A stretch of 64,000 bases of DNA from Rhizomucor pusillus (Eukaryota > Mucoromycota > Mucoromycetes > Mucorales > Lichtheimiaceae): NCBI GenBank assembly GCA_900175165.2, contig FWWN02000225.1, positions 1-64,000 of the forward strand. Reading direction: 5' to 3'. A program made the position numbers and the translations under genes. The notes under the pieces were generated by a model that worked only from the letters and a program-made list of their open reading frames with translations, searched no databases and was not told the DNA's origin. This document shows positions 1 to 64,000 of the stretch, piece after piece (the first letter of the stretch is position 1; the number at the start of each line of letters is the position of its first letter).

Positions 1-299
1 GCGTAGTTGCAACTGGTGCAACTGGTGCTTACTTAGACGAAAAGTTACCATCATAGTTGTAGGCTCAATGGGCATGGATGGGACCCAACGACGTAGAAAG
101 AGATCATAACGTTCAACATGCCGATTATTCCATCCGATGAACACCCTATACTATCAGCTGCTGAGTGAGGTCCGGAAGTATCCGACGCGAAAACCATGAC
201 GACAGAAATAATGGAGCAAATATACAACTATGTATTAGAGAGATTAAAGAAACCGCGGCAGTCCGAAGAAGCCCCGTCGCGCTTTTAGTGTCGAGAATA

Positions 300-1900
300 A
301 CGAACAAGTACATTGGAAGAGGATAGTGATGTGGATCCTGGTCCAGAACGACGTCCGCGACGTCGCGCCTCCAGGGGCTATCTGGCAATTGGAGATCAAA
401 TCAGTTCCCAAACAACGTTACAATCAAGGGCAAGGAAGCCTATGGTGGAACTATATAGTGGACGATTGGTGAGCATGATATGTCGAGCGCTTTGATGAAA
501 TATTGAAATCGAAGCGTCAAATATGCCAAAAAGAACCGGGTATCTCAGACCACCGTTGGTCATCAGCAATTTCGCCAGCTGAATGCCGCTTGACTGCAGC
601 AATAGCATCCCAACGATGACGTTTGCCCCCGAGAACATTCGATACATCGATCATATATACTCGGGTGCCAACGGTGAAGAGGAAACATGTATGACAGAGA
701 TGTAAGTTGATCCACTATACTGCACATGCGACAGAAGTGATATAATTTTGCAGATGGGTCCTTTTATTTTATTTTATTTTATTTCTTTTTTGTCGCTTGA
801 CGACTTTGATGATTTATGTGCACGAAACAGACAGCTAGAAAGAATCTTGCATCAGTCCATAATGCGATCCCCATGATGCCCTTTTTCTATATTCTCGGAC
901 TGTGGAAAGTGTATGTATATTTCCAACGTCGCTCGTGTCATTTGAACCGTTATTAATGGCCTGTGCAGTCACTGACCGAAGGAATTGTCGCAACAAGAAA
1001 GGCGAAACTAGATCTTAAGTCCGAAGTGCTCTCAAAAACGATCAGGGCGGAATTCTCGTGGCTGATATCCTAGAAAGCTTAACCAAAAGGTTCCTAAATC
1101 GGCCACCAGAGGATTGCATGACCGAAGAAACGCTCATCAGACAAATCATGCAGATGTGCGTTGACCGTATATTTTTATATGACAATGAACTTGAACTTAA
1201 ATTCAACTGGTAAGTCTTGAAAGGGACTCGCTTTATTTCTCGCATGATTAATTTAGATAGAACATTTGTAGGTCTAACGCTTTCTTGGAAAACGGAGACG
1301 CAGCCAACAATAATTACAAGTCTGGTTACATCGCTGCGATCGAGATTGATAAAAGCTTCAGATTTGATGTTCTTGTCAGAGGTCAAAAAGCGGAGGGCTC
1401 ATAGCAATCAACCATTATCTGACCTCGTCAAAACTTGGGAAGGACTCAAGTGCTAGATCCGCTCGTTGATTCTGGAGTCCAATCACCCAAAATATACTGA
1501 ATTCACACTGCAGGTACCTAAAGAGCCACCGTAGTTCGCTTTCAAAAAACTAACTGTAGCGCAAGGTGATGTCTGTAGAATTTTCAAAGCAGATTTGGAA
1601 TTTGATGCTGTACATCGAATGATGGAGATAACTCATTTTCGGCTGGTCAAAGGCTCCGTCGGATATAAATCTAACGGTCTCCATTGCTGTAAAACTGGTA
1701 CATCTCAAGGCAAATGATATTCGATCACATGTTTTCTCCTCCACTTGCAGACTTTTCCATTCTGATGCTATGTCCGTCTAGTGGATTGTTGATGATTTTG
1801 ATGTATCTACGACTTTGATGAAATACAGAAAGGAGAGCCTGGAATATGCAAAGGAGAAACGAGGCCTATTTGATACCCGAATGCTGTAATATCCCTGTGC
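300..1900 (+). pseudogene. Decayed accessory gene, copy A
   Basis: Coding-like stretches in shifting frames: 1060-1200 reads ADILESLTKRFLNRPPED and ends in KFNW just before a GTAAGT donor. 1270-1450 reads on with SGYIAAIEIDKSFRF and DLVKTWEGLK. 1560-1690 gives KADLEFDAVHRMMEITHF. In-frame stops and frame changes break it throughout, so it cannot make one protein. The block at 1060-1200 is matched by a second block at 2240-2390 (copy B), which shows a tandem duplicated family. It resembles lineage-specific accessory proteins of mucoralean fungi that I recall, but I cannot name a function. Limits are approximate, and more introns than I resolved are possible. Confidence 0.4.
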
Positions 1901-1929
1901 ATCCATTCTTTACTTCTTTAACTGAGATT

Positions 1930-2400
1930 CTGTGGTAGATCATTGGACTTTATCTTCCTTTTTCCCAAGCCAAGGATTCTTGCTTGGAAGACAAAAGATT
2001 CGAGGAATCTCTGAGAAATTAGATTTGGGCCAATCTCGAGACGAACAGGAAGTTCGAATTTTTCAACGACGATCTGCATTCAATCTCAAGGACAATGCAG
2101 AAGGGATTATTTTATAATCTGTATGTACGAAAGATGGATTTCTAATCACTGTTAGGCTATTATTGAAGGTGCAATAAGCGCAAAAAGAGCCATCCATGAA
2201 TCCAAAGGCGTTTGCCTGTTGAAAGAAGATATAAGGGCAATTGAATTCCATGAAGTCATGGATAGCCTCCTCAACCAGTCCTATGCATGGCAAAATTCTT
2301 ATCTTTCCGAGGAAACGTTTATAAAGCAATGTGTCCAGATATTTATTGACCATACATTCAGTTACGACACTCGCTGTTCATATAATTGGTAAATTGCATA
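1930..2400 (+). pseudogene. Decayed accessory gene, copy B
   Basis: Second, shorter copy of the family seen just upstream. The diagnostic part (about 2240-2390) reads EVMDSLLNQSYAWQNSYL, then SEETFIKQCVQIFIDHTFSY and a closing YNW before GTAAAT. Copy A has the same order: DILESLTKRFL, then TEETLIRQIMQMCVDRIFLY, then FNW. Conserved positions include EET, IxQ, the hydrophobic run before D, and the terminal N-W at the exon edge. Nothing after 2400 continues the protein. It is probably a truncated tandem duplicate. Confidence 0.4.
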
Positions 2401-4055
2401 TCTGTCTGTTCCTGACAGATTCTCAGTTTGAGGTCCTAGGACCACTGCTTGTCTTCAACACCATCCACTAGGTAGAAACTTGATTACGTGTGGGGTTTTC
2501 AGCCGCAAAATTGATATTTGTTTGATATACTTGTCGTAGAAGTTAAATGGCGGAACATCAAGGCAATCCCGAAACTGATTCCCTTGCACTTGTGGAAATG
2601 CAAGCATTAGAGCAAAGGCTCGACGAGGTTTTCCCACAGAGTATTGGTCGCTTGGAAGAAGAACAGAGGGCCAACTCCAGCCGCATGGATGACATTGTTG
2701 CCGAGTTGCAAGGGCTCCGACTATGGCTGCTGTCACACCCTTTGCACTGCTGCTCTTAGATATCGAACTTTCGGATGAACATGAAGTCTCCGTTGTTCGA
2801 GGCGATGTTATCCCAATTGATTTTGCTCGATTTTTTCGCCTGTTACCAACAGTCCTACACCTAGGCGTGTTGCTAGTCTCTCGCAGCGTAAAGGCCATAC
2901 ATGCTGCGGATCTTCGGATAATGATGTGCTAGAGACTACAAATTTGAAATTTGCATCGATGAATTCTTTTAGCGGATAAGGTTTGTTCTTTTGCTTGCAA
3001 CCCGAAATGAAAGAAGCTATTTCTACAAAGAATAAGACTGCGTGTAGTCTATCATGTTGCCAAATATACTGTCTTCTATCCGGGAACTGTCGTCTATGTC
3101 AATTAGCAACGCTTTTGTAAGGAACAGTCGAGCCCGTATCGCTCTTCCAGACAGCAGGCAATGCGCGGATTACGCGACTGTGAGGTTCAAGACGATCATG
3201 TTCCTGCACCGAGATGTGAAAATCAGCATATCTCCTACCCATTAGATTCTGAAATGTCTCTCTATCAGTTGTCCTTATTTATGGCTACGATCCCAACCGG
3301 TTCGTTCATGGACGGCTTCATATGGTAGCTTTTACCATACAGACACGTTCTGGGCAATGATGTAAGTTTTAGCATCAAAATTATGGATCGCCTGCAACAT
3401 CAACTAGATAAATCGCCAGATCGACGAGCTATCTGGTAAGAACTTGCCTTCCGTTGAGAAACGATGTATTCGTGGCTGCCTCGTCCCTGCCGCGCAATAA
3501 TGAATCAGTGTGGAAGAAATTGGAGAGATTATATGGATAATGCATACTGTCTTCCCCGAGAAGTGTGCTGTAACAGGAGAGCAAATGGAGTTGTGCTCGC
3601 AGAAAGCGAAGAACAGATGATCATGCGCAGAGAAGCATAACGAAACAATTGGCGGGGATCTAGACGCAACGTTCATATTATTCATGATCAGCATACATTT
3701 ACGTTGCTGTATGTTGTATGATTTGTAAAATTAGATTTATGTCTATAAGAATAAACAATCAAAGCGGCCTCTTTGCTTGTAGATGCACAACAGGTTTCTA
3801 TATAAATATACTTTGCAGTAGACCTATGTGAGCAGCAAAGGATAGAGATCATAAACTGTGGGCCACGGCTCGAATTGATCCTTGGCTCTGAGCTTGCGTG
3901 ACTCTGAAGAGCAATTGCAGAAAAGGAGCGCGATTTCAAACGAGCGCACTATCGGGTCCTGCTTACTGAATACCATACTTTATAGTTTCTACTCTGGTAA
4001 GAAAACAACGACGTTGCGGCATATAACTGAATGTCTTTGCTAATGCAAATACGAA
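2401..4055. other. Accessory interval, no intact gene
   Basis: No reading frame here has convincing coding character. Short stretches near 3400-3640 (for example REVCCNRRANGVVLAESEEQ) look like eroded coding DNA but are cut by stops. The last 100 bases form the upstream region of LSM12. Confidence 0.4.
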
Positions 4056-4895
4056 ATGAATAAGATGGAAGGCACAGCACAGCAGTCGCAGCGCCGAAAG
4101 TCCTTCACAAAGTCGACGACCGCGACCGTTGGGCCGGCCAGGACATCGTTGGAAGGGTTAGTGGGCCGCCAAATCAAGATCAAGACTGCTTCCAACGAAC
4201 AGATTGAAGGACGCATCTTTACATACGATCGCGTATCGAACTTTATTGCGCTAGATATCCTTTTTGATTCTACAGTTGAAATGCTGCTAACTATCAAAAC
4301 CTTTCCGAAATCATCTCCTTGACGCAGAAACACAGTGCTCTAGCCCGCCTCGTCATACCCGTAAAGGACTACCTTTTCGAATTATAAAGATTTCACATAT
4401 CAAAGAAGTCTTGTCAAACGAGCCGGCAACGGATCCAGAGTTCTTTCCTATCAATTATCTATATGTCGACCGTCTGAACGCACGCGAATCTGCAGGAGTC
4501 AAGAACTTACGCCAGCGTGTAGCGAGAATGGGTGTCGGCGTGACCAAAGAAGCTCAAGATATATTCGATGCACTGAGCAAGACGTAAGTGGCAATCTAGT
4601 TGCAAGAAAGCATGGCATTTCTCATGCAACAGCTTCTTGTACGTCTCAGATTACCATGTCGCTGGGCAAACGATACTATTGTTGTATTGGATGAGGTTCT
4701 TATAACACCACCTTACGATGTTGACAATTGCAAAGCGAACTTGTCTTCAGCCGCGTCGCTAGCCCGTGTAAAGAAAGTTGTAAGTTTGATGGAGTTTGGA
4801 TGTAAAGACCAGATACGCTGTTATTAACAGCTCCTTTTAATAATTTGCAGCTGGAAGGAGAGAGGAAACGTATGGGAAATGCAAGGAAACAATAA
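4056..4895 (+). CDS. LSM12: LSM12 homologue (Lsm and anticodon-binding domains)
   Basis: RNA-binding protein of the LSM12 family: an N-terminal Lsm fold followed by the AD (anticodon-binding-like) domain. The family works with ataxin-2/Pbp1-type proteins in mRNA control (family knowledge). Exons 4056-4254, 4334-4583, 4650-4779 and 4851-4895 sum to 624 nt, 207 residues; human LSM12 has 195. Visible landmarks are LVGRQIKIKTASNEQIEGR (Lsm strands), FIALECSSPP (human has LALKCPSSS at this place), INYLYVDRL, and the AD-domain signature IVVLDEVLITPPYDVDNC. Intron 1 (4255-4333) is AT-AC. No GT-AG choice I could find keeps the frame, while the AT-AC junction restores the family alignment exactly. The G-patch gene follows on the same strand. 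Confidence 0.93.
4255..4333 (+). other. U12-type AT-AC intron in LSM12
   Basis: The intron starts ATATCCTTTTT, the canonical AT-AC U12 donor, and ends ...AAACAC. A U12 branch-site match, TCTCCTTGAC, lies at 4314-4323. Its branch adenosine at 4322 is 11 nt from the intron end, inside the usual narrow U12 window. The junction is phase 1 (G|AG gives Glu). Alternatives fail: a GTTGAA donor at 4275 paired with the GCAG at 4326 runs into a stop after about 19 codons. A GTATCG donor at 4233 paired with the TAG at 4344 also gives a stop. Confidence 0.85.
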
Positions 4896-5037
4896 AGTGT
4901 GTAGTTGAAACGATATATTCTTTGAAGTCTGTTGCGATGCTGTGAGATGCTGGCTGTTCCTCGGACTTACGGAGTCGATATTCCAATCATCAAAGTTTTT
5001 TCCCCTTTGTGTTCTTCACTTTGAATTGCTTGTCTAG

Positions 5038-6093
5038 ATGCTCGACAAGTGGAACGATTCCTTTGCTAAATCACAGCTTGAAAAGTACGGCTGGAAAAGG
5101 CAAGTACAGAAGGACTTTACTCTTCTGACGATAAGCGATCTTCGATGATTGACATCGATCTGTAGCGGTGAAGGCTTAGGAAAGGAAAAACATGGTAATG
5201 CCAAACATATTACCGTAACAGTCAAGAACGACACCAAAGGCGTTGGCAGCAACAATGAGCAATGGGACTTTGCCTGGTGGGACCACTTATACAACAAAAG
5301 CGCCAACGCTGTCAGCGTTGCAAAGGATAGCGAAGCTGGTGTAGTAAGTTATGTCGATCGTAAAGTGAGAATATGCACGAGTTAAATATTGTTTGCATCG
5401 TTTTCATTGTTATAGGTCAAAATCGAAACGAAGAAGAAGATTGGAGAGAGGCGGACGCGAACAGGCATTATTAGTGCACATCGTCCCACCGGGAAGAAGG
5501 AACCTACCAGCATGGCTGCAGTGGCAGAAGAACAAAATCTATCCGATTCTGTGCGGGATCTACAGACAAATATGTCGCAGATAATTGCCCGGACATCATT
5601 ATACAGTGGTTTCGTAAAGAGCTCGTAGGTGAATGCATAATCTATATGTATACGCAGCATTAAAAGCAGATCTTGAAGCACGCAGTCTCCTTCATCGACT
5701 CCGCAAACACCAAGCGACGATGAAGATGATCAAAAAGATTACTCAATCAAAATAACGGACGAAGAATTGTTTGCTGCATGTGAAGGGAGGACAGCTCGGA
5801 AGGGAGGTCGTGGCCTTGTAGAACAGAAGGGGAAATATGCAAGAGTCATGACGGAATATCTCAAATACGCCAATGATGAAAAGAACGAAACGCCTGTGAA
5901 ACGAGACGTACCAGAAGGGAACGAAGCTACATCAGCGACAAAGGGTAAGATTTCACGGAAAGAAAAGAAGAAGAAAAAGGACAAGAAGCGGAAACTCTCT
6001 GATGATAACAAGACCAGCCCGCCGTCGAAAAAACATAAGAAAGAAAAGAAAGAGAAAAAGCAGAAGAAAAAGAAGAAGGATAAAAAGGACTAG
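5038..6093 (+). CDS. G-patch protein, GPATCH4/Tma23-like
   Basis: Nucleolar G-patch protein, probably in ribosome biogenesis (inferred from the family). Exons 5038-5099, 5166-5343, 5416-5624 and 5679-6093 sum to 864 nt, 287 residues. The N-terminal G-patch shows YGWKSGEGLGKEKHG, then KNDTKGVG and WDFAWWDHLYNKSAN. This order (G-patch, KxDxxGxG, WWxxLFN) matches human GPATCH4 and yeast Tma23. The C-terminus, from about residue 225, is almost pure Lys/Glu/Asp (KEKKEKKQKKKKK), a typical nucleolar tail. Intron 1 (5100-5165) is GC-AG with the usual strong donor AG|GCAAGT. The last acceptor (5678) was chosen by frame and is the least certain. Confidence 0.88.
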
Positions 6094-6343
6094 ATTTCTC
6101 CCTCCACATATTGTAATACCTGCATCATCAGCATTCTCCATATGCATTTGTATTTACCATCCATGCCATAACTTCGAAATCTTGCCATTCTTTTAACGCT
6201 GGTGTTAGGAAAAGCTTGATTCGCACAATAGAACTTCGAACAGCAATGGCATCTTAAACACATATTGTGATTCGCCACTTTACTGGAACTGGTTGTCCAG
6301 TTGCCTACCTCTATACAAATGATCACTCAATGCATATCTTGTC

Positions 6344-7280
6344 GTGATGGTAAATAACGCCATGCAAAATCACAATCGATTGCTGCATAGTAGAAGAAGG
6401 CACAATCAAAGCTTTCTAACCAAATACAAATATACAGTGGTGCACTTTCCATGTTATGCGAGCATAGTCGGAAAATATCCCCCAAAAGATACGCATAGAG
6501 ATGCCGAAAGGAGAGCGGATATCCATCAGCAAATCTTCCTCAAGATGAAATCTATAATGCATTCTGGAACAGTGGAGCAATTCATACAGGAATATGACGA
6601 TTTCAAGAGGTCTGGTATCGAGGTCAATTACATTATCAATTCTTACTACTTCGCTTCTGCAGATTAGTTGAACCTTGCGAGGGACTTACTGAATATTGCG
6701 ACAGACAATGTTTGACAACAGATAGTACGAAAAATGGACTGCCTGTTGTCAACTAGAGCTATCTATCAAGGTGAAAACAAACAAGCAGCTCAAAAACACC
6801 TATTCGGAGCATAAGGGCAATCGCAGAATTGATCGGCTTATTTATATCTTATATCAACACTGTTGAGACGAGATTCAAAAGAAAGGTCGACCGGATCTCA
6901 GTAAACATTGGCCGGATGGGTCCTGCAGAAAGAGAACGACGACGAAGGAAGCTGGATGCTGGAGCCATCGCATCAGAGAGAGTGCACAACGTGAAAGCGA
7001 TGATGTATTTTTTGTGCGTTCGTTTGCAAAAACGTCATTCGAAGTTGAAAGCTTCACCATCAAGCGAAGGAAGCTAGACGGCGTGATTGATACATGCAGC
7101 AGCAGGTACCCATTGGCGTTGATTGAGTTTGTAGGCAGCATACATACAAATTAAAAAGTCAAGAATCATGAAGACAGGAAGAAACTCGAGGAACTATGCA
7201 AAGAAGCAATCACGCACTGGCTTGAATTGACAAGAAATGATCATGCATTCATCTTTTGCGCACCATTCCACCGTAATAGA
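6344..7280 (+). pseudogene. MULE-like transposase remnant
   Basis: Fragments in several frames share one order: TVEQFIQEYDDFKRS near 6570; then STKNGLPVVN and QLKNTYSEHKGNRRIDRLIY (about 6725-6850); VETRFKRKVDRISVN with GRMGPAERERRRRKLDA (about 6860-6970); DDVFFVRSFAKTSFEVESF (about 7000-7060); and KKLEELCKEAITHWLEL (about 7180-7230). The first parts resemble the C-terminal half of Mutator-like (MULE) transposases. The VRSF...VESF stretch resembles the strand pair before a SWIM zinc motif. At least two frameshifts and several stops break it. I saw no terminal inverted repeats. The assignment rests on pattern memory. Confidence 0.45.
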
Positions 7281-8090
7281 ACAGCCACGACGCAAATCAT
7301 ACAATATTAATCCTAGACGAATTTTAGATGGGAACTTGTCACTGGAATCGTTCGAGAAAGTGTCAGAAATTGGCACACATGTGCCAAACGTATTTTAAGG
7401 TAGGACTCGTCTCGAAAGGATAAGGACCCAATTATTGACTTATCTCTCATTAGACCAAATTTCCCGAAATAATTCTCGAGGTAAAAAATTGGCGAAGCAA
7501 GTGAAATGGATATTTTCGTGGCGAAATGATCTTCTCAGGACTGCGAAGCGACTATGTAAAAAGGAATGACGATAACCGAAATGAAAACGTTTTGAGGTAA
7601 GTTGAGGTACCTCAAAATTCATTGCACCCGAGGTTGATTTCTATCACGTGATCCTGACACATCGAGATGACAACGCGCATCCAATAACGACCTGCAGGAT
7701 CCATCCTTTCGCCTGCTACGCCTGCTATAATTGTGCTTCTCTTCTATCTTTTATCATATTTTCTCTTCCCCTCAATAAACTGAAACATAATCTTACCAGC
7801 AGTATGATTGCATGATCAGATGCAGCCGTGCATAGACGGAGGATACAGCGCAGAACAGAAGGACAAGACAGAACAAGACAGGATAGGATGGTGCTAAGTG
7901 CTTCCAAGTAAAAAGACACAGATAAGAAGCATAACAAGAATAGAGAAGGTAACAAGTAAATCGCATAATATAGTTTTGATAGTTAGCAATCCTATTGCCC
8001 TATAGTCGTATAGTCCTATAATCCTATAATCCTTCTTCCTTTAACACAAGTCTCAGAGTACTTGTTCGCTGTGTAGACCGCCTATACGCC
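7281..8090. other. Non-coding interval
   Basis: No supported gene. A short imperfect direct repeat based on CCTATAATC/CTATAGTC lies at about 7990-8035. Confidence 0.4.
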
Positions 8091-8651
8091 TCAAAAACGA
8101 ATATAAATATAACAAATAATTACAGCGTTACAACGTGAAGACAGAGATGCTGAGATGCTATTATAATATACAGATAGCTGATACACACCATTACCAACAT
8201 GTTGCTGTTCCTCTCTACAGGTTGGAACAGAGTCTTCTGAAGCTACAGAGTTGCACTGAGTCCTTAACGAAGTCATCAACTATGGTCTGAGAGATTTTGA
8301 GCCCTTCGAATCTTTGAAGCGGTCGTCCCATCAGCAGCTGAAGGATTCTCATCCACGTACTCGAGAACAATCTTCTTATGCTGTTCATCGAGGATACACG
8401 GGCGATCATTCTTCTTAGGCGTCACGAAGATACGTATTATCAGAATCTAACTGGTACCGTTTGGTCCACATTTGAGCCATGCGAACGTGGATACCCAGCT
8501 GCTTTGCGGCAGTTGAAGTGCGCAGAACTTTCGCAAACATCAGTTTGGAGAACCTGACTTTGTTCTGGTCAATGTAGAGTATGTACGTTGATCTAGGCTT
8601 CTCCCATGCGAACGCCCAAGTCTTCTTTCGCATCTTCAGCCTGCATGACAA
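8091..8651 (-). pseudogene. Tc1/mariner-like transposase N-terminal remnant
   Basis: Reading leftwards from 8560, TAAKQLGIHVRMAQMWTKRY is a helix-turn-helix typical of transposase N-termini (alternating Ala/Gly turn, then R-x-x-Q-x-W). A frame change near 8415 leads into RPCILDEQHKKIVLEYVDEN (8409-8350), the linker found in mucoralean Tc1-like transposases of the form GRP-x-IL-x-x-H-K. A further change leads to DDFVKDSVQL. No DDE catalytic domain follows, so about two thirds of the gene is missing. Confidence 0.5.
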
Positions 8652-9147
8652 CTGTTTCGCAGTTTGCTCTCGCGAGGCAGATTACGCAAGTACTGCGTGT
8701 AAGAACTTACCGTATCAAGAGCATACTGCTCCTTATCTACGATGGAGTTCTCAGGCGCAGGCCTACATGTTCATCAACAGCATTACCCTGCTTCCATTAT
8801 AGAAAAATTGAATGCTCATCTTGCTATGTAAATTTTCAATGCACAATGTAGTAGAAGAAAGCTGAGCTTAAGAGTGCTTATGGACGTCTTTATACTCTCG
8901 TATCTGCCCATTTTTGTGCGGTAAGTCATCTATTCTCCCATTTGGGGCTACTTTACTTTCGAAAAGAGTGTACAGTGCGTCATACTGGTAGGGCTTGGCT
9001 GCTGTCTACTAGGCTTGGCACCAGGCTATTTTCGGCGCCGGACCCCCGCATCTTCCAAATATAGTACACTGTTTTCTGAGGCATCAATATATGAAGCTTG
9101 CATTCTCTTCTATTCTTGAGAAACACTTTTCTCTATAAACCTACCTT

Positions 9148-9948
9148 ATGTACTTTGATCATAACGCAAACGGTGTGCAGCACAATTCGTATCAGACTTA
9201 TAATCAACATGGCGACCCATATTCAGGACAATATCCTACGCCGCCGCCTTTGCCCGCCATGGAAGCAGACACCGAGCAATATTCCATTCCCATATCAGCA
9301 ACCGCTGCAGATCATACCCCAACACAGAACACTGTAGATGCAAGGCCTATATCAATACCTTATAACCACCGTAGTCCTGCATCAGATCAACAGTATATTG
9401 ATGTCAGCAGCAGTGACCAAGAGCAATACTACTTTGGAACATACAGAGACGCTTTCGAGCAGGAACAAGAACCTCTGTCATCTAACAAGAGCTCCAGGAA
9501 GGAACAAGAGTCACAACGAAAATTCGGATTTTTCTCGCGATGGTCAAATGCGAAAAATAAGACTGAAAAGACGCAAAACATAACTACCGGAACATCAGCT
9601 GTGGGACCGACTTTAGCACCGGAGAATGAGAAAGAATCCTACAAAATGGAGCCGTTTGAAGCATATATTCGAAAGCGCCCATCGTTTACATGCACGACAT
9701 ACCTTTGCTTTCTACTATTTTTCATTCTATTTGGAGGCGGCATAGCTTTGATGATAGTCTCCAAAGTTTTCCGGGATCAATGCTCAGGTCAATGTGGTGG
9801 TGACGCATCCAACGATACCTTCTGTCAAGCTCGTTGTAATTCGACTTTGCGAAGTGTCATGCTATATGCTGGAGCAGTGTTGACCGGTCTCGGAGGCCTA
9901 GGCATCCTTTGGCAATTGATCAAATGGAGATGCTGCATGAGAAGATAG
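9148..9948 (+). CDS. Two-helix membrane protein with Cys-rich loop
   Basis: Not recognised. A 266-residue single-exon protein. Residues 1-170 are polar, rich in Gln/Ser/Tyr/Pro and likely disordered. A hydrophobic segment follows at about 188-208 (YLCFLLFFILFGGGIALMIV), then a short Cys-rich loop, QCSGQCGG...FCQARCNST, with spacing C-x3-C-x10-C-x3-C. The second hydrophobic segment is AGAVLTGLGGLGILWQLI, and a basic end CCMRR closes the protein. A soluble N-tail, two helices and a Cys-paired loop suggest both ends in the cytosol and the loop outside. A paralogue with a 1-nt frameshift lies at 18102-18811 on the other strand, so this is a small lineage family. Confidence 0.7.
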   Translation: MYFDHNANGVQHNSYQTYNQHGDPYSGQYPTPPPLPAMEADTEQYSIPISATAADHTPTQNTVDARPISIPYNHRSPASDQQYIDVSSSDQEQYYFGTYRDAFEQEQEPLSSNKSSRKEQESQRKFGFFSRWSNAKNKTEKTQNITTGTSAVGPTLAPENEKESYKMEPFEAYIRKRPSFTCTTYLCFLLFFILFGGGIALMIVSKVFRDQCSGQCGGDASNDTFCQARCNSTLRSVMLYAGAVLTGLGGLGILWQLIKWRCCMRR

Positions 9949-11585
9949 AACCTACATAATATTGCCATCATCAGAATGACGCACTGTAAATAGTATTTTT
10001 ACGATAGTTACATACATACTTCCATTTGTTACATTCATGAAAGTAATTCTCTGTTGATACAGTCTGATGCTATGCGCATATATGCAAATTATCAAGAGGG
10101 GATAATTCTAAAAATTTTGCGTGACGAACTAAAATGTTCCTGTGTCTCTTTGATGTCTGCCAACCCACCTTCAGCAAAAAGCTGGGCATTTAGACTTTGT
10201 ATGAGGGACAATATGTGCAGCTGAATCTGCTGATCATGTAGTATAAGCATTCCCTTATCATATTGGACGAGCAGCTCTGAATTGGCCGACCCGCACAATC
10301 ATCTGCTATCGATCGACTCGCTGGTCAGCAAAATTTATTGCAGATCTATACAAAAGAGTGTCTGACAGAAAGTTGAACAAAGCAACCGCCATTGAAGAAC
10401 TCGTTGTGTGAAGATTCTGTCATGGATGCAACTCGAGTATCACAGTATATCTACATATTATTTTCTACTACACATTGAAAAGATACATAGATCTTTATAT
10501 TTTTACAAGCGCTTTACACTTCGCTTCTCTCGCTGTCCTTGGCTCGCTAAAGCTCATTGCTAATCCGAATCTGTGGAATAAACTCGCTTGACCCTCATAA
10601 ACCACTATTCTCCGACGGTTTTGCATCCGCTTCCCTACTGCCTAAGCACAGCCCCGCCCAATTCCCGGTTTATTGAGGTATACGCTCGCGCAGATAAATG
10701 TGCATGAGGCAAAGCACTTTCCCCGTTGTCGATATCATCGACTATTTTCCACCATGGCACTCTTTCACCAACATTCCAATTGTCATAATTTGAAAGCTCG
10801 ATATCATGTTGCTGTTTGCACACCATCAAGCCTAATTCCCTACGCGGAAAGAGTAGAGCATAATAAAGTGGATAGTAAAATCATATATGCCATTAGTACG
10901 ACTTCTAGCGTAATTGCCTTTGTGTTTTCATCATCACTCATCATACATAATCGCAACATTTAAACACAGACGTGTGTATTATATTGACGAGGCTCTCGTT
11001 TTATTGATGTTTACTTTAAGTAGAAGATTTTTTCACTAGTTCCAACATGTTTAAACCTTCCATTTTTGTGAGTTAGTAGCGCTCAAAAAGGCAATCTTCC
11101 CTTTCTGCAGAATGATGTCTACTGGACGTACTACTTATACAGCAGGCTGTCACTATAATGCGTACTGTTAGTGCTTTTCAAATTGGCGAAAAGTGTTCAG
11201 TACCTTCCCATTTGAACGAAATTCAATTATTTCTCAACGATCACTCAATTATCACTCACATGGTCTAGGTGTCGGAGACATTATGATTTTTGGTCCTTTC
11301 ATCACTAGCGTCCTGCTATTCTATCTATTCTTCTTTATTTGTTTCCTTCCTTGTAATTTAACTTTGAATGTTTCTTTATTAATAAAGGTAAAGAATACCA
11401 TCACTACGCTAGAGTCAATGATACATAGCAATACTCCAAAGCATACAAGAATAATATAAGCATAGGATTGCAGTACTCAATAACTATGGTGGCGTTGGTG
11501 ATTGCCGAAATATCTCCTCAAACGATGAAGAAGTCGCCTTGATGAAGCGTATCATTTGCACACGCAAAAGCTCTAAAGAGCACTG
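9949..11585. other. Intergenic interval
   Basis: I see no gene here. Several open stretches (for example near 10673 and 11193) lack any family signature or plausible splice continuation. Confidence 0.45.
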
Positions 11586-12047
11586 TTAGCTGCAATTGGA
11601 GATGGGAAAGATACCAGAAGCTTGACCTTGCTCACATTCCATGGATCCAATAGCCTCGAGTTCTTGACCACATGTGCTAAGGATCAGTTCATCCTGTTTA
11701 CTCACAAACTGGTCCATAATGGTTTCCAACTCGTTCACAAGCGCATACATGCTTGCAATTGTTTCTACGATTGGCAATAACTGCATCGTTTATATATATG
11801 TTCTTCCAGTTCAGAGTTCAAAGGTACCTTTGATCTTATGTCTTCGTTGCAGCATTTGGTGCTGCATATCTGCTTGAAGATCATTGTGATCGAGGGTCTT
11901 TAGACTTTGCATAGATGACAGTGGGTTGGATAGGAAACTAGATCTGGAGTGATATCCATCGTATTTTGCGGATTCCGTGCCAGTGCTTCCATTCCCTTTG
12001 CATGCCGCTTGTACCGCACTCGAGGGAGGATTCGCTAATAGCTCCAT
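11586..12047 (-). CDS. Small helical protein, unknown
   Basis: Not recognised. Two exons, 12047-11828 and 11764-11586 (399 nt, 132 residues). The 63-nt intron starts GTACCT and ends CGTAG, joining HKIK to ETIASMYALVNELE in phase 1. Residues 1-45 are low-complexity Ser/Gly. From about residue 48 the chain is strongly helical and heptad-like: SLKTLDHNDLQADMQHQMLQ, then YALVNELETIMDQFVSKQDE. It ends GIFPISNCS. Size and a single C-terminal coiled coil fit a small adaptor-complex subunit (BLOC/BORC-like), but no diagnostic motif proves it. The frame is open upstream of the chosen ATG, so an earlier start is possible. Confidence 0.5.
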
Positions 12048-12320
12048 ATCGCACTTGATTGCAGGGGATGCGCGGAAACAAGAAGATAAGAATGTAAAGA
12101 AAAAAGTGGGAGATTTTATACTGCGTGAGCAATAACGCGTCATACGCCAACCTCCGTCATGGATATTATGCGTTATGTTTTGGAGTATATATACCTCAGA
12201 TAATTGGCGTCTACGAGAAGCATTATGAGAGCAATAAGGTGAAGCCGCCAATGTACATCAAACCTATCCATATCTACATTTGTACACATTACTTTCCACT
12301 TTGCTTCGAAAAATCATTCA

Positions 12321-13919
12321 TTAGGTAAGTAGAAATTTAACATTCTCGTAGTACATTAACATTGGATTTTCCCCACTACGCGTAGTGGTTCTTTCTAGAT
12401 CTCCATATCGTTCGCAGAATTGCTTGTGCGTCATGACCTTCACTGTTCTGTCATTGCCAGCCCTGCTCCCACGGCAAACAAGGAGGTACATCTGTCTAAG
12501 TAACTCGAAATCCGTTGGAAAGAAGATATCGAACCAACCAGGCTGCACCATGTAAGTTGAGCAAGGAACCATTGTACCTTTGTATCGTGTTTGAACTACT
12601 GGTCCGTTGATACCTTCCACGGCATCAGGAAGATAGGAGAAGTCCGAAAGCACCAGTCGATGGTTGGGAAAGTAACTTTTGAGCGTCTCAAGAAACAGGA
12701 ACAGTTTTGTGGGGATGAACTCTGGCTCTGTCAGATTAGGAGCTAACGGGAGCATCCTCAGGAACTTGTGCCACAGCTGACGACTCAGAACTGGACTGCG
12801 ATAGCTAGTCATTTTTCGGGTTGACAAGTACCGAGATATCAACGCATCGCTCCCAACAGGTTCGTATAGCTCCGTGTAGTCACCATTCTCGTCAATGCTG
12901 ACCAGACCTTGGTATGGCCTCATGGTGTCGATATCATATCGCAGGATATCGTGCGCAAAGTTATCCTGTCAGGATCCTTAGCAACTTGAACACACCACGG
13001 TGGATTCGGATTATACTTACTATGACCTCCATTCCTAAAAAGAAGCAATCATCTGGTACTGGGATATCCCACTCGAATATGCTCTTGTTGATAATTTCAA
13101 TGCAGGTGTGCTGATCTATAACGTGTCGAACCTCTTGACGCTCGGACTGGCGCTCGGCTAATTTCCCGGAGATCTCAATAATGTTGTATCGAGTGCGTTT
13201 GTACACAGAAGGCTCGTTCTTTTTGATGTAGTCAAGTATATTTAACATCAACGTGCCGTTACCAGCACCCATTTCGTAAATAATCAGGTCCTTGTGGGGA
13301 TACAGATTGAGCTTGTATTCTGTTACAAGATACTTTGCGATTGCGTATCCATACCATGGCTGTCACAAAGGACGGTTAAATATCATGCGAGCTATGGATA
13401 ATCGATCATCTGTACCTTGAATAACTCGGTTGGAGTATGCCACACCTGACGAGCAACTTCGTCAACTTCATCGACATCGTTTTCTATGTCCTTGTACATT
13501 TGTCCCAGGATATTCAGGAATTGTAAATGATCACGTAGCTCTGTAAAGTCAAAATCTGTATCTGGCGAGAATATAACCGCTTGTTTTGAAAAGTAGCCGT
13601 AGTTCGGGTTGTAAAGCGAGTCATCGATAAAGTCCCTTGTCAGCATTTTCGTCTTGGTGGGCGGAATCTTGCAGGATGCCACTTCTTGTGCTGTCTTCCG
13701 AGGATAATGCTTGTGTGCAGGGTTTGGTTCTTCTTGAGCAGGCGAGAGAAATGGGATATATGGAGCAGGGCGTGTCCGTTCTTCGCCCAGGGCGCGTCTT
13801 GAGCTCGTGAGCTGCCGAACTTTTTGGAAGTTGGCACAAGAACATCGATTTTGCTGCCTTCTTATCTTTGCACCAAGCTCAAGAGAAGCGAGTACTCGAG
13901 TCGAAATTCGGCGTTGCAT
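12321..13919 (-). CDS. NDUFAF7: NDUFAF7/MidA-type arginine methyltransferase
   Basis: Mitochondrial SAM-dependent methyltransferase of the MidA/DUF185 family. In animals NDUFAF7 dimethylates an arginine of complex I subunit NDUFS2 during assembly. Exons 13919-13416, 13359-13021 and 12965-12321 sum to 1488 nt, 495 residues. The N-terminus (MQRRISTRVLASLELGAKIR) is basic and hydroxylated, as in a mitochondrial presequence. Motifs: MLTRDFIDDSLYNPNYGYF, PWYGYAIAKY, the SAM site IIYEMGAGNGTLMLNIL, YNIIEIS and LVLSDFSYLP. The ATG at 13919 opens the presequence. The window also carries NDUFS1, another complex I gene. Confidence 0.92.
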
Positions 13920-14068
13920 GGCAAGCAATCAATCGAGTATGAGGTGTAGCCAAAACAACAGGCTTTCTGGATTTGAACCTTCTCTGAGTTTAAGACGCGG
14001 CAATTGGAGGGTAATTTCGATTACTTCTCTTTCCTGATTTTGTATTATTAAACTAGATGGTAGGCTCG

Positions 14069-14813
14069 ATGTCGTTATCAGTCAAGTATTCAGAGCATTC
14101 AAACATTCTCACCATTCTGCTGAAGGCTACCGTCAAAGTAGGCGATACGGTATGCACCTTTGAATATCTCGTGAGCGCAAAATATACGCTTATTCAGCAC
14201 CAATCTTAGATCCCTGACGGCACTTTGCAATACGTTCCTTACGACCCCAACGAAAGCCTTCAAGCATGCCCACGGTATAACTGATGATTTGTATTGAGGG
14301 TGATTTCAACTACTGAATGGTCATATTCACGTAGACCATTGCCATACAAGATTCACGAAAAGCTCAAGGGCAAAAAGGCGGTCATTTTCGCCATCCCAGG
14401 TAAATCTTACGAATCATTTTTCGTTGCAGAATGCTTTGTAACAATTTCCTTGAACAGGTCCATTTACACCAACTTGCTCTGAGCAGCATGTGCCGGGATT
14501 CCTGGCTGCAGCTGATGCTTTGCATGCTAAAGGTGTCAGCGAAATTATTTGCATGTCCGTTGTTGACGGCTTTGTAATGAACGCTTTCGGAAAGGTTAGC
14601 GGCACCAAGGACAAGATTATCATGGCCGGTGACGGCAGTGCCACCTTCGCAACTGCGTTGGGCTTAACGCAAGATCTGACAAAGAATGGCATGGGTATCC
14701 GTTCAAAGCGCTTTGCTATCCTAGTGGATGATCTTGTGGTCAAGTACGTCGGCGTCGAACAGGCACCAGGAGTCACTGCCTCAGGAGCAGACGCTATTCT
14801 GGCAAAGTTGTAG
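14069..14813 (+). CDS. Peroxiredoxin, Prx5/Ahp1 type
   Basis: Atypical peroxiredoxin that reduces H2O2 and alkyl hydroperoxides. Exons 14069-14149, 14210-14274, 14335-14399 and 14458-14813 sum to 567 nt, 188 residues. Landmarks: VKVGDTIPDGTL, KKAVIFAIPGPFTPTCSEQH with the peroxidatic Cys in the PxxxTxxC motif, HVPGF, then GVSEIICMSVVDGFVMNAF and the family end RFAILVDDLVVKYVGVE. An in-frame ATG at 14057 would add four residues. The first 17 or so residues (MSLSVKYSEH...) are not conserved and could include a missed intron. There is no clear organelle signal, so it is probably cytosolic or peroxisomal. Confidence 0.93.
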
Positions 14814-15422
14814 ACTATATTCCTGTATGAAATATAGCAACGTTACACGAACTACTTATTGCTGTGGAATTTGTCGTAGCGTACGAATTGAGGCATTGCT
14901 GAGTGGACAGACTAATTGCAATACGGGATAAGATTCTGAAATGCTCAATGCTCTTTTCACTGTGCGACATTCATTGCATAATATCTCTGTTGCTTGAATC
15001 GTCGAATTCGTGTTTACTCCTAGGCGATATGTACATAATCATTGTGCAAATGGGAAAAGTGTGACAGACACTTCTACAACTCCTCTCAGCATGTCTCTCT
15101 TAATCTGTGGGGTTGACCACATGTCTCTACCAGGTGAAGTCAAGGAAATGCAGACAGTACAGTCTTTTCCTATTTATTGTCACTGAATTTGCTGGTGTTG
15201 ATATTGGCACCGATGGATATTTGAAAGAATAATATTTATCAAGATATAGCATCTTGGACTTCATGTCTGCATACTCTATCTCTGAAGTATTTCCATGTTG
15301 ATACCGTTGCCCTCATTATTAAGGGTTTCTCTCTTGCTGGATACCTGGTTGCCAGCTTTGAACTCAGAGCCACCTTTGCTGACGCGGCGAACTACTCAAC
15401 GCGCTTCCACATATTGCTTAAA
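14814..15422. other. Intergenic region upstream of RBX1
   Basis: Spacer of about 610 nt between the peroxiredoxin stop and the RBX1 start. No gene or clear motif seen. Confidence 0.5.
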
Positions 15423-16088
<666 letters not shown>

Positions 16089-16104
<16 letters not shown>

Positions 16105-16320
16105 ACGACACCAGCCCGATCAAATCACCTTCCACTCCTATTCCGCAACGCTGTCCTTTTTTGCATAAGAATGACCGTATTCTGTAATGCGCACGTAGCC
16201 AATAAACCAACGATTGCACCGCGAGGCTATCGATTTATGAAAGTCTTTAAACTAATGCTGAGATATAGAAAATTATGCAAAGACAACTATGCTAGCTGTG
16301 GGTACTGCGTTGATGATAAT
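16089..16320. repeat. Diverged duplication, left copy
   Basis: The left copy of a direct duplication whose right copy is at about 16743-16980. Shared landmarks in order: ATATGGCC, a (T)CCTTTTTTGC block, CCAA(T/G)AAACCAACGA, and TCxATTTATGAA(A/T)GTC. It starts within the last exon of RBX1 and runs downstream. The copies differ by many substitutions and by a poly-T stretch in the right copy, so the duplication is old. Confidence 0.5.
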
Positions 16321-16661
16321 TTCAAATCTAATGACAGAAGATACCATTGGTTAAGCATTATGGCAACGATATAATAGCTATGCTTACTGCACGCTCTTAT
16401 CAATTTGCCGGTGTCGACCCTCCTCAAATTCGACTTGTCATTGTTTTTCTCCTTCTTGGATCGAGCTACGTGTTTTTCGAATATTTCAATAGCTGCGGGT
16501 AATCTTTTGGCTTCTTCCGGTCGAAGCTTGCTGCTGATAAATTCATATATCGAACTCTTTCTTCCAGTTGATATATGGCGCCATACATTTTCTCTAGTAA
16601 TATCGAGCTGTAACCGCGAAACTGTCATTAGATATCTCCTGTTTGTCATTTGATTCTGCAC
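16287..16661 (-). other. Coding-like fragment, unrecognised
   Basis: An open stretch on the minus strand reads VSRLQLDITRENVWRHI, FISSKLRPEEAKRLPAAIEI and FEKHVARSKKEKNNDKSN. The amphipathic helices and charged residues look protein-like, but the tail beyond RRVDTGKLIR does not. There is no clear start. A possible upstream exon (16800-16690, GVCIVYGPYTRFENRGYNMD) is separated by stops. Either a decayed gene or exons I could not join. Confidence 0.3.
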
Positions 16662-16742
16662 CTAACGACTTCAACAATCATAATCGTCTTGCATGAATAC
16701 TTGCCCATGAGGATCCATATTGTATCCACGGTTTTCAAACCG

Positions 16743-16980
16743 CGTATATGGCCCATAAACTATGCATACGCCAGCTCGATCGCCAAGATCGCCTTTGCCC
16801 TGGGTTCGCATACGGTCCTTTTTGCTTGAAACTGACCATACACTTTAATGTTTAGGTAGTATTTTTTTTTTTTTGCCAAGAAACCAACGACTATGCTGCA
16901 AACCTCTCAATTTATGAATGTCCTGAAAAACAGTGCTGGCTTGCAAAGAGAAAAGTATACTATCTGCGGTACTATACTAA
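16743..16980. repeat. Diverged duplication, right copy
   Basis: Right copy of the direct duplication described at 16089-16320, about 655 nt away. It contains a run of 13 T at about 16861-16873 that the left copy lacks. Confidence 0.5.
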
Positions 16981-17017
16981 CACTGTAAGGATTTACTATG
17001 CTTTATATGGCTTGTCA

Positions 17018-17615
17018 CTACCAGCCCCAATATCCTACGTTAGACCATCTGTACTCATCCTCGGACGAAGGAGGCCTCAGAGAAAGTGGTAAATCTCGAA
17101 CTTTCCAACCAGCCGGCAGCTTATACATCGGCTTGGTGCGCTTGGTTCTAGACTGGCTTTTTACGCCTTGTGTATTGCTTGCGTCTATCTTGGCTCTCTC
17201 CTCTAACCATTCTGTCAATTCTGACGGATAGATTGGACAGTTTCTAGCTGGATCCCATCCAACGTGACTATATTTGCAATCTAGTTGGTATTCGCAGTAT
17301 CCTTCCGAAAAGTACCGTCGACATGGAGATTTACTGAGCTGTTCTTGAATGAATTCCGAGGGGTCTAGTGACGGCCAACGAATGTAAGAGCAAGCTTTCC
17401 GAGATCAAAAGTTGAATACTTACCTTTGAACCAGTCGTAATGGAATTTACGATTTGCTTGATGAAGAGCACCGTTGTTGTGCTTTTGACGATTGACAACG
17501 CTATCCGGAAATGAACATTTGCAAAAGTCGCAATAATCTATTTGGAACAATTGTCAAGTTTACGAAAGAGTTTCTGGTTGCGGCAATATGATACTTTACA
17601 CTTTTTGCGGGCCAT
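17018..17615 (-). CDS. ZMAT5: ZMAT5 / U11-U12 snRNP 20 kDa homologue
   Basis: Zinc-finger protein of the U11/U12 di-snRNP, specific to the minor (U12-type) spliceosome. Exons 17615-17600, 17537-17424 and 17364-17018 sum to 477 nt, 158 residues; human has 170. It begins MARKKYYCDFCKCSFPDSVV, then NRQKHNNGALHQANRKFHYD: a U1-C-type C2H2 finger with C-x2-C and H-x5-H. A CCCH finger follows, PCRRYFSEGYCEYQLDCKYSH (C-x8-C-x5-C-x3-H). The C-terminal LPAGWKVRDLPLSLRPPS matches the human VGWPPVQELPPSLRAPP. The 16-nt first exon was found from the frame: T|GTAAAG donor and AAATAG|AT acceptor give KKYYCDFC. The finger order is that of ZMAT5, not of U1-C. Confidence 0.9.
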
Positions 17616-18101
17616 GCAGAGTCCCACAATCGCAATGGATAAATGGATGTGCGAAAATCAATGATATGTGATACAAAGTCAGAATCTTGCTATAGCTGCC
17701 GAGGAACCGCCCCTCCGGCAGCTTCAAATTGCAAAGTTTAAATGTGTTTCCCTGCAAAGTGCCTGCATAGAAAGCTAGCATGCTTTGATAAGAAACCAGA
17801 GATATTGAATTCACTGCAGAATGTGAATAACTTGTAGATGAGCGCAGGGGATTTGCAGTTTACTGCCTCAAAACCTGTGTACAAACATGCAGAAGTAGAC
17901 AAGCAGGAACCTCGGTCAGTCTTTTGTTTTTGATACATATAGTCTCCTAGTAACTTCCTATGAACAAAAGATCGGAGCAAAGGGATTTATATATTCTATT
18001 AAGTTCTTGGTAGGTGGACATAGATGCTCATTAATTTATAACAAGAATAACAAAGAAAAATATTATTTAGCAGTACAAAGTTCTAAAAGCTATGTAGCAT
18101 A

Positions 18102-18811
18102 CTAATTAAATTTTTGTGTACAACGCATGCACCTGATTAGCTGCAATGCTATGCCCAAACCTCCAAGAGCAGTGAAAACTGCTCCAACATATAAGGTCGA
18201 ATCTTGTACAGTTGAATTGCAACAAGCCTCGCAATACGTGCTGCCTTCTGTTGAGCCGCCACAATCATTGACCATTGGTCCCGGAGAACTTTGGATACAA
18301 CCAAAAGTGTTCCTCCTGCAAACAAAACAATAGAGAATAGAACACAAATCAAAATGCAGCAGGTTGTAGTTCGCTTTCCAGTGTTTTCTTCGAAACGCTG
18401 CAGTCTCTGAGCGTCTGTGTATTGATCTGTGAGAAAATATCGCTGCTGGTCATTAGGATCAAAAGGCTGCGCACTCGATGCTTTGCCGACAGTTTGCTGC
18501 GTAGATGGATGGTTTGTCGCTATTGCTGGTACCGGGATGAAGTGTTGTTCGTTATGTTCTTTGGTATGCAACATCAGACAGGATGAAGACAGTGCTCTAA
18601 ATGTGGATTGCTGATGTGCTTGAGTTGTAATATGGATACTTGATAGATGTTTGCAGTAGACAGAACCGTCATCATTTCTCTTTGTGAATGGCGCTCTACG
18701 CTTGACGCGTGCGGAGTCCGAACCTACTGCCAAGCTGCCAAGCCCATCTAGAAGTAGAGCAATCACATTTTTATGTACCTGTTTAAAGGCATATCTAATG
18801 ATCTTGTTCAT
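18102..18811 (-). pseudogene. Frameshifted paralogue of the 9148-9948 membrane protein
   Basis: Reading leftwards, one frame gives EQHFIPVPAIATNHPSTQQTV (compare EQYSIPISATAADHTPTQNTV in the intact gene). The first helix follows, CCILICVLFSIVLFAGGTLL, then VVSKVLRDQ. The homology then moves to another frame: VNDCGGSTEGSTYCEACCNS, the second helix VGAVFTALGGLGIALQLI, and MRCTQKFN. Aligned with the intact copy, 8 nt (TCAATGAT) replace 9 nt (TCAGGTCAA) just before the Cys-rich loop, a 1-nt deletion near 18270. The upstream part beyond residue 60 is not conserved, so the true start is unknown. A sequencing error rather than a pseudogene is possible. Confidence 0.7.
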
Positions 18812-20832
18812 ACGGTCACATACAATAGGCCGCCTTTCTCTTCTTGCGACGGTTCGCCGTCAATTGTCGTTTGTTGATTGATGTCCTCGCATTATTCGAC
18901 AACGATACTGTAGATGCAGGCAATGGTTCTTTTCTAGTAGCGATTTTTCTTATATATACAGATGAACTCTTCCATGTTGATTCATCCTGCAATTGTCTGC
19001 ATACTTTTTTTCTTCCATACATTTCATTTTAGTCGTGAAGCTTTTGAGTTTCACAATCAGCGCCTCCAGATCCGTTGAAGCATCGTAAAGATAAGTGAAC
19101 TGATATATTACGATTTATTGTAAAGGTATGATGCCGCGATGCGTATGTATACGATATCATTACTTCTAAGGATACTCTTGTTGTTGACGAAACCTCAGAG
19201 GTACATCGTCCTTATTCTCGATGTACTGCGCCCTTCCGCCCAGTCTAATAGCAAGCAGGCACTGGGTTTTAAAGCTTGCTCTCTATTCGGGCTTCTGCTT
19301 TTGCAGTCAGTACGTACTGCATACTTGTACTGGATATGTTAAGAAAAGAATAGATAATGTGTATGTCGGCTATCCAGTCAAATATAGTCGTTCGATGTTT
19401 TGCTTTATGTTGTTTCAGCAATCGCAACAGAGGCAGAGTCTTCAAAAGTCCTGTTTGCCATGATGTGCTTGCTTTGTAGATCACACGTGAAGCGTATTTC
19501 TCTGTTCGCCTTCTGACTGCGTACATAACTGCAACATGGGCATCGCGTATAGATCACTTTCTGCAAAGTTTTCTGGCCAATTCTTTCAGCGATATCTTCT
19601 CACTGTGCCTGTAGATGCATAATTGTTATGTGTAGGACATGCATGCTGTTCTGGGATCACTAGGTCAGGCGATCAGGAGCCAAATTTTCCATGGCTGGCG
19701 ATCAAACTAGGCAAGCTTAGCGAGTATCGTCATAGTCTTGTACTGCTGGAAACAAATCCATCAACTTGAAGGAGATGAAGCAAGCTCTCGTAGCATCAGT
19801 CGAATCTGACTGTGGGTTTGCTTCAAACGGATGTATGTTATCGCACCCTGACTTGCAGTCGACGGAAAACTTGGTCCTTGACCTTTTTCTAAGCAGTTTA
19901 AAGAAGGCGTGTCTAGTGTTTATGTTTATCGGCCTCATCTCCATAGACTAGACGATTTATCTGCCCGAGCAAAGCGAACGCTCTCGTCTGATATTCCTAG
20001 ACGAATAGGTCAAGGTTTCACAGTGGCATCCTCACCGCGAGCATGAGATATCTAAGACCGCAGGACGCGGTCGGAACCATGGGAAAATCCGATGAGAGCA
20101 TGCTGAAGGGAGCACAGCGAGCACACAGTTTTCGAAGCACGAGTTCCAGTTTTGTCACACGATCTGAGCCTGTGTCACCCGGCTTGTTTTTTTGTACCAG
20201 GATAGGGAAGCGAAAGAGAGTTTAAAAAAACTTGTCAACATTGTGTTCATGCTACCTGCAAGCATACAAGATAGCGTGTCGACCATTTAAATTTGACAAA
20301 CGCTATTTGCACCCGATAGCGCCGCGCGCCTTGCAAACGATGGAAGGCAGCATTCCATCAAGATATCATTTCTTCCATCGTGCCTCTTGCCTGTGAGCAT
20401 CAGTTTTGAGCAGGAGATATTCGCTTTGGAAGTGTGAGCTTGCTTCATTAGTTCGCATATATCTTCATGAATGATGCGTGGACACGAAAATGAGCCAGAC
20501 AGACGTTAAGGTGAGTAAAGATCTCATTTATCAACAATGGAATAAACTTTGCGTATGGCAATACTGACTGTTTCGACTGGTTGAAAAAAAAAGAGCTAAT
20601 CCAGTTCGATCATTCCATTGATTCGAATAGTAGTTAATCCTGGCTCACGTAGCCCAACAGAGACGAATGAAGTGGCACTAATGTATTTTCCCGGTTCCGC
20701 TTTGAGATTTGAAGACCAGACTTATCGCTTCGGAAGGATCGCAAGAATTCGGAACGGGCGGGCTATCTTTTTCGTTTCTTTTTCCTGCTTTGCGGTTACT
20801 TTCGCTTCTTTTCCTCTACACGAGTGAGCGCA
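18812..20832. other. Accessory interval with eroded coding traces
   Basis: No intact gene. Plus-strand traces such as GYVKKRIDNVYVGYPVKYS (19320-19385) and RPHLHRLDDLSARAKRTLSS (19930-19995) look like decayed coding DNA interrupted by stops; I cannot name their origin. The last 300 nt are the upstream region of the next gene. Confidence 0.35.
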
Positions 20833-22781
20833 ATGCCATCCAGTCCACCTAATGCGACATCACCGCCAAACAATGCTCCCTGCTCTCTACCTCGTTCGCG
20901 AGAAAATTCCAACAGCCCCGAGATAGACAGCAGACGCCCCAGCTTAAAGTATATTTTTGCACCTCTAAGCCAGAAAGCTGTCAAGGTGACAACGCCTTCG
21001 ACAAACAAGATAATTTTGGATTATCTCCTTTATCTATCTATACAATCTCGCTTGAAACAAGCGCACGTTGAACTCATGGAGCTGTCGACGCCGCTCCCTG
21101 AAAACGAAAACTCGCAATCGATCGAAGAACGTAAAAGGCGCTGGATGGAGACAGCAAGGAAGGCAGAGCAAGATAAAAACGCTGTGGAAGCTATTGTCGC
21201 GGGTACTGTTAGAGACGATCTCCACACGCGATAATGCATTTGTTAACTCAACTTGCTTGGTACGACGTCTAGGCATCCTATCCTCCGGTTCACGTGCAAA
21301 AGCGCCTTCGTCCTGGGTGGATTGTGCTTTTGAGCAGCGTTTGCATCTATGCCAGTTGACTAACCTTGTTTTTGGCCGTTTTGATGCAACCTCGACCGGA
21401 CAGCATGTGATTGCACATAACTCCACCCGAAGGCGGCGGCATGAAGCACAGATGATGGCTTCCGTCATGGAAGAAAACAGTGGAGCAGCAGACAAGGATA
21501 GCAATGACGCCAACAAGGAAAACGGTCAGCAGCAATGTGATCTCACAAAACGACGACAGCAGCTATTCTCCCGACCGATATTTCCCCCTTTTTGCAGACG
21601 ACATCGATTCCAAAACTGTCATGGTTGCAGATCGCCGTACCTCAAAGATAAACCAAACAATGCGTTACACATGAAGCAAATTCCAAAGATTGAGCAGGAA
21701 GGCAGTTCTTCGTCTCGTGACCCTCCCAGCAACTCTCGACAATCAACATCCTCGCCACCTCCTCCAGCTGGTCTGATTGAAGCTATTCCTACTTTTCTAA
21801 AGACAAGCGCCGACCTTCTGCGACGAACACTGGAAACCAATGGTGAAGAAGGCGGAGCAAAGCCTATGATCTTTGCTGGTCAAAGAGTAATGGGCGGTGG
21901 TATGCCTCCACGATGGTACGACCTCTTCTTGGAATTATTGACCCAAGCAGCCATTGAAAGCTATCTGTGTGACGGACAAACTGGTTTGGAACCAATCTTT
22001 GAAATATTCTCATACGGTGATGTGGAAGACGAAGATGAGCCTGACGAGGCTGAGGATGATGAAAATGATATTGATAATGATAACGACAATGACAATGAGG
22101 ACGATGAGGAGGAAGATCGCGAAGAAGATGAATGGGGTGTACGAGCAGCAGACCATCATTTACTTTTCCCGAAAACGAGGACGATGTATCTTTTCAAGAC
22201 GCAAGTGCGTGAACGAGAAAAGGAGGTAATTATCTCAATGATTCCAGTATCGATAAGAGTCATAAACATGACATTAATCCATTTCGCAAAAGTTTTTGGT
22301 CGTGGAAGGCGACGATCTCAAGCAACATTTTGAAAAGCTTGCTCAGCGATACCCACTTGAAGCATTCGAAAAGAGTATGGGCGAATTTATCCAAATGATT
22401 CTTAGCACAACAGATGTACCTGCCCTAGAAAAGGTAAGTTTTGCTATTCCTTGGAAAATTTTAGATGGTGTGCTAAACCATTGCTTATCAAAGTACGATA
22501 AGGGTGAAGGCGGTGCCAGCCGGAGCACCTCACCCGAGCTTCCTTCGGATGCGGAGGGCAAAGCGATCACATCTCTACCGTCAGTGTATAAGTATCCTGG
22601 AGATGGATCTCTCCTCATGCCAGAAATACCTGACGTAGAGGAAGATGATCAACAGCAAGGTACTCCCGAATTGAGTCCAGCAACCGCAAGCAACGAGCAG
22701 TCAAATGCGCCATACATGTTGACCCGCAAGCGACAGGCTTCCATCTCGCAAATCGTTCCCGAACCGAAAAGAGCCCGATAA
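20833..22781 (+). CDS. Acidic 583-residue protein of unknown function
   Basis: Not recognised. Exons 20833-21202, 21273-22225, 22293-22433 and 22494-22781 sum to 1752 nt, 583 residues. Residues 1-50 are Ser/Pro-rich. A helical charged block follows (SIQSRLKQAHVELMEL ... IEERKRRWMETARKAEQDKN). The best-ordered region is GGMPPRWYDLFLELLTQAAI, then ESYLCDGQTGLEPIFEIFSY, then a 40-residue acidic run (DENDIDNDNDNDNEDDEEE). After it come AADHHLLFPKTRTMYLFKTQ, the VVEGDDLKQHFEKLAQRYPL helices, and a Ser/Pro tail ending RKRQASISQIVPEPKRAR, a probable nuclear signal. It looks like a nuclear protein. Exon 2 also contains alternative splice-like sites near 21515-21600. Confidence 0.72.
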
Positions 22782-24426
22782 GCTGTTTTACCGTAACCGT
22801 ACAGCGTTTTCCTCCTAAATGAACCCGCCTTCCCCCGCTCTTACCCTCCAATCATGCACATTCCATTACAATCCCATTTAACAAAGCGTCTCTAATACAA
22901 AATCTTGTAATACTTACATCAACGAATCCTGTTGTAGTTTCATATGATGTGATGTTGGTAAGTGCGTTGAACAAGTCTATGGAAAAACTACGAGCATAGA
23001 TAATCCGAAGGCACGTCACTCTCCGTTGAAAGACTATCATTCGTAGCAAGCATATTTCTAAAGGACGTTAATTCTGTCCCTTCACTCATTGAGTGGTATT
23101 TATATCTCTTCCGAGGCAGAAAAATGGAAGGGGAGGCCTAATTTGGACTAAGTATGGATCTATGATTGCCGATAGACTTGATTTTCTACCATCGCCTAGC
23201 GCGCCCTAAGATTGCAGAAGGCCATTTCTCACGGAGTATAATAATTTACACCAGCAACACAAGAGGATGCACATTGACAATCAATAAGGCTGCCTCCAGG
23301 TTTTCGTACGTGAGTAGTACTTAGTTTCCAATTGCTATTCCATGTGGAGTTGAGACGAAGGCTTTGTAGAATAAAGACTGCAAACGTTGTGTCGGGTATC
23401 TATGCGTATCATAAGATTTCGTGGCCTCCATCGTCATGCTCTTATATCGCCCGTACAGCTACACTGCCTTTCTTTTGATTATAATACCAATACATAGACT
23501 GGTCTTCGCTGTCAACATACACACCTTTTTGTATGAAGTTTATTCAGCGATGGACAACTGGGTTCATCGGTTCAAAAGAAAATTAAATTGGAAGCAAAGC
23601 AAAAGGAGACGGAGGGAAACTACAGGCTAACGCGAAACAAGGTCGCTAGCCTTAGCGATGCGAAGTGCGGCCGCAATCGCTTTGGCGGCGACGACCTGCG
23701 GGACAAATGCAGCGTTGTCAAAAATATAGCGCTAATAGGCACTCCATATCGACATGATTTGCCGCCATGGTTCGCTCGTATGTTTCCTTTGTTATTTGAA
23801 CACCAGATTATTGCAGCAAGTCCAGGCTACTCATTTCAGAGAAACCAGCATTAGAGTCAATTATACAAGCTTGAAAGCCAGTGCTTTACCCGTTCGTGAA
23901 AACTGTCGACTAACAAATCCGCATGTGTCTCAGGGTCAAAATCCGATCAATCTGGAATGGCGGTTGCCTGCAGAATCTTGTCATATTACTCCTTGCCTTT
24001 CTTTTCCATAATACGTTTCATGTGTTCTGATGTCAGATCAATAATTTTTAGAGCAGTCATCCTTTAATGTAGTATTATTAATGATGATAAATGCAATGAG
24101 CCAGTGATATTCAACATCAGCTTACGGTAGATCTGGTACGTCCACCACATCGGTGAAAATGTCGCTTAAATTCCAAGTATCATTTTAGGATCTGTTATAC
24201 AAGATATTTCGAGTACAAGTGGAACTAAGAACAGACTAACATCACAAAGACTATTTACAATTCGATTATTGTGATATGTAGATGAAAGCAGGCAACGACG
24301 GCAGGAGAGGGGAGGCCCCAGGCTTCGCATTTCTAACTTGCTGCTTGTGCGTGAAGGTAGTCGCCTACCTTCTGCAGCGACTCTATTCCTAACAAAGTAG
24401 GCCTAGAGGAAGCTACAGAGCGGTAA
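22782..24426. other. Accessory interval with eroded coding traces
   Basis: No intact gene. Isolated coding-like pieces: KNIALIGTPYRHDLPPWFAR (+, about 23720-23780) and IIDLTSEHMKRIMEKKGKE (-, about 24050-23990). Both are flanked by stops in all frames and look like remnants of mobile or lineage-specific genes. Confidence 0.35.
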
Positions 24427-25080
24427 TTAATCCCACCCAAGGATAAGAAACCCGAGAGAAGGCCCACGCAAGTCGTTTGACGGCAATAGTCCGGATGAAG
24501 GGCCGCCCCAGAAGTTTAGGACCATGCCCGAGAAAGGAAACCGGCTATCTTCGCTTACAGCCCGCCAAACAGCTACGGAAGGAGCAGAACTACCGAGCGG
24601 AGATACCTCGAAGCCGACGTCCAAAAGGAAATTGGCATGGTTCAAGGCATCCCAAGCCAAATCCGGGAATTCCAAAGGCATATCCTCGGGATTGGTGAAG
24701 GACACCTTAAGCCCAATGCCGCAGGTGAGGAACCGGAAGTCTGCGAACGAAGCCAAAACAGGCATTTCTGCGATGATTCGTCGCATTTCCGGAACGGCTT
24801 GTGCAAGATAATGCGAGTGGATGAACGTGGGTGGTGGGAGGAGAGGAACCATCGTCGATACGAGCTGCTCTTTGGACTGTAGATCTTCGTACAAGTTCAC
24901 CGATATCCAACACTTTTCGCTAATTAAATAACTTTTAGAACATCGGTAAACAATGTTCTCTATATACCTTGAATGCTAAAAGCTTCTCTATCAATTTGCG
25001 AAGTTCTGCTGCATTTCGGTGGAAATTTTGTTTTTTCACCGTTGTTGCGAAATTATCGACTAGTTGCTTCCATTAAAGTA
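24427..25080 (-). CDS. Unrecognised spliced gene, 3' part
   Basis: Not recognised. Reading leftwards, VDNFATTVKKQNFHRNAAEL and RKLIEKLLAFK end at a GTATAT donor near 24968. A small exon RKVLDI follows after TTAG, ending at a GTGAAC donor near 24901. After CTACAG the long exon begins SKEQLVSTMVPLLPPPTFIH and runs through RRIIAEMPVLASFADFRFL, LKVSFTNPEDMPLEFPDLA and LNHANFLLDVGFEVSPL to a stop at 24427. The spliced reading and hydrophobic pattern suggest a real or recently lost gene. I could not find the 5' end: upstream frames are interrupted between 25080 and 25340. Confidence 0.42.
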
Positions 25081-25510
25081 AGTCATTCACGCGGTCAAGG
25101 CAGAACTTGGTTGCTCCTGCTGTCATCCTTGCAAATCATGACAGCTTCCGTTTGATCTTGAAAGGAGAAAGTTGACGCGCGATAGTTACGCTCATTTTTT
25201 CAATCCCAGCCCATAAATGATAGGCTTCGGTCCTGCCATGATTCATTCCAAAAGGCAACAAGGTTGAGAAGTCGTCGTTACATAGGCAAAAGATATTACT
25301 TAGGCTATTCCAAGAAAATATCGAGCTGCATAACATTCCATTAGATTTCTATCAACAGATTGTCTTTTATGTAAAACTTTGTGTAGTACTGGAAAAACAA
25401 ATTCTGCATGACCATCACCGACTTATCCTCGTGGTCTGACGTGATTCGAACAGAAGATTGTTATCACCCCATTAGGCAATTTTTTACTCCTTTTCCGTCT
25501 TCACCTTGAT

Positions 25511-26955
25511 ATGCCTACCAATTCTCTAGATGCTTTCGTAACGTCAGCGTCCAAGGCAACGGCCTTCCTGGTTGCCGGCATGCTTGTTTCTGGTGTCTGC
25601 AACACCATTCTGAATAAATTTCAGGACATGCAATGTGTTGAGAACTGCAGCGATCCCGATCCTAACCAGCGTCGATACTTTGAGCAGCCGGTGTGGCAAA
25701 CGTAAGACCTTTTATCTGCAAAAGTGCTTGCCTACTTTCAATAATGTGACACTGCTGCTACGTAGTCTGAACATGTTTGTTGGTGAAGCCGCCGTCTGGA
25801 TTGTACATTTCTATATGGTGTGGGATCGACGACGAAGTCTTGCAAAGCAGATACCAGTGCCTCCTTCGTCCGTTGCACAGCTGGACGCTGCTACCATTGT
25901 TGATGACGTTGATGCCGAAGTTGCAAAGCATACAGATCAGTTACCATTGAACGGTTCTCGTCCGCTTCTATTCTGGATACCCACTTTATGCGACTTGACG
26001 GCTACGACGGCAAGTCTGTAAAAGAATAAGCTGCTGTTTTGATGCTAAGATATCGATCATCATCCTTAGATTATGAATGTCGGCCTTCTACTTACATCTG
26101 CTAGTATCTACCAAATGCTCCGAGGTTCTATAGTTATATTCACTGGTATCGCAAGCTACTTGTTCCTCGGCCGTCGCTTCCGACTATATGAATGGATCTC
26201 CTTAGTGCTTGTCGTTGGTGGCGTGGCTATCGTCGGCCTCTCCTCCGTTCTTACGCCTCAAAAACGCCCGGCCGATACCAGCTCGTTTGATGCCGACTCT
26301 TCCGTTGATCTATCATCGCTGGTAGGCGTCCTCTTGGTCCTCGGCGCCCAGTTGTTCACAGCTACGCAATTTGTGGTCGAAGAAAAGATCATGCTCCGTT
26401 ACCATGTGACCCCTTTGAAAGCTGTCGGATTCGAAGGTGTCTTTGGGCTTACATCTGTCCTCGCTGCGATGCCAATCCTTCACGTCTTGTTCGGAAAATA
26501 CAATGCGCATTTCGACATTTCTAAAGGTTTCCACGACTTTTTTGATGTTCCATCTGTCTGGCAAACCGGTATTGCCATTAGCATCTCCATTGCATTCTTC
26601 AACTGGTTTGGACTATCCATAACATCCACAATCTCTGCAACTGCCAGAAGCATCATAGATACGTGCAGGTAAGAAAGTGAATGAAAATATACGGTCCTAA
26701 AATGAAGACATGAAATATCCAACATTCAAATTACATCAAATACCTTGTAGGACTCTATTTATCTGGATCGTATCGCTATATTTGGGCTGGGAACAATTTT
26801 CCTGGATCCAAGTCGTGGGTTTCACTGTGATGGTTATTGGAACATTCTACTTTAACGGTGTCATTCGTTGGCCCTTCGCGCAGGATGAAGAGAATGCCGC
26901 TGAGCGTGCACCTCTTTTAGAATCAAGTCGCGACGAAGACGAAAGCGGTAGATGA
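25511..26955 (+). CDS. SLC35F6-type transporter
   Basis: Multi-spanning membrane protein of the drug/metabolite transporter fold, SLC35F6 (C2orf18/ANT2BP) group; the substrate is unknown in the family. Exons 25511-25701, 25766-26009, 26070-26668 and 26751-26955 sum to 1239 nt, 412 residues. Diagnostic blocks shared with human SLC35F6: LVSGVCNTILNKFQD, PTLCDLTATT, SASIYQMLRGSIVIFTGIAS with YLFLGRRFRLYEW, VVEEKIMLRYHVTPLKAVGF, FFNWFGLSITSTISATARSI, and SLYLGWEQFSWIQVVGF. The tail EERAPLLESS-like stretch (AAERAPLLESSRDED) carries an acidic dileucine sorting signal, pointing to the vacuole or lysosome. Intron 2 (26010-26069) is GC-AG (ACG|GCAAGT); no GT donor keeps the frame. Confidence 0.9.
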
Positions 26956-27058
26956 ACTTTGTTTTTTTCTGGAAGAGGTCAACAATTGCAAAACAAATAA
27001 ATGAACATATGGCGCAATTTATTTACTGTACAGGGTGGGAGTTCGGATATGAGGTATC

Positions 27059-27970
27059 TTATCGTTTGACGATGACGGCCAAAAGGAGAACAGCGAGAGC
27101 AAACAAGGAAGACATGGTGGTGAATATCACAATACCTCTGGATGCCGGGAAGTAGCCTTTTGTCATGGCCGTTTGGGAATGGAAATATCGAATAAACGCG
27201 AACATCAAGAAGCAGATTGCCATCAGTATGAACATCAACCCTACAGGTCGACCCCATGTGCGTAGATCTGGATCGTGCTCTACTGCGCGGTCTAGACGAA
27301 ACAGCTGTGTTATACCTAAAAGGCGATGGAATATGATAAGTCCAGACTTGATTTGTTAATATTGAGTTTGTTATCGAACGTACCTACGCCCACTGATATC
27401 ATGGACAGACTGGTCCTGAGCCACGCCAGGAAAGTTCTCTCGTTGGCTTGCAACCCGTGATCAATACAATGTAAACCTTATTGTCACGCTAAAATCTGTC
27501 TTACCTAAATGGTCTCTGGCCACGCTTCCGGTATTCTCGAGATACAATGAAGAAGAATATTTCTCGAATATGTCGGTCAGATACTCGCACCAATGACGAC
27601 AAGAAGGTTTGTTGTACGTGTGGTCTGGTAGTTTCCTGGCATTTAACAAGGCTTCACGTTCCTCTTGATATTCATATTCGCTGTCACTTTTACCCGCAAA
27701 GTCGTCGCAGATGTCTTCAGTGCAGCATTTTGACCCATCCAGAGTATCGCTAGATCCTGATCGTTTTAACTGAGTCCTACGGTGGTATGCGTTTGGAATA
27801 TTTTGATTATGCATATCCTCGCCAGTCGGCGGAAACCCATAATGCACGTCATTTGTTGTGTGAAAGGAAGTCGGTGAGGAGGACAATGCTGATTGTGGAA
27901 TGGACTGATACCCATTTGCGCGATGCACTGTGGTTTTACTGGAGCAGAGCAAAGTCTGCGATTCTGACAT
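27059..27970 (-). CDS. DUF202 membrane protein
   Basis: Small integral membrane protein of the DUF202 family, which includes the membrane part of Vtc1-like and YidH proteins. Exons 27970-27505, 27446-27384 and 27315-27059 sum to 786 nt, 261 residues. Residues 1-130 are polar and Ser/Asp-rich. The DUF202 signature follows: NTGSVARDHLANERTFLAWL, RTSLSMISVGVGITQLFRLD, RPVGLMFILMAICFLMFAFI, RYFHS and a last helix SSLFALAVLLAVIVKR, giving three helices. The A-NERTFLAWLRT motif is the family hallmark. A polyphosphate or vacuolar role by analogy with Vtc1 is only a guess. It converges with SLC35F6, with 103 nt between the stops. Confidence 0.87.
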
Positions 27971-29882
27971 TGCTTGGCGAGAAGGGGGAGAAGGGAGAAA
28001 GACGATTTCTCAGACAGAGCAAAACGGACGCATTTTAAGCTTTTCCACTTTCAAATCATGGTTACACGGCAAAGTACGTCTACATAGATCAGATAGCGCA
28101 ATCATCTATTGCGCAACTTGCAGCTCTCCCTAGAAACGAGTTCATTCCTTTAACGTTTTCGATCATATCACGGGCATTCAAGTACTTGGAACATGTCCAA
28201 GCCTGTGGTCACAGGCATGCGGTACTAAGTCAGCGGAATTCGCATCCAATCGGAGGTGAGTTACTGGTGATCCAGTAAGATGATTTCTTTCAATGGTAGG
28301 TCGTGCTGGCCGTCCTGATATGTTCACCTCGACGTGGTCGATTATACCCCTAATATAGGCATACTTTGAGACTTTCTGCGTAAGTTTTCCAAGCAAGCTG
28401 AAAAGAAATCATCCACCAGACGAATACGTATGGTCTTGAACTTTTCACTGAATGCTTCCGCGGCATCGTGACTCCAAATGCAAAAACAGATACTTCTGAC
28501 ACTCTGCTTGCAAATAGAAATACCTCGGTTTTCTGTCCTCGTTTTCACTTCCTCTGCTTGTGCGTATTTTTGTTAAAGGCCCCACATTGATTCTTGTGGT
28601 AGACATAACAGGTGGATATCCGGGATTATTGACATAAACCGGTTGAGTTGAGAATCTACGTATGCCGCCAGTTTTTTCCTGCAATTTCTTCTATTTTGAT
28701 CGTGTCTTCAACGTATGTACAGGCTGCCTTTTTCATATGTAATTTTGTGCTTTCTATTCGCAGTTATAACTCATGCTGTGCAGTCAGGCAAAGAGTTTGC
28801 TAGAGAAATTTCCAGTTTAGACACTTTATCCCCTTTTGTGCTGACCATCGCTTGGCCACGCTGTGGGAGACTTGCAGCAACCGCTGACTCTGGTCCTCTG
28901 TCGCACGTATATACTGTAACATCTTTTCGACCTTCAGGATCAGATTCGGATAATCTTCGTCGCAGGCGAGAGCCGATTATGACACCAATGGCATCTGCTT
29001 GTTCAATTTAGTTTTAAGCTGCCTCCTTTTCTTTTTGACTTGGTTTTTATACTGTCTATCCGAAGCAAATACCTAATAGTATAAAAGAAAGATCTCAAGG
29101 TAGGAAATAATGCATCCTTTACAAACATGTTAGCTGTATTTCCGCGTACAAATTACTGTGTGCATTCAAAACTTTAGACACACTCAACAAATCTTCTCAA
29201 TTTTGACATTTACAGATCCGGGTATGTATCTCGATACATTCTGCTTGAATCAGTACGATTATTCCAGTTACTACACTCAAATTGACTTACCTGCTACAGA
29301 AAGTGTATTTCATGTGTATACAATTTTCTGACCGTCACCTTTCGAAACGCGTTCATATCATTGATTATGCCCGAAGGTTGCGATGCGCAGTGCCACGTTT
29401 GTCCATTAAAGAAAATCAATAACGCAGTTCAATAAACAGATTTAGCAGAGCATTCAAACCGTTTAGGCATGGTCTACCTTGCCTTAACGTGCAAGGCATT
29501 CATCTTGTTCATAAAGTTCACAGTCGATCGCCGTTGCACTTCCTTCTCGGAGATGACTTTATTATTTCAAAGTTAGATATTCCGTATAATAATATTAGTT
29601 AGATATTCTAAAGCGTATATCGGAAAAGAGAAAGACGCATAGAAAGGGAAAAGAGAGAGGAAAAAGGGTTGAGAATTCCGTTGCTGCCAGTCATGAAAGC
29701 ATGCAAACTTCAGGAACTGCCAAAAATGGACCCCTTACGGCCGGACTTTCAATTTTAGGTCTTGTACATTGCACGCACCTGTCGATAGTGAATCCTTCTC
29801 TATCTTACAGCAAGGTAACTAATCGCTAAGTTTGCATCCATCCTTGCATCCAACGCGTTCATCCATCTAATACCGTCTTCAG
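27971..29882. other. Interval upstream of RPL12 with eroded coding traces
   Basis: Minus-strand pieces such as FSTQPVYVNNPGYPPVMSTT (about 28655-28600) and AIGVIIGSRLRRRLSESDPE (about 28990-28935) look coding-like but are broken by stops. On the plus strand 28715-29011 is open with a signal-peptide-like start (MYRLPFSYVILCFLFAVITHA), but its remainder has no support. 29020-29882 is AT-rich and includes the RPL12 promoter. Confidence 0.35.
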
Positions 29883-30559
29883 ATGCCTCCCAAATTCGAT
29901 CCTACCGAGGTGAAGATCATCTACCTTCGTGCTACCGGTACGTTAACAACGGTCTCCTAGCGATTGATAATTGAAAACTAACGACAATGTGTAGGTGGTG
30001 AATTGGCCGCTTCTTCGGCTCTTGGTACGATTTAGACGCTAGACATTTATGCAACAACCTCATATTAACGCTAACGACAACTAGCTCCCAAGATCGGTCC
30101 TCTTGGTTTGTCACCCAAGAAGGTCGGTGAAGATATCGCTAAGGGCACCAAGGACTGGAAGGGTCTCCGTGTCACCGTCCAGTTGACCATCCAGAACCGT
30201 CAAGCTCAGGTCTCTGTTGTTCCTTCTGCTTCTTCCTTGGTCATCAAGGCCCTCAAGGAACCCCCACGTGACCGTAAGAAGGACAAGAACAGTAAGTGCT
30301 CCTGTAAAGACTTGGTTGTTGTATTGACTGTTATTGACAATGGATCCTTCCAGTCAAGCACACCGGCAACATCTCCTTGGATGACGTTATTGAAATTGCC
30401 CGTACTATGCGCTTCAAGTCCTACGCTCGTGAGTTGAAGGGCACTGTCAAGGAAATCCTCGGTACCGCCAACTCTGTCGGCTGCACTGTCGATGGCCAGA
30501 GCCCCAAGGACTTGTGCGACGCCATCGATGCCGGCGAAGTCGAGATCCCTGAGAAATAA
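29883..30559 (+). CDS. RPL12: 60S ribosomal protein L12 (uL11)
   Basis: Large-subunit ribosomal protein at the base of the GTPase stalk. Exons 29883-29937, 29995-30024, 30085-30291 and 30354-30559 sum to 498 nt, 165 residues, the same length as human RPL12. It begins [20 protein letters not shown], then [40 protein letters not shown] and [19 protein letters not shown]. After Met removal the N-terminus is Pro-Pro-Lys, the recognition motif of NTMT1/Tae1. That enzyme is encoded tail to tail 300 bp downstream. Codon use is more C-ending (GCC, ACC, AAG) than in the neighbours, as expected for a highly expressed gene. Confidence 0.97.
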
Positions 30560-30858
30560 GTGGATATTTCATATTAAAAGTGCATCTTGGACGAACATAT
30601 GCTTATTCTTTGAATGTCTTTATTTGCCTTATGGTGCGTTGCGGTTTTACATTGGCAGTGATAGACGTGTGATTTGCACTGGAAAAGGAAGTGGGATTTT
30701 ACATATGCTGCATGCGCGAGTACAGAGTACCGAAAATATGATATGATGGTGGCATTTGCATCTCTTGTGCTTGATGTTTAGTTACGAACGGACTGGTTTC
30801 AGCATGTACCTACGCAACCGCATGGTTACTAACGTGTAATACTGATTGACATGGCCAC

Positions 30859-31666
<808 letters not shown>

Positions 31667-31877
31667 GAGCTCCAAGTTGTCACCTTTCTTTAGACCCTTC
31701 GACAATTCGCTTGTTAGCTTTCAATAAGGATGGTTAGAATATGGTAATGTACTTGCAATTGGCATTTTACGGAAGGCCACATTCAGCTCAACAAAGCGGG
31801 CTCGAGTTTTTGAGACCAAGTCAGTTTGTCGGGACTCAGCTCACTTTACCAGTTTCCAACAAAGTACCTCCTCAGAA
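31667..31877. promoter_or_regulatory. Divergent promoter, NTMT1 / TAF9
   Basis: About 211 nt separate the NTMT1 start (minus) from the TAF9 start (plus), so one short region should drive both. The left part may still hold a first NTMT1 exon. I see no convincing TATA box. Confidence 0.45.
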
Positions 31878-32667
31878 ATGCCAGCAGAAAAACAAAAGCA
31901 GCCGGTGCAGCCTCGCGATGGAAGAATCGTCTCCTTAATACTCCAGTCTCTTGGTGTTGAACAGTATGATCCAAAAGTTGTCCCACAATTACTCGAGTTC
32001 GCACACCGTGAGTTACATTTTCAATCCAGTTGTCCTTACAGCTGCATTCTCTGATCATGTTGCACAGGCTATACAAGTGATGTCATTCAAGATGCGTTAG
32101 TATATGCAGAGCATGCCAACAAGAACGATCTAGACATTGACGATATACAACTGGCTATACACGGACGAGTACACCATTCCTTTACAAATCCGCCACCTAA
32201 AGAGGTACACTCAATAATAAGCACCCAAAGTTGCAACATGGACACTAATATCATTTTTGTACTTGAAGTTACTGCTCGAACTCGCACACGAGAAGAATAA
32301 AGTACCACTACCGCTTATACCAGAAAAGTATGGAATACGCCTTCCTGCAGAAAAGCATTGCTTGACAGGCTTGAACTTTGCCATCATCCCAGACGTAAGA
32401 TTTTACTCTGTTTGTGATGTTACTATGTAATACTCATATTCGTTTTTCTTTATCCAGGCACCACATCCACCTCAAACGACAAACGAAAAGCCATTCTCTC
32501 CATCAAATGAACCGAGCGAGAGCGCCGCTTCTCCGTACGCAATGGATTCAGATGTAATAATGCAAACACCAATGAGCCAGACACAACCTATATCAGCGTC
32601 GCCCATGGAGGGAGTGGAAAACCGCGGAATGCGGCAACTGATGGAGGAGGACGACTATGACATATGA
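31878..32667 (+). CDS. TAF9: TFIID/SAGA subunit TAF9
   Basis: Histone-fold (H3-like) subunit that pairs with TAF6 in TFIID and SAGA. Exons 31878-32007, 32068-32204, 32269-32394 and 32458-32667 sum to 603 nt, 200 residues. Histone fold: RIVSLILQSLGVEQYDPKVV, QLLEFAHRYTSDVIQDALVY and the final helix NKNDLDIDDIQLAI. The conserved post-fold region follows: LLLELAHEKNKVPLPLI and YGIRLPAEKHCLTGLNF. The tail is Pro/Ser-rich and ends in acid residues (MEEDDYDI). Confidence 0.93.
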
Positions 32668-32786
32668 TTTGTCGATAATGCTACCGTTTCAAGCAAATAA
32701 AGATCGGAGATGATCGGTTTCAATGATGAATTTCCTGCCATTGCTGATTTGAGAAAAAGCACATTTTCTTCCTTCAGTCGAGTTCA

Positions 32787-34702
32787 ATGGCGTTTTCTTC
32801 TGCCCTCGTACTTACTGATTTAAATGACTACATTGCTCCTTCTCAGGCTTGTATAAAGCCAGTAGAAATACAAAAATCGGAAGACAAAGGACCGGTACAT
32901 TGGCAACGTTGACGGATCAGCTCGCAAGAGATTACTAATAGAAAGTGCAGACAGAGATCCGGGTTGATCAAGGAGGCGATTACTATGAAATCTCACAAGA
33001 CGGTGGTGAATCAAAGCTGGAGAAAGCGAGCATAACTTTAAATGATTGTCTTGCATGCAGGTACGATACATCGACTGGTAGCTAGTCGAAGGGTATATTT
33101 GCTTGATTGTTAATTCGCAATAATATAGCGGATGCGTTACATCGGCCGAAAGTGTTCTTATCACGATGCAATCTCAGGAAGAGCTTTACAACGTATTAAA
33201 CACCAACAAGCTTGCAATTACCGAGAATGATCCAGGCAAACGTCGAACAATTGTGATATCGATCAGTCCTCAGTCGAGAGCATCGCTCGCCGCAAAGTAC
33301 AATCTTTCACCTCTTCAAACGCACAAACGTCTTGTCTACTTTTTCAAACATCATCTTGGCGCTCATCATGTGTTTGATACATCGTTTTCGCGGGATCTGT
33401 CTCTTGTAGAATCAGCAAGAGAGTTTGTGGAGCGATACAGAAATTACATGGCAAACGGTGGAGAGAAAATTGAGGCGGCCATGATGCAACAGGATCAAGC
33501 AGCAGAGCAAGAGCAAGAAACTGGTGGTCGTCGACGAGCTAGGGTTCGCCGAAAGGTCGATAACAGCGATGCAGGCGCTACCCAACAGCATATACCCATG
33601 CTTGCTTCAGCTTGCCCAGGATGGGTCTGCTATGCTGAAAAGACGCACGGTACTGTTTTGCCGCATATTGCAACAGCAAAGTCACCTCAACAAATGATGG
33701 GCTCTCTTGTCAAAGATTACATTGCAACAAAGACAGGAACAACGTAAGTTCTGAGATTCATTTGGAAAGCAGTGAACGATAACTAACTGAAACTTTATGT
33801 GTATAGACCAAGTGCTGTATACCACGTTTCTGTGATGCCATGCTATGATAAGAAATTGGAAGCCAGTCGGCCCGACTTTTTCCTTGAGCAATTCAACACT
33901 CGAGAAGTGGACTGTGTGCTGACTACTGGGGAGGTTGAAAAGATGTTCTCAGAGCAGAATGTGAATTTCCTTGATTTACCGGAGGCACCTATCGACGACA
34001 TGTAAGCATCGATGAATGCGTATCAAAGGAGTATGCGTCGGAGACTAACGGTAGTTGATTAGGTTCAACAAAGCAAACAATGAAAATGTGTATGGTTCTT
34101 CAGGAACCTCGTCTGGCGGATACTTGGAATACATCATGGCCACTGCTGCCAGAGAACTTTTTGGTATCACAGATGTGCCGGAAGATCCTGCTTCTACCCC
34201 GAACGGTAAAGTCGTTATGAAAATGGGCAAGAACGCTGATGTTTGTGAATACTTTTTGCAAGTCGATGATGGAAGAATACTGCTAAGATTTGCGACTGCG
34301 TTTGGATTCCGGAATATCCAGAATATTGTGCGCAAAATCAAGAGTGGCAAGTGTCCCTACCACTACGTCGAAGTCATGGCATGCCCTGGAGGTTGCGTGA
34401 ACGGCGGTGGTCAATTGCCTAATCCGAATGCTGAGGAAGTAATGAGCGCAAAGGAATGGGTCAGTCATGTTGAGAAAGTATATCAGAGCGTATCCGGTGT
34501 ACCACCTGATCAAAACGAGGTGCTAAAGTCTATTTATGAGTAAGTCTATGAGATTACCAGTTTGGAGCCATAGTTACTGATGCAGGAATTTTGTAGGGAA
34601 TGGATTGGTGATCCTCAATCCGAAAAGGCACACAAATTACTGCGCACTCAATACCATGCAGTGACACAAAGCTTTGCAAATCCTTTGGCCACCAAATGGT
34701 AA
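32787..34702 (+). CDS. NAR1: NAR1/CIAO3 cytosolic Fe-S assembly factor
   Basis: Iron-only-hydrogenase-like protein of the cytosolic iron-sulfur assembly (CIA) machinery; it passes [4Fe-4S] clusters to the targeting complex. Exons 32787-32894, 32942-33060, 33129-33743, 33807-34001, 34063-34539 and 34597-34702 sum to 1620 nt, 539 residues. N-terminal cluster ligands: SQAC near residue 20 and DCLACSGCV. H-cluster-like ligands: [29 protein letters not shown] and [15 protein letters not shown]. It ends LATKW; a C-terminal aromatic residue is usual for CIA factors and clients. A Glu/Gln- and Arg-rich insert ([17 protein letters not shown]) sits between the halves, as in other fungi. Intron 1 is only 47 nt. 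Confidence 0.95.
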
Positions 34703-35053
34703 ATCTATAGAAGAGGGGATCATATCAAGTTTTGCTGTCTAGTTCGCTTCCCGATGTATGTAAATATACTTAAACACGTACTTTCTTTTGTACACATTTG
34801 GTTCCAATGGAAATGGATAATGAAACCGCTGAAGTGAACACATGAAAATACCGCCCATTGTATTCCGTCTATTCGTTCTTGTTGCATATAACACTACGCC
34901 GAAACTAAGCCATGCCGTCTCATTAAAAAGCCAACAGGCTTTCTATTCCTTCGGAAATGCGAAAGCTAAACTTCAAAGACTGGTGCAGAGAGGATACATT
35001 GCGCCGGACTCGGCAGAGTGTCTTCTGGAGTTCGGTTTGGGTCTCACCAATTT

Positions 35054-35281
35054 ATGCAATTGGCCTACTTCGCGAGCAAACGAGCTCACAGCTGCCGAGA
35101 GACGTCACGGAAGATATCGTTCTTCCACACAAAGTTGAAACCTACCGGCCCAGGGTTCTTTGCTTTCTGGACGGTGATTCTTGCTATCAGTCTCCAGAAA
35201 ACGGTCGTTTACTCCCAAAGACAATATCGACTTCACGTAATTTTAGTCCAAAAAGAAAGCATGGCTTTAGAAGGGATATAG
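35054..35281 (+). CDS. Possible 75-residue single-helix protein
   Basis: Unrecognised. From ATG 35054 the frame reads MQLAYFASKRAHSCRETSRK, a basic presequence-like start, then GPGFFAFWTVILAISL, a short hydrophobic segment, and a polar tail YSQRQYRLHVILVQKESMA. A G-P-G then one helix then a charged tail is common in small mitochondrial inner-membrane proteins. The frame is open upstream to 35018, and an upstream plus-strand frame from 34842 has its own hydrophobic start, so it may be the last exon of a longer gene. Confidence 0.35.
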   Translation: MQLAYFASKRAHSCRETSRKISFFHTKLKPTGPGFFAFWTVILAISLQKTVVYSQRQYRLHVILVQKESMALEGI

Positions 35282-35375
35282 ATATTAAAGTTTGTCATCA
35301 TTCCTCTTGCACCATATTACCGTTGTATTTGTGATCAATAGTCTTTTAAATGCTTGATCTGCGAAAAAGCAAGCG

Positions 35376-38300
35376 ATGTTTCTATATCACACACACGTTA
35401 GTATTATCGAAAATTTCCTGCCCGCGTCTGCTGCTCCTTCCTAGTCTTGGTTGAATGAAACATTTCTTCGCCTTTCTTTCTTTCTTGACAATCTCTTTTC
35501 CTTCCCTGACATGAATCAAATTCAAAATAATCGAAGGCTCTTGACTATTTGGTACTGCTACAGATATATTCAAAGTGCCTTAAATGTTCTCCTGTTTACC
35601 GCGTTTTCTCAAGGTACGCTGCGGCGCTTGGCTCAAGGTGGCGCTCGAAGCGTTTATCAAAAAGGGAGCTAGCATCGCTGAACTTGCAAGAGATATGGTA
35701 TTTAACATGTAGCTTACAATCCAAACAGCTCTCGCAGCTCACATCGTACGGCTTTCAGTGCCTATTTGCTCGATTCAGAGGATCCTTTAGCGCTTTGTAT
35801 AACAGCTAGATTATTACTGGGGTTGTCTAAAGTTCTGAAACAGCAATCGACTTTTATTTACGGTGAAGATGTGAATCAATTGGTGGTTGGGCTTTAAAAG
35901 CTCATTGCATTCGCATCCTGTAGCTGATGTGTTGCAGCTATGGGCTCGACTTCGCAGAGATATGTATATCCTAACATCCGATACCATCGACATGGCAAAT
36001 CCTAAGGCTCGGTAAGTAGACCAAATCAAGATTCAATGGTTTTATTCATGAACTTATCGATATTGCTTTGTTTTTAGATCTAAGAATATAACATTGCGTG
36101 AGAACGAAGACCTGAAGCATATCGACGAATTCCTTCCTCTATCGCAAATTGTATCGAATGAGCAAAACCCTTTCAAGTACTTGGCAAGTGTTTCGCAAAG
36201 CTGATAAAGGCAGCTCAACTGACTTGCAGTAGTTTGATTATGTTCCCGGACTCACTGCACCCGTTTCGTTCTCGCCGGTTGGTGGAAACCAAACGGTTGA
36301 CGATTCTTACCTTCGAATGGAAGAACAGCATCTTAGCATTGAGCTCTTAATGCCAGAGGCGCAGCTTGAACCAGCAGCAGTAGCAACTTCGTTGAACATG
36401 CATATCGTAAGCAGCAGCAGACAGCATCCTCGTCCGGCTTCTGGATCGAAAACCGTCCAGGTACGTCTAGCATATACTCGCGTCAGAAACCGAAGGATGA
36501 TGATAAAAGAGGCTAGGAGCAAAATATCGACTTGCCACTCGAGCTCAACGGCAGTTCTCCGGAGAATCCTGCAGAGGAGGAGTCTTCCGCAATGGTCCCG
36601 GACCTAGATGTTGGTCCCGATACCATGTTCGCAGATATTATCGACGACCATAATATGGTTCGTATCGCTTCTGCATGTTTGCCAGCGACGCATTGATTTC
36701 ACTGACGCTAACGCTGCATCGTAATGGAAATGTATTTATACAGAACATGGTCGGTCGTCGCCATCTCCCACGACCTTTCTCAAACAATGCCGAATATCAG
36801 GGCGATGTTGACCAAGATATTGGAAACAACCAACAGCTTTCCTACGTCCTCGGAGTACTAAGTTCGCAGACCGAAGAGCAAACTGCACTCGTGCCACTAT
36901 CACCAATATCCACAGTTGGAGACGATTTACCGCCGCGAAGGAGACGCAGAAATATAGCGTACAGTGAGACAACCATGCTCCCAGCAAGTTTCTACAACAA
37001 TGTAGCGGCTATTACAACGACGCGTTCTCGGCGTCTGAACAAAAAGGTATAGTGTGTGCGTGACGAGCATGTAAGAGTTCCCAGTGCTCGCTCGCTGACT
37101 CGTGTATACAAGTCCCTTGCAGATCGACGAGTGCGGGTGCAGACTATACTTTATACTCCCCAAATTCCAGGTATGCACATCCCTGTCGCTTTTAGAAATG
37201 GTATTGAAACTCATCACATGATGGTAAGCTGGTGTCTCAAGCACTCATCCCATGTGGCAGAGAAATATTGGAAATGATCAGCGATCTTCCAGCAGGAGTA
37301 AGAGACCAAAAAACTCTATACGTTTTTCCATGTTCTAACAGAAAATATACGTATTTCCGACTCAAGATCTACCACGGGAAATGACGGATACTATGCCTGA
37401 CCTGGCGGTAGGTTATCTGGCAATTCGCTGCTAGATCTGCAATGACGTATTTTACTTACTTGCATGCACGACGCACTCTAAAGGAGCTTGGAAGAGGCGG
37501 TGTCGAGCTGCCCAGACGCAGACAAAGTGACGAGTCTTCCCGTCGCAGCCATGATTCTTTGGCCCAGCTATTGCAAAATGATGATATCCAGGATGCTGAC
37601 AATGCATCCCTGTCAAATATTCGCGGTAATGCATATTTGGAAACATAGTTTCCCAGAAAATGTGAGAGTGACTTACATTTGCTGCAGATACGTCCATGTC
37701 CGAAACATCCCTTTTGGACTTTGAAGACGACAGGTAAATAACACACGCTTAGCGTATCATTCGCATATATCCTGAGAAAGGAGGTATTGAAACTAAAATC
37801 ATGACACAGAAGAAGCAATTCTTCCAAACAACGGCAATTGCCAATGTTTGCAGGCAGATACAGACCGCTCCGAGAGGAGGATGAGCATCTCGATAACTAT
37901 GATGTGGATTATGATCTGGGCCCCGACGACGGATATTTGAGCTTTGAAGGTAAATACAATATTCTCCTTTTCTCTTCACTGCATATCCCTAACGTACGTA
38001 CTATGTATTATTTCGTGCAGTCCTAGGTTCGGGTACAGGACCCGCTGCTATCAGTGATCTGTCGGAATCTACGCTGTACACCTTGGAAGATTTTTACAAG
38101 TATGGCACTCATTGTCACATGACGTAATAGCTTGTTGACAAATGGGTTATTTTTGTATCTGCAGCTATGCAAGGCTACTCGTCACAGACAATGCATTGCA
38201 TATCAGTTTTCGGGAATTGTTCCCGTCAGTTGTCAACACTTTGAAGTCCGAGGTTGCTCAAGCGTTTCATCACGTCCTAGGTAGCTCCTCCTTGTAAATG

Positions 38301-38435
38301 CATGCCGTTGTTGACTTTACTACAAGTACTAACGATCCATGCTGGGATATATATAAAGTTCTCGCGACTGAAGGACGGATTCGTGTCTCCCAAGGAACCA
38401 GTTTCGGCGAAATACAGTTAAAATTTCCAGCTTGA
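35376..38435 (+). CDS. REC8-like meiotic cohesin kleisin
   Basis: Kleisin (Rad21/Rec8) subunit of cohesin, split by more than ten short introns. N-terminal SMC3-binding helices: AALGSRWRSKRLSKRELASL (about 35615-35675; compare WLAATLGS...K in Rec8), and DPLALCITARLLLGLSKVLK across a splice near 35825. Middle: SKNITLRENEDLKHIDEFL (36080-36135; Rad21/Rec8 share the (I/E)-T-L-R-E block), a variable Ser/Asp region, ESSAMVPDLDVGPDTMFADI and MSETSLLDFEDDR. The C-terminal winged helix reads SYARLLVTDNALHISFRELF, then VLATEGRIRVSQGTSFGEIQ and LKFPA-stop. ALGS at the N-terminus and the Q-x-x-x-FGEI end favour Rec8 over Rad21. The start (an ATG-TTT at 35376) and several exon edges are unresolved. Confidence 0.68.
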
Positions 38436-39157
38436 ACGTGGTATGCAATGTTTATGTACGCGCTCTATGAGTTCTTTGCCATTCCTGGTATAACGTGTAA
38501 CTAAACAAAAGATTTCCAACACCCCTTAGAATTCAAATGCCCCTTCCCCTGGTCACCCTGAAATTATTGCTGCTGTTGCTTTGATATCGGATTTCATTAC
38601 TATATGGAAATGAAGTTGGTCTTTGCTGCTTGTACATTAGCACCGTAACACGTTACCCCTGGCTACTTTAAACAAAGCTCGCAATTTCCGTCCCAACACC
38701 GATTCCGGCTTTCTGGTTCTGGATTTATCTACAGTACCATTAACATAATCAACATTGCAAACAAAAAAGAATCTAATACGGCAAGCAGGGTAGAATGGGC
38801 ACAGTGGCATATCAACCAAGTTTTTTTATCTTTCCATAACGTGCATAATAGTAATGATAATATAATCATAAAAAGAGAGAAAACAGATAGGGCTAGCACC
38901 ATTATAAACTAAATATACGTGTAAGAGACAAAAAAAAGGGGGTAGCATTTTCCGGGGATCCAATGAAGAGTAAAGAAAAGGAAAAGGAGGAGAAGAACGG
39001 GAAAAAAAGAATGAGGGATGTAAATAATAGTTCTTGTGATTGAAGATGTTGTGTGTGTTTGTGTGCATGTGTTTATATGCTGAATGTAAATGTAAGTACT
39101 TGTCTAGGCGGAAGAAACGCTCCAGAGATATACTTTTGTTACGGGTGTTGAGATCAA
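38436..39157. other. Intergenic region between convergent genes
   Basis: Spacer between the kleisin stop and the stop of the C2H2 gene on the other strand. Probably the two 3' UTRs; it includes an AT-rich and purine-rich stretch at 38820-39010. Confidence 0.5.
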
Positions 39158-40021
39158 CTACAGATTGCGGTATCTGCGTTTTCCAGCGCATTTCATGGCT
39201 TGAACTTCCGGGCTCATTCTGCACGATTCTTCCATTCGCAAGTGTCGTTTCAGTGCATCTGTACGAGCAAAGGCCTTCTTGCAGGAAACACATGCATAGG
39301 GCTTGTCCCCCGTATGAACCCGAATATGTCGCTGCAGATCGTGTTTTCGCGCGAAAGCCCGAGGACAGATGTAGCAAAGATATGGACGCAGATCACACAC
39401 TTGACTATTATTATTTTGGCCCAACTTTTGGCTGCTTTGGTGGTGGGATGGACTGGTGCCGTCGGTGGTGGGAGACGACTTTGGAGCGGGCGGTGGATAA
39501 GGCGGAATGTACATGATTTGGTCCGCGGATACCGTTTCCGGTGGATGCTGGAGTGTCTGCTGGCATCCAATGTTGCTGTAAGCACCAGTCAAGGCCGATT
39601 GTTGGTATGCCAGAGGACTGCTTACGAAGCAGCAGTCGGGTGAGAAGGGCGACGAAGCGATGGACGACGAGGACGAAGAGTGTGAGAGTCGGTGTTCGCC
39701 TGGAGACGAGGGTGCCGTTGCCAGATCGTCGCTCAGAATAGAAAGTTTATAGTCATTGTAGTAATACAAACTACTAGCGCTATTGTTCTTGTGGTCGTAC
39801 GTCGTTTCGCAGCCAGCCTGCAGTCGATATTCTGATGCAGCATTGGTAAGATCTGTTTGAGGCGGTTGCGACATTTCAGGATGATAGTACAGCGTTTCCT
39901 GCTGGGGATAACATGCTGGCAAAGACACATAATTGAATGCTGGGATAGTGGCGTCCTTGTTAATGACGGGGTACTGCTGTTTGCCAGAATACATATCGCA
40001 TGGGTGGTACAGTCTACTCAT
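39158..40021 (-). CDS. C2H2 zinc-finger transcription factor
   Basis: Single-exon 287-residue regulator. Residues 1-200 are Tyr/Gln/Ser/Pro-rich and disordered (for example HRLSHSSSSSSIASSPFSPD, IMYIPPYPPPAP). Two adjacent fingers lie at about 210-265: YLCYICPRAFARKHDLQRHI ending in RVH (C-x2-C-x12-H-x3-H), linker TGDKPY, then ACVSCKKAFARTDALKRHL with MEESC (C-x2-C-x12-H-x5-C). The ARKHDL(Q/K)RH / AR-x-DALKRH pair is typical of fungal Crz1-like and related stress regulators. Finger 2 ends in Cys instead of His, and a basic tail follows (KCAGKRRYRNL). The 2.1-kb non-coding region upstream suggests a large promoter. Confidence 0.87.
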   Translation of the reverse strand: MSRLYHPCDMYSGKQQYPVINKDATIPAFNYVSLPACYPQQETLYYHPEMSQPPQTDLTNAASEYRLQAGCETTYDHKNNSASSLYYYNDYKLSILSDDLATAPSSPGEHRLSHSSSSSSIASSPFSPDCCFVSSPLAYQQSALTGAYSNIGCQQTLQHPPETVSADQIMYIPPYPPPAPKSSPTTDGTSPSHHQSSQKLGQNNNSQVCDLRPYLCYICPRAFARKHDLQRHIRVHTGDKPYACVSCKKAFARTDALKRHLRMEESCRMSPEVQAMKCAGKRRYRNL

Positions 40022-42149
40022 TTACAACTGGAGGATAACAAGGTAATAGTAATAGTAGTGGTGGTAGAAGTAGTAAGGAAATATAATAGATGTGTTGATG
40101 ATGTGCCTTTTTGTATTTTTGATGAGAAAGGAAGAGGAAAGGTCGTTTCGATGGAAAAAGCAAGGACCCTTTTTAAAGTGGATTAGATTTTATCGCACGC
40201 GAGCTTCAAGCTAATGTTCGCGCGGCAGAAACCTGCATTAACCGATCGATAGCACTGTAGAACCATCAATAAAAGTGTACACACACACAAGTCGATAACC
40301 TACCCCTTTTTTGCGCTAATCTCTTCCAGACGTCAAAGCCACGATGCTGCCTGCAATCCCCAGTCCCCCCTTTTCTACAAAGCAAACTTATCGCCGAAGA
40401 CTTGAAAGCTTATTTTGACTATTCTACACAATTATATTTGCATACACCAAAGTGAAAGAGATATTTGATACATTGAGAGTGTCCATGAATGTCGATCATA
40501 GGGGATGATCACCCTCCTCTTCTTCTTATTCCCCATAATGGTTACCGTAACAATGATGGGTATTTTATTCACAGGAATGTTGATAATCAATGAAAAAGTT
40601 TGCTTGCTCCTCCTCGATTAATGACGGGAAGCTAATCTTGAAACAAAAAAAGAAAAAAAAAAACTTTTGTGCTGGTCACTCTAGTGAAACGCTAACTGTT
40701 CGTTGATTGGAGAAGGAAATCTTTCCTTTTTCTCCAACTCTTGCAAAGAGAAATGACAACAAAAAGATATCGCCTGTTGTCTGTTGCAAAAAGGAGTGTC
40801 CCTAGATTGCAAAGCTTCCGCGCTTGACTAAATGAGAAACGAGTCGATACTATGTAACAATAGTGTATGTGAAGTCATTCTTGCACAGGCATTGCTTCTG
40901 CAACTCCCCGCGCTGTTGCAGCAGCAGCAGCTCTGTTGCTCCTATTGATGGATGCTGCTCTCCTCTTTTTGGAGGATTCAATTGCTCTCGGGAAAACCAA
41001 AAACTTGGATGGATATGAAGGCCCTCGCGCGAATGTATGCATGGCTAGATAAGAACCAAATCTTTCCAGAAAGCGAAGAGGCGCTGTGGAGTATACTGTA
41101 CAGGCTTTTTATGTTCCTGCTGCTACCTTTGCGTTTGCGTCATCTATTCTTCCTCCTAAAAGGAGATAGAGAGACTACATAGTAGAGTGCTGCAAATGTC
41201 GATTATTATTATCAGATAAGATGACTTGTAATACTACGAAAATAGAGATTTGCTCTACCTTGTAAGCGGATATGATTCAAGCAGGTTCCAATTTAGTACG
41301 GAACGAGCATCAGGCGCTTAGTGATTTCTTACAAAGAACTGTTACCAAACCAACGGGGACGGGATAAATACTTTACTATCGTTAATCGACGAGCACTCTG
41401 CACCAAGCATAACTAACTAGCCCACACGTGATCAATATTACAGGCGGTGCACCAAGTATCAGACGAACTGAACAGGTGCCCATTCTAACAGATATGTGGT
41501 ATGCTCGAGTACGGTATGCAGATGATACACATGCAAGTCTCCTCCTCCTGTATGTGGAAATAATGATCTGATATGTCGTATCGCTATCAGCATTTACGAA
41601 CAATAATGCTGAATAATCTCATCATTAACGTAAAGAGAAGGGACGCTTCTTGTCGAGGCAAAGATTAAGCTCGTTTGTCTATCTTTTGGACAATTCCGAG
41701 AGCGAACCTACGATTACAACGACATCGATATTTGCATTGTTTGGACAATGTAGGGGAATAATATGTAATAATGCTTGCTGATTGTGACTCCTCAACTCGC
41801 TTAAATCGCTGCATCTGCATCCAGGTTTTCTTTTTGCTCACTGATCTTCACGAGCCAAGGGGTTGGAATTTTAGGAGGGTTCTATCCTTGTCAAAAGGAG
41901 CAGAAACCCAAAAATTTATCCATTGACCTATCCATGGCCGCGTAGAATGCCACGCTTCACCGCAGACGCACATCATTTTATGCAGGGTGCTCAAGCTTTA
42001 TGCATTCAATGCCCGGACAGACAAAATAAGGAGGGAAAGAAAAATCTAGTTGCTTGTTTTTTGAGTCTACAGGGCGACGTGGCAGAATTCATTTTTATGA
42101 AAACAGGGAAAGAAAAGAAGAGAAAAAATTAAGCAAAAAAGAAGAGTAT
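40022..42149. other. Long intergenic region upstream of the C2H2 gene
   Basis: About 2.1 kb with no supported gene. It holds several homopurine and poly-A stretches (for example 40646-40662 and 42100-42140). The right end is the NDUFS1 3' flank; the rest probably serves as promoter and long 5' UTR of the C2H2 regulator. Confidence 0.5.
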
Positions 42150-44676
42150 CTAGGCATGTGCTCTCTCGAGTTCATCGTCTACTTCTTTACCCTGTACCCA
42201 GACCTTGGCGCACTTGGCCATGGTGCTAGACGCACGCGAGATAGCGTCTGTCTGGTAGAAGTTCTTAATCACAGAGGTGAGTACTTCGCCGCTGCTCTTG
42301 ACGCCAGGCTTCTGCAAGGTGGAAAGACCGAGTTGAGAGACAGACGAGGGTTCGACAACGTCGTATCGAGTAAGTGCAGGACTGATCTCGGAAAGACGAG
42401 CACGAAGGCTGGGCAAATCATCATACGGCAGAGTCTTTCCTGCAAGCTCTGATAATGCACGGATGATCTTCCAATCCTCACGAGCAGCTGCGGGTGGGTT
42501 GACACCTGCACGCGTGATCTGTGTACGGCCTTCAGTGTTCATATATCTATGCAGTTATTCGTGAATACAAACATGCACCTCAATTTCTGACCTTTATATA
42601 TCACTCACGTGGCATTCTTTTCGGTGAAAGCGGAGCCGGGAAGGATAACATCGGCGTACTGAGCACCAACGTCACCGTGGTGGCCTTGGTAGACAACAAA
42701 GGCGTCCTTGGGAACGTCGGCAGCAGTGATTTCGTCAGCGTTCAAAAGGTACAAGAATTTGGCTGGGGTAGAGGCTGCTTCCTTGGAAGTAGGGACGAAA
42801 CCAATTTCATAAGCAGCGGTTCGGCCGGCAGCCTACAAGCGAATAATAACTTGCTAAGCATCGAGCATACAGAAATCGACTTCGTTCAAATACTTACGCG
42901 TTGGAGAACATTGAAACCGTTCCAGTCTTCCTGGAAGATGGTGTTCTTGTGCTTCTCAGCGAGCTCAGCGACCTTGGAAAGAAGGTAGTTGCTATCCTTT
43001 GCATTCTCGACAACGCCGGAGCCAACAAGGATAAGAGGACGCTTAGCTTCTGCGAGACGCTTGGCGAAGGGATGAGAGCCGTCAAGGAGGGACTCGATGG
43101 ACTTGGTATCTTGGCCAATGTGCTCATAGTCATAAGTAAGGTCGACAGCCTCGCCAATCAAACCAAAGTCCTGTCCGTTGTGGAGGTATGCCTTGCGGAA
43201 ACGGGTGTTCAAAATGGGAGCTTCGTGACGAGGGTTGGAGCCGACAAAGAGGACGACGTCAGCATCCTCAACGCCAGCAATGGTGGAGTTGAGGACGTAG
43301 TTGGAGCGGAAATCGTTGTTGACGGCAAGGGGGCTGCCCCCGTTGGGGGCATCGATGGTCAAGTTTTCGGAGCCGATACGATTGAACAAATCCTTCAATG
43401 CGACCATGGACTCGGCATCAGCGAGGTGACCGGCAATAGCCTTAGCGCTGTTGCCTTCAACCTTGGAAAGCTCTTCACCGACACGCTGCATGGCCTTCTC
43501 CCAGCTGGTAGGAACAAAGCGGTTGCCTTCGCGAACCAGAGGAGTTGTCAAACGCTGTACTTTCAAACCGTCGTAGAAGAAGCGAGTCTTGTCTGAGATC
43601 CATTCCTCGTTTATCTCGTCGTTCAATCGAGGCAAGATGCGCATAACTTCAACACCGCGAGTATCAAGACGAATGTTGCTACCAATGGCATCAGAAACAT
43701 CAATGGTCTCGTATTTCTTGAGTTCCCAAGGTCTGGCCTTCATTTGGTATGGCTTGGAAGTCAATGCACCGACAGGGCAAAGGTCGATAACATTGCCAGA
43801 CATTTCAGAGTCGATAGTTCTCTCGATGTAAGTGCTGATCTGCATGTCGTTACCACGGCCGCTAGTACCCAATTCGGGAGCACCAGCGACTTCGTTAGCG
43901 AAACGGACGCAACGAGTGCACTGAATACAACGGGTCATCTCGGTCTTGATCAAAGGTCCAAAGTTCTTATCTTCGACAGCGCGCTTGCCACGAGGTTCGT
44001 GGAAACGACCACGGTCACTACCGTAGCGCATGCTTTGATCCTGAAGATCACACTCACCACCCTGGTCACAAATAGGGCAGTCGAGAGGATGGTTGTAAAG
44101 CAAGAATTCCATAACACCCTCGCGGGCCTTGTGAACCATGGGCGTGTTGGTCTTGACCTTCATGCCGGGCATAACAGGGTAGGCGCAGGATGCAACGGGT
44201 TTGGGTGCTCGTTCAACTTCGACAAGGCACATACGGCAGTTACCAGCAACCGAGAGACGATCTAGCACCAGCGTTAGAGAAATACGTCCTACATGGCTAT
44301 TCATTGTCTTTTTCTCTTTTCTGTGCATTACCGTGGTAGCAGAAGCGGGGAATCTATCCAGACAAATACATTGGTAAGCAGGTCATGACAGGTGAACAAA
44401 AGGACCGATTGGTGACTTACATCGACGCCAGCTTTTTCGCAAGCCTGGATAAGAGCAGAGCCCTGTTCAATCATAACTGATTTGCCGTCGACGAAAACTT
44501 CAATTTCATCCTTTTTGCTGGAGGTGGCAGAGAATGCACGTGCTAGTTGATGCAATGTGTGTGAGTGTGGGTCGTTTAGCATGTCGACAGAGTGAATTAG
44601 TGTTCGCTGTACCTCCACCGTTCAAAAGAGCCGGCGCTCTACGTGCAACGCCAGCTTTGTTGATGACGCGCAACAT
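42150..44676 (-). CDS. NDUFS1: NADH dehydrogenase 75 kDa subunit (complex I)
   Basis: Largest subunit of the complex I N-module; it carries one [2Fe-2S] and two [4Fe-4S] clusters. Exons 44676-44613, 44542-44421, 44353-44332, 44261-42898, 42832-42609 and 42546-42150 sum to 2193 nt, 730 residues; human has 727. Presequence [18 protein letters not shown]...RAFSATSS. Cluster ligands: [62 protein letters not shown] and [16 protein letters not shown]. The molybdopterin-like fold follows ([20 protein letters not shown]). Exon 3 is a 22-nt micro-exon (44332-44353) encoding IPRFCYH; it carries a cluster Cys and is confirmed by frame on both sides. Confidence 0.97.
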
Positions 44677-44870
44677 GACGAAATGGAGTGGAGTGGGGAG
44701 TGTAAAGAGTCACTTAAAAAATACGAGTGAAAGTGCGGCCCACTGGACGAAAGGCTCTCGCGCTGTGCAGTCTGACCAAGGGCCGGACAAGGTATAAACG
44801 AAAAAACAAATTTGAAACACAGCGCTGTGACGTTACCGGTAAATTATTCATCCTTTTACTTTAGAAGGAA

Positions 44871-46494
44871 TTATCGTCGCAGCGTCCATCCTGATCCCAC
44901 CTTTTTCAGGTAGTGGCGACGTGAAAGTAGATCAATTAAAATACTAACATTATCTTGGTTGTATGAATTTGAAGCATCCTGCGCGATATCAATCACATCA
45001 TTCAGCGACAACAACTGCGTCGGTCGATCAGCGAAAATTGTGTATATCCGCGTGAGCTGTGTTGATCCAGGAGGTTTCTGGAACGCCCTTGGAAAGTAGT
45101 GAAGACTGAAACGCTCGGGTATCTGACCAGTAAGGCCTGCCATCATGGTCACGCTGACGTTGCTAGACTCTCCGCTGTACAAGGAACTGTTCTCTCTCTT
45201 TTCGGCTGTCGGCGCCGTTCGTGGTATTATTTGTGAAAACTCGTAAGCTCCAATGTATGAATTGTTATCACCATGCTCTGAAGGCTCTTGTGGTGTCCTT
45301 GCTCGAAATTCGAATTCATCTTTCACTGAACGTCTAGCCCAACCATCCTCGTCGTCTACTTCAATGTCTAAAGCCATGGAATCATTATCTGACCGCTGTC
45401 GTTTTGAAGGCCGTAGATCTTCGTTGTATTGTGCATGGACACGCTCCATGGTAGGTGTATTTGCCAGTCGCAGCCCTTCTAAATCGCCCTTGTCACTGTA
45501 AACGCTTCTGCCTCCCGGAGATCGTTGTACCCTTCGCAACGTCGGCAATTCTTGGCCGTTACCCATTTGTCGCAGACGTTCTTGTCGTGCTTTCATAAAT
45601 TGTTCGAAATGGTCTTTATCCGAACTGTCGTTGTCAGCCATAAAGTCATTCATTTGTTCTGCAGAGGCGCGCCCTTTGCCTTTGTCTTGAGGTTTTGCTG
45701 CTGCTGCTGATGAACTACTTGCTTTCGAGGACGGCGGACTAGTTGCTCCAGCTGTACGCAGCATATCGTCGGTTATCATCCGCGCTGCTTCGCGAGCGGG
45801 TGTCCCAATTAGCTGTGAAGGGGAGATGCCAAAGGATATAGTATGTGGAGGAGACGTGCGTAAGCCTCTATCTGACATTCCTTCTTCTGAGGTCACATTG
45901 CTGTCACTTAGTGCTGTCAGTGCTGGGCGTGGCATGGATGTTGCAGATGTGGATATTGAAGGCATTGAAGGTTGGAGAGCGCCGGTATGCTGACGGTATT
46001 GTCGACGAATCATTTCGGCTAACGGACGCGCGCCTCCTCGTGAATATGGGCTGCCGTCCGTTTCTTCATTGTTTTTGCCCTTTAAGCTGCCAGTAATAGA
46101 TGATATTTCGCTCTCCAGTCGATCAAATGCTGTCCGTCCTCTGTGGTCGGCATAGGAAGACTCAGGAGTCGTTTCGCTTATTGGAGGTCGATTCGAAGTC
46201 GCCCCATTGTTGTTACGACCAGGAAGCTGATCCAGATTCTGAAAGAAGTACAACCATAACTGAAGGAACGTCAGACACGGATGCAGAGATTACCTATACG
46301 ATCTTTCTGTATACCTTGCTACCATCCCACACTGATCGGCTTGCGTCCGTGAATCTGTCCAAATGTGGAATAATATCTGCAGTTACGATTTGGTGGCATC
46401 TCGCAAAGTTCTGATCGATAGCTTGAAGCGTGAGGGTTATATTTTGTTGGAGCTTTTCAAGTTCGGCGTTCGCTTCATCGTCATTCAGTGCCAT
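44871..46494 (-). CDS. ASK1: DASH/Dam1 complex subunit ASK1
   Basis: Outer-kinetochore subunit of the microtubule-coupling DASH ring. Exons 46494-46315 and 46259-44871 sum to 1569 nt, 522 residues. The N-terminal Ask1 domain reads ELEKLQQNITLTLQAIDQNF, ARCHQIVTADIIPHLDRFTD, SRSVWDGSKLWLYFFQNLDQ and LPG. Next is a long Ser/Thr-Pro-rich linker with possible Cdk sites (TSPP, SPPS). A compact C-terminal block follows: FSLHYFPRAFQKPPGSTQLT, SLNDVIDIAQDASNS, NVSILIDLLSRRHYLKKVGS and GWTLRR, with winged-helix-like spacing. Yeast Ask1 is only about 290 residues, so the linker and tail are the unusual part. It is next to NDUFS1 on the same strand, 195 nt apart. Confidence 0.88.
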
Positions 46495-46898
46495 TGATCG
46501 TCGTCGTAGTCTGTTCGCAGAGAAGACCGCGTGCCTGAAAATCAAAAAATTAGCCCTCTTGCCCTTTGCGTGATAACTCCAGGAAATCCGTCCCATTGAC
46601 TTGCTGTGTTCCTTTTCTTTATAGCACTCTTAAGTTGTTCAACAATTTGATGTCTAAGGTACTATATCTGCAGGATATCCAGGACTCTCATTTATCAACG
46701 GAAGACTTATTTTTGCTAGTAATACGTATCCTTAATTAACTTGACACGCTTACATTATCCCTATTTCCAACCAACTCCATGCAAAACCAAAGCATCATTG
46801 TATATAAAGTAGCAACTAGTGTTCTTTAACTTTTATTGCTAATCTACGGCTGGTATTAATATCATTGTAAATGCTATCAGAGATTTATGAGTATTGTT
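46495..46898. other. Spacer between ASK1 and the CSC1-like gene
   Basis: About 400 nt between the CSC1-like stop and the ASK1 start. AT-rich, no gene seen; promoter of ASK1 and 3' flank of the channel gene. Confidence 0.5.
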
Positions 46899-49800
46899 CT
46901 ACGTATGCGAGTTCGAAGGGAGCTGTGGAAGTTCTTCCAAAAGGTCATCGTAATATGTAATACGATATCGAGAGTTTCGTCCGGTTGACGATGAAGCCAT
47001 GCTTGATCTTACAGGCAGCGTACGGGAGCGCCTCATCGTCGGCGGCTGGAGAAGATGGTAAGATGCATCTTCTTCAGGTGATAAGTGCCGAGATGACCGT
47101 GTATAGTAGGAAATAGTCAAGCTTCTTTGCATAGCAGGCCGTTCAACAATGATCTCGCTATACATGCATCCATCCTGCCATCGAATCGGCACAGGTCTTG
47201 GTGGCAAAGAGTTTCGTCGACGTTCTTGCATCGGTTCCTTCTCCCGCGCGTACATCCATCCAGGCGCAGATCTGCGCCTGTCTTGTACTTGCTCGCTTTC
47301 TTGTCTCTCTGCTGCTCGCAAGTATTGCACTAGATCCGGCATTGACCTAGTCGCTAGCCTTGTAGGGTGTGAGCATTCTGGATATGATTTTCGTCTAGAC
47401 TGTACAAATAGATTCCACATAGTGTCTATATTATCTGATACAGGGTCTTCAAAAATAGTCCATGATCTTCTGCTCTGCGTGGCAAAACTGCTCCGAGTTT
47501 GCATGGCACGGTCGTACAGATCTAAGAACTCGGAGATTGCAAGGCCGGTGTCCCGTGTATTAAACAATGCAGAGCAATCGTCCGCTGGCGGCAGTTCTTG
47601 CTCTTCTTCTACTTCGGTCTTCTCTTCTAGCTGCTGCTGGCGCCATTGCAAATCTAGTCTGTTGCTGCTGACAAGACCGCGTCGGCTTTGAGCATCTTCT
47701 TCACTGTGGGCAAGCGACAACGGGCGAATAAATACGTTGTTGATCTTACGGTCATCATCGCTCTCCTCCGTATCGCTTTCCTTGTCTATATCCACTTGCT
47801 CGATAGCTTCGCGCTCAGTTACTGTGCAAAAGTCGAGCCCGACTCCGCCCGTATCCATCATTGTAAGTCGATGAGGATGGCGTTTGTCCGCATAGAAGCC
47901 GTTTTCTTCATGAAGATCCAGTTTCTTTCCAATGGATTGTATCATTTCGAAATTATTGTGTGCATGGTGATTTTCAGAGGGATGACTGTCTTCGTGGCGA
48001 TAGACCTGAGGAAGCAGATGCTTTACACTGTCGCTGACCATCGGTGTCAGTAGTTTTTTGTGCAAAGCAGGATCCTTGAATTGCTCAGACAAGTCATTCT
48101 TTTTGCTTTTATCCTTGCTCTTGCTATGTTTTTGCAGGAGGCCATCCTTGTGGGACTTTTCATCCTCGTCTATTTCATTCTCGTATTCGCTAACAGGAAT
48201 AGTGGCTGCTTTGCTGGCATCCCAAGTATTGCTCATGTACGATCCAAGCTTTTCCATGCGTTTGTAGTATAGATATTGGAATGCGATAGTGAGGACGGGC
48301 AACGGTATAAGCATGAATGACTGCACGTGACCACCCTTGAGGTTCAATATGATGATCATGAAAAGCTGAAAGAGAATCGTCGAGACAAGGATGGTGTGAT
48401 AGAGCACGGGCCACATTCTGCCACCGCTCTCGATCTTCGTGACAAATATGTACATAAGCATGTACTTATACACGATGGTCGCGACGCAAAAGTATAACAA
48501 CGTAAATGGCAGAACAAATGGAGCGATTGCTGAATATAACAGACCAATTGTGAAAAAGAAAAGCAGTAAACCGTAGTGCGCTGGATAATCGAATTCGGGT
48601 GGTTGCGCCATTTCTCGCAGCTGGCGAGGACTGGGGCGAGTGATCCATTTTCGAAGACTGATCGTTACCAACGGCAAAACTTGAGCCAGATCCATTGTGA
48701 TGCCAAGTGCTTTGATGCATGTGTAGTTGATCCAAAACGTCGACACATCCGAAAGGTTCTTTGCAAGTTGTGTAATGTTATCGCTAACCGAGTTATTTGA
48801 ATCCAGTTTTCCTGACGTGACAAGCGACTTGATCTGACCGTAGATGCTAATCAGGATGGATGTCAACATGAAGACCAGAAGATTGTTAATGATGAAGAAA
48901 ATATAGAGCTTGGTGAAGACTTTGCGATCAAGAGTCGTCTGCGTCTGATAACCTTGCTGCTGAGAGATGAAGCGGAAGAGGTAAGGGAGAACGAAGAAGA
49001 ATATTGCCATGACAATTGGAGTGAACCAGGCCTGGATGATACCGATTAGGAACGAGTTGTTGTTTATAAAGTCTTCAGAGTTGGGTATCAAGCGAATAAG
49101 ATTGAGGATGTTGGATGTCGCCGAGAGAGCGCCGACAGGTATCATCCAAGAAAAGATTACCACCCAGTAAACAAGCCTGCCTATCCATAGCTTCGCTTTG
49201 TGTGTTTTTCCTTCCAGAGGCAAGTTTGGCCAAATCAAATCGGAAGGCGTTGGCGACAGACGCACCGCAAAGTGTTGACTTTTGTTCTTCTTGATAAAAG
49301 TGAGTAGCGCTTGCTCTGTGGTGTGAGCGTATTCAACGCGAGAGAAAGATATCCATCCATAGTTTGCTGGCTTGGTGCTTTTACTTCGTAGCTCGTTGAT
49401 CTCCTTTGCTAGATCCTTGACTTGCTTTGTATAATACTCTATAGCATCATGCTTGCGACCCCCGCAACCAAGGAAGCCACCAACTTTGACCGTCGGACGT
49501 TTCTTGTTCTTGCCTTTCCCATCTAAATAAAGTGTCAACTCCGTTCCCAGATATATGAAAGTTAAAGCCTCCTTTGTTTTTACCCTCTAAATAGAATGCC
49601 AGGGTGTTTTCGAGGTTGCGAACGGCCTCTTCATGCTCAACCGTGAGTTTATTCAATTTTGCGCTGTGGTGGCCGATGATAGCTTGTTCAATTGGATGCT
49701 GGATGACGCCTTTCATACCAGCTAACCATGACTTTAATTTGCTGTCCGATCGGGCTTCTTTAGGCACACTTGTTACGAGTAAAGACTTTGCGGAAACCTG

Positions 49801-50529
49801 ATTCGGCGGGTCACGGAAAAATTGCTGGCGCATGTCAATATAGTCACAGGATGCACGATACAAAAAGTATGCAATGAATATCGTATAGATCCAGGTCGCA
49901 GTTGCCGGTGCCCAGTACCATCGTAAATCTTCTTGCTTCGAGGAGCTGTAATTGATGCCGGATATCGACAAGACATCGATACCAGCTGGGGGCGGCCAAT
50001 CGCTGTATTTTTGTATGTGTAACCAGATTAGAATAAGCACGCGAAAGCCTTTTCAAAAATAAAAATTAAACCTTACCCAGTACGGTAAGTAGCGACAATG
50101 TTAATTGGAATCAAGGCACAGACGCCAATGATACTCATAAGGAGTAAAAGATGCCGTAATAACCGGATACTTCTTATGAACAGTACAGCGTCATATCCAA
50201 TTCGGTCCATAAGATAGCGGTCATCTGCCTTGAATACCGGTTTCACCCACGCGAAGCACCCTGATCCAATCGCCGGTGGCCGTCGTCTAAAGACTGTCAG
50301 ACCATATTTTCTCATGGTGTTGATACTTTGCAAACTGACTGTTGTACCTTGCCGTCGAGAATTTGTATTTTGGCGCATAAACAAGCGTATTTCTGGGACG
50401 CAGAAAATTGAATGCCAGGATCACCGCCACAGAAACTCCTAGATTGATCCCAAACTGTGTTGCCATTGCCTTGATATTGAGATTGGCATCCTGTTTCTTT
50501 TGATCCTCGAATGATACGTAGACATTCAT
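46899..50529 (-). CDS. CSC1/RSN1-like (OSCA/TMEM63) stress-gated channel
   Basis: Multi-spanning cation channel of the CSC1/OSCA/TMEM63 (DUF221) family, opened by osmotic or mechanical stress. Exons 50529-50348, 50286-50077, 50002-49584 and 49522-46899 sum to 3435 nt, 1144 residues. An N-terminal helix GINLGVSVAVILAFNFLRP precedes YAPKYKF, GCFAWVKPVFKADDRYLMDR and IGYDAVLFIR. The cytosolic loop carries SLLVTSVPKEARSD and IEYYTKQVKDLAKEINEL. The channel core includes LVYWVVIFSWMIPVGALSAT, IIQAWFTPIVMAIFFFVLPY, FTKLYIFFIINNLLVFML and LPFTLLYFCVATIVYKYMLM. The roughly 420-residue acidic and Arg/Ser-rich cytosolic tail (QESEQVQDRRRSAPGWMYAR) is longer than in yeast Csc1 and probably regulatory. 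Confidence 0.92.
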
Positions 50530-53100
50530 GAAATATGGGGCTGCGAGCGCAATGGAAAGAAAAAGAGGTAAATAAGGAAGCAGAAGAAGCGGGGTGCAGC
50601 CAAGAGAGCGCGCTGAAGTATTGAGACCCTGCTGTCTGTGTAACTGTCACACAGACTCAAGTTCAGGTACATTTTTAGCCAACAGACCAGGGAAGAATGA
50701 CATTTGGAGTTAAACATCACTTGACAGCCTCGTATGCTACAGATTACGTTCATAAATCAGTTCATGCTCGCGGATTGCAGCGAAGATACCATAGCTTAAA
50801 GTTCCATTGATGCGCATTCTATGCTATTAATATGCAGAAACCGAGAGCTGACGACAAAGACTGTGCTTATGCGCGGATAGAACTGCTCCAATGATACCAC
50901 CAGAGTATGAACAACGAGAATAATGCTGTATATCTATAATAAAGTTGGATGAAAAGAATGAAAATGCGCAGACTGGCAGCAAGTTAATTTTTTGGACATG
51001 ATGGCTGGACAAATTGGCAGAAAGGAACGGTCGCTTCATGATGGCCCAGCGCGCGGTGGGCGTGAAATATGCAGTAGAGAATACTGCAAAGACAAGTTTT
51101 GAGCGATATATTGTGTTTTTAAAAAAGAGTGGAGTGGACATTGGTTTTGGAATCGGTGGTGACAAAAAGGAATGTAGATAGAAGATGCCATGCAGAGTTC
51201 ACGGCCTGTTGAATCCTGTAATGGCCGCTCTACGGCAAACAAGTTATGTAGATATCATCAAGTTATCTCTTTTCGCAAGGGGCTTAAACCTGGTCAACGG
51301 TCTCCATGTTTTCAAAGCCATATATAGACATTTTCCGGAGGAGGTTTTCTCGGTCTTGGAACTTCGACTCAGCCCATGGAGTTGCGAGCTAAGCTGGGTA
51401 TATCCTGGTTTCCAAGAGCGCGCCACACTGTCAGGACAAGAACCGTGTAGAGGGCCCTGGCAGCGGCGAAGACGTTAGGACGGGAAAGGATACAGCGCAA
51501 ATGCGCGAGCGAGGCGTGGGTGCAGAGTTAAGGACAGGAGACAGAGAAGGATGAGAAGATGGCACGGCAATAGCAGCCGACCGCAAGGAATGGCGAGGAG
51601 GACGAGCGGAATCAGTCGTTGTGTTGGTTGCCTGGCGGAAAAGGTGAAAGAATAGGTGGGAAATGGGAGAAATGTTGCGCCACAGGTGAACAGAAACAGG
51701 TGCCTTTGATATCGGCTACAAAGCAGGATGGCATATAAGCCGCAATGGAAAGAAGTGTAAGGTGTTTGGGTGAGTTAGCTACCAATGACAAATTTGACAG
51801 AGTATAGACGATATTCTGCAAGCAGTTGGTGTGCAGCTTATACATATAAAAAAACCTTCAAAGCATTTGCTAAGCAATTAGGTATGCTAATAGCAGACGA
51901 TAGACGTGTACAAATAATTTGAAGACACTTGTAAGGAGCGTAGTTGGGAAACGATATAGAAAGCTTTTGAATTTGGTGCAATGGCCAGAAGTGTACGTAG
52001 TTATCCCAGAAAGAGAATCATGACCAGAGAAGAGACAAGAAAGGCCTGATGCCAACAACAGACTCTCCCAAACGGTGTTTGGTTGGGGATGTAGCGTAAT
52101 GATATCAGGTGAGACAGAAGTGAATACTTTGAGATTGGACATCACGTAAGAAATGTTACAGAGAAAAAAGACGGAAAAAAAAGCATTTACACAACCCTTC
52201 ATTACTGCTATGTGTTTACAGATGGAGGTTGAACTTTCCTTTGCGGATACATATAGATCATTCAGATAGCTGCTTTCAGCTTGCTATGGCAAAGAAGTTA
52301 GTAAGTATGAACACTGTATTGCCACAGCTTCGTTTAGCTTGACATTGAGAAACGTTCTAAGCCTTCAAATTATCCTGAACATTTGTGATATCTTCTCATA
52401 TTGTAAACATTTAAAATTCAGAATGCTATAAAGACAAATTGAGTTGTAACAAGTTCGTCTAAAATATTGCTGCTCTACGTTCGCATGGTATGTCCTGAAC
52501 GCAGCTTGCATTTATATTTATCGCCTTAGTCCCCAGCAGCAGGACACATGTCCGAAATTCCCATATCGTACTAAATGGTAGATTCTACATGCTAGAGTCA
52601 TGATGTTAACCTTTCAGGGTACAAACCTTGCACGACTGGGGAACGCAGTAGACTTGGCAATATCCAATCTATGCAGCCCTTGATGTAGAAAGTAGGCTGA
52701 GTTGTGTGTTCTTGTCAGAGTGCCACCAGAAACTAGCCGAATGTGCCCGACATGGGACCATTTTAAATATTATTTCCATTCCTGTACCAGCCTGAACGAA
52801 TTTATCAAGGGTAGACATCGAGAGTTTTGCTAAGGCGCGCTCATTCGGACGGGAGAGCACAAAGTTGCAGCAGGATAAAGGCTCTGATAAACTCAGATCA
52901 TATCTTGATGAGAAGTTCAAAGACAAGAAATCTTCGTAATCCCTCATATAAGGATATTGGAAATCACGTCGAAACTATAGACAGTAAGCTGTAAAATAGT
53001 ATGTACTTACGAGGACACTATTTGTATGGAAACATCTTGTTATATACATAAAATCGAGTTCTGATTCATATGCACCATTGTTTTGGACGTTTGTGCAACC
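50530..53100. other. Long non-coding interval
   Basis: About 2.6 kb with no supported gene on either strand. A purine-rich, comparatively GC-rich segment at about 51470-51660 stands out from the AT-rich surroundings and could be part of a transcript, but nothing identifies it. Confidence 0.45.
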
Positions 53101-54037
53101 ATGCCTGAAGCCAAGGATATTTCAACAGATCAACAATGGCGTTCTCTCTTTGAATCAGCTTTTTCTCTTGTATCTATGGCACCTTTGAAGATTATTGGAG
53201 GAGGCTTCGGACGTACTGGTACAGACAGTCTTCGCACAGCGCTTAGTATGCTCGGGTAAGAAGGCGTAGATTGAGCTATTGCATTCTTGTCAAAGCTCTG
53301 GAAATGTGGATAGTACTGATCTTATTTTGCATTGTGTATAAAGGTACCATACTCATCACATGAAATCATTTCGAGAGGAGCCTGGTATTACAGATCCATC
53401 TGTGTTCAAGCGTGCTTACGAACATCCAGAAGAGCCTGTTGACTGGGACCAAGTATACGAGGGATTTGACTCTGCAGTTGAGTAAGTAAAAAATAAAAAG
53501 GATGACAGATATTTACGTCGCTTGTTGCAGGCTAAATGTGCTGATATACAATTACTCCGAAGCTGGCCATCGGTTTCGTTTTTTGATCGCCTAGTTGAGG
53601 CATATCCTGATGCAAAAGTCATCCTTACGGTACGCTCTGCTGACAGCTGGTATACTTCGGTCAAGAATACTATCTGGGGCCGAGGAAGAAATCCTCCTCC
53701 GCATTTGCCGGATAATCCAGTGTTCCAAAGACAAATCGAGATGTGTCATGCTCTTATTTTGGACGGCGCATTCCATCCTGACAGCGATGCATTTTTGGAC
53801 GAGGAGGCTATGAAGAAGAAATTCGTTGAACATAACGAGCATGTCAAGGCGACCATCCCTCCGGACCGGTTGCTAGTTATGGAATTCGGAGAAGGCTGGG
53901 AGCGCTTATGTGCCTTCTTAGGCAAAGAGGTACCTGATGTGCCGTATCCAAACGTTAATTCTACCAAGGAAATGTGGGCTCGTGACGAAGAGCGTAGAAA
54001 GAAACAATTGGAAGAGGAACAGCAGCAGCAGGGATAG
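53101..54037 (+). CDS. P-loop sulfotransferase-family protein
   Basis: Member of the fungal/animal sulfotransferase-fold family (Sulfotransfer_4 type); the substrate is unknown. Exons 53101-53255, 53344-53481 and 53563-54037 sum to 768 nt, 255 residues. The P-loop is GGGFGRTGTDSLRTALSMLG (5'-PSB site). It is followed by YHTHHMKSF, PVDWDQVYEGFDSAVDWPSV, FFDRLVEAYPDAKVILTVRS with the 3'-PB residues R and S (TVRSADSWY), then GEGWERLCAFLGKEVPD and VPYPNVN. This block order is standard for the family. The second acceptor (53562) was picked by frame over the stronger-looking GTTGCAG at 53530, which would not keep it. The C-terminus is a short Glu/Gln/Lys helix. Confidence 0.88.
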
Positions 54038-54345
54038 TAAAGAAGAAAGGAACACAATTATGTAGATTTTTTACTTCATATATATATCATCATCATCGTG
54101 ACTAAACAACACAAATTTATGTGCTTTACAACTTGCTTTCAGTATTATTTTCCAAGTTGACTATGGATGCTCTGTCTCGACGTAACAATGCGGCTTTGCT
54201 AGCCATTGAGTCGTTTTTTCCCGAGTATTGGGATTGCCCAAAGCTGGCGATAGCCCAAGGTCGGACAGTGAAGGCAAAAACTCTTGGCTCGCTTGGCAGG
54301 CAGCCTAGTTTTGCCTCCTCTTTCTTTGCAGTCGTTTCTCGCAGC

Positions 54346-55652
54346 ATGAGCAAAGCCAACCAAGCTCATCAGTTTTATTCATACACAAGCCCTGCATCAG
54401 ATATACAATATACACCAAGTGCTCCCTCTGCAGAAGATGTAAATCAGCCACCTTCATACGATGATGCCATTAGGCTTCGACCGGGAATGCTTCCAGAAAC
54501 CAGTAACCGTAAACCGTTTGACGGCTACGTACAAGATACCAGCACCACCATTCCTCCATTTAACCCCTCCTCCACTGCCGGCGCTGCCACCTTCTCTTCA
54601 TCTTCCCCTTCGACCAATCCATATTTGCAACCCAACATACCAGAATTTGACGAAGACTTTATCACTGCTATCCCCGAAGAGCAGCAACGGCTGCTGAGCG
54701 ACGATAACGACGATCAAGCATTCCGCGGTCGACCGCCTCCTCCTGGATATGCGCCGTATCTAGCCCCGTACAAGACATTAAAAGATGGAAGCATCATTTC
54801 TCGAGACGAGCATCTCAACAGCGACGGAGAAGCTCTGGTGCAGTTTCTCAAGCAGCACAACACACCACCCAATATGGCTGTTCGATTTCGAGGTAAAGAG
54901 ATCAGTCGTCCTCACTTTGCAATAGCAATTTTGGTTATCTTGATAATTGACTTGTATCGTTTATCAGGATGGCACGAAGAAACGTTTTGGCGTAGTCGCA
55001 CTTCACGAGATAACGACGGCAACGTCATAGAATTGCAAGAACCTGAGACGCGAACAATTACAGATTTTGAATTTGAAATCGACTGCAGCGACTGTATCTC
55101 GCCTTTTTGCCAAGGCATTTATGTATTACCAGATAAAAAGACTGGCGAGATCAAGACTGTTCGACAGCTTTGCGACGATTATGTCCATGAAAAGAACAAA
55201 TTAAAAGAACTGCGTCTCACCAAAGAAATCGAATGGAACTACGCAGAGCTTACTCGAGGTAATAAAATTTCAAGAGCGATACATTTACAACTCGGTCTTA
55301 ACACTTACTGTTGTTAGCATTCACGGCTGCTATCCGGGCGTATGGATATCACCACGCTGTCGAAATCACATTTGAAACTAAAGAAAACAAGATCACCGTC
55401 AAAACGCAATCGCGCTTATCACGGCTTGCTGATAACTGGATAATGAAGGCATTCTGCTACCTGACATGCCTAATTATACTTGCATGGCCCATAATGTTTA
55501 TCTACAGAAAACGGTTTGGCCACGCCACGCTCAAAAGCAAATGGACCATGACAGTCTCAGAACGAGACTGGTACCAACGTCACATCACAGAAGTGCTGGG
55601 AAAGGTTCGAACGCAGGGTCAAGCTCTCGGAGTCGTACCCTTCATTCTTTAA
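54346..55652 (+). CDS. Membrane protein with PPxY motifs
   Basis: Not assigned to a named gene. Exons 54346-55258 and 55318-55652 sum to 1248 nt, 415 residues. The N-terminal 150 residues are disordered and hold two PPxY WW-ligands: NQPPSYDDAI and RPPPPGYAPY. A hydrophobic segment HFAIAILVILIIDLYRL follows, then a Cys pair (IDCSDCISPFCQGIYVLP) and a conserved-looking ordered part: LTRAFTAAIRAYGYHHAVEI, TFETKENKITVKTQS. A second segment is AFCYLTCLIILAWPIMFIYR, then WYQRHITEVLGKVRTQG. Two helices with the ordered part between them suggest a lumenal domain. PPxY motifs usually recruit Rsp5/NEDD4 ubiquitin ligases, so an adaptor role is plausible but unproven. An in-frame ATG at 54163 would extend it. 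Confidence 0.75.
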
Positions 55653-56070
55653 GTTCACCGTACTACTAGCATATAAATAAACCGCGACTTGTGTATCATT
55701 TTGCCTGTAGTCATTGTACAACAACGTTAGTGTGAATATTAACGACTCTGGAAAACGATCATCGCTCAACGCTCCCAAATATAATAATAAGAGTCTAAGC
55801 CTTTAACTATGGAAGATGCTCACTTAATTTGGAAAGAACTATAATGCACATGGCCATAAATGCATTCAAGGGCGATCGTAAAGAAGAAAAAAAGTGGGGA
55901 GCACAATCAAGAGACAGAGAGATGGTGATGGAGAAAATGTTCGTAATAATGATAAGTAAATCAGAGGAAGCAGGGAAGGAGGAGAAGAAGAACAACAGGC
56001 ACACATGTATATATACGCCGTAATAATAATGTAGCTAAATGATTATGACTTGTACACCAGTAATAGCATT
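55653..56070. other. Intergenic region between convergent genes
   Basis: About 420 nt; 3' flanks of two convergent genes. AT- and purine-rich, no gene seen. Confidence 0.5.
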
Positions 56071-57230
56071 TTACATTCTTTGATGTGGTTTGCCATCTGC
56101 AGTATCCGGCTTGTAGTAATCGCCTCCACGCTGCGCTGCTGCAGAACCCGCATCGTACATGTGCTGAGGTTGAGGTTGCTGATGGTCGTATCCTTGGCTG
56201 GACACAGCCGTGCTTCCGTCGTAATAATACTGCTGCTGGTCATCGTAGTAGCCGCTCTCCGGGTAGTAGTATCCTGGTTGCTGCTGGTGCTGCTGACCTG
56301 GCGACATGGGACCGCCTGGAGGAGCACCGTAAGGCTGTTGGTAGCTGGGGACATAGTGGCGGTTGGTACCATATTCAGCGCTAGGTGCATCGTTGTAGAA
56401 GTTGCCTTGCTCGTTCAAGCGTGGAAGCGTAGGTGAGGCAGCACCGGCGACGGCAGCACCGCCAGCAGCGGCAGCACCAGCACCAGCACCGGCTGCAGCC
56501 AGATTGGAGGCAGCCATAGGAGGAGATCGGTGGTGAGGGAAATCGGTTTCAGCCAAACCAAAGTCCTCGAAATCAGTGGTACGCTTCTCACGGCTGCGCG
56601 AGGTGCATCCACCGCGGCGGTTAAGCCAAGCCAAGAAACCTCCAATCAGGGCAACACCCACTGTGTGGAATACAAGTGAATTTTACAGGCACCGTTTCAC
56701 GCTATTCTTAACTTACCAACTCCGCCGACAACAGCACCAGCAATTGTGCCTGCTTTGTTATCGCCATTATCCTCTTGCTGGTCCGAAGAATGCGTTGAAG
56801 TCGGGGCACTCGAAGACTTGGTAGATGATCCAGAACTAGATGAAGATGAGCTCGAGTCGCTGCTGGAGGAAGGAGTCTCGCTCGACGAAGGAGATTGGCT
56901 GCTGGAAGGAGCCTGGGAGGAAGATGGCGCTGCAGAGGACGAGGAAGGCTGCACTTGGCTCGAACTAGGTTGAGCACTGGAACTCGTTGGTTGCGCACTG
57001 GAAGAGGGTTGAGGATCTGAGCTCGATGGTTGCGGTTGCGCGCTGGAGCTTGGTTGAGGAGCTTCGGTCGAGGTCGGTTGAGGGGCTTCGGTCGAACTAG
57101 GTGCTGGTGTTGTAACTGGAGTGTCACTCGAGGAAGGAGCTGGCGAGGCCGAGTTCTGTGAGTCGACTCTAGAGATTGCCTGAATCAAGATGAGTGCAAC
57201 GAGCACCCAGGTGGTAAATGAGAGTCGCAT
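56071..57230 (-). CDS. Ser-rich single-pass wall-sensor-like protein
   Basis: Likely cell-wall or stress sensor by architecture (Mid2/Wsc/SKG6-like); no named orthologue. Exons 57230-56717 and 56660-56071 sum to 1104 nt, 367 residues. Signal peptide MRLSFTTWVLVALILIQAIS. An ectodomain of about 130 residues is almost only Ser, Pro, Gln, Thr and Ala in repeated PSSSAQPQ/PSSSxxP units, so heavily O-mannosylated and stiff. The transmembrane helix AGTIAGAVVGGVVGVALIGG is completed across the intron and carries small-xxx-small motifs, with FLAWLNRRG as the cytosolic stop signal. The tail starts SREKRTTDFEDFGL, passes an Ala/Gly run and ends in a Tyr/Gln-rich region (GYYYPESGYYDDQQQYYY). Confidence 0.82.
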
Positions 57231-57938
57231 AAAGTTCTAGTGCTTTGGAAAGGGAAAAAAATAAGAGAAGAAAAGGACCCTGCTAAAAAACTCCCATAAA
57301 AAATTCCACATTTGGCTGCTGGGTTCCCCTTCGGCCTTGGTGTCCATTTTTCTGTGTTACTGTGTAACATCAAGAGTGCCATATTTTTTTAGTAACCGTC
57401 ACCGAAACCCTGTTTCAGGGTAATGATCATTGTCTCATATGTTTCCAAGTCAACAACTGCTTAGTGAAAGAGACAAAATAAGGGTTTCCTTGATCGAGTC
57501 AGCTGGTATTATGTAAGATTTTCATTTTTGTTTACAGAATCACAGGGATGGGTTTGTTTCATCCTTAATGTCTCGATGCCGCTGATCTTGCCAGGCCGGC
57601 TCCGAATCAGACAGTTTGAAACCTTGGCATTCTTCTGCAGCGTCCAAGTTGGATCGGATCACAAAGTATCGGCAGCTGATTAAGTACGCCTTTATTCGGG
57701 TGCAAGGCTTATTTTCATCTCATGTCATGTGCAAAAAGAAAGTGATCTTTGTGAACCTCACAATATCCGCTTCCAGGCAAGATCAAACCAGCAGTTATCA
57801 ATGGAATATTGCCAGTCAGCTATTTTATCGCTCTGACGTCCATAGAGTAAAATACCACATGCGGGTTCAAGAGACAACATTGGACAGGGGTTTGTACATG
57901 AATAATCATTGTTCATCAAATACATCTATGCTAAGAGT
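57231..57938. other. Intergenic region
   Basis: About 700 nt upstream of the sensor-like gene and downstream of TRM44. No gene recognised. Confidence 0.5.
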
Positions 57939-60150
57939 CTAGGATGATTGCGGTTGATGAGTTTTGGCTTCTAACTTTGCTTTTTTCAGCATCCTTCGCT
58001 GCTGATCCTTTTTGCGATCGTTTAGACGAGGTACAAAAGCCTTACCGGCCAGCTCGATGGACTCTAGCTCCAAGGAGGCTTCAGTCCTACGTCGCCCGAC
58101 AATGGCAATGTTCTTTGTGCTTGGGATGCGCAGATAGTCCTCTTCACACTCAAAACCGCATTTACGCGCAATGTCTTTGACATAATGCGTGTAAGCCTTG
58201 TATTTGCCTCCATCTTCCGAGCTCCGGAGCGCCAGTGTCCGTGTCCCATCAAGAGCATAGAAACAGCAAGGTATCACCAAGAATCTGATGCATTCGTGTT
58301 CAGTGCTATACACATATATCTCTGCTGTTCTTTCTAACCTGCAATGCTCCCCCGACTTGTTAGCGATATATGGTATCCTATTTTCCTTGATGCATGAGTA
58401 TATCTTGTACTTTCATTGTTCTACACAAGATAGATACTTGCCATGGTACCAATTCATCTGCATGGTTTCCAATAAGCCAATCAGCATCTGGGTAAGTTGT
58501 ACTTGCCGGCTGCAATGTTTCTACTGCTTTGGGTGCTTAGTACTGCAACGTCGTTGTACGGAAGAAAGATGGGCAGACTTGCCTCGAAGCAAATCATGCT
58601 TTTCTCCCCGCAATTTTGCCCATATTTTTCGCTCAGCAATGTCTACACCGTAGCCAGGATATCCTTCACTCGATAGTAGATATGTTAACAATCCGTTCCC
58701 GCAACCTAGATCAACAAATCTCGGCTTTCTGAATTCGGGCTGTTAGTATTGGGATCCCAAGAGAGGAAAGAACGCGTGGCGAAACTTGCCTTGGTTCCGA
58801 TTCCCAGAGACACATAAGATAGCTCGCAATGGCAATATCCTCAAACACAAACTTCCGAGGATCAGTTTTCTCAGTCCAGTTGCTGCAGTGATATATCAGT
58901 CTCGGATATTAACGACGGAGAGGTGGATAGAACAACATACGTGACAAGATCTTGCGCGTATTTAGCTTTGATACGTTGGTACATCTCCACATAGCGGTCT
59001 TTGGGCACCAAGATATCGTGCTGGGCGCGCTTCTTGTATCCTAATCGCTGCTGGATGCACCATTTGAATAGTTTGTGAAGCAATGTTCTCAGAGCATATT
59101 GCTTGGGAAAGGAGGTGGAGGAGTTGGTCACAGCAGATTCCAAAATGGTGGATTGAGAAGACTCACCATTTTCGGATCTGTCACAGCTACGTGATCGATG
59201 CTTGTGGGAACTAATTCCAAACGAAGAACGCCCTGTGCTTCATCTTTGCTGCTATGCATCAGTCATTTTTTATCTCGCGGATGCGTAAGTTAACGTTTAC
59301 ATACCAATGGTCGCCTTGTTCGGAAGAGTACACAAAGCTGTAAGCCCTGACCTATCAAACATTAGTACAGGGCTATGTTTGTTGTTGCCTCAGAACAAGT
59401 TCTTGTTTCCTCACTTTGGGGTAGTAGAACGGTAACTGCTGCACGAAATCCTCGGAATCTTCGATGTTGACCGCTGGTCGGTATACAACGCGTGCTTCAT
59501 AGCCTGCCNNNNNNNNNNNNNNNNNNNNNNNNNNNNNNNNNNNNNNNNNNNNNNNNNNNNNNNNAAAAAAAAACTTTGTTGGAGACGCTGCATGAAAAAG
59601 CAACTGCTTTGCAGATGTTACCTTGGTCGTGTGAGTCACGCTCATAATATTCGATAATCTCATCAAAAGGCGCATCTTTAGCTTTCCGTTTCGGCAAGAG
59701 GGTGCGGTGTATAGTTTCCCGTTGGTCTGTCGACGCTTGTTGACCTTGGAACTGCTTTCGAGACAATACTTTGGCTTCAAGCACAGGTGGTATGATAAGC
59801 TGCGGATCAACCGTCCATTTTTCCTGGTGTATTTCTTTTGGCTCAACTTAAAAAGTCTTTCCCAATCACTGATATCCAAAAACGTACGATTGTCTGCCAA
59901 AATGCATTGTAGTCTGCTGGAACAGTTTGTCGCGCTACAACGTACCACTGCTCGTTGCTTTTGATAGGACTGTTGAAGAATAGTTCGGGGGAGAAATATG
60001 AAAACAGCTGATTCGGGTCAATCGCAACATTTTCGCCGACATGTTCTGCGATGCCACTTTCAGTCCATCTGCAGAGAAGCCGGAATGAGTTAGATTGTAT
60101 GACAAACCTTGTTCAGTAGTGTTGGCTTCTGCAGTGGATCGTTTGCTCAT
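57939..60150 (-). CDS. TRM44: TRM44/METTL19 tRNA Um44 methyltransferase
   Basis: SAM-dependent 2'-O-methyltransferase for uridine-44 of some tRNAs. Landmarks from the N-terminus: TESGIAEHVGENVAIDPNQL, YFSPELFFNSPIKS, QWYVVARQTVPADYNAFWQT, then (after GTACGT...CAG) EKWTVDPQLIIPPVLEAKVL and KAKDAPFDEIIEYYERDS. After the gap: AGYEARVVYRPAVNIED. The catalytic part is YVEMYQRIKAKYAQDLVT, then NWTEKTDPRKFVFEDIAIAS, the SAM site RFVDLGCGNGLLTYLLSSEG, YGVDIAERKIWAKLRG, RFLVIPCCFYALDG, HYVKDIARKCGFECEEDYL and RIPSTKNIAIVG. GCGNGLL, VIPCC and LRIPSTK are TRM44 hallmarks. The first exon is uncertain: MSKRSTAEANTTEQ from ATG 60150 needs a 35-39-nt intron. At least eight introns; the 56-N gap falls within the gene. 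Confidence 0.88.
59509..59564. other. Assembly gap (56 N)
   Basis: A run of 56 N inside TRM44, bordered on the right by a run of A (59565-59573), i.e. poly-T in the gene's sense. It probably lies in the intron between YYERDSHDQ and GYEARVVYRP, so little or no coding sequence is likely to be lost. Confidence 0.97.
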
Positions 60151-61274
60151 GGGCGTTGGGAAGAAACCTCCGTCCGTTCGAGGCAGTTTCAATAACCAGT
60201 AGCTGAGATGGATTATGCGTTTCTATTCTTGCTTGACAGAGCAAACAAGAGAATGTATGCAGGGAAGCAGTCGTCCCTGGATAGAACTTATGCATCAGGC
60301 AAACATTAACCAAACGCAAACAATTATGTGTTCCAAGTTCTTGAAATCCTATCTACTGTTTGTCAATCCAAACAATCCGAGGAAGGTGGATGATTTCATA
60401 AGTTGCTTACCCCGAGGGTCGACATTGGCCCCTGGCTAGCTATCCCTTGATCCTTGTATCCCTGGGAATGCATCGTCGACATATCCAGTAGCATTCAGCA
60501 ATCTCCCATCTTGTCACGTTTTCCTTCCCGGAAATGATATCTGTGTCCCAGCAGGGAGAGAAGAAGAAGAAGAAGAAAGGCTCGCGTGCTGTCCCTTCAC
60601 TGCCAGCAGGTTACTCTTTCTCTGTAACGCGAAAATTCCCCAACAAAGCTTTGATATGCTGGATTGGACAGAATTGTATACATGCTTAAATTGCGGATAT
60701 TGCCAAAGCTAGTAAGGATCCAGCAACCGACAGCCTATTCATGCAGCAACGTTTTACAAGTAAACAAGTTGGTGAGTTGTTGTACGAACTGTGATCGTCC
60801 CTACAGGTGCAATAAGAGCATGCTCCAGCACCCTTCATCGGTGCAAATGCGTCTGTGCAGATGGGTGCGCGCAAAAAGGAAAAGAGAGTGAGGAGCGCCG
60901 ATAATCCATTGCTATGCAGTAGATGGGCGCTCATTGATGTTACCTTTCTTTGGATTGGCGCCGAAAAAGGATCAATGCCAGAGTCCTAAAATCCATGTGT
61001 TTCAACACTCTTTTGGATCATTCTCCTCTTTCTATTTATTTCCTTCCTCTAGCATATACCACTTTCTTTGCTGGGGAAGGAGGGAAAAGATTGTACCTGG
61101 TATAAAACCCTGCAAACAACTTTTCATTTCCTTTTTTCCCTCTCTCTCCACACCTCTCCATACTCTTTCACGGAATGAAACCATCTCAGAATCGCGATCC
61201 CTGTTTGCTCGCAATAGATCTACCTCCGGGCTTGATAATCAGCAGCAACTCTTCCTTGACGTCTTGCGATCCCG
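60151..61274. other. Divergent intergenic region, TRM44 / F-box gene
   Basis: About 1.1 kb between the divergent starts. It contains a GAA/GAAG purine run at about 60560-60581 and a CT-rich stretch at 61020-61170 just before the F-box start, a common feature of fungal core promoters. No gene seen. Confidence 0.5.
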
Positions 61275-62985
61275 ATGCCGATCACGGACGATGCAGCAGT
61301 AATAACCAATCAAAACATGCTGTCGCTTCAAGAAAATGTATCTCCCACCGACGACCAAGAAGACGACAGTTGCAATCCATTTCTCGGAAACGTAAACGCA
61401 GGACTGCGGCGAGTTTCCGACAACACAGTGTTGAAAAGGATACTGTCTCCATGCATTGCGGAACTGGAAAAGGTATGCAATGGAGCATATAAGATGGAAA
61501 ATATGGTAGAAAAGAATGTACTCATGAACAAATGCTCAGATTTTCTGACCTCTTTTCCTTGGGAGGTTGCAACACAGATACTCCTGTTTCTTGATGTAAA
61601 AACGCTTGTCACAATGTCTGCAGTGTGCAAAGCTTGGTATGCACTTTCTAGGAGCAATGATATCTGGCGGAATCGGTTGAAGGATATGCAGTGGTCGGTG
61701 CAGGTGCCCAAGGAGTTTTCCCAGTCAAAAGATCGTTTGGACTGGCACTACATATACAAGCAAAAGTATCAATTGGAGCAGCGTTGGGCGACCGGTCGAT
61801 TGCATGCACGGTATATGTTTGGGCATCGAGAAAGCGTCTATTGTGTTAGATTCGACGACGATGTCATTATCTCAGGCAGCAGGGACTATACAATCAAAAT
61901 TTGGAGCACGAAAACATACGAGTGTATCCGTACCCTCCATGGTCACGATGGAAGTGTCTTGTGCCTTCAGTTTGATAAGGAAAAGATCATTTCGGGCTCA
62001 TCGGACAAGACAATTATCATTTGGAGTTTGGAAACATTTCAAATATTAAAACGGCTGAGGGTAATACACAATCTTGCCTTTTCGAGAAAAGCATCCTCAC
62101 GTTTGCCAAAAAATAATGTGTAGGGACATACAGGAAACGTGCTGGATGTAAACTTTAACGATACCTACATTGCATCTTGCTCAAAAGATCAGACGATCCG
62201 TCTCTGGGACGTCCATACAGGAGACCATGTTAGAACCATCCTAGCGCACAGTGGCCCAGTTAATGCATTAAGTCTCAAAGACGACCGAATAGTTTCCGCC
62301 GGCGGCGATGCAGTGATAAAAATGTGGGATGTAACAACTGGAGAATGTATTCGAGAATACACTGGTCACACGCGAGGGTTGGCATGCGTCCAGTACGACG
62401 GCAAACGGATTGTCAGTGGATCTAACGATAATACAATCAAGGTCTGGGATCCGGAGGTAAGGAACTCACCTATATTTTTCTGAAGTCCGCGCTAATGCAT
62501 ACTGAATTATTACATGATATAGACAGGTGCATGTCTTTCGAGTCTAGAAGGTAGATTCTGGGCAAATGAATTTCCTAGTATTATAGACATCCTCCTGATT
62601 GACTGCTTCGCTGTAGGGCACAAGGCACTTGTTCGAACACTTTGCTTCAATGACGAGAAGATTGTGAGTGGAAGCTACGATACAACCATCCGTGTCTGGG
62701 ACATAAGGTATATATAGGGCAGAGTACAAGGAAGAAAGCACTGTGTTTGCTTAATACCTCAAATCTGCAGAACTGGCAGATGTTTGCTAAATTTTCAAAG
62801 TGGTCATGAAGGATGGGTGCTCGACGTTCGGTTTGATAAAAGTAGAATCCTGAGGTAACATTGAATCCTTGTATTTTTCGCTTGATAATCATCCTCATCC
62901 ATATCCATTTTCTAGCGCTGGCGAAGATAACCCACTTATAGTTATGGATTTTTCCAAAGGAATCGATACCCGCTTCATCCCCTAA
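61275..62985 (+). CDS. F-box/WD40 substrate receptor
   Basis: F-box/WD40 protein, probable substrate receptor of an SCF ubiquitin ligase (Cdc4/Met30/FBXW type; target unknown). Exons 61275-62060, 62124-62456, 62523-62550, 62617-62707, 62771-62854 and 62916-62985 sum to 1392 nt, 463 residues. A dimer-like helix is followed by the F-box [39 protein letters not shown]. Seven WD repeats follow: [11 protein letters not shown]...[15 protein letters not shown]...[15 protein letters not shown]...[15 protein letters not shown]...[15 protein letters not shown]...[15 protein letters not shown]...IRVW and [11 protein letters not shown]...IVMD. Together they close one propeller. The chain is short and has no long N-terminal extension. 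Confidence 0.92.
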
Positions 62986-63755
62986 TCCTGTAACTGTATT
63001 GTTGGCTTTATGCTCCTTGCTATTCACCTAAACATACATCTCCATCCGCCCAATGTCATCTAAAGATACGCTACATAGTTTCTCCCATGTACAGTCTCTT
63101 TTAGTCAAGTAGTCGTCCGTTTTTCCGTTCAATAATTAGAAAATACATTGATTTTGCTCATATTTCTTAATTGAAGTGATCAGTCAGTGTTATCTAGTCG
63201 CAGAGCAGTTTAAAGCAGGATAAAATCGGAAGTGGCAGACTTGTCGCCTATTTAGCCTCAATAAATATGCCATTGCTCTTTGCAACAGTCTCAGATTTGC
63301 TGGTGGGTGGAAAGTTTGACTTGAGTTATACAGACAGCAGGCAGATGGTGTGTCGAGCCTTCTGTACAGCAAAATTTTGCAACATGCAATCTGTCATGAC
63401 GTTGATTCTATTTTGGGAGAATGGTCATATCCGCTTTCATTGCGATCAGATGACTGTCTGAACAGACTGCACAAAGTCGCAGTTTGACGCATATGATCTA
63501 ATTACAACTTTTTAACTGCGCCAATGATCTGCCAATTCGCAATTTTGACAGCCAAGACCTGATGTAATGGATGAAAAGACGCTGAGGCGTTAGGAAAATG
63601 ATCAAGATATATTCGCTACTGTTTCGTGCTCAAATGATTGTGCATGAATCGGCCTGGTCGCTTGGGTGCTGTCCACCTATTCCCAATCGCAAGGAAAATC
63701 CAAGTATCAAATTTGTATGTACATTTTATGGCAATTTATGTTAAAGATATTGGCT
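62986..63755. other. Intergenic region
   Basis: No supported gene in this 770-nt interval; open stretches on both strands lack family signatures. Confidence 0.45.
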
Positions 63756-63999
63756 TCACATAAGCGTATTGAATAACATACGAATGTTGTCATTGCCACA
63801 ATGTACCATTTGAGAATTGGACAGTGCCCAGCCAACGATGATCCTGTTTCCAATCGCTAACAAACGATTAACGCCTGCATCCATGGTGATACAGTAGCAA
63901 GAAACATTCTAGAATAATTAATTGCAGTTACAGTTGCCGTTGCCGAGCGTGAACCCAGTCCAGGTACAAGGGGATGTCCGTATCATACACTATAGGAAG
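63756..63999 (-). CDS. Possible 3' end of a gene running off the window
   Basis: Unrecognised. From the right edge the minus strand reads LPIVYDTDIPLYLDWVHARQ before a GTAACT. After a TTCTAG it reads NVSCYCITMDAGVNRLLAIG, NRIIVGWALSNSQMVHCGND and NIRMLFNTLM-stop. The second part has the rhythm of a beta-propeller repeat. The simple GT-AG join does not keep the frame, so exon limits are wrong or the gene is broken. Confidence 0.25.
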
Positions 64000-64000
64000 T

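What the first reader, a model, noticed from the sequence alone, without database searches (positions are those of the whole stretch)
4255..4333. Textbook U12-type AT-AC intron in fungal LSM12
The gene only reads through with an AT-AC intron that has the full donor ATATCCTTTTT and a branch site TCTCCTTGAC whose adenosine is 11 nt from the 3' end. This junction gives FIALECSSPP, matching human LALKCPSSS, and all four exons then sum to a multiple of three. GT-AG alternatives hit stops. U12-type introns are rare in fungi and AT-AC ones rarer still.
Basis: partly seen in the sequence, partly recalled or inferred. Interest (0 to 1): 0.85.

Follow-up and report, generated by a model that had tools for sequence, protein, structure and literature searches.

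The report
Conserved AT-AC minor intron in LSM12
A fungal gene (LSM12) carries a rare AT-AC intron that is predicted to be cut out by the cell's second, minor splicing machine; more than two dozen sequences with the same signals lie elsewhere in this genome, and the same site is probably misread in many public fungal gene models.

Summary
Confirmed in sequence, ordinary in kind, unusual in detail. Window 4255-4333 has a perfect U12-type donor (ATATCCTTT) and a branch site one letter off consensus, its A 11 nt from the AC end. Splicing gives a 207-aa LSM12. The claim that GT-AG alternatives hit stops is wrong: 21 GT-AG pairs stay in frame; splice-site quality and homology disfavour them. The genome holds U11 and U6atac above Rfam cut-offs and a weak U12 candidate; U4atac was not found. 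The donor-plus-branch pattern hits 30 places against 1 for its backwards control; 27 of 30 start with A. At 10 of 33 other predicted junctions a Pfam domain spans the join above cut-off, all with A donors spliced to an AC, which my script required. Among 120 LSM12 homologues, 8 public models seem to read into an intron here and 44 lack or alter the block. Fly and human LSM12 have a GT-AG U12 intron, so the subtype may have switched. No RNA evidence was available.

The parts
4056..4254 (+). LSM12 exon 1 (start at 4056 or 4065; in-frame stop at 4041), ends ...ATT GCG CTA G
   Evidence: homology
4255..4333 (+). predicted U12-type AT-AC intron, 79 nt, phase 1
4255..4265 (+). U12-type 5' splice site ATATCCTTTTT; CCTTTTT is complementary to the 5' end AAAAAGGG of the genome's U11
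4314..4323 (+). U12-type branch site TCTCCTTGAC; likely branch A at 4322
4334..4583 (+). LSM12 exon 2
4584..4649 (+). U2-type GT-AG intron (GTAAGT...CAG), 66 nt
4650..4779 (+). LSM12 exon 3
4780..4850 (+). U2-type GT-AG intron (GTAAGT...CAG), 71 nt
4851..4895 (+). LSM12 exon 4 with stop codon

Best explanation
The 79 bases at 4255-4333 carry a full U12-type donor and branch site inside the LSM12 gene of a fungus, probably a Mucorales species, and are predicted to be removed as an AT-AC intron by the minor spliceosome. Likely steps: the 5' end of U11 (AAAAAGGG) pairs with the donor, U12 pairs with TCCTTGAC and bulges out the A at 4322, U6atac replaces U11 at the donor, and the 3' cut falls after the AC at 4333. 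That joins CTA-G to AG-TGC and restores the LSM domain. Shown here: the motifs, the open frame, the homology, the U11 and U6atac genes and the sister candidates. Inferred: the pairing in vivo, the splicing, and the role of the weak U12 candidate. The intron is probably old, because models from Lichtheimia, Apophysomyces, Umbelopsis, Rhizophagus, Basidiobolus and Thamnocephalis seem to read into the same donor at the same place and phase.
For: Donor with 0 of 9 mismatches and branch with 1 of 9, best of 137 open AT-AC/GT-AG pairs. Only such combination in the window. Spliced protein matches AD and LSM12_LSM and is 75% identical over 88% to a Fennellomyces protein with an uninterrupted junction, LALDCS. 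U11 75.2 bits (cut-off 39) and U6atac 50.1 bits (cut-off 33). U12 candidate 24.7 bits (cut-off 53), whose 5' end ATGCCT.AA..AATGAGTAAGGA follows the U12 consensus. Pattern TATCCTT-N30-60-TCCTTRAC: 30 hits, control 1; longer version 7 hits, control 1. Ten of 33 other predicted junctions scanned are spanned by a Pfam domain above cut-off: TatD, Ion_trans, IBN_N, TBC, RNB, MIOS, Prefoldin, CLP1_N, DCP2, Gaa1. Six public homologues (P0004, P0008, P0039, P0055, P0071, P0074) read D/N/H-I-L-F/L exactly at the junction, as expected if ATATCCTTT were left in.
Against: No RNA reads for this genome. U4atac not found by Rfam at E<=10 nor by one pattern. The U12 candidate is below its gathering score, at E<=10 the same model also rings in 7 of 14 prokaryote controls (none over cut-off), it drops out at E<=0.1 in a 30-kb scan, and its fold is no better than shuffles (z -0.37). 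CENATAC (PF14968) gave no match (one candidate scored) and zf-U11-48K only 15.2 bits, below its 21.1 cut-off; these protein searches work exon by exon and are weak. Donor:U11, branch:U12 and donor:U6atac duplex energies are matched by 38, 28 and 15 of 500 shuffles, so base composition explains part of them. An AT-AG pair shifted by 2 nt scores slightly higher on homology. The read-through models are protein sequences; the DNA behind them was not seen. Twenty-three of 33 other scanned junctions have no Pfam domain spanning them above cut-off, and my script allowed only AC ends after A donors.
Confidence: 0.93

Rival explanations
1. A U2-type GT-AG intron at 4275-4335 is used instead, and DILFDST is a real loop in the protein.
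For: Stays in frame to the natural stop and scores close in homology (3074 against 3133). A CTAAC branch-like word lies at 4287-4291. Some public models keep ILF at this place.
Against: Donor GTTGAA is 4 of 6 letters off GTRAGT, while the gene's other two introns both start GTAAGT. The match of donor and branch to the U12 consensus would be coincidence. The closest homologues (P0001-P0003) have no such insertion.
Confidence: 0.04
2. The intron is real and U12-type but ends elsewhere, or is often retained or spliced at several 3' ends.
For: AC also at 4331 and AG at 4335 close by. [quoted passage not shown]
Against: Of the U12-donor pairs, 4255-4333 has the best branch match, at 11 nt, and keeps the frame; use of 4331 gives a frame that ends 18 codons on.
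Confidence: 0.03
3. Chance resemblance in a non-functional or misassembled stretch.
For: No transcript evidence; sequence alone.
Against: 30 hits against 1 control, intact 207-aa frame with both domains, traces of the same site in other lineages.
Confidence: 0.005

Closest known systems
U12-type intron 1 of LSM12 in Drosophila (CG15735) and human (PMC2831892, Table 2 in section 8, read)
   Same: Same gene, first of the listed introns, U12-type; in fly ovaries removal of the lsm12a minor intron depends on Miso (PMC12084885, passages).
   Different: GT-AG there, AT-AC here. Whether the codon position is identical was not tested.
U12 introns of Phycomyces and Rhizopus (PMC2846911, section 11 read, passages)
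   Same: Zygomycete relatives; AT-AC minor introns supported by ESTs.
   Different: There AT-AC and GT-AG in similar numbers in Phycomyces (9 and 8, or 8 and 12, by method); here 27 A-type against 2 G-type perfect-motif candidates. 'LSM' does not occur in its main text.
Minor introns of Rhizophagus irregularis (PMC10639083, section 34 read, passages)
   Same: Early-diverging fungus, minor snRNAs, consensus motifs.
   Different: 205 minor introns and all four minor snRNAs there; LSM12 does not occur in the main text. A public R. irregularis model (P0055) seems to read into this very intron.
Minor snRNAs of Lichtheimia corymbifera (PMC4133162, passages)
   Same: U12 with an atrophied third stem, U6atac with a highly divergent second half, U4atac not detected: close to the picture here.
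   Different: No list of U12 introns was seen in the passages.

Membership tests
U12-type (minor) intron | 5' splice site [AG]TATCCTTT | tested here: met
   ATATCCTTT at 4255, 0 of 9 mismatches
U12-type (minor) intron | branch site TTCCTTRAC close to the 3' end | tested here: met
   CTCCTTGAC, 1 of 9 mismatches, A 11 nt from the last base
U12-type (minor) intron | AT-AC or GT-AG ends | tested here: met
   AT at 4255-4256, AC at 4332-4333
U12-type (minor) intron | no polypyrimidine tract between branch and 3' end | tested here: met
   GCAGAAACAC follows the branch site (read by eye)
U12-type (minor) intron | minor-spliceosome snRNAs in the genome | tested here: inconclusive
   U11 and U6atac above cut-off; U12 candidate below cut-off; U4atac not found
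U12-type (minor) intron | removed by the minor spliceosome in cells | not testable with these tools
   no RNA data or experiment
LSM12 protein | C-terminal AD (anticodon-binding) domain | tested here: met
   95.5 bits, cut-off 23.4
LSM12 protein | N-terminal LSM domain | tested here: inconclusive
   29.2 bits, E 7.6e-07, cut-off 29.5; Fennellomyces homologue 37.3 bits
LSM12 U12 intron of animals | same position and phase in the protein | not tested
   Animal gene structures were not available; Table 2 of PMC2831892 gives intron number 1 of 4 only

The most novel reading that the evidence does not exclude
Lichtheimiaceae-type Mucorales run a remodelled minor spliceosome that works almost only on AT-AC introns, with a cut-down U12 and no recognisable U4atac or CENATAC, so the U4atac/U6atac step is done by a strongly diverged RNA or by another partner of U6atac.
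Probability: 0.1. Interest if true: 0.8.

Novelty: new member of a known kind. Interest (0 to 1): 0.45.

Why it matters
It adds a well-supported AT-AC minor intron in a gene whose animal orthologues carry a GT-AG one, so a subtype switch at an old intron becomes testable. It points to a fungal genome whose perfect-motif minor introns are nearly all A-type, where human has about a quarter AT-AC (24%, PMC8280824 passage; about 26%, PMC10639083 passage). It also suggests that LSM12, and perhaps other such genes, are wrongly modelled in many early-diverging fungi, as gene finders often miss AT-AC ends (recalled). The failure to find U4atac both here and in Lichtheimia (PMC4133162) deserves a dedicated search.

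Tried and rejected
Rejected: exclusion of GT-AG by stop codons. Rejected as uninformative: duplex energies against shuffles, fold energies of the U12 and U6atac candidates (z -0.37 and -0.14; U11 does better, z -2.57). Led nowhere: Rfam scan of the window (0 matches); U12 at E<=0.001 (0 matches); U12 by the animal-like motif ATGAGTAAGGAAAANAAC, 12 hits against 11 control hits and no Rfam match at E<=1 in the 10 loci fetched; U4atac by Rfam and by pattern; CENATAC and zf-U11-48K families; further RNA families within 10-kb stretches holding U11, U6atac and the U12 candidate (U11 and U6atac only); PDB sequence search (0 matches). Literature: minor introns with Mucoromycota, 0 papers; LSM12 with minor intron, 2 papers, and with U12-type, 4 papers, of which I saw passages or one section of two and the listing of the others, with no fungal LSM12 intron in what I saw; minor spliceosome with Mucorales, 2 papers, passages of both seen; further listings. 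I did not fetch human LSM12 letters to test the animal position.

Full report
What is there. The + strand at 4056-4895 encodes a 207-aa protein in four exons (199, 250, 130, 45 nt). It matches Pfam AD (95.5 bits) and LSM12_LSM (29.2 bits, cut-off 29.5), and its best database relatives are proteins of Fennellomyces (75% identity), Phascolomyces (70%), Zychaea (66%) and Lichtheimia ornata (64%). Fennellomyces and Lichtheimia are Lichtheimiaceae, order Mucorales, so the genome, 24.45 Mb in 353 contigs, is probably from that part of the Mucorales; this rests on one protein.

The intron. Position 4255-4333 is ATATCCTTTTT...TCTCCTTGACGCAGAAACAC, 79 nt, phase 1. Scored against RTATCCTTT and TTCCTTRAC it is the best of 137 AT-AC/GT-AG pairs that leave the frame open to 4583. 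On the whole window no other RTATCCTT is followed within 30-230 nt by an exact TCCTTRAC. What favours AT-AC is the coincidence of donor, branch, spacing and homology. Summed alignment scores against six homologues are 3133 for this AT-AC pair (second of 337 in-frame candidates), 3138 for an AT-AG shifted by two bases that lacks the U12 donor, and 3074 for the best GT-AG (4275-4335, donor GTTGAA). For two of the six homologues (P0033, P0044) the AT-AC pair is not among the top three.

The machinery. Rfam models find U11 at C25:94654-94781 (75.2 bits, cut-off 39) and U6atac at C293:8029-8123 (50.1 bits, cut-off 33). Two weaker U6atac-model hits are ordinary U6, a positive control. U11 starts AAAAAGGGC, complementary to CCTTTTT of the donor. 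U12 gives a single weak hit, C104:26801-26913, 24.7 bits (cut-off 53), whose 5' part ATGCCTCAATTAATGAGTAAGGA follows the consensus, with an Sm-like AATTTTTT downstream. At that loose threshold the model also rings in 7 of 14 prokaryote controls, none over cut-off, and the candidate's fold is no better than shuffles. U4atac was not found by Rfam at E<=10 or by one pattern. In Lichtheimia corymbifera the authors likewise report a U12 with an atrophied third stem, a highly divergent second half of U6atac and no U4atac, in assembly or reads; they suspect an assembly fault, and say that the other basal fungi have one unremarkable U4atac (PMC4133162, passages). In Apophysomyces U4atac and U12 were not present in the assembly (PMC5604411, passage). 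The U6atac here keeps an AAGGACGG stretch where U4atac should pair (pairing recalled, not tested), which argues that a diverged U4atac still exists.

Sister introns. TATCCTT-N30-60-TCCTTRAC occurs 30 times in the genome; the backwards pattern occurs once. The base before TATCC is A in 27, G in 2, C in 1. ATATCCTT-N61-91-TCCTTRAC adds 7 (control 1). GTATCCTT-N30-60-CCTTRAC gives 4 (control 1), 2 of them the same places as before. I spliced the best open frame in silico for 27 of the 30 first loci besides LSM12 (L015 and L033 had no AC in range), and for 6 of the 7 longer ones (L056 gave no output from my script). For A donors the script allowed only AC ends. A Pfam domain spans the predicted junction above its cut-off in 6 of 27 (TatD, Ion_trans, IBN_N, TBC, RNB, MIOS) and 4 of 6 (Prefoldin, CLP1_N, DCP2, Gaa1). 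In the first six no AG lies 8-21 nt beyond the branch A, so AC is not only an assumption there. Matches that span below cut-off: LSM12 itself, a second TBC gene (L029), and weak ones in L013, L028 and, by one residue, L019. L011 (IPK, above cut-off) and L057 (Ion_trans, then an EF hand below cut-off) match beside the junction, not across it. Of the four G-type hits, L035 gave no Pfam match; L018 had no AG in range, was spliced to an AC and gave none; L050 left 4 residues after the junction and L052 had no AG in range, and these two were not scanned. Among perfect motifs A-type donors thus predominate, but a pattern this strict may favour A-type introns.

Other fungi. I aligned the 120 listed homologues (of 215 found) and sorted them by a simple letter rule at the junction: 68 keep the block, 8 seem to read into an intron, 44 lack or alter the block, some of these being short or partial proteins or natural variants. 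The six clear read-throughs carry D/N/H-I-L-F/L exactly at the phase-1 codon: Lichtheimia ornata P0004, Apophysomyces P0008, Umbelopsis P0039, Rhizophagus irregularis P0055, Basidiobolus P0071, Thamnocephalis P0074. That is what ATATCCTT(T) would give if left in. P0059 and P0067 are less clear. In the four checked (P0004, P0008, P0055, P0074) the LSM match stops at profile position 29-38 of 60, against 60 in the Fennellomyces model. Within one genus, R. clarus P0044 has VVLQTSSAS where the R. irregularis model has VVLHILFGSL. The simplest reading is an AT-AC intron shared by Mucoromycota and Zoopagomycota (placement of these genera recalled) that gene models miss; the DNA of these species was not seen.

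Comparison with what is known. LSM12 intron 1 is U12-type and GT-AG in fly and human (PMC2831892, Table 2), and splicing of the lsm12a minor intron in fly ovaries depends on Miso (PMC12084885, passages). U12 introns are known from Phycomyces and Rhizopus (PMC2846911) and Rhizophagus (PMC10639083). So the kind is known. I saw no description of the AT-AC state in fungal LSM12 in the held library; I read only parts of the papers, and open databases such as the one of PMC10639083 could not be consulted. Blastocystis ST1 is the AT-AC-rich case named in the passages of PMC10639083 that I saw (77%).

Verdict. A well-supported U12-type AT-AC intron, predicted but not shown to be spliced; a new member of a known kind, with three open points worth work: the AT-AC bias, the missing U4atac, and the probably misread gene models.

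Noticed in passing
L021 and L029 (G000:C106:37668-37729, C235:4342-4401): Two TBC-domain genes, apparently paralogues, each carry an AT-AC candidate at the same place (FF[LM]|RDAMLDS), as if the intron was kept through a duplication; the second TBC match is below cut-off.
   Followed up: partly
L054:1501-1613 (G000:C104:26801-26913): Short, diverged U12 snRNA candidate, below the Rfam cut-off but with the consensus 5' end.
   Followed up: partly
whole genome G000: U4atac not found by Rfam or one pattern; CENATAC (PF14968) gave no match and zf-U11-48K only a weak one, with searches of limited power.
   Followed up: partly
L060, L059, L058, L061: AT-AC candidates interrupt sequences that match the DCP2, CLP1_N, Prefoldin and Gaa1 Pfam families.
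   Followed up: partly
P0075-P0118 (Mortierella-group LSM12 models): Many read NCVCPSK where a few (P0061, P0072, P0078) read NC[VL][VA]LQCP, as if the annotation chose another donor a few codons upstream.
   Followed up: no
window 5040-6093, + strand: The next gene downstream looks by eye like a G-patch protein with several GT-AG introns.
   Followed up: no
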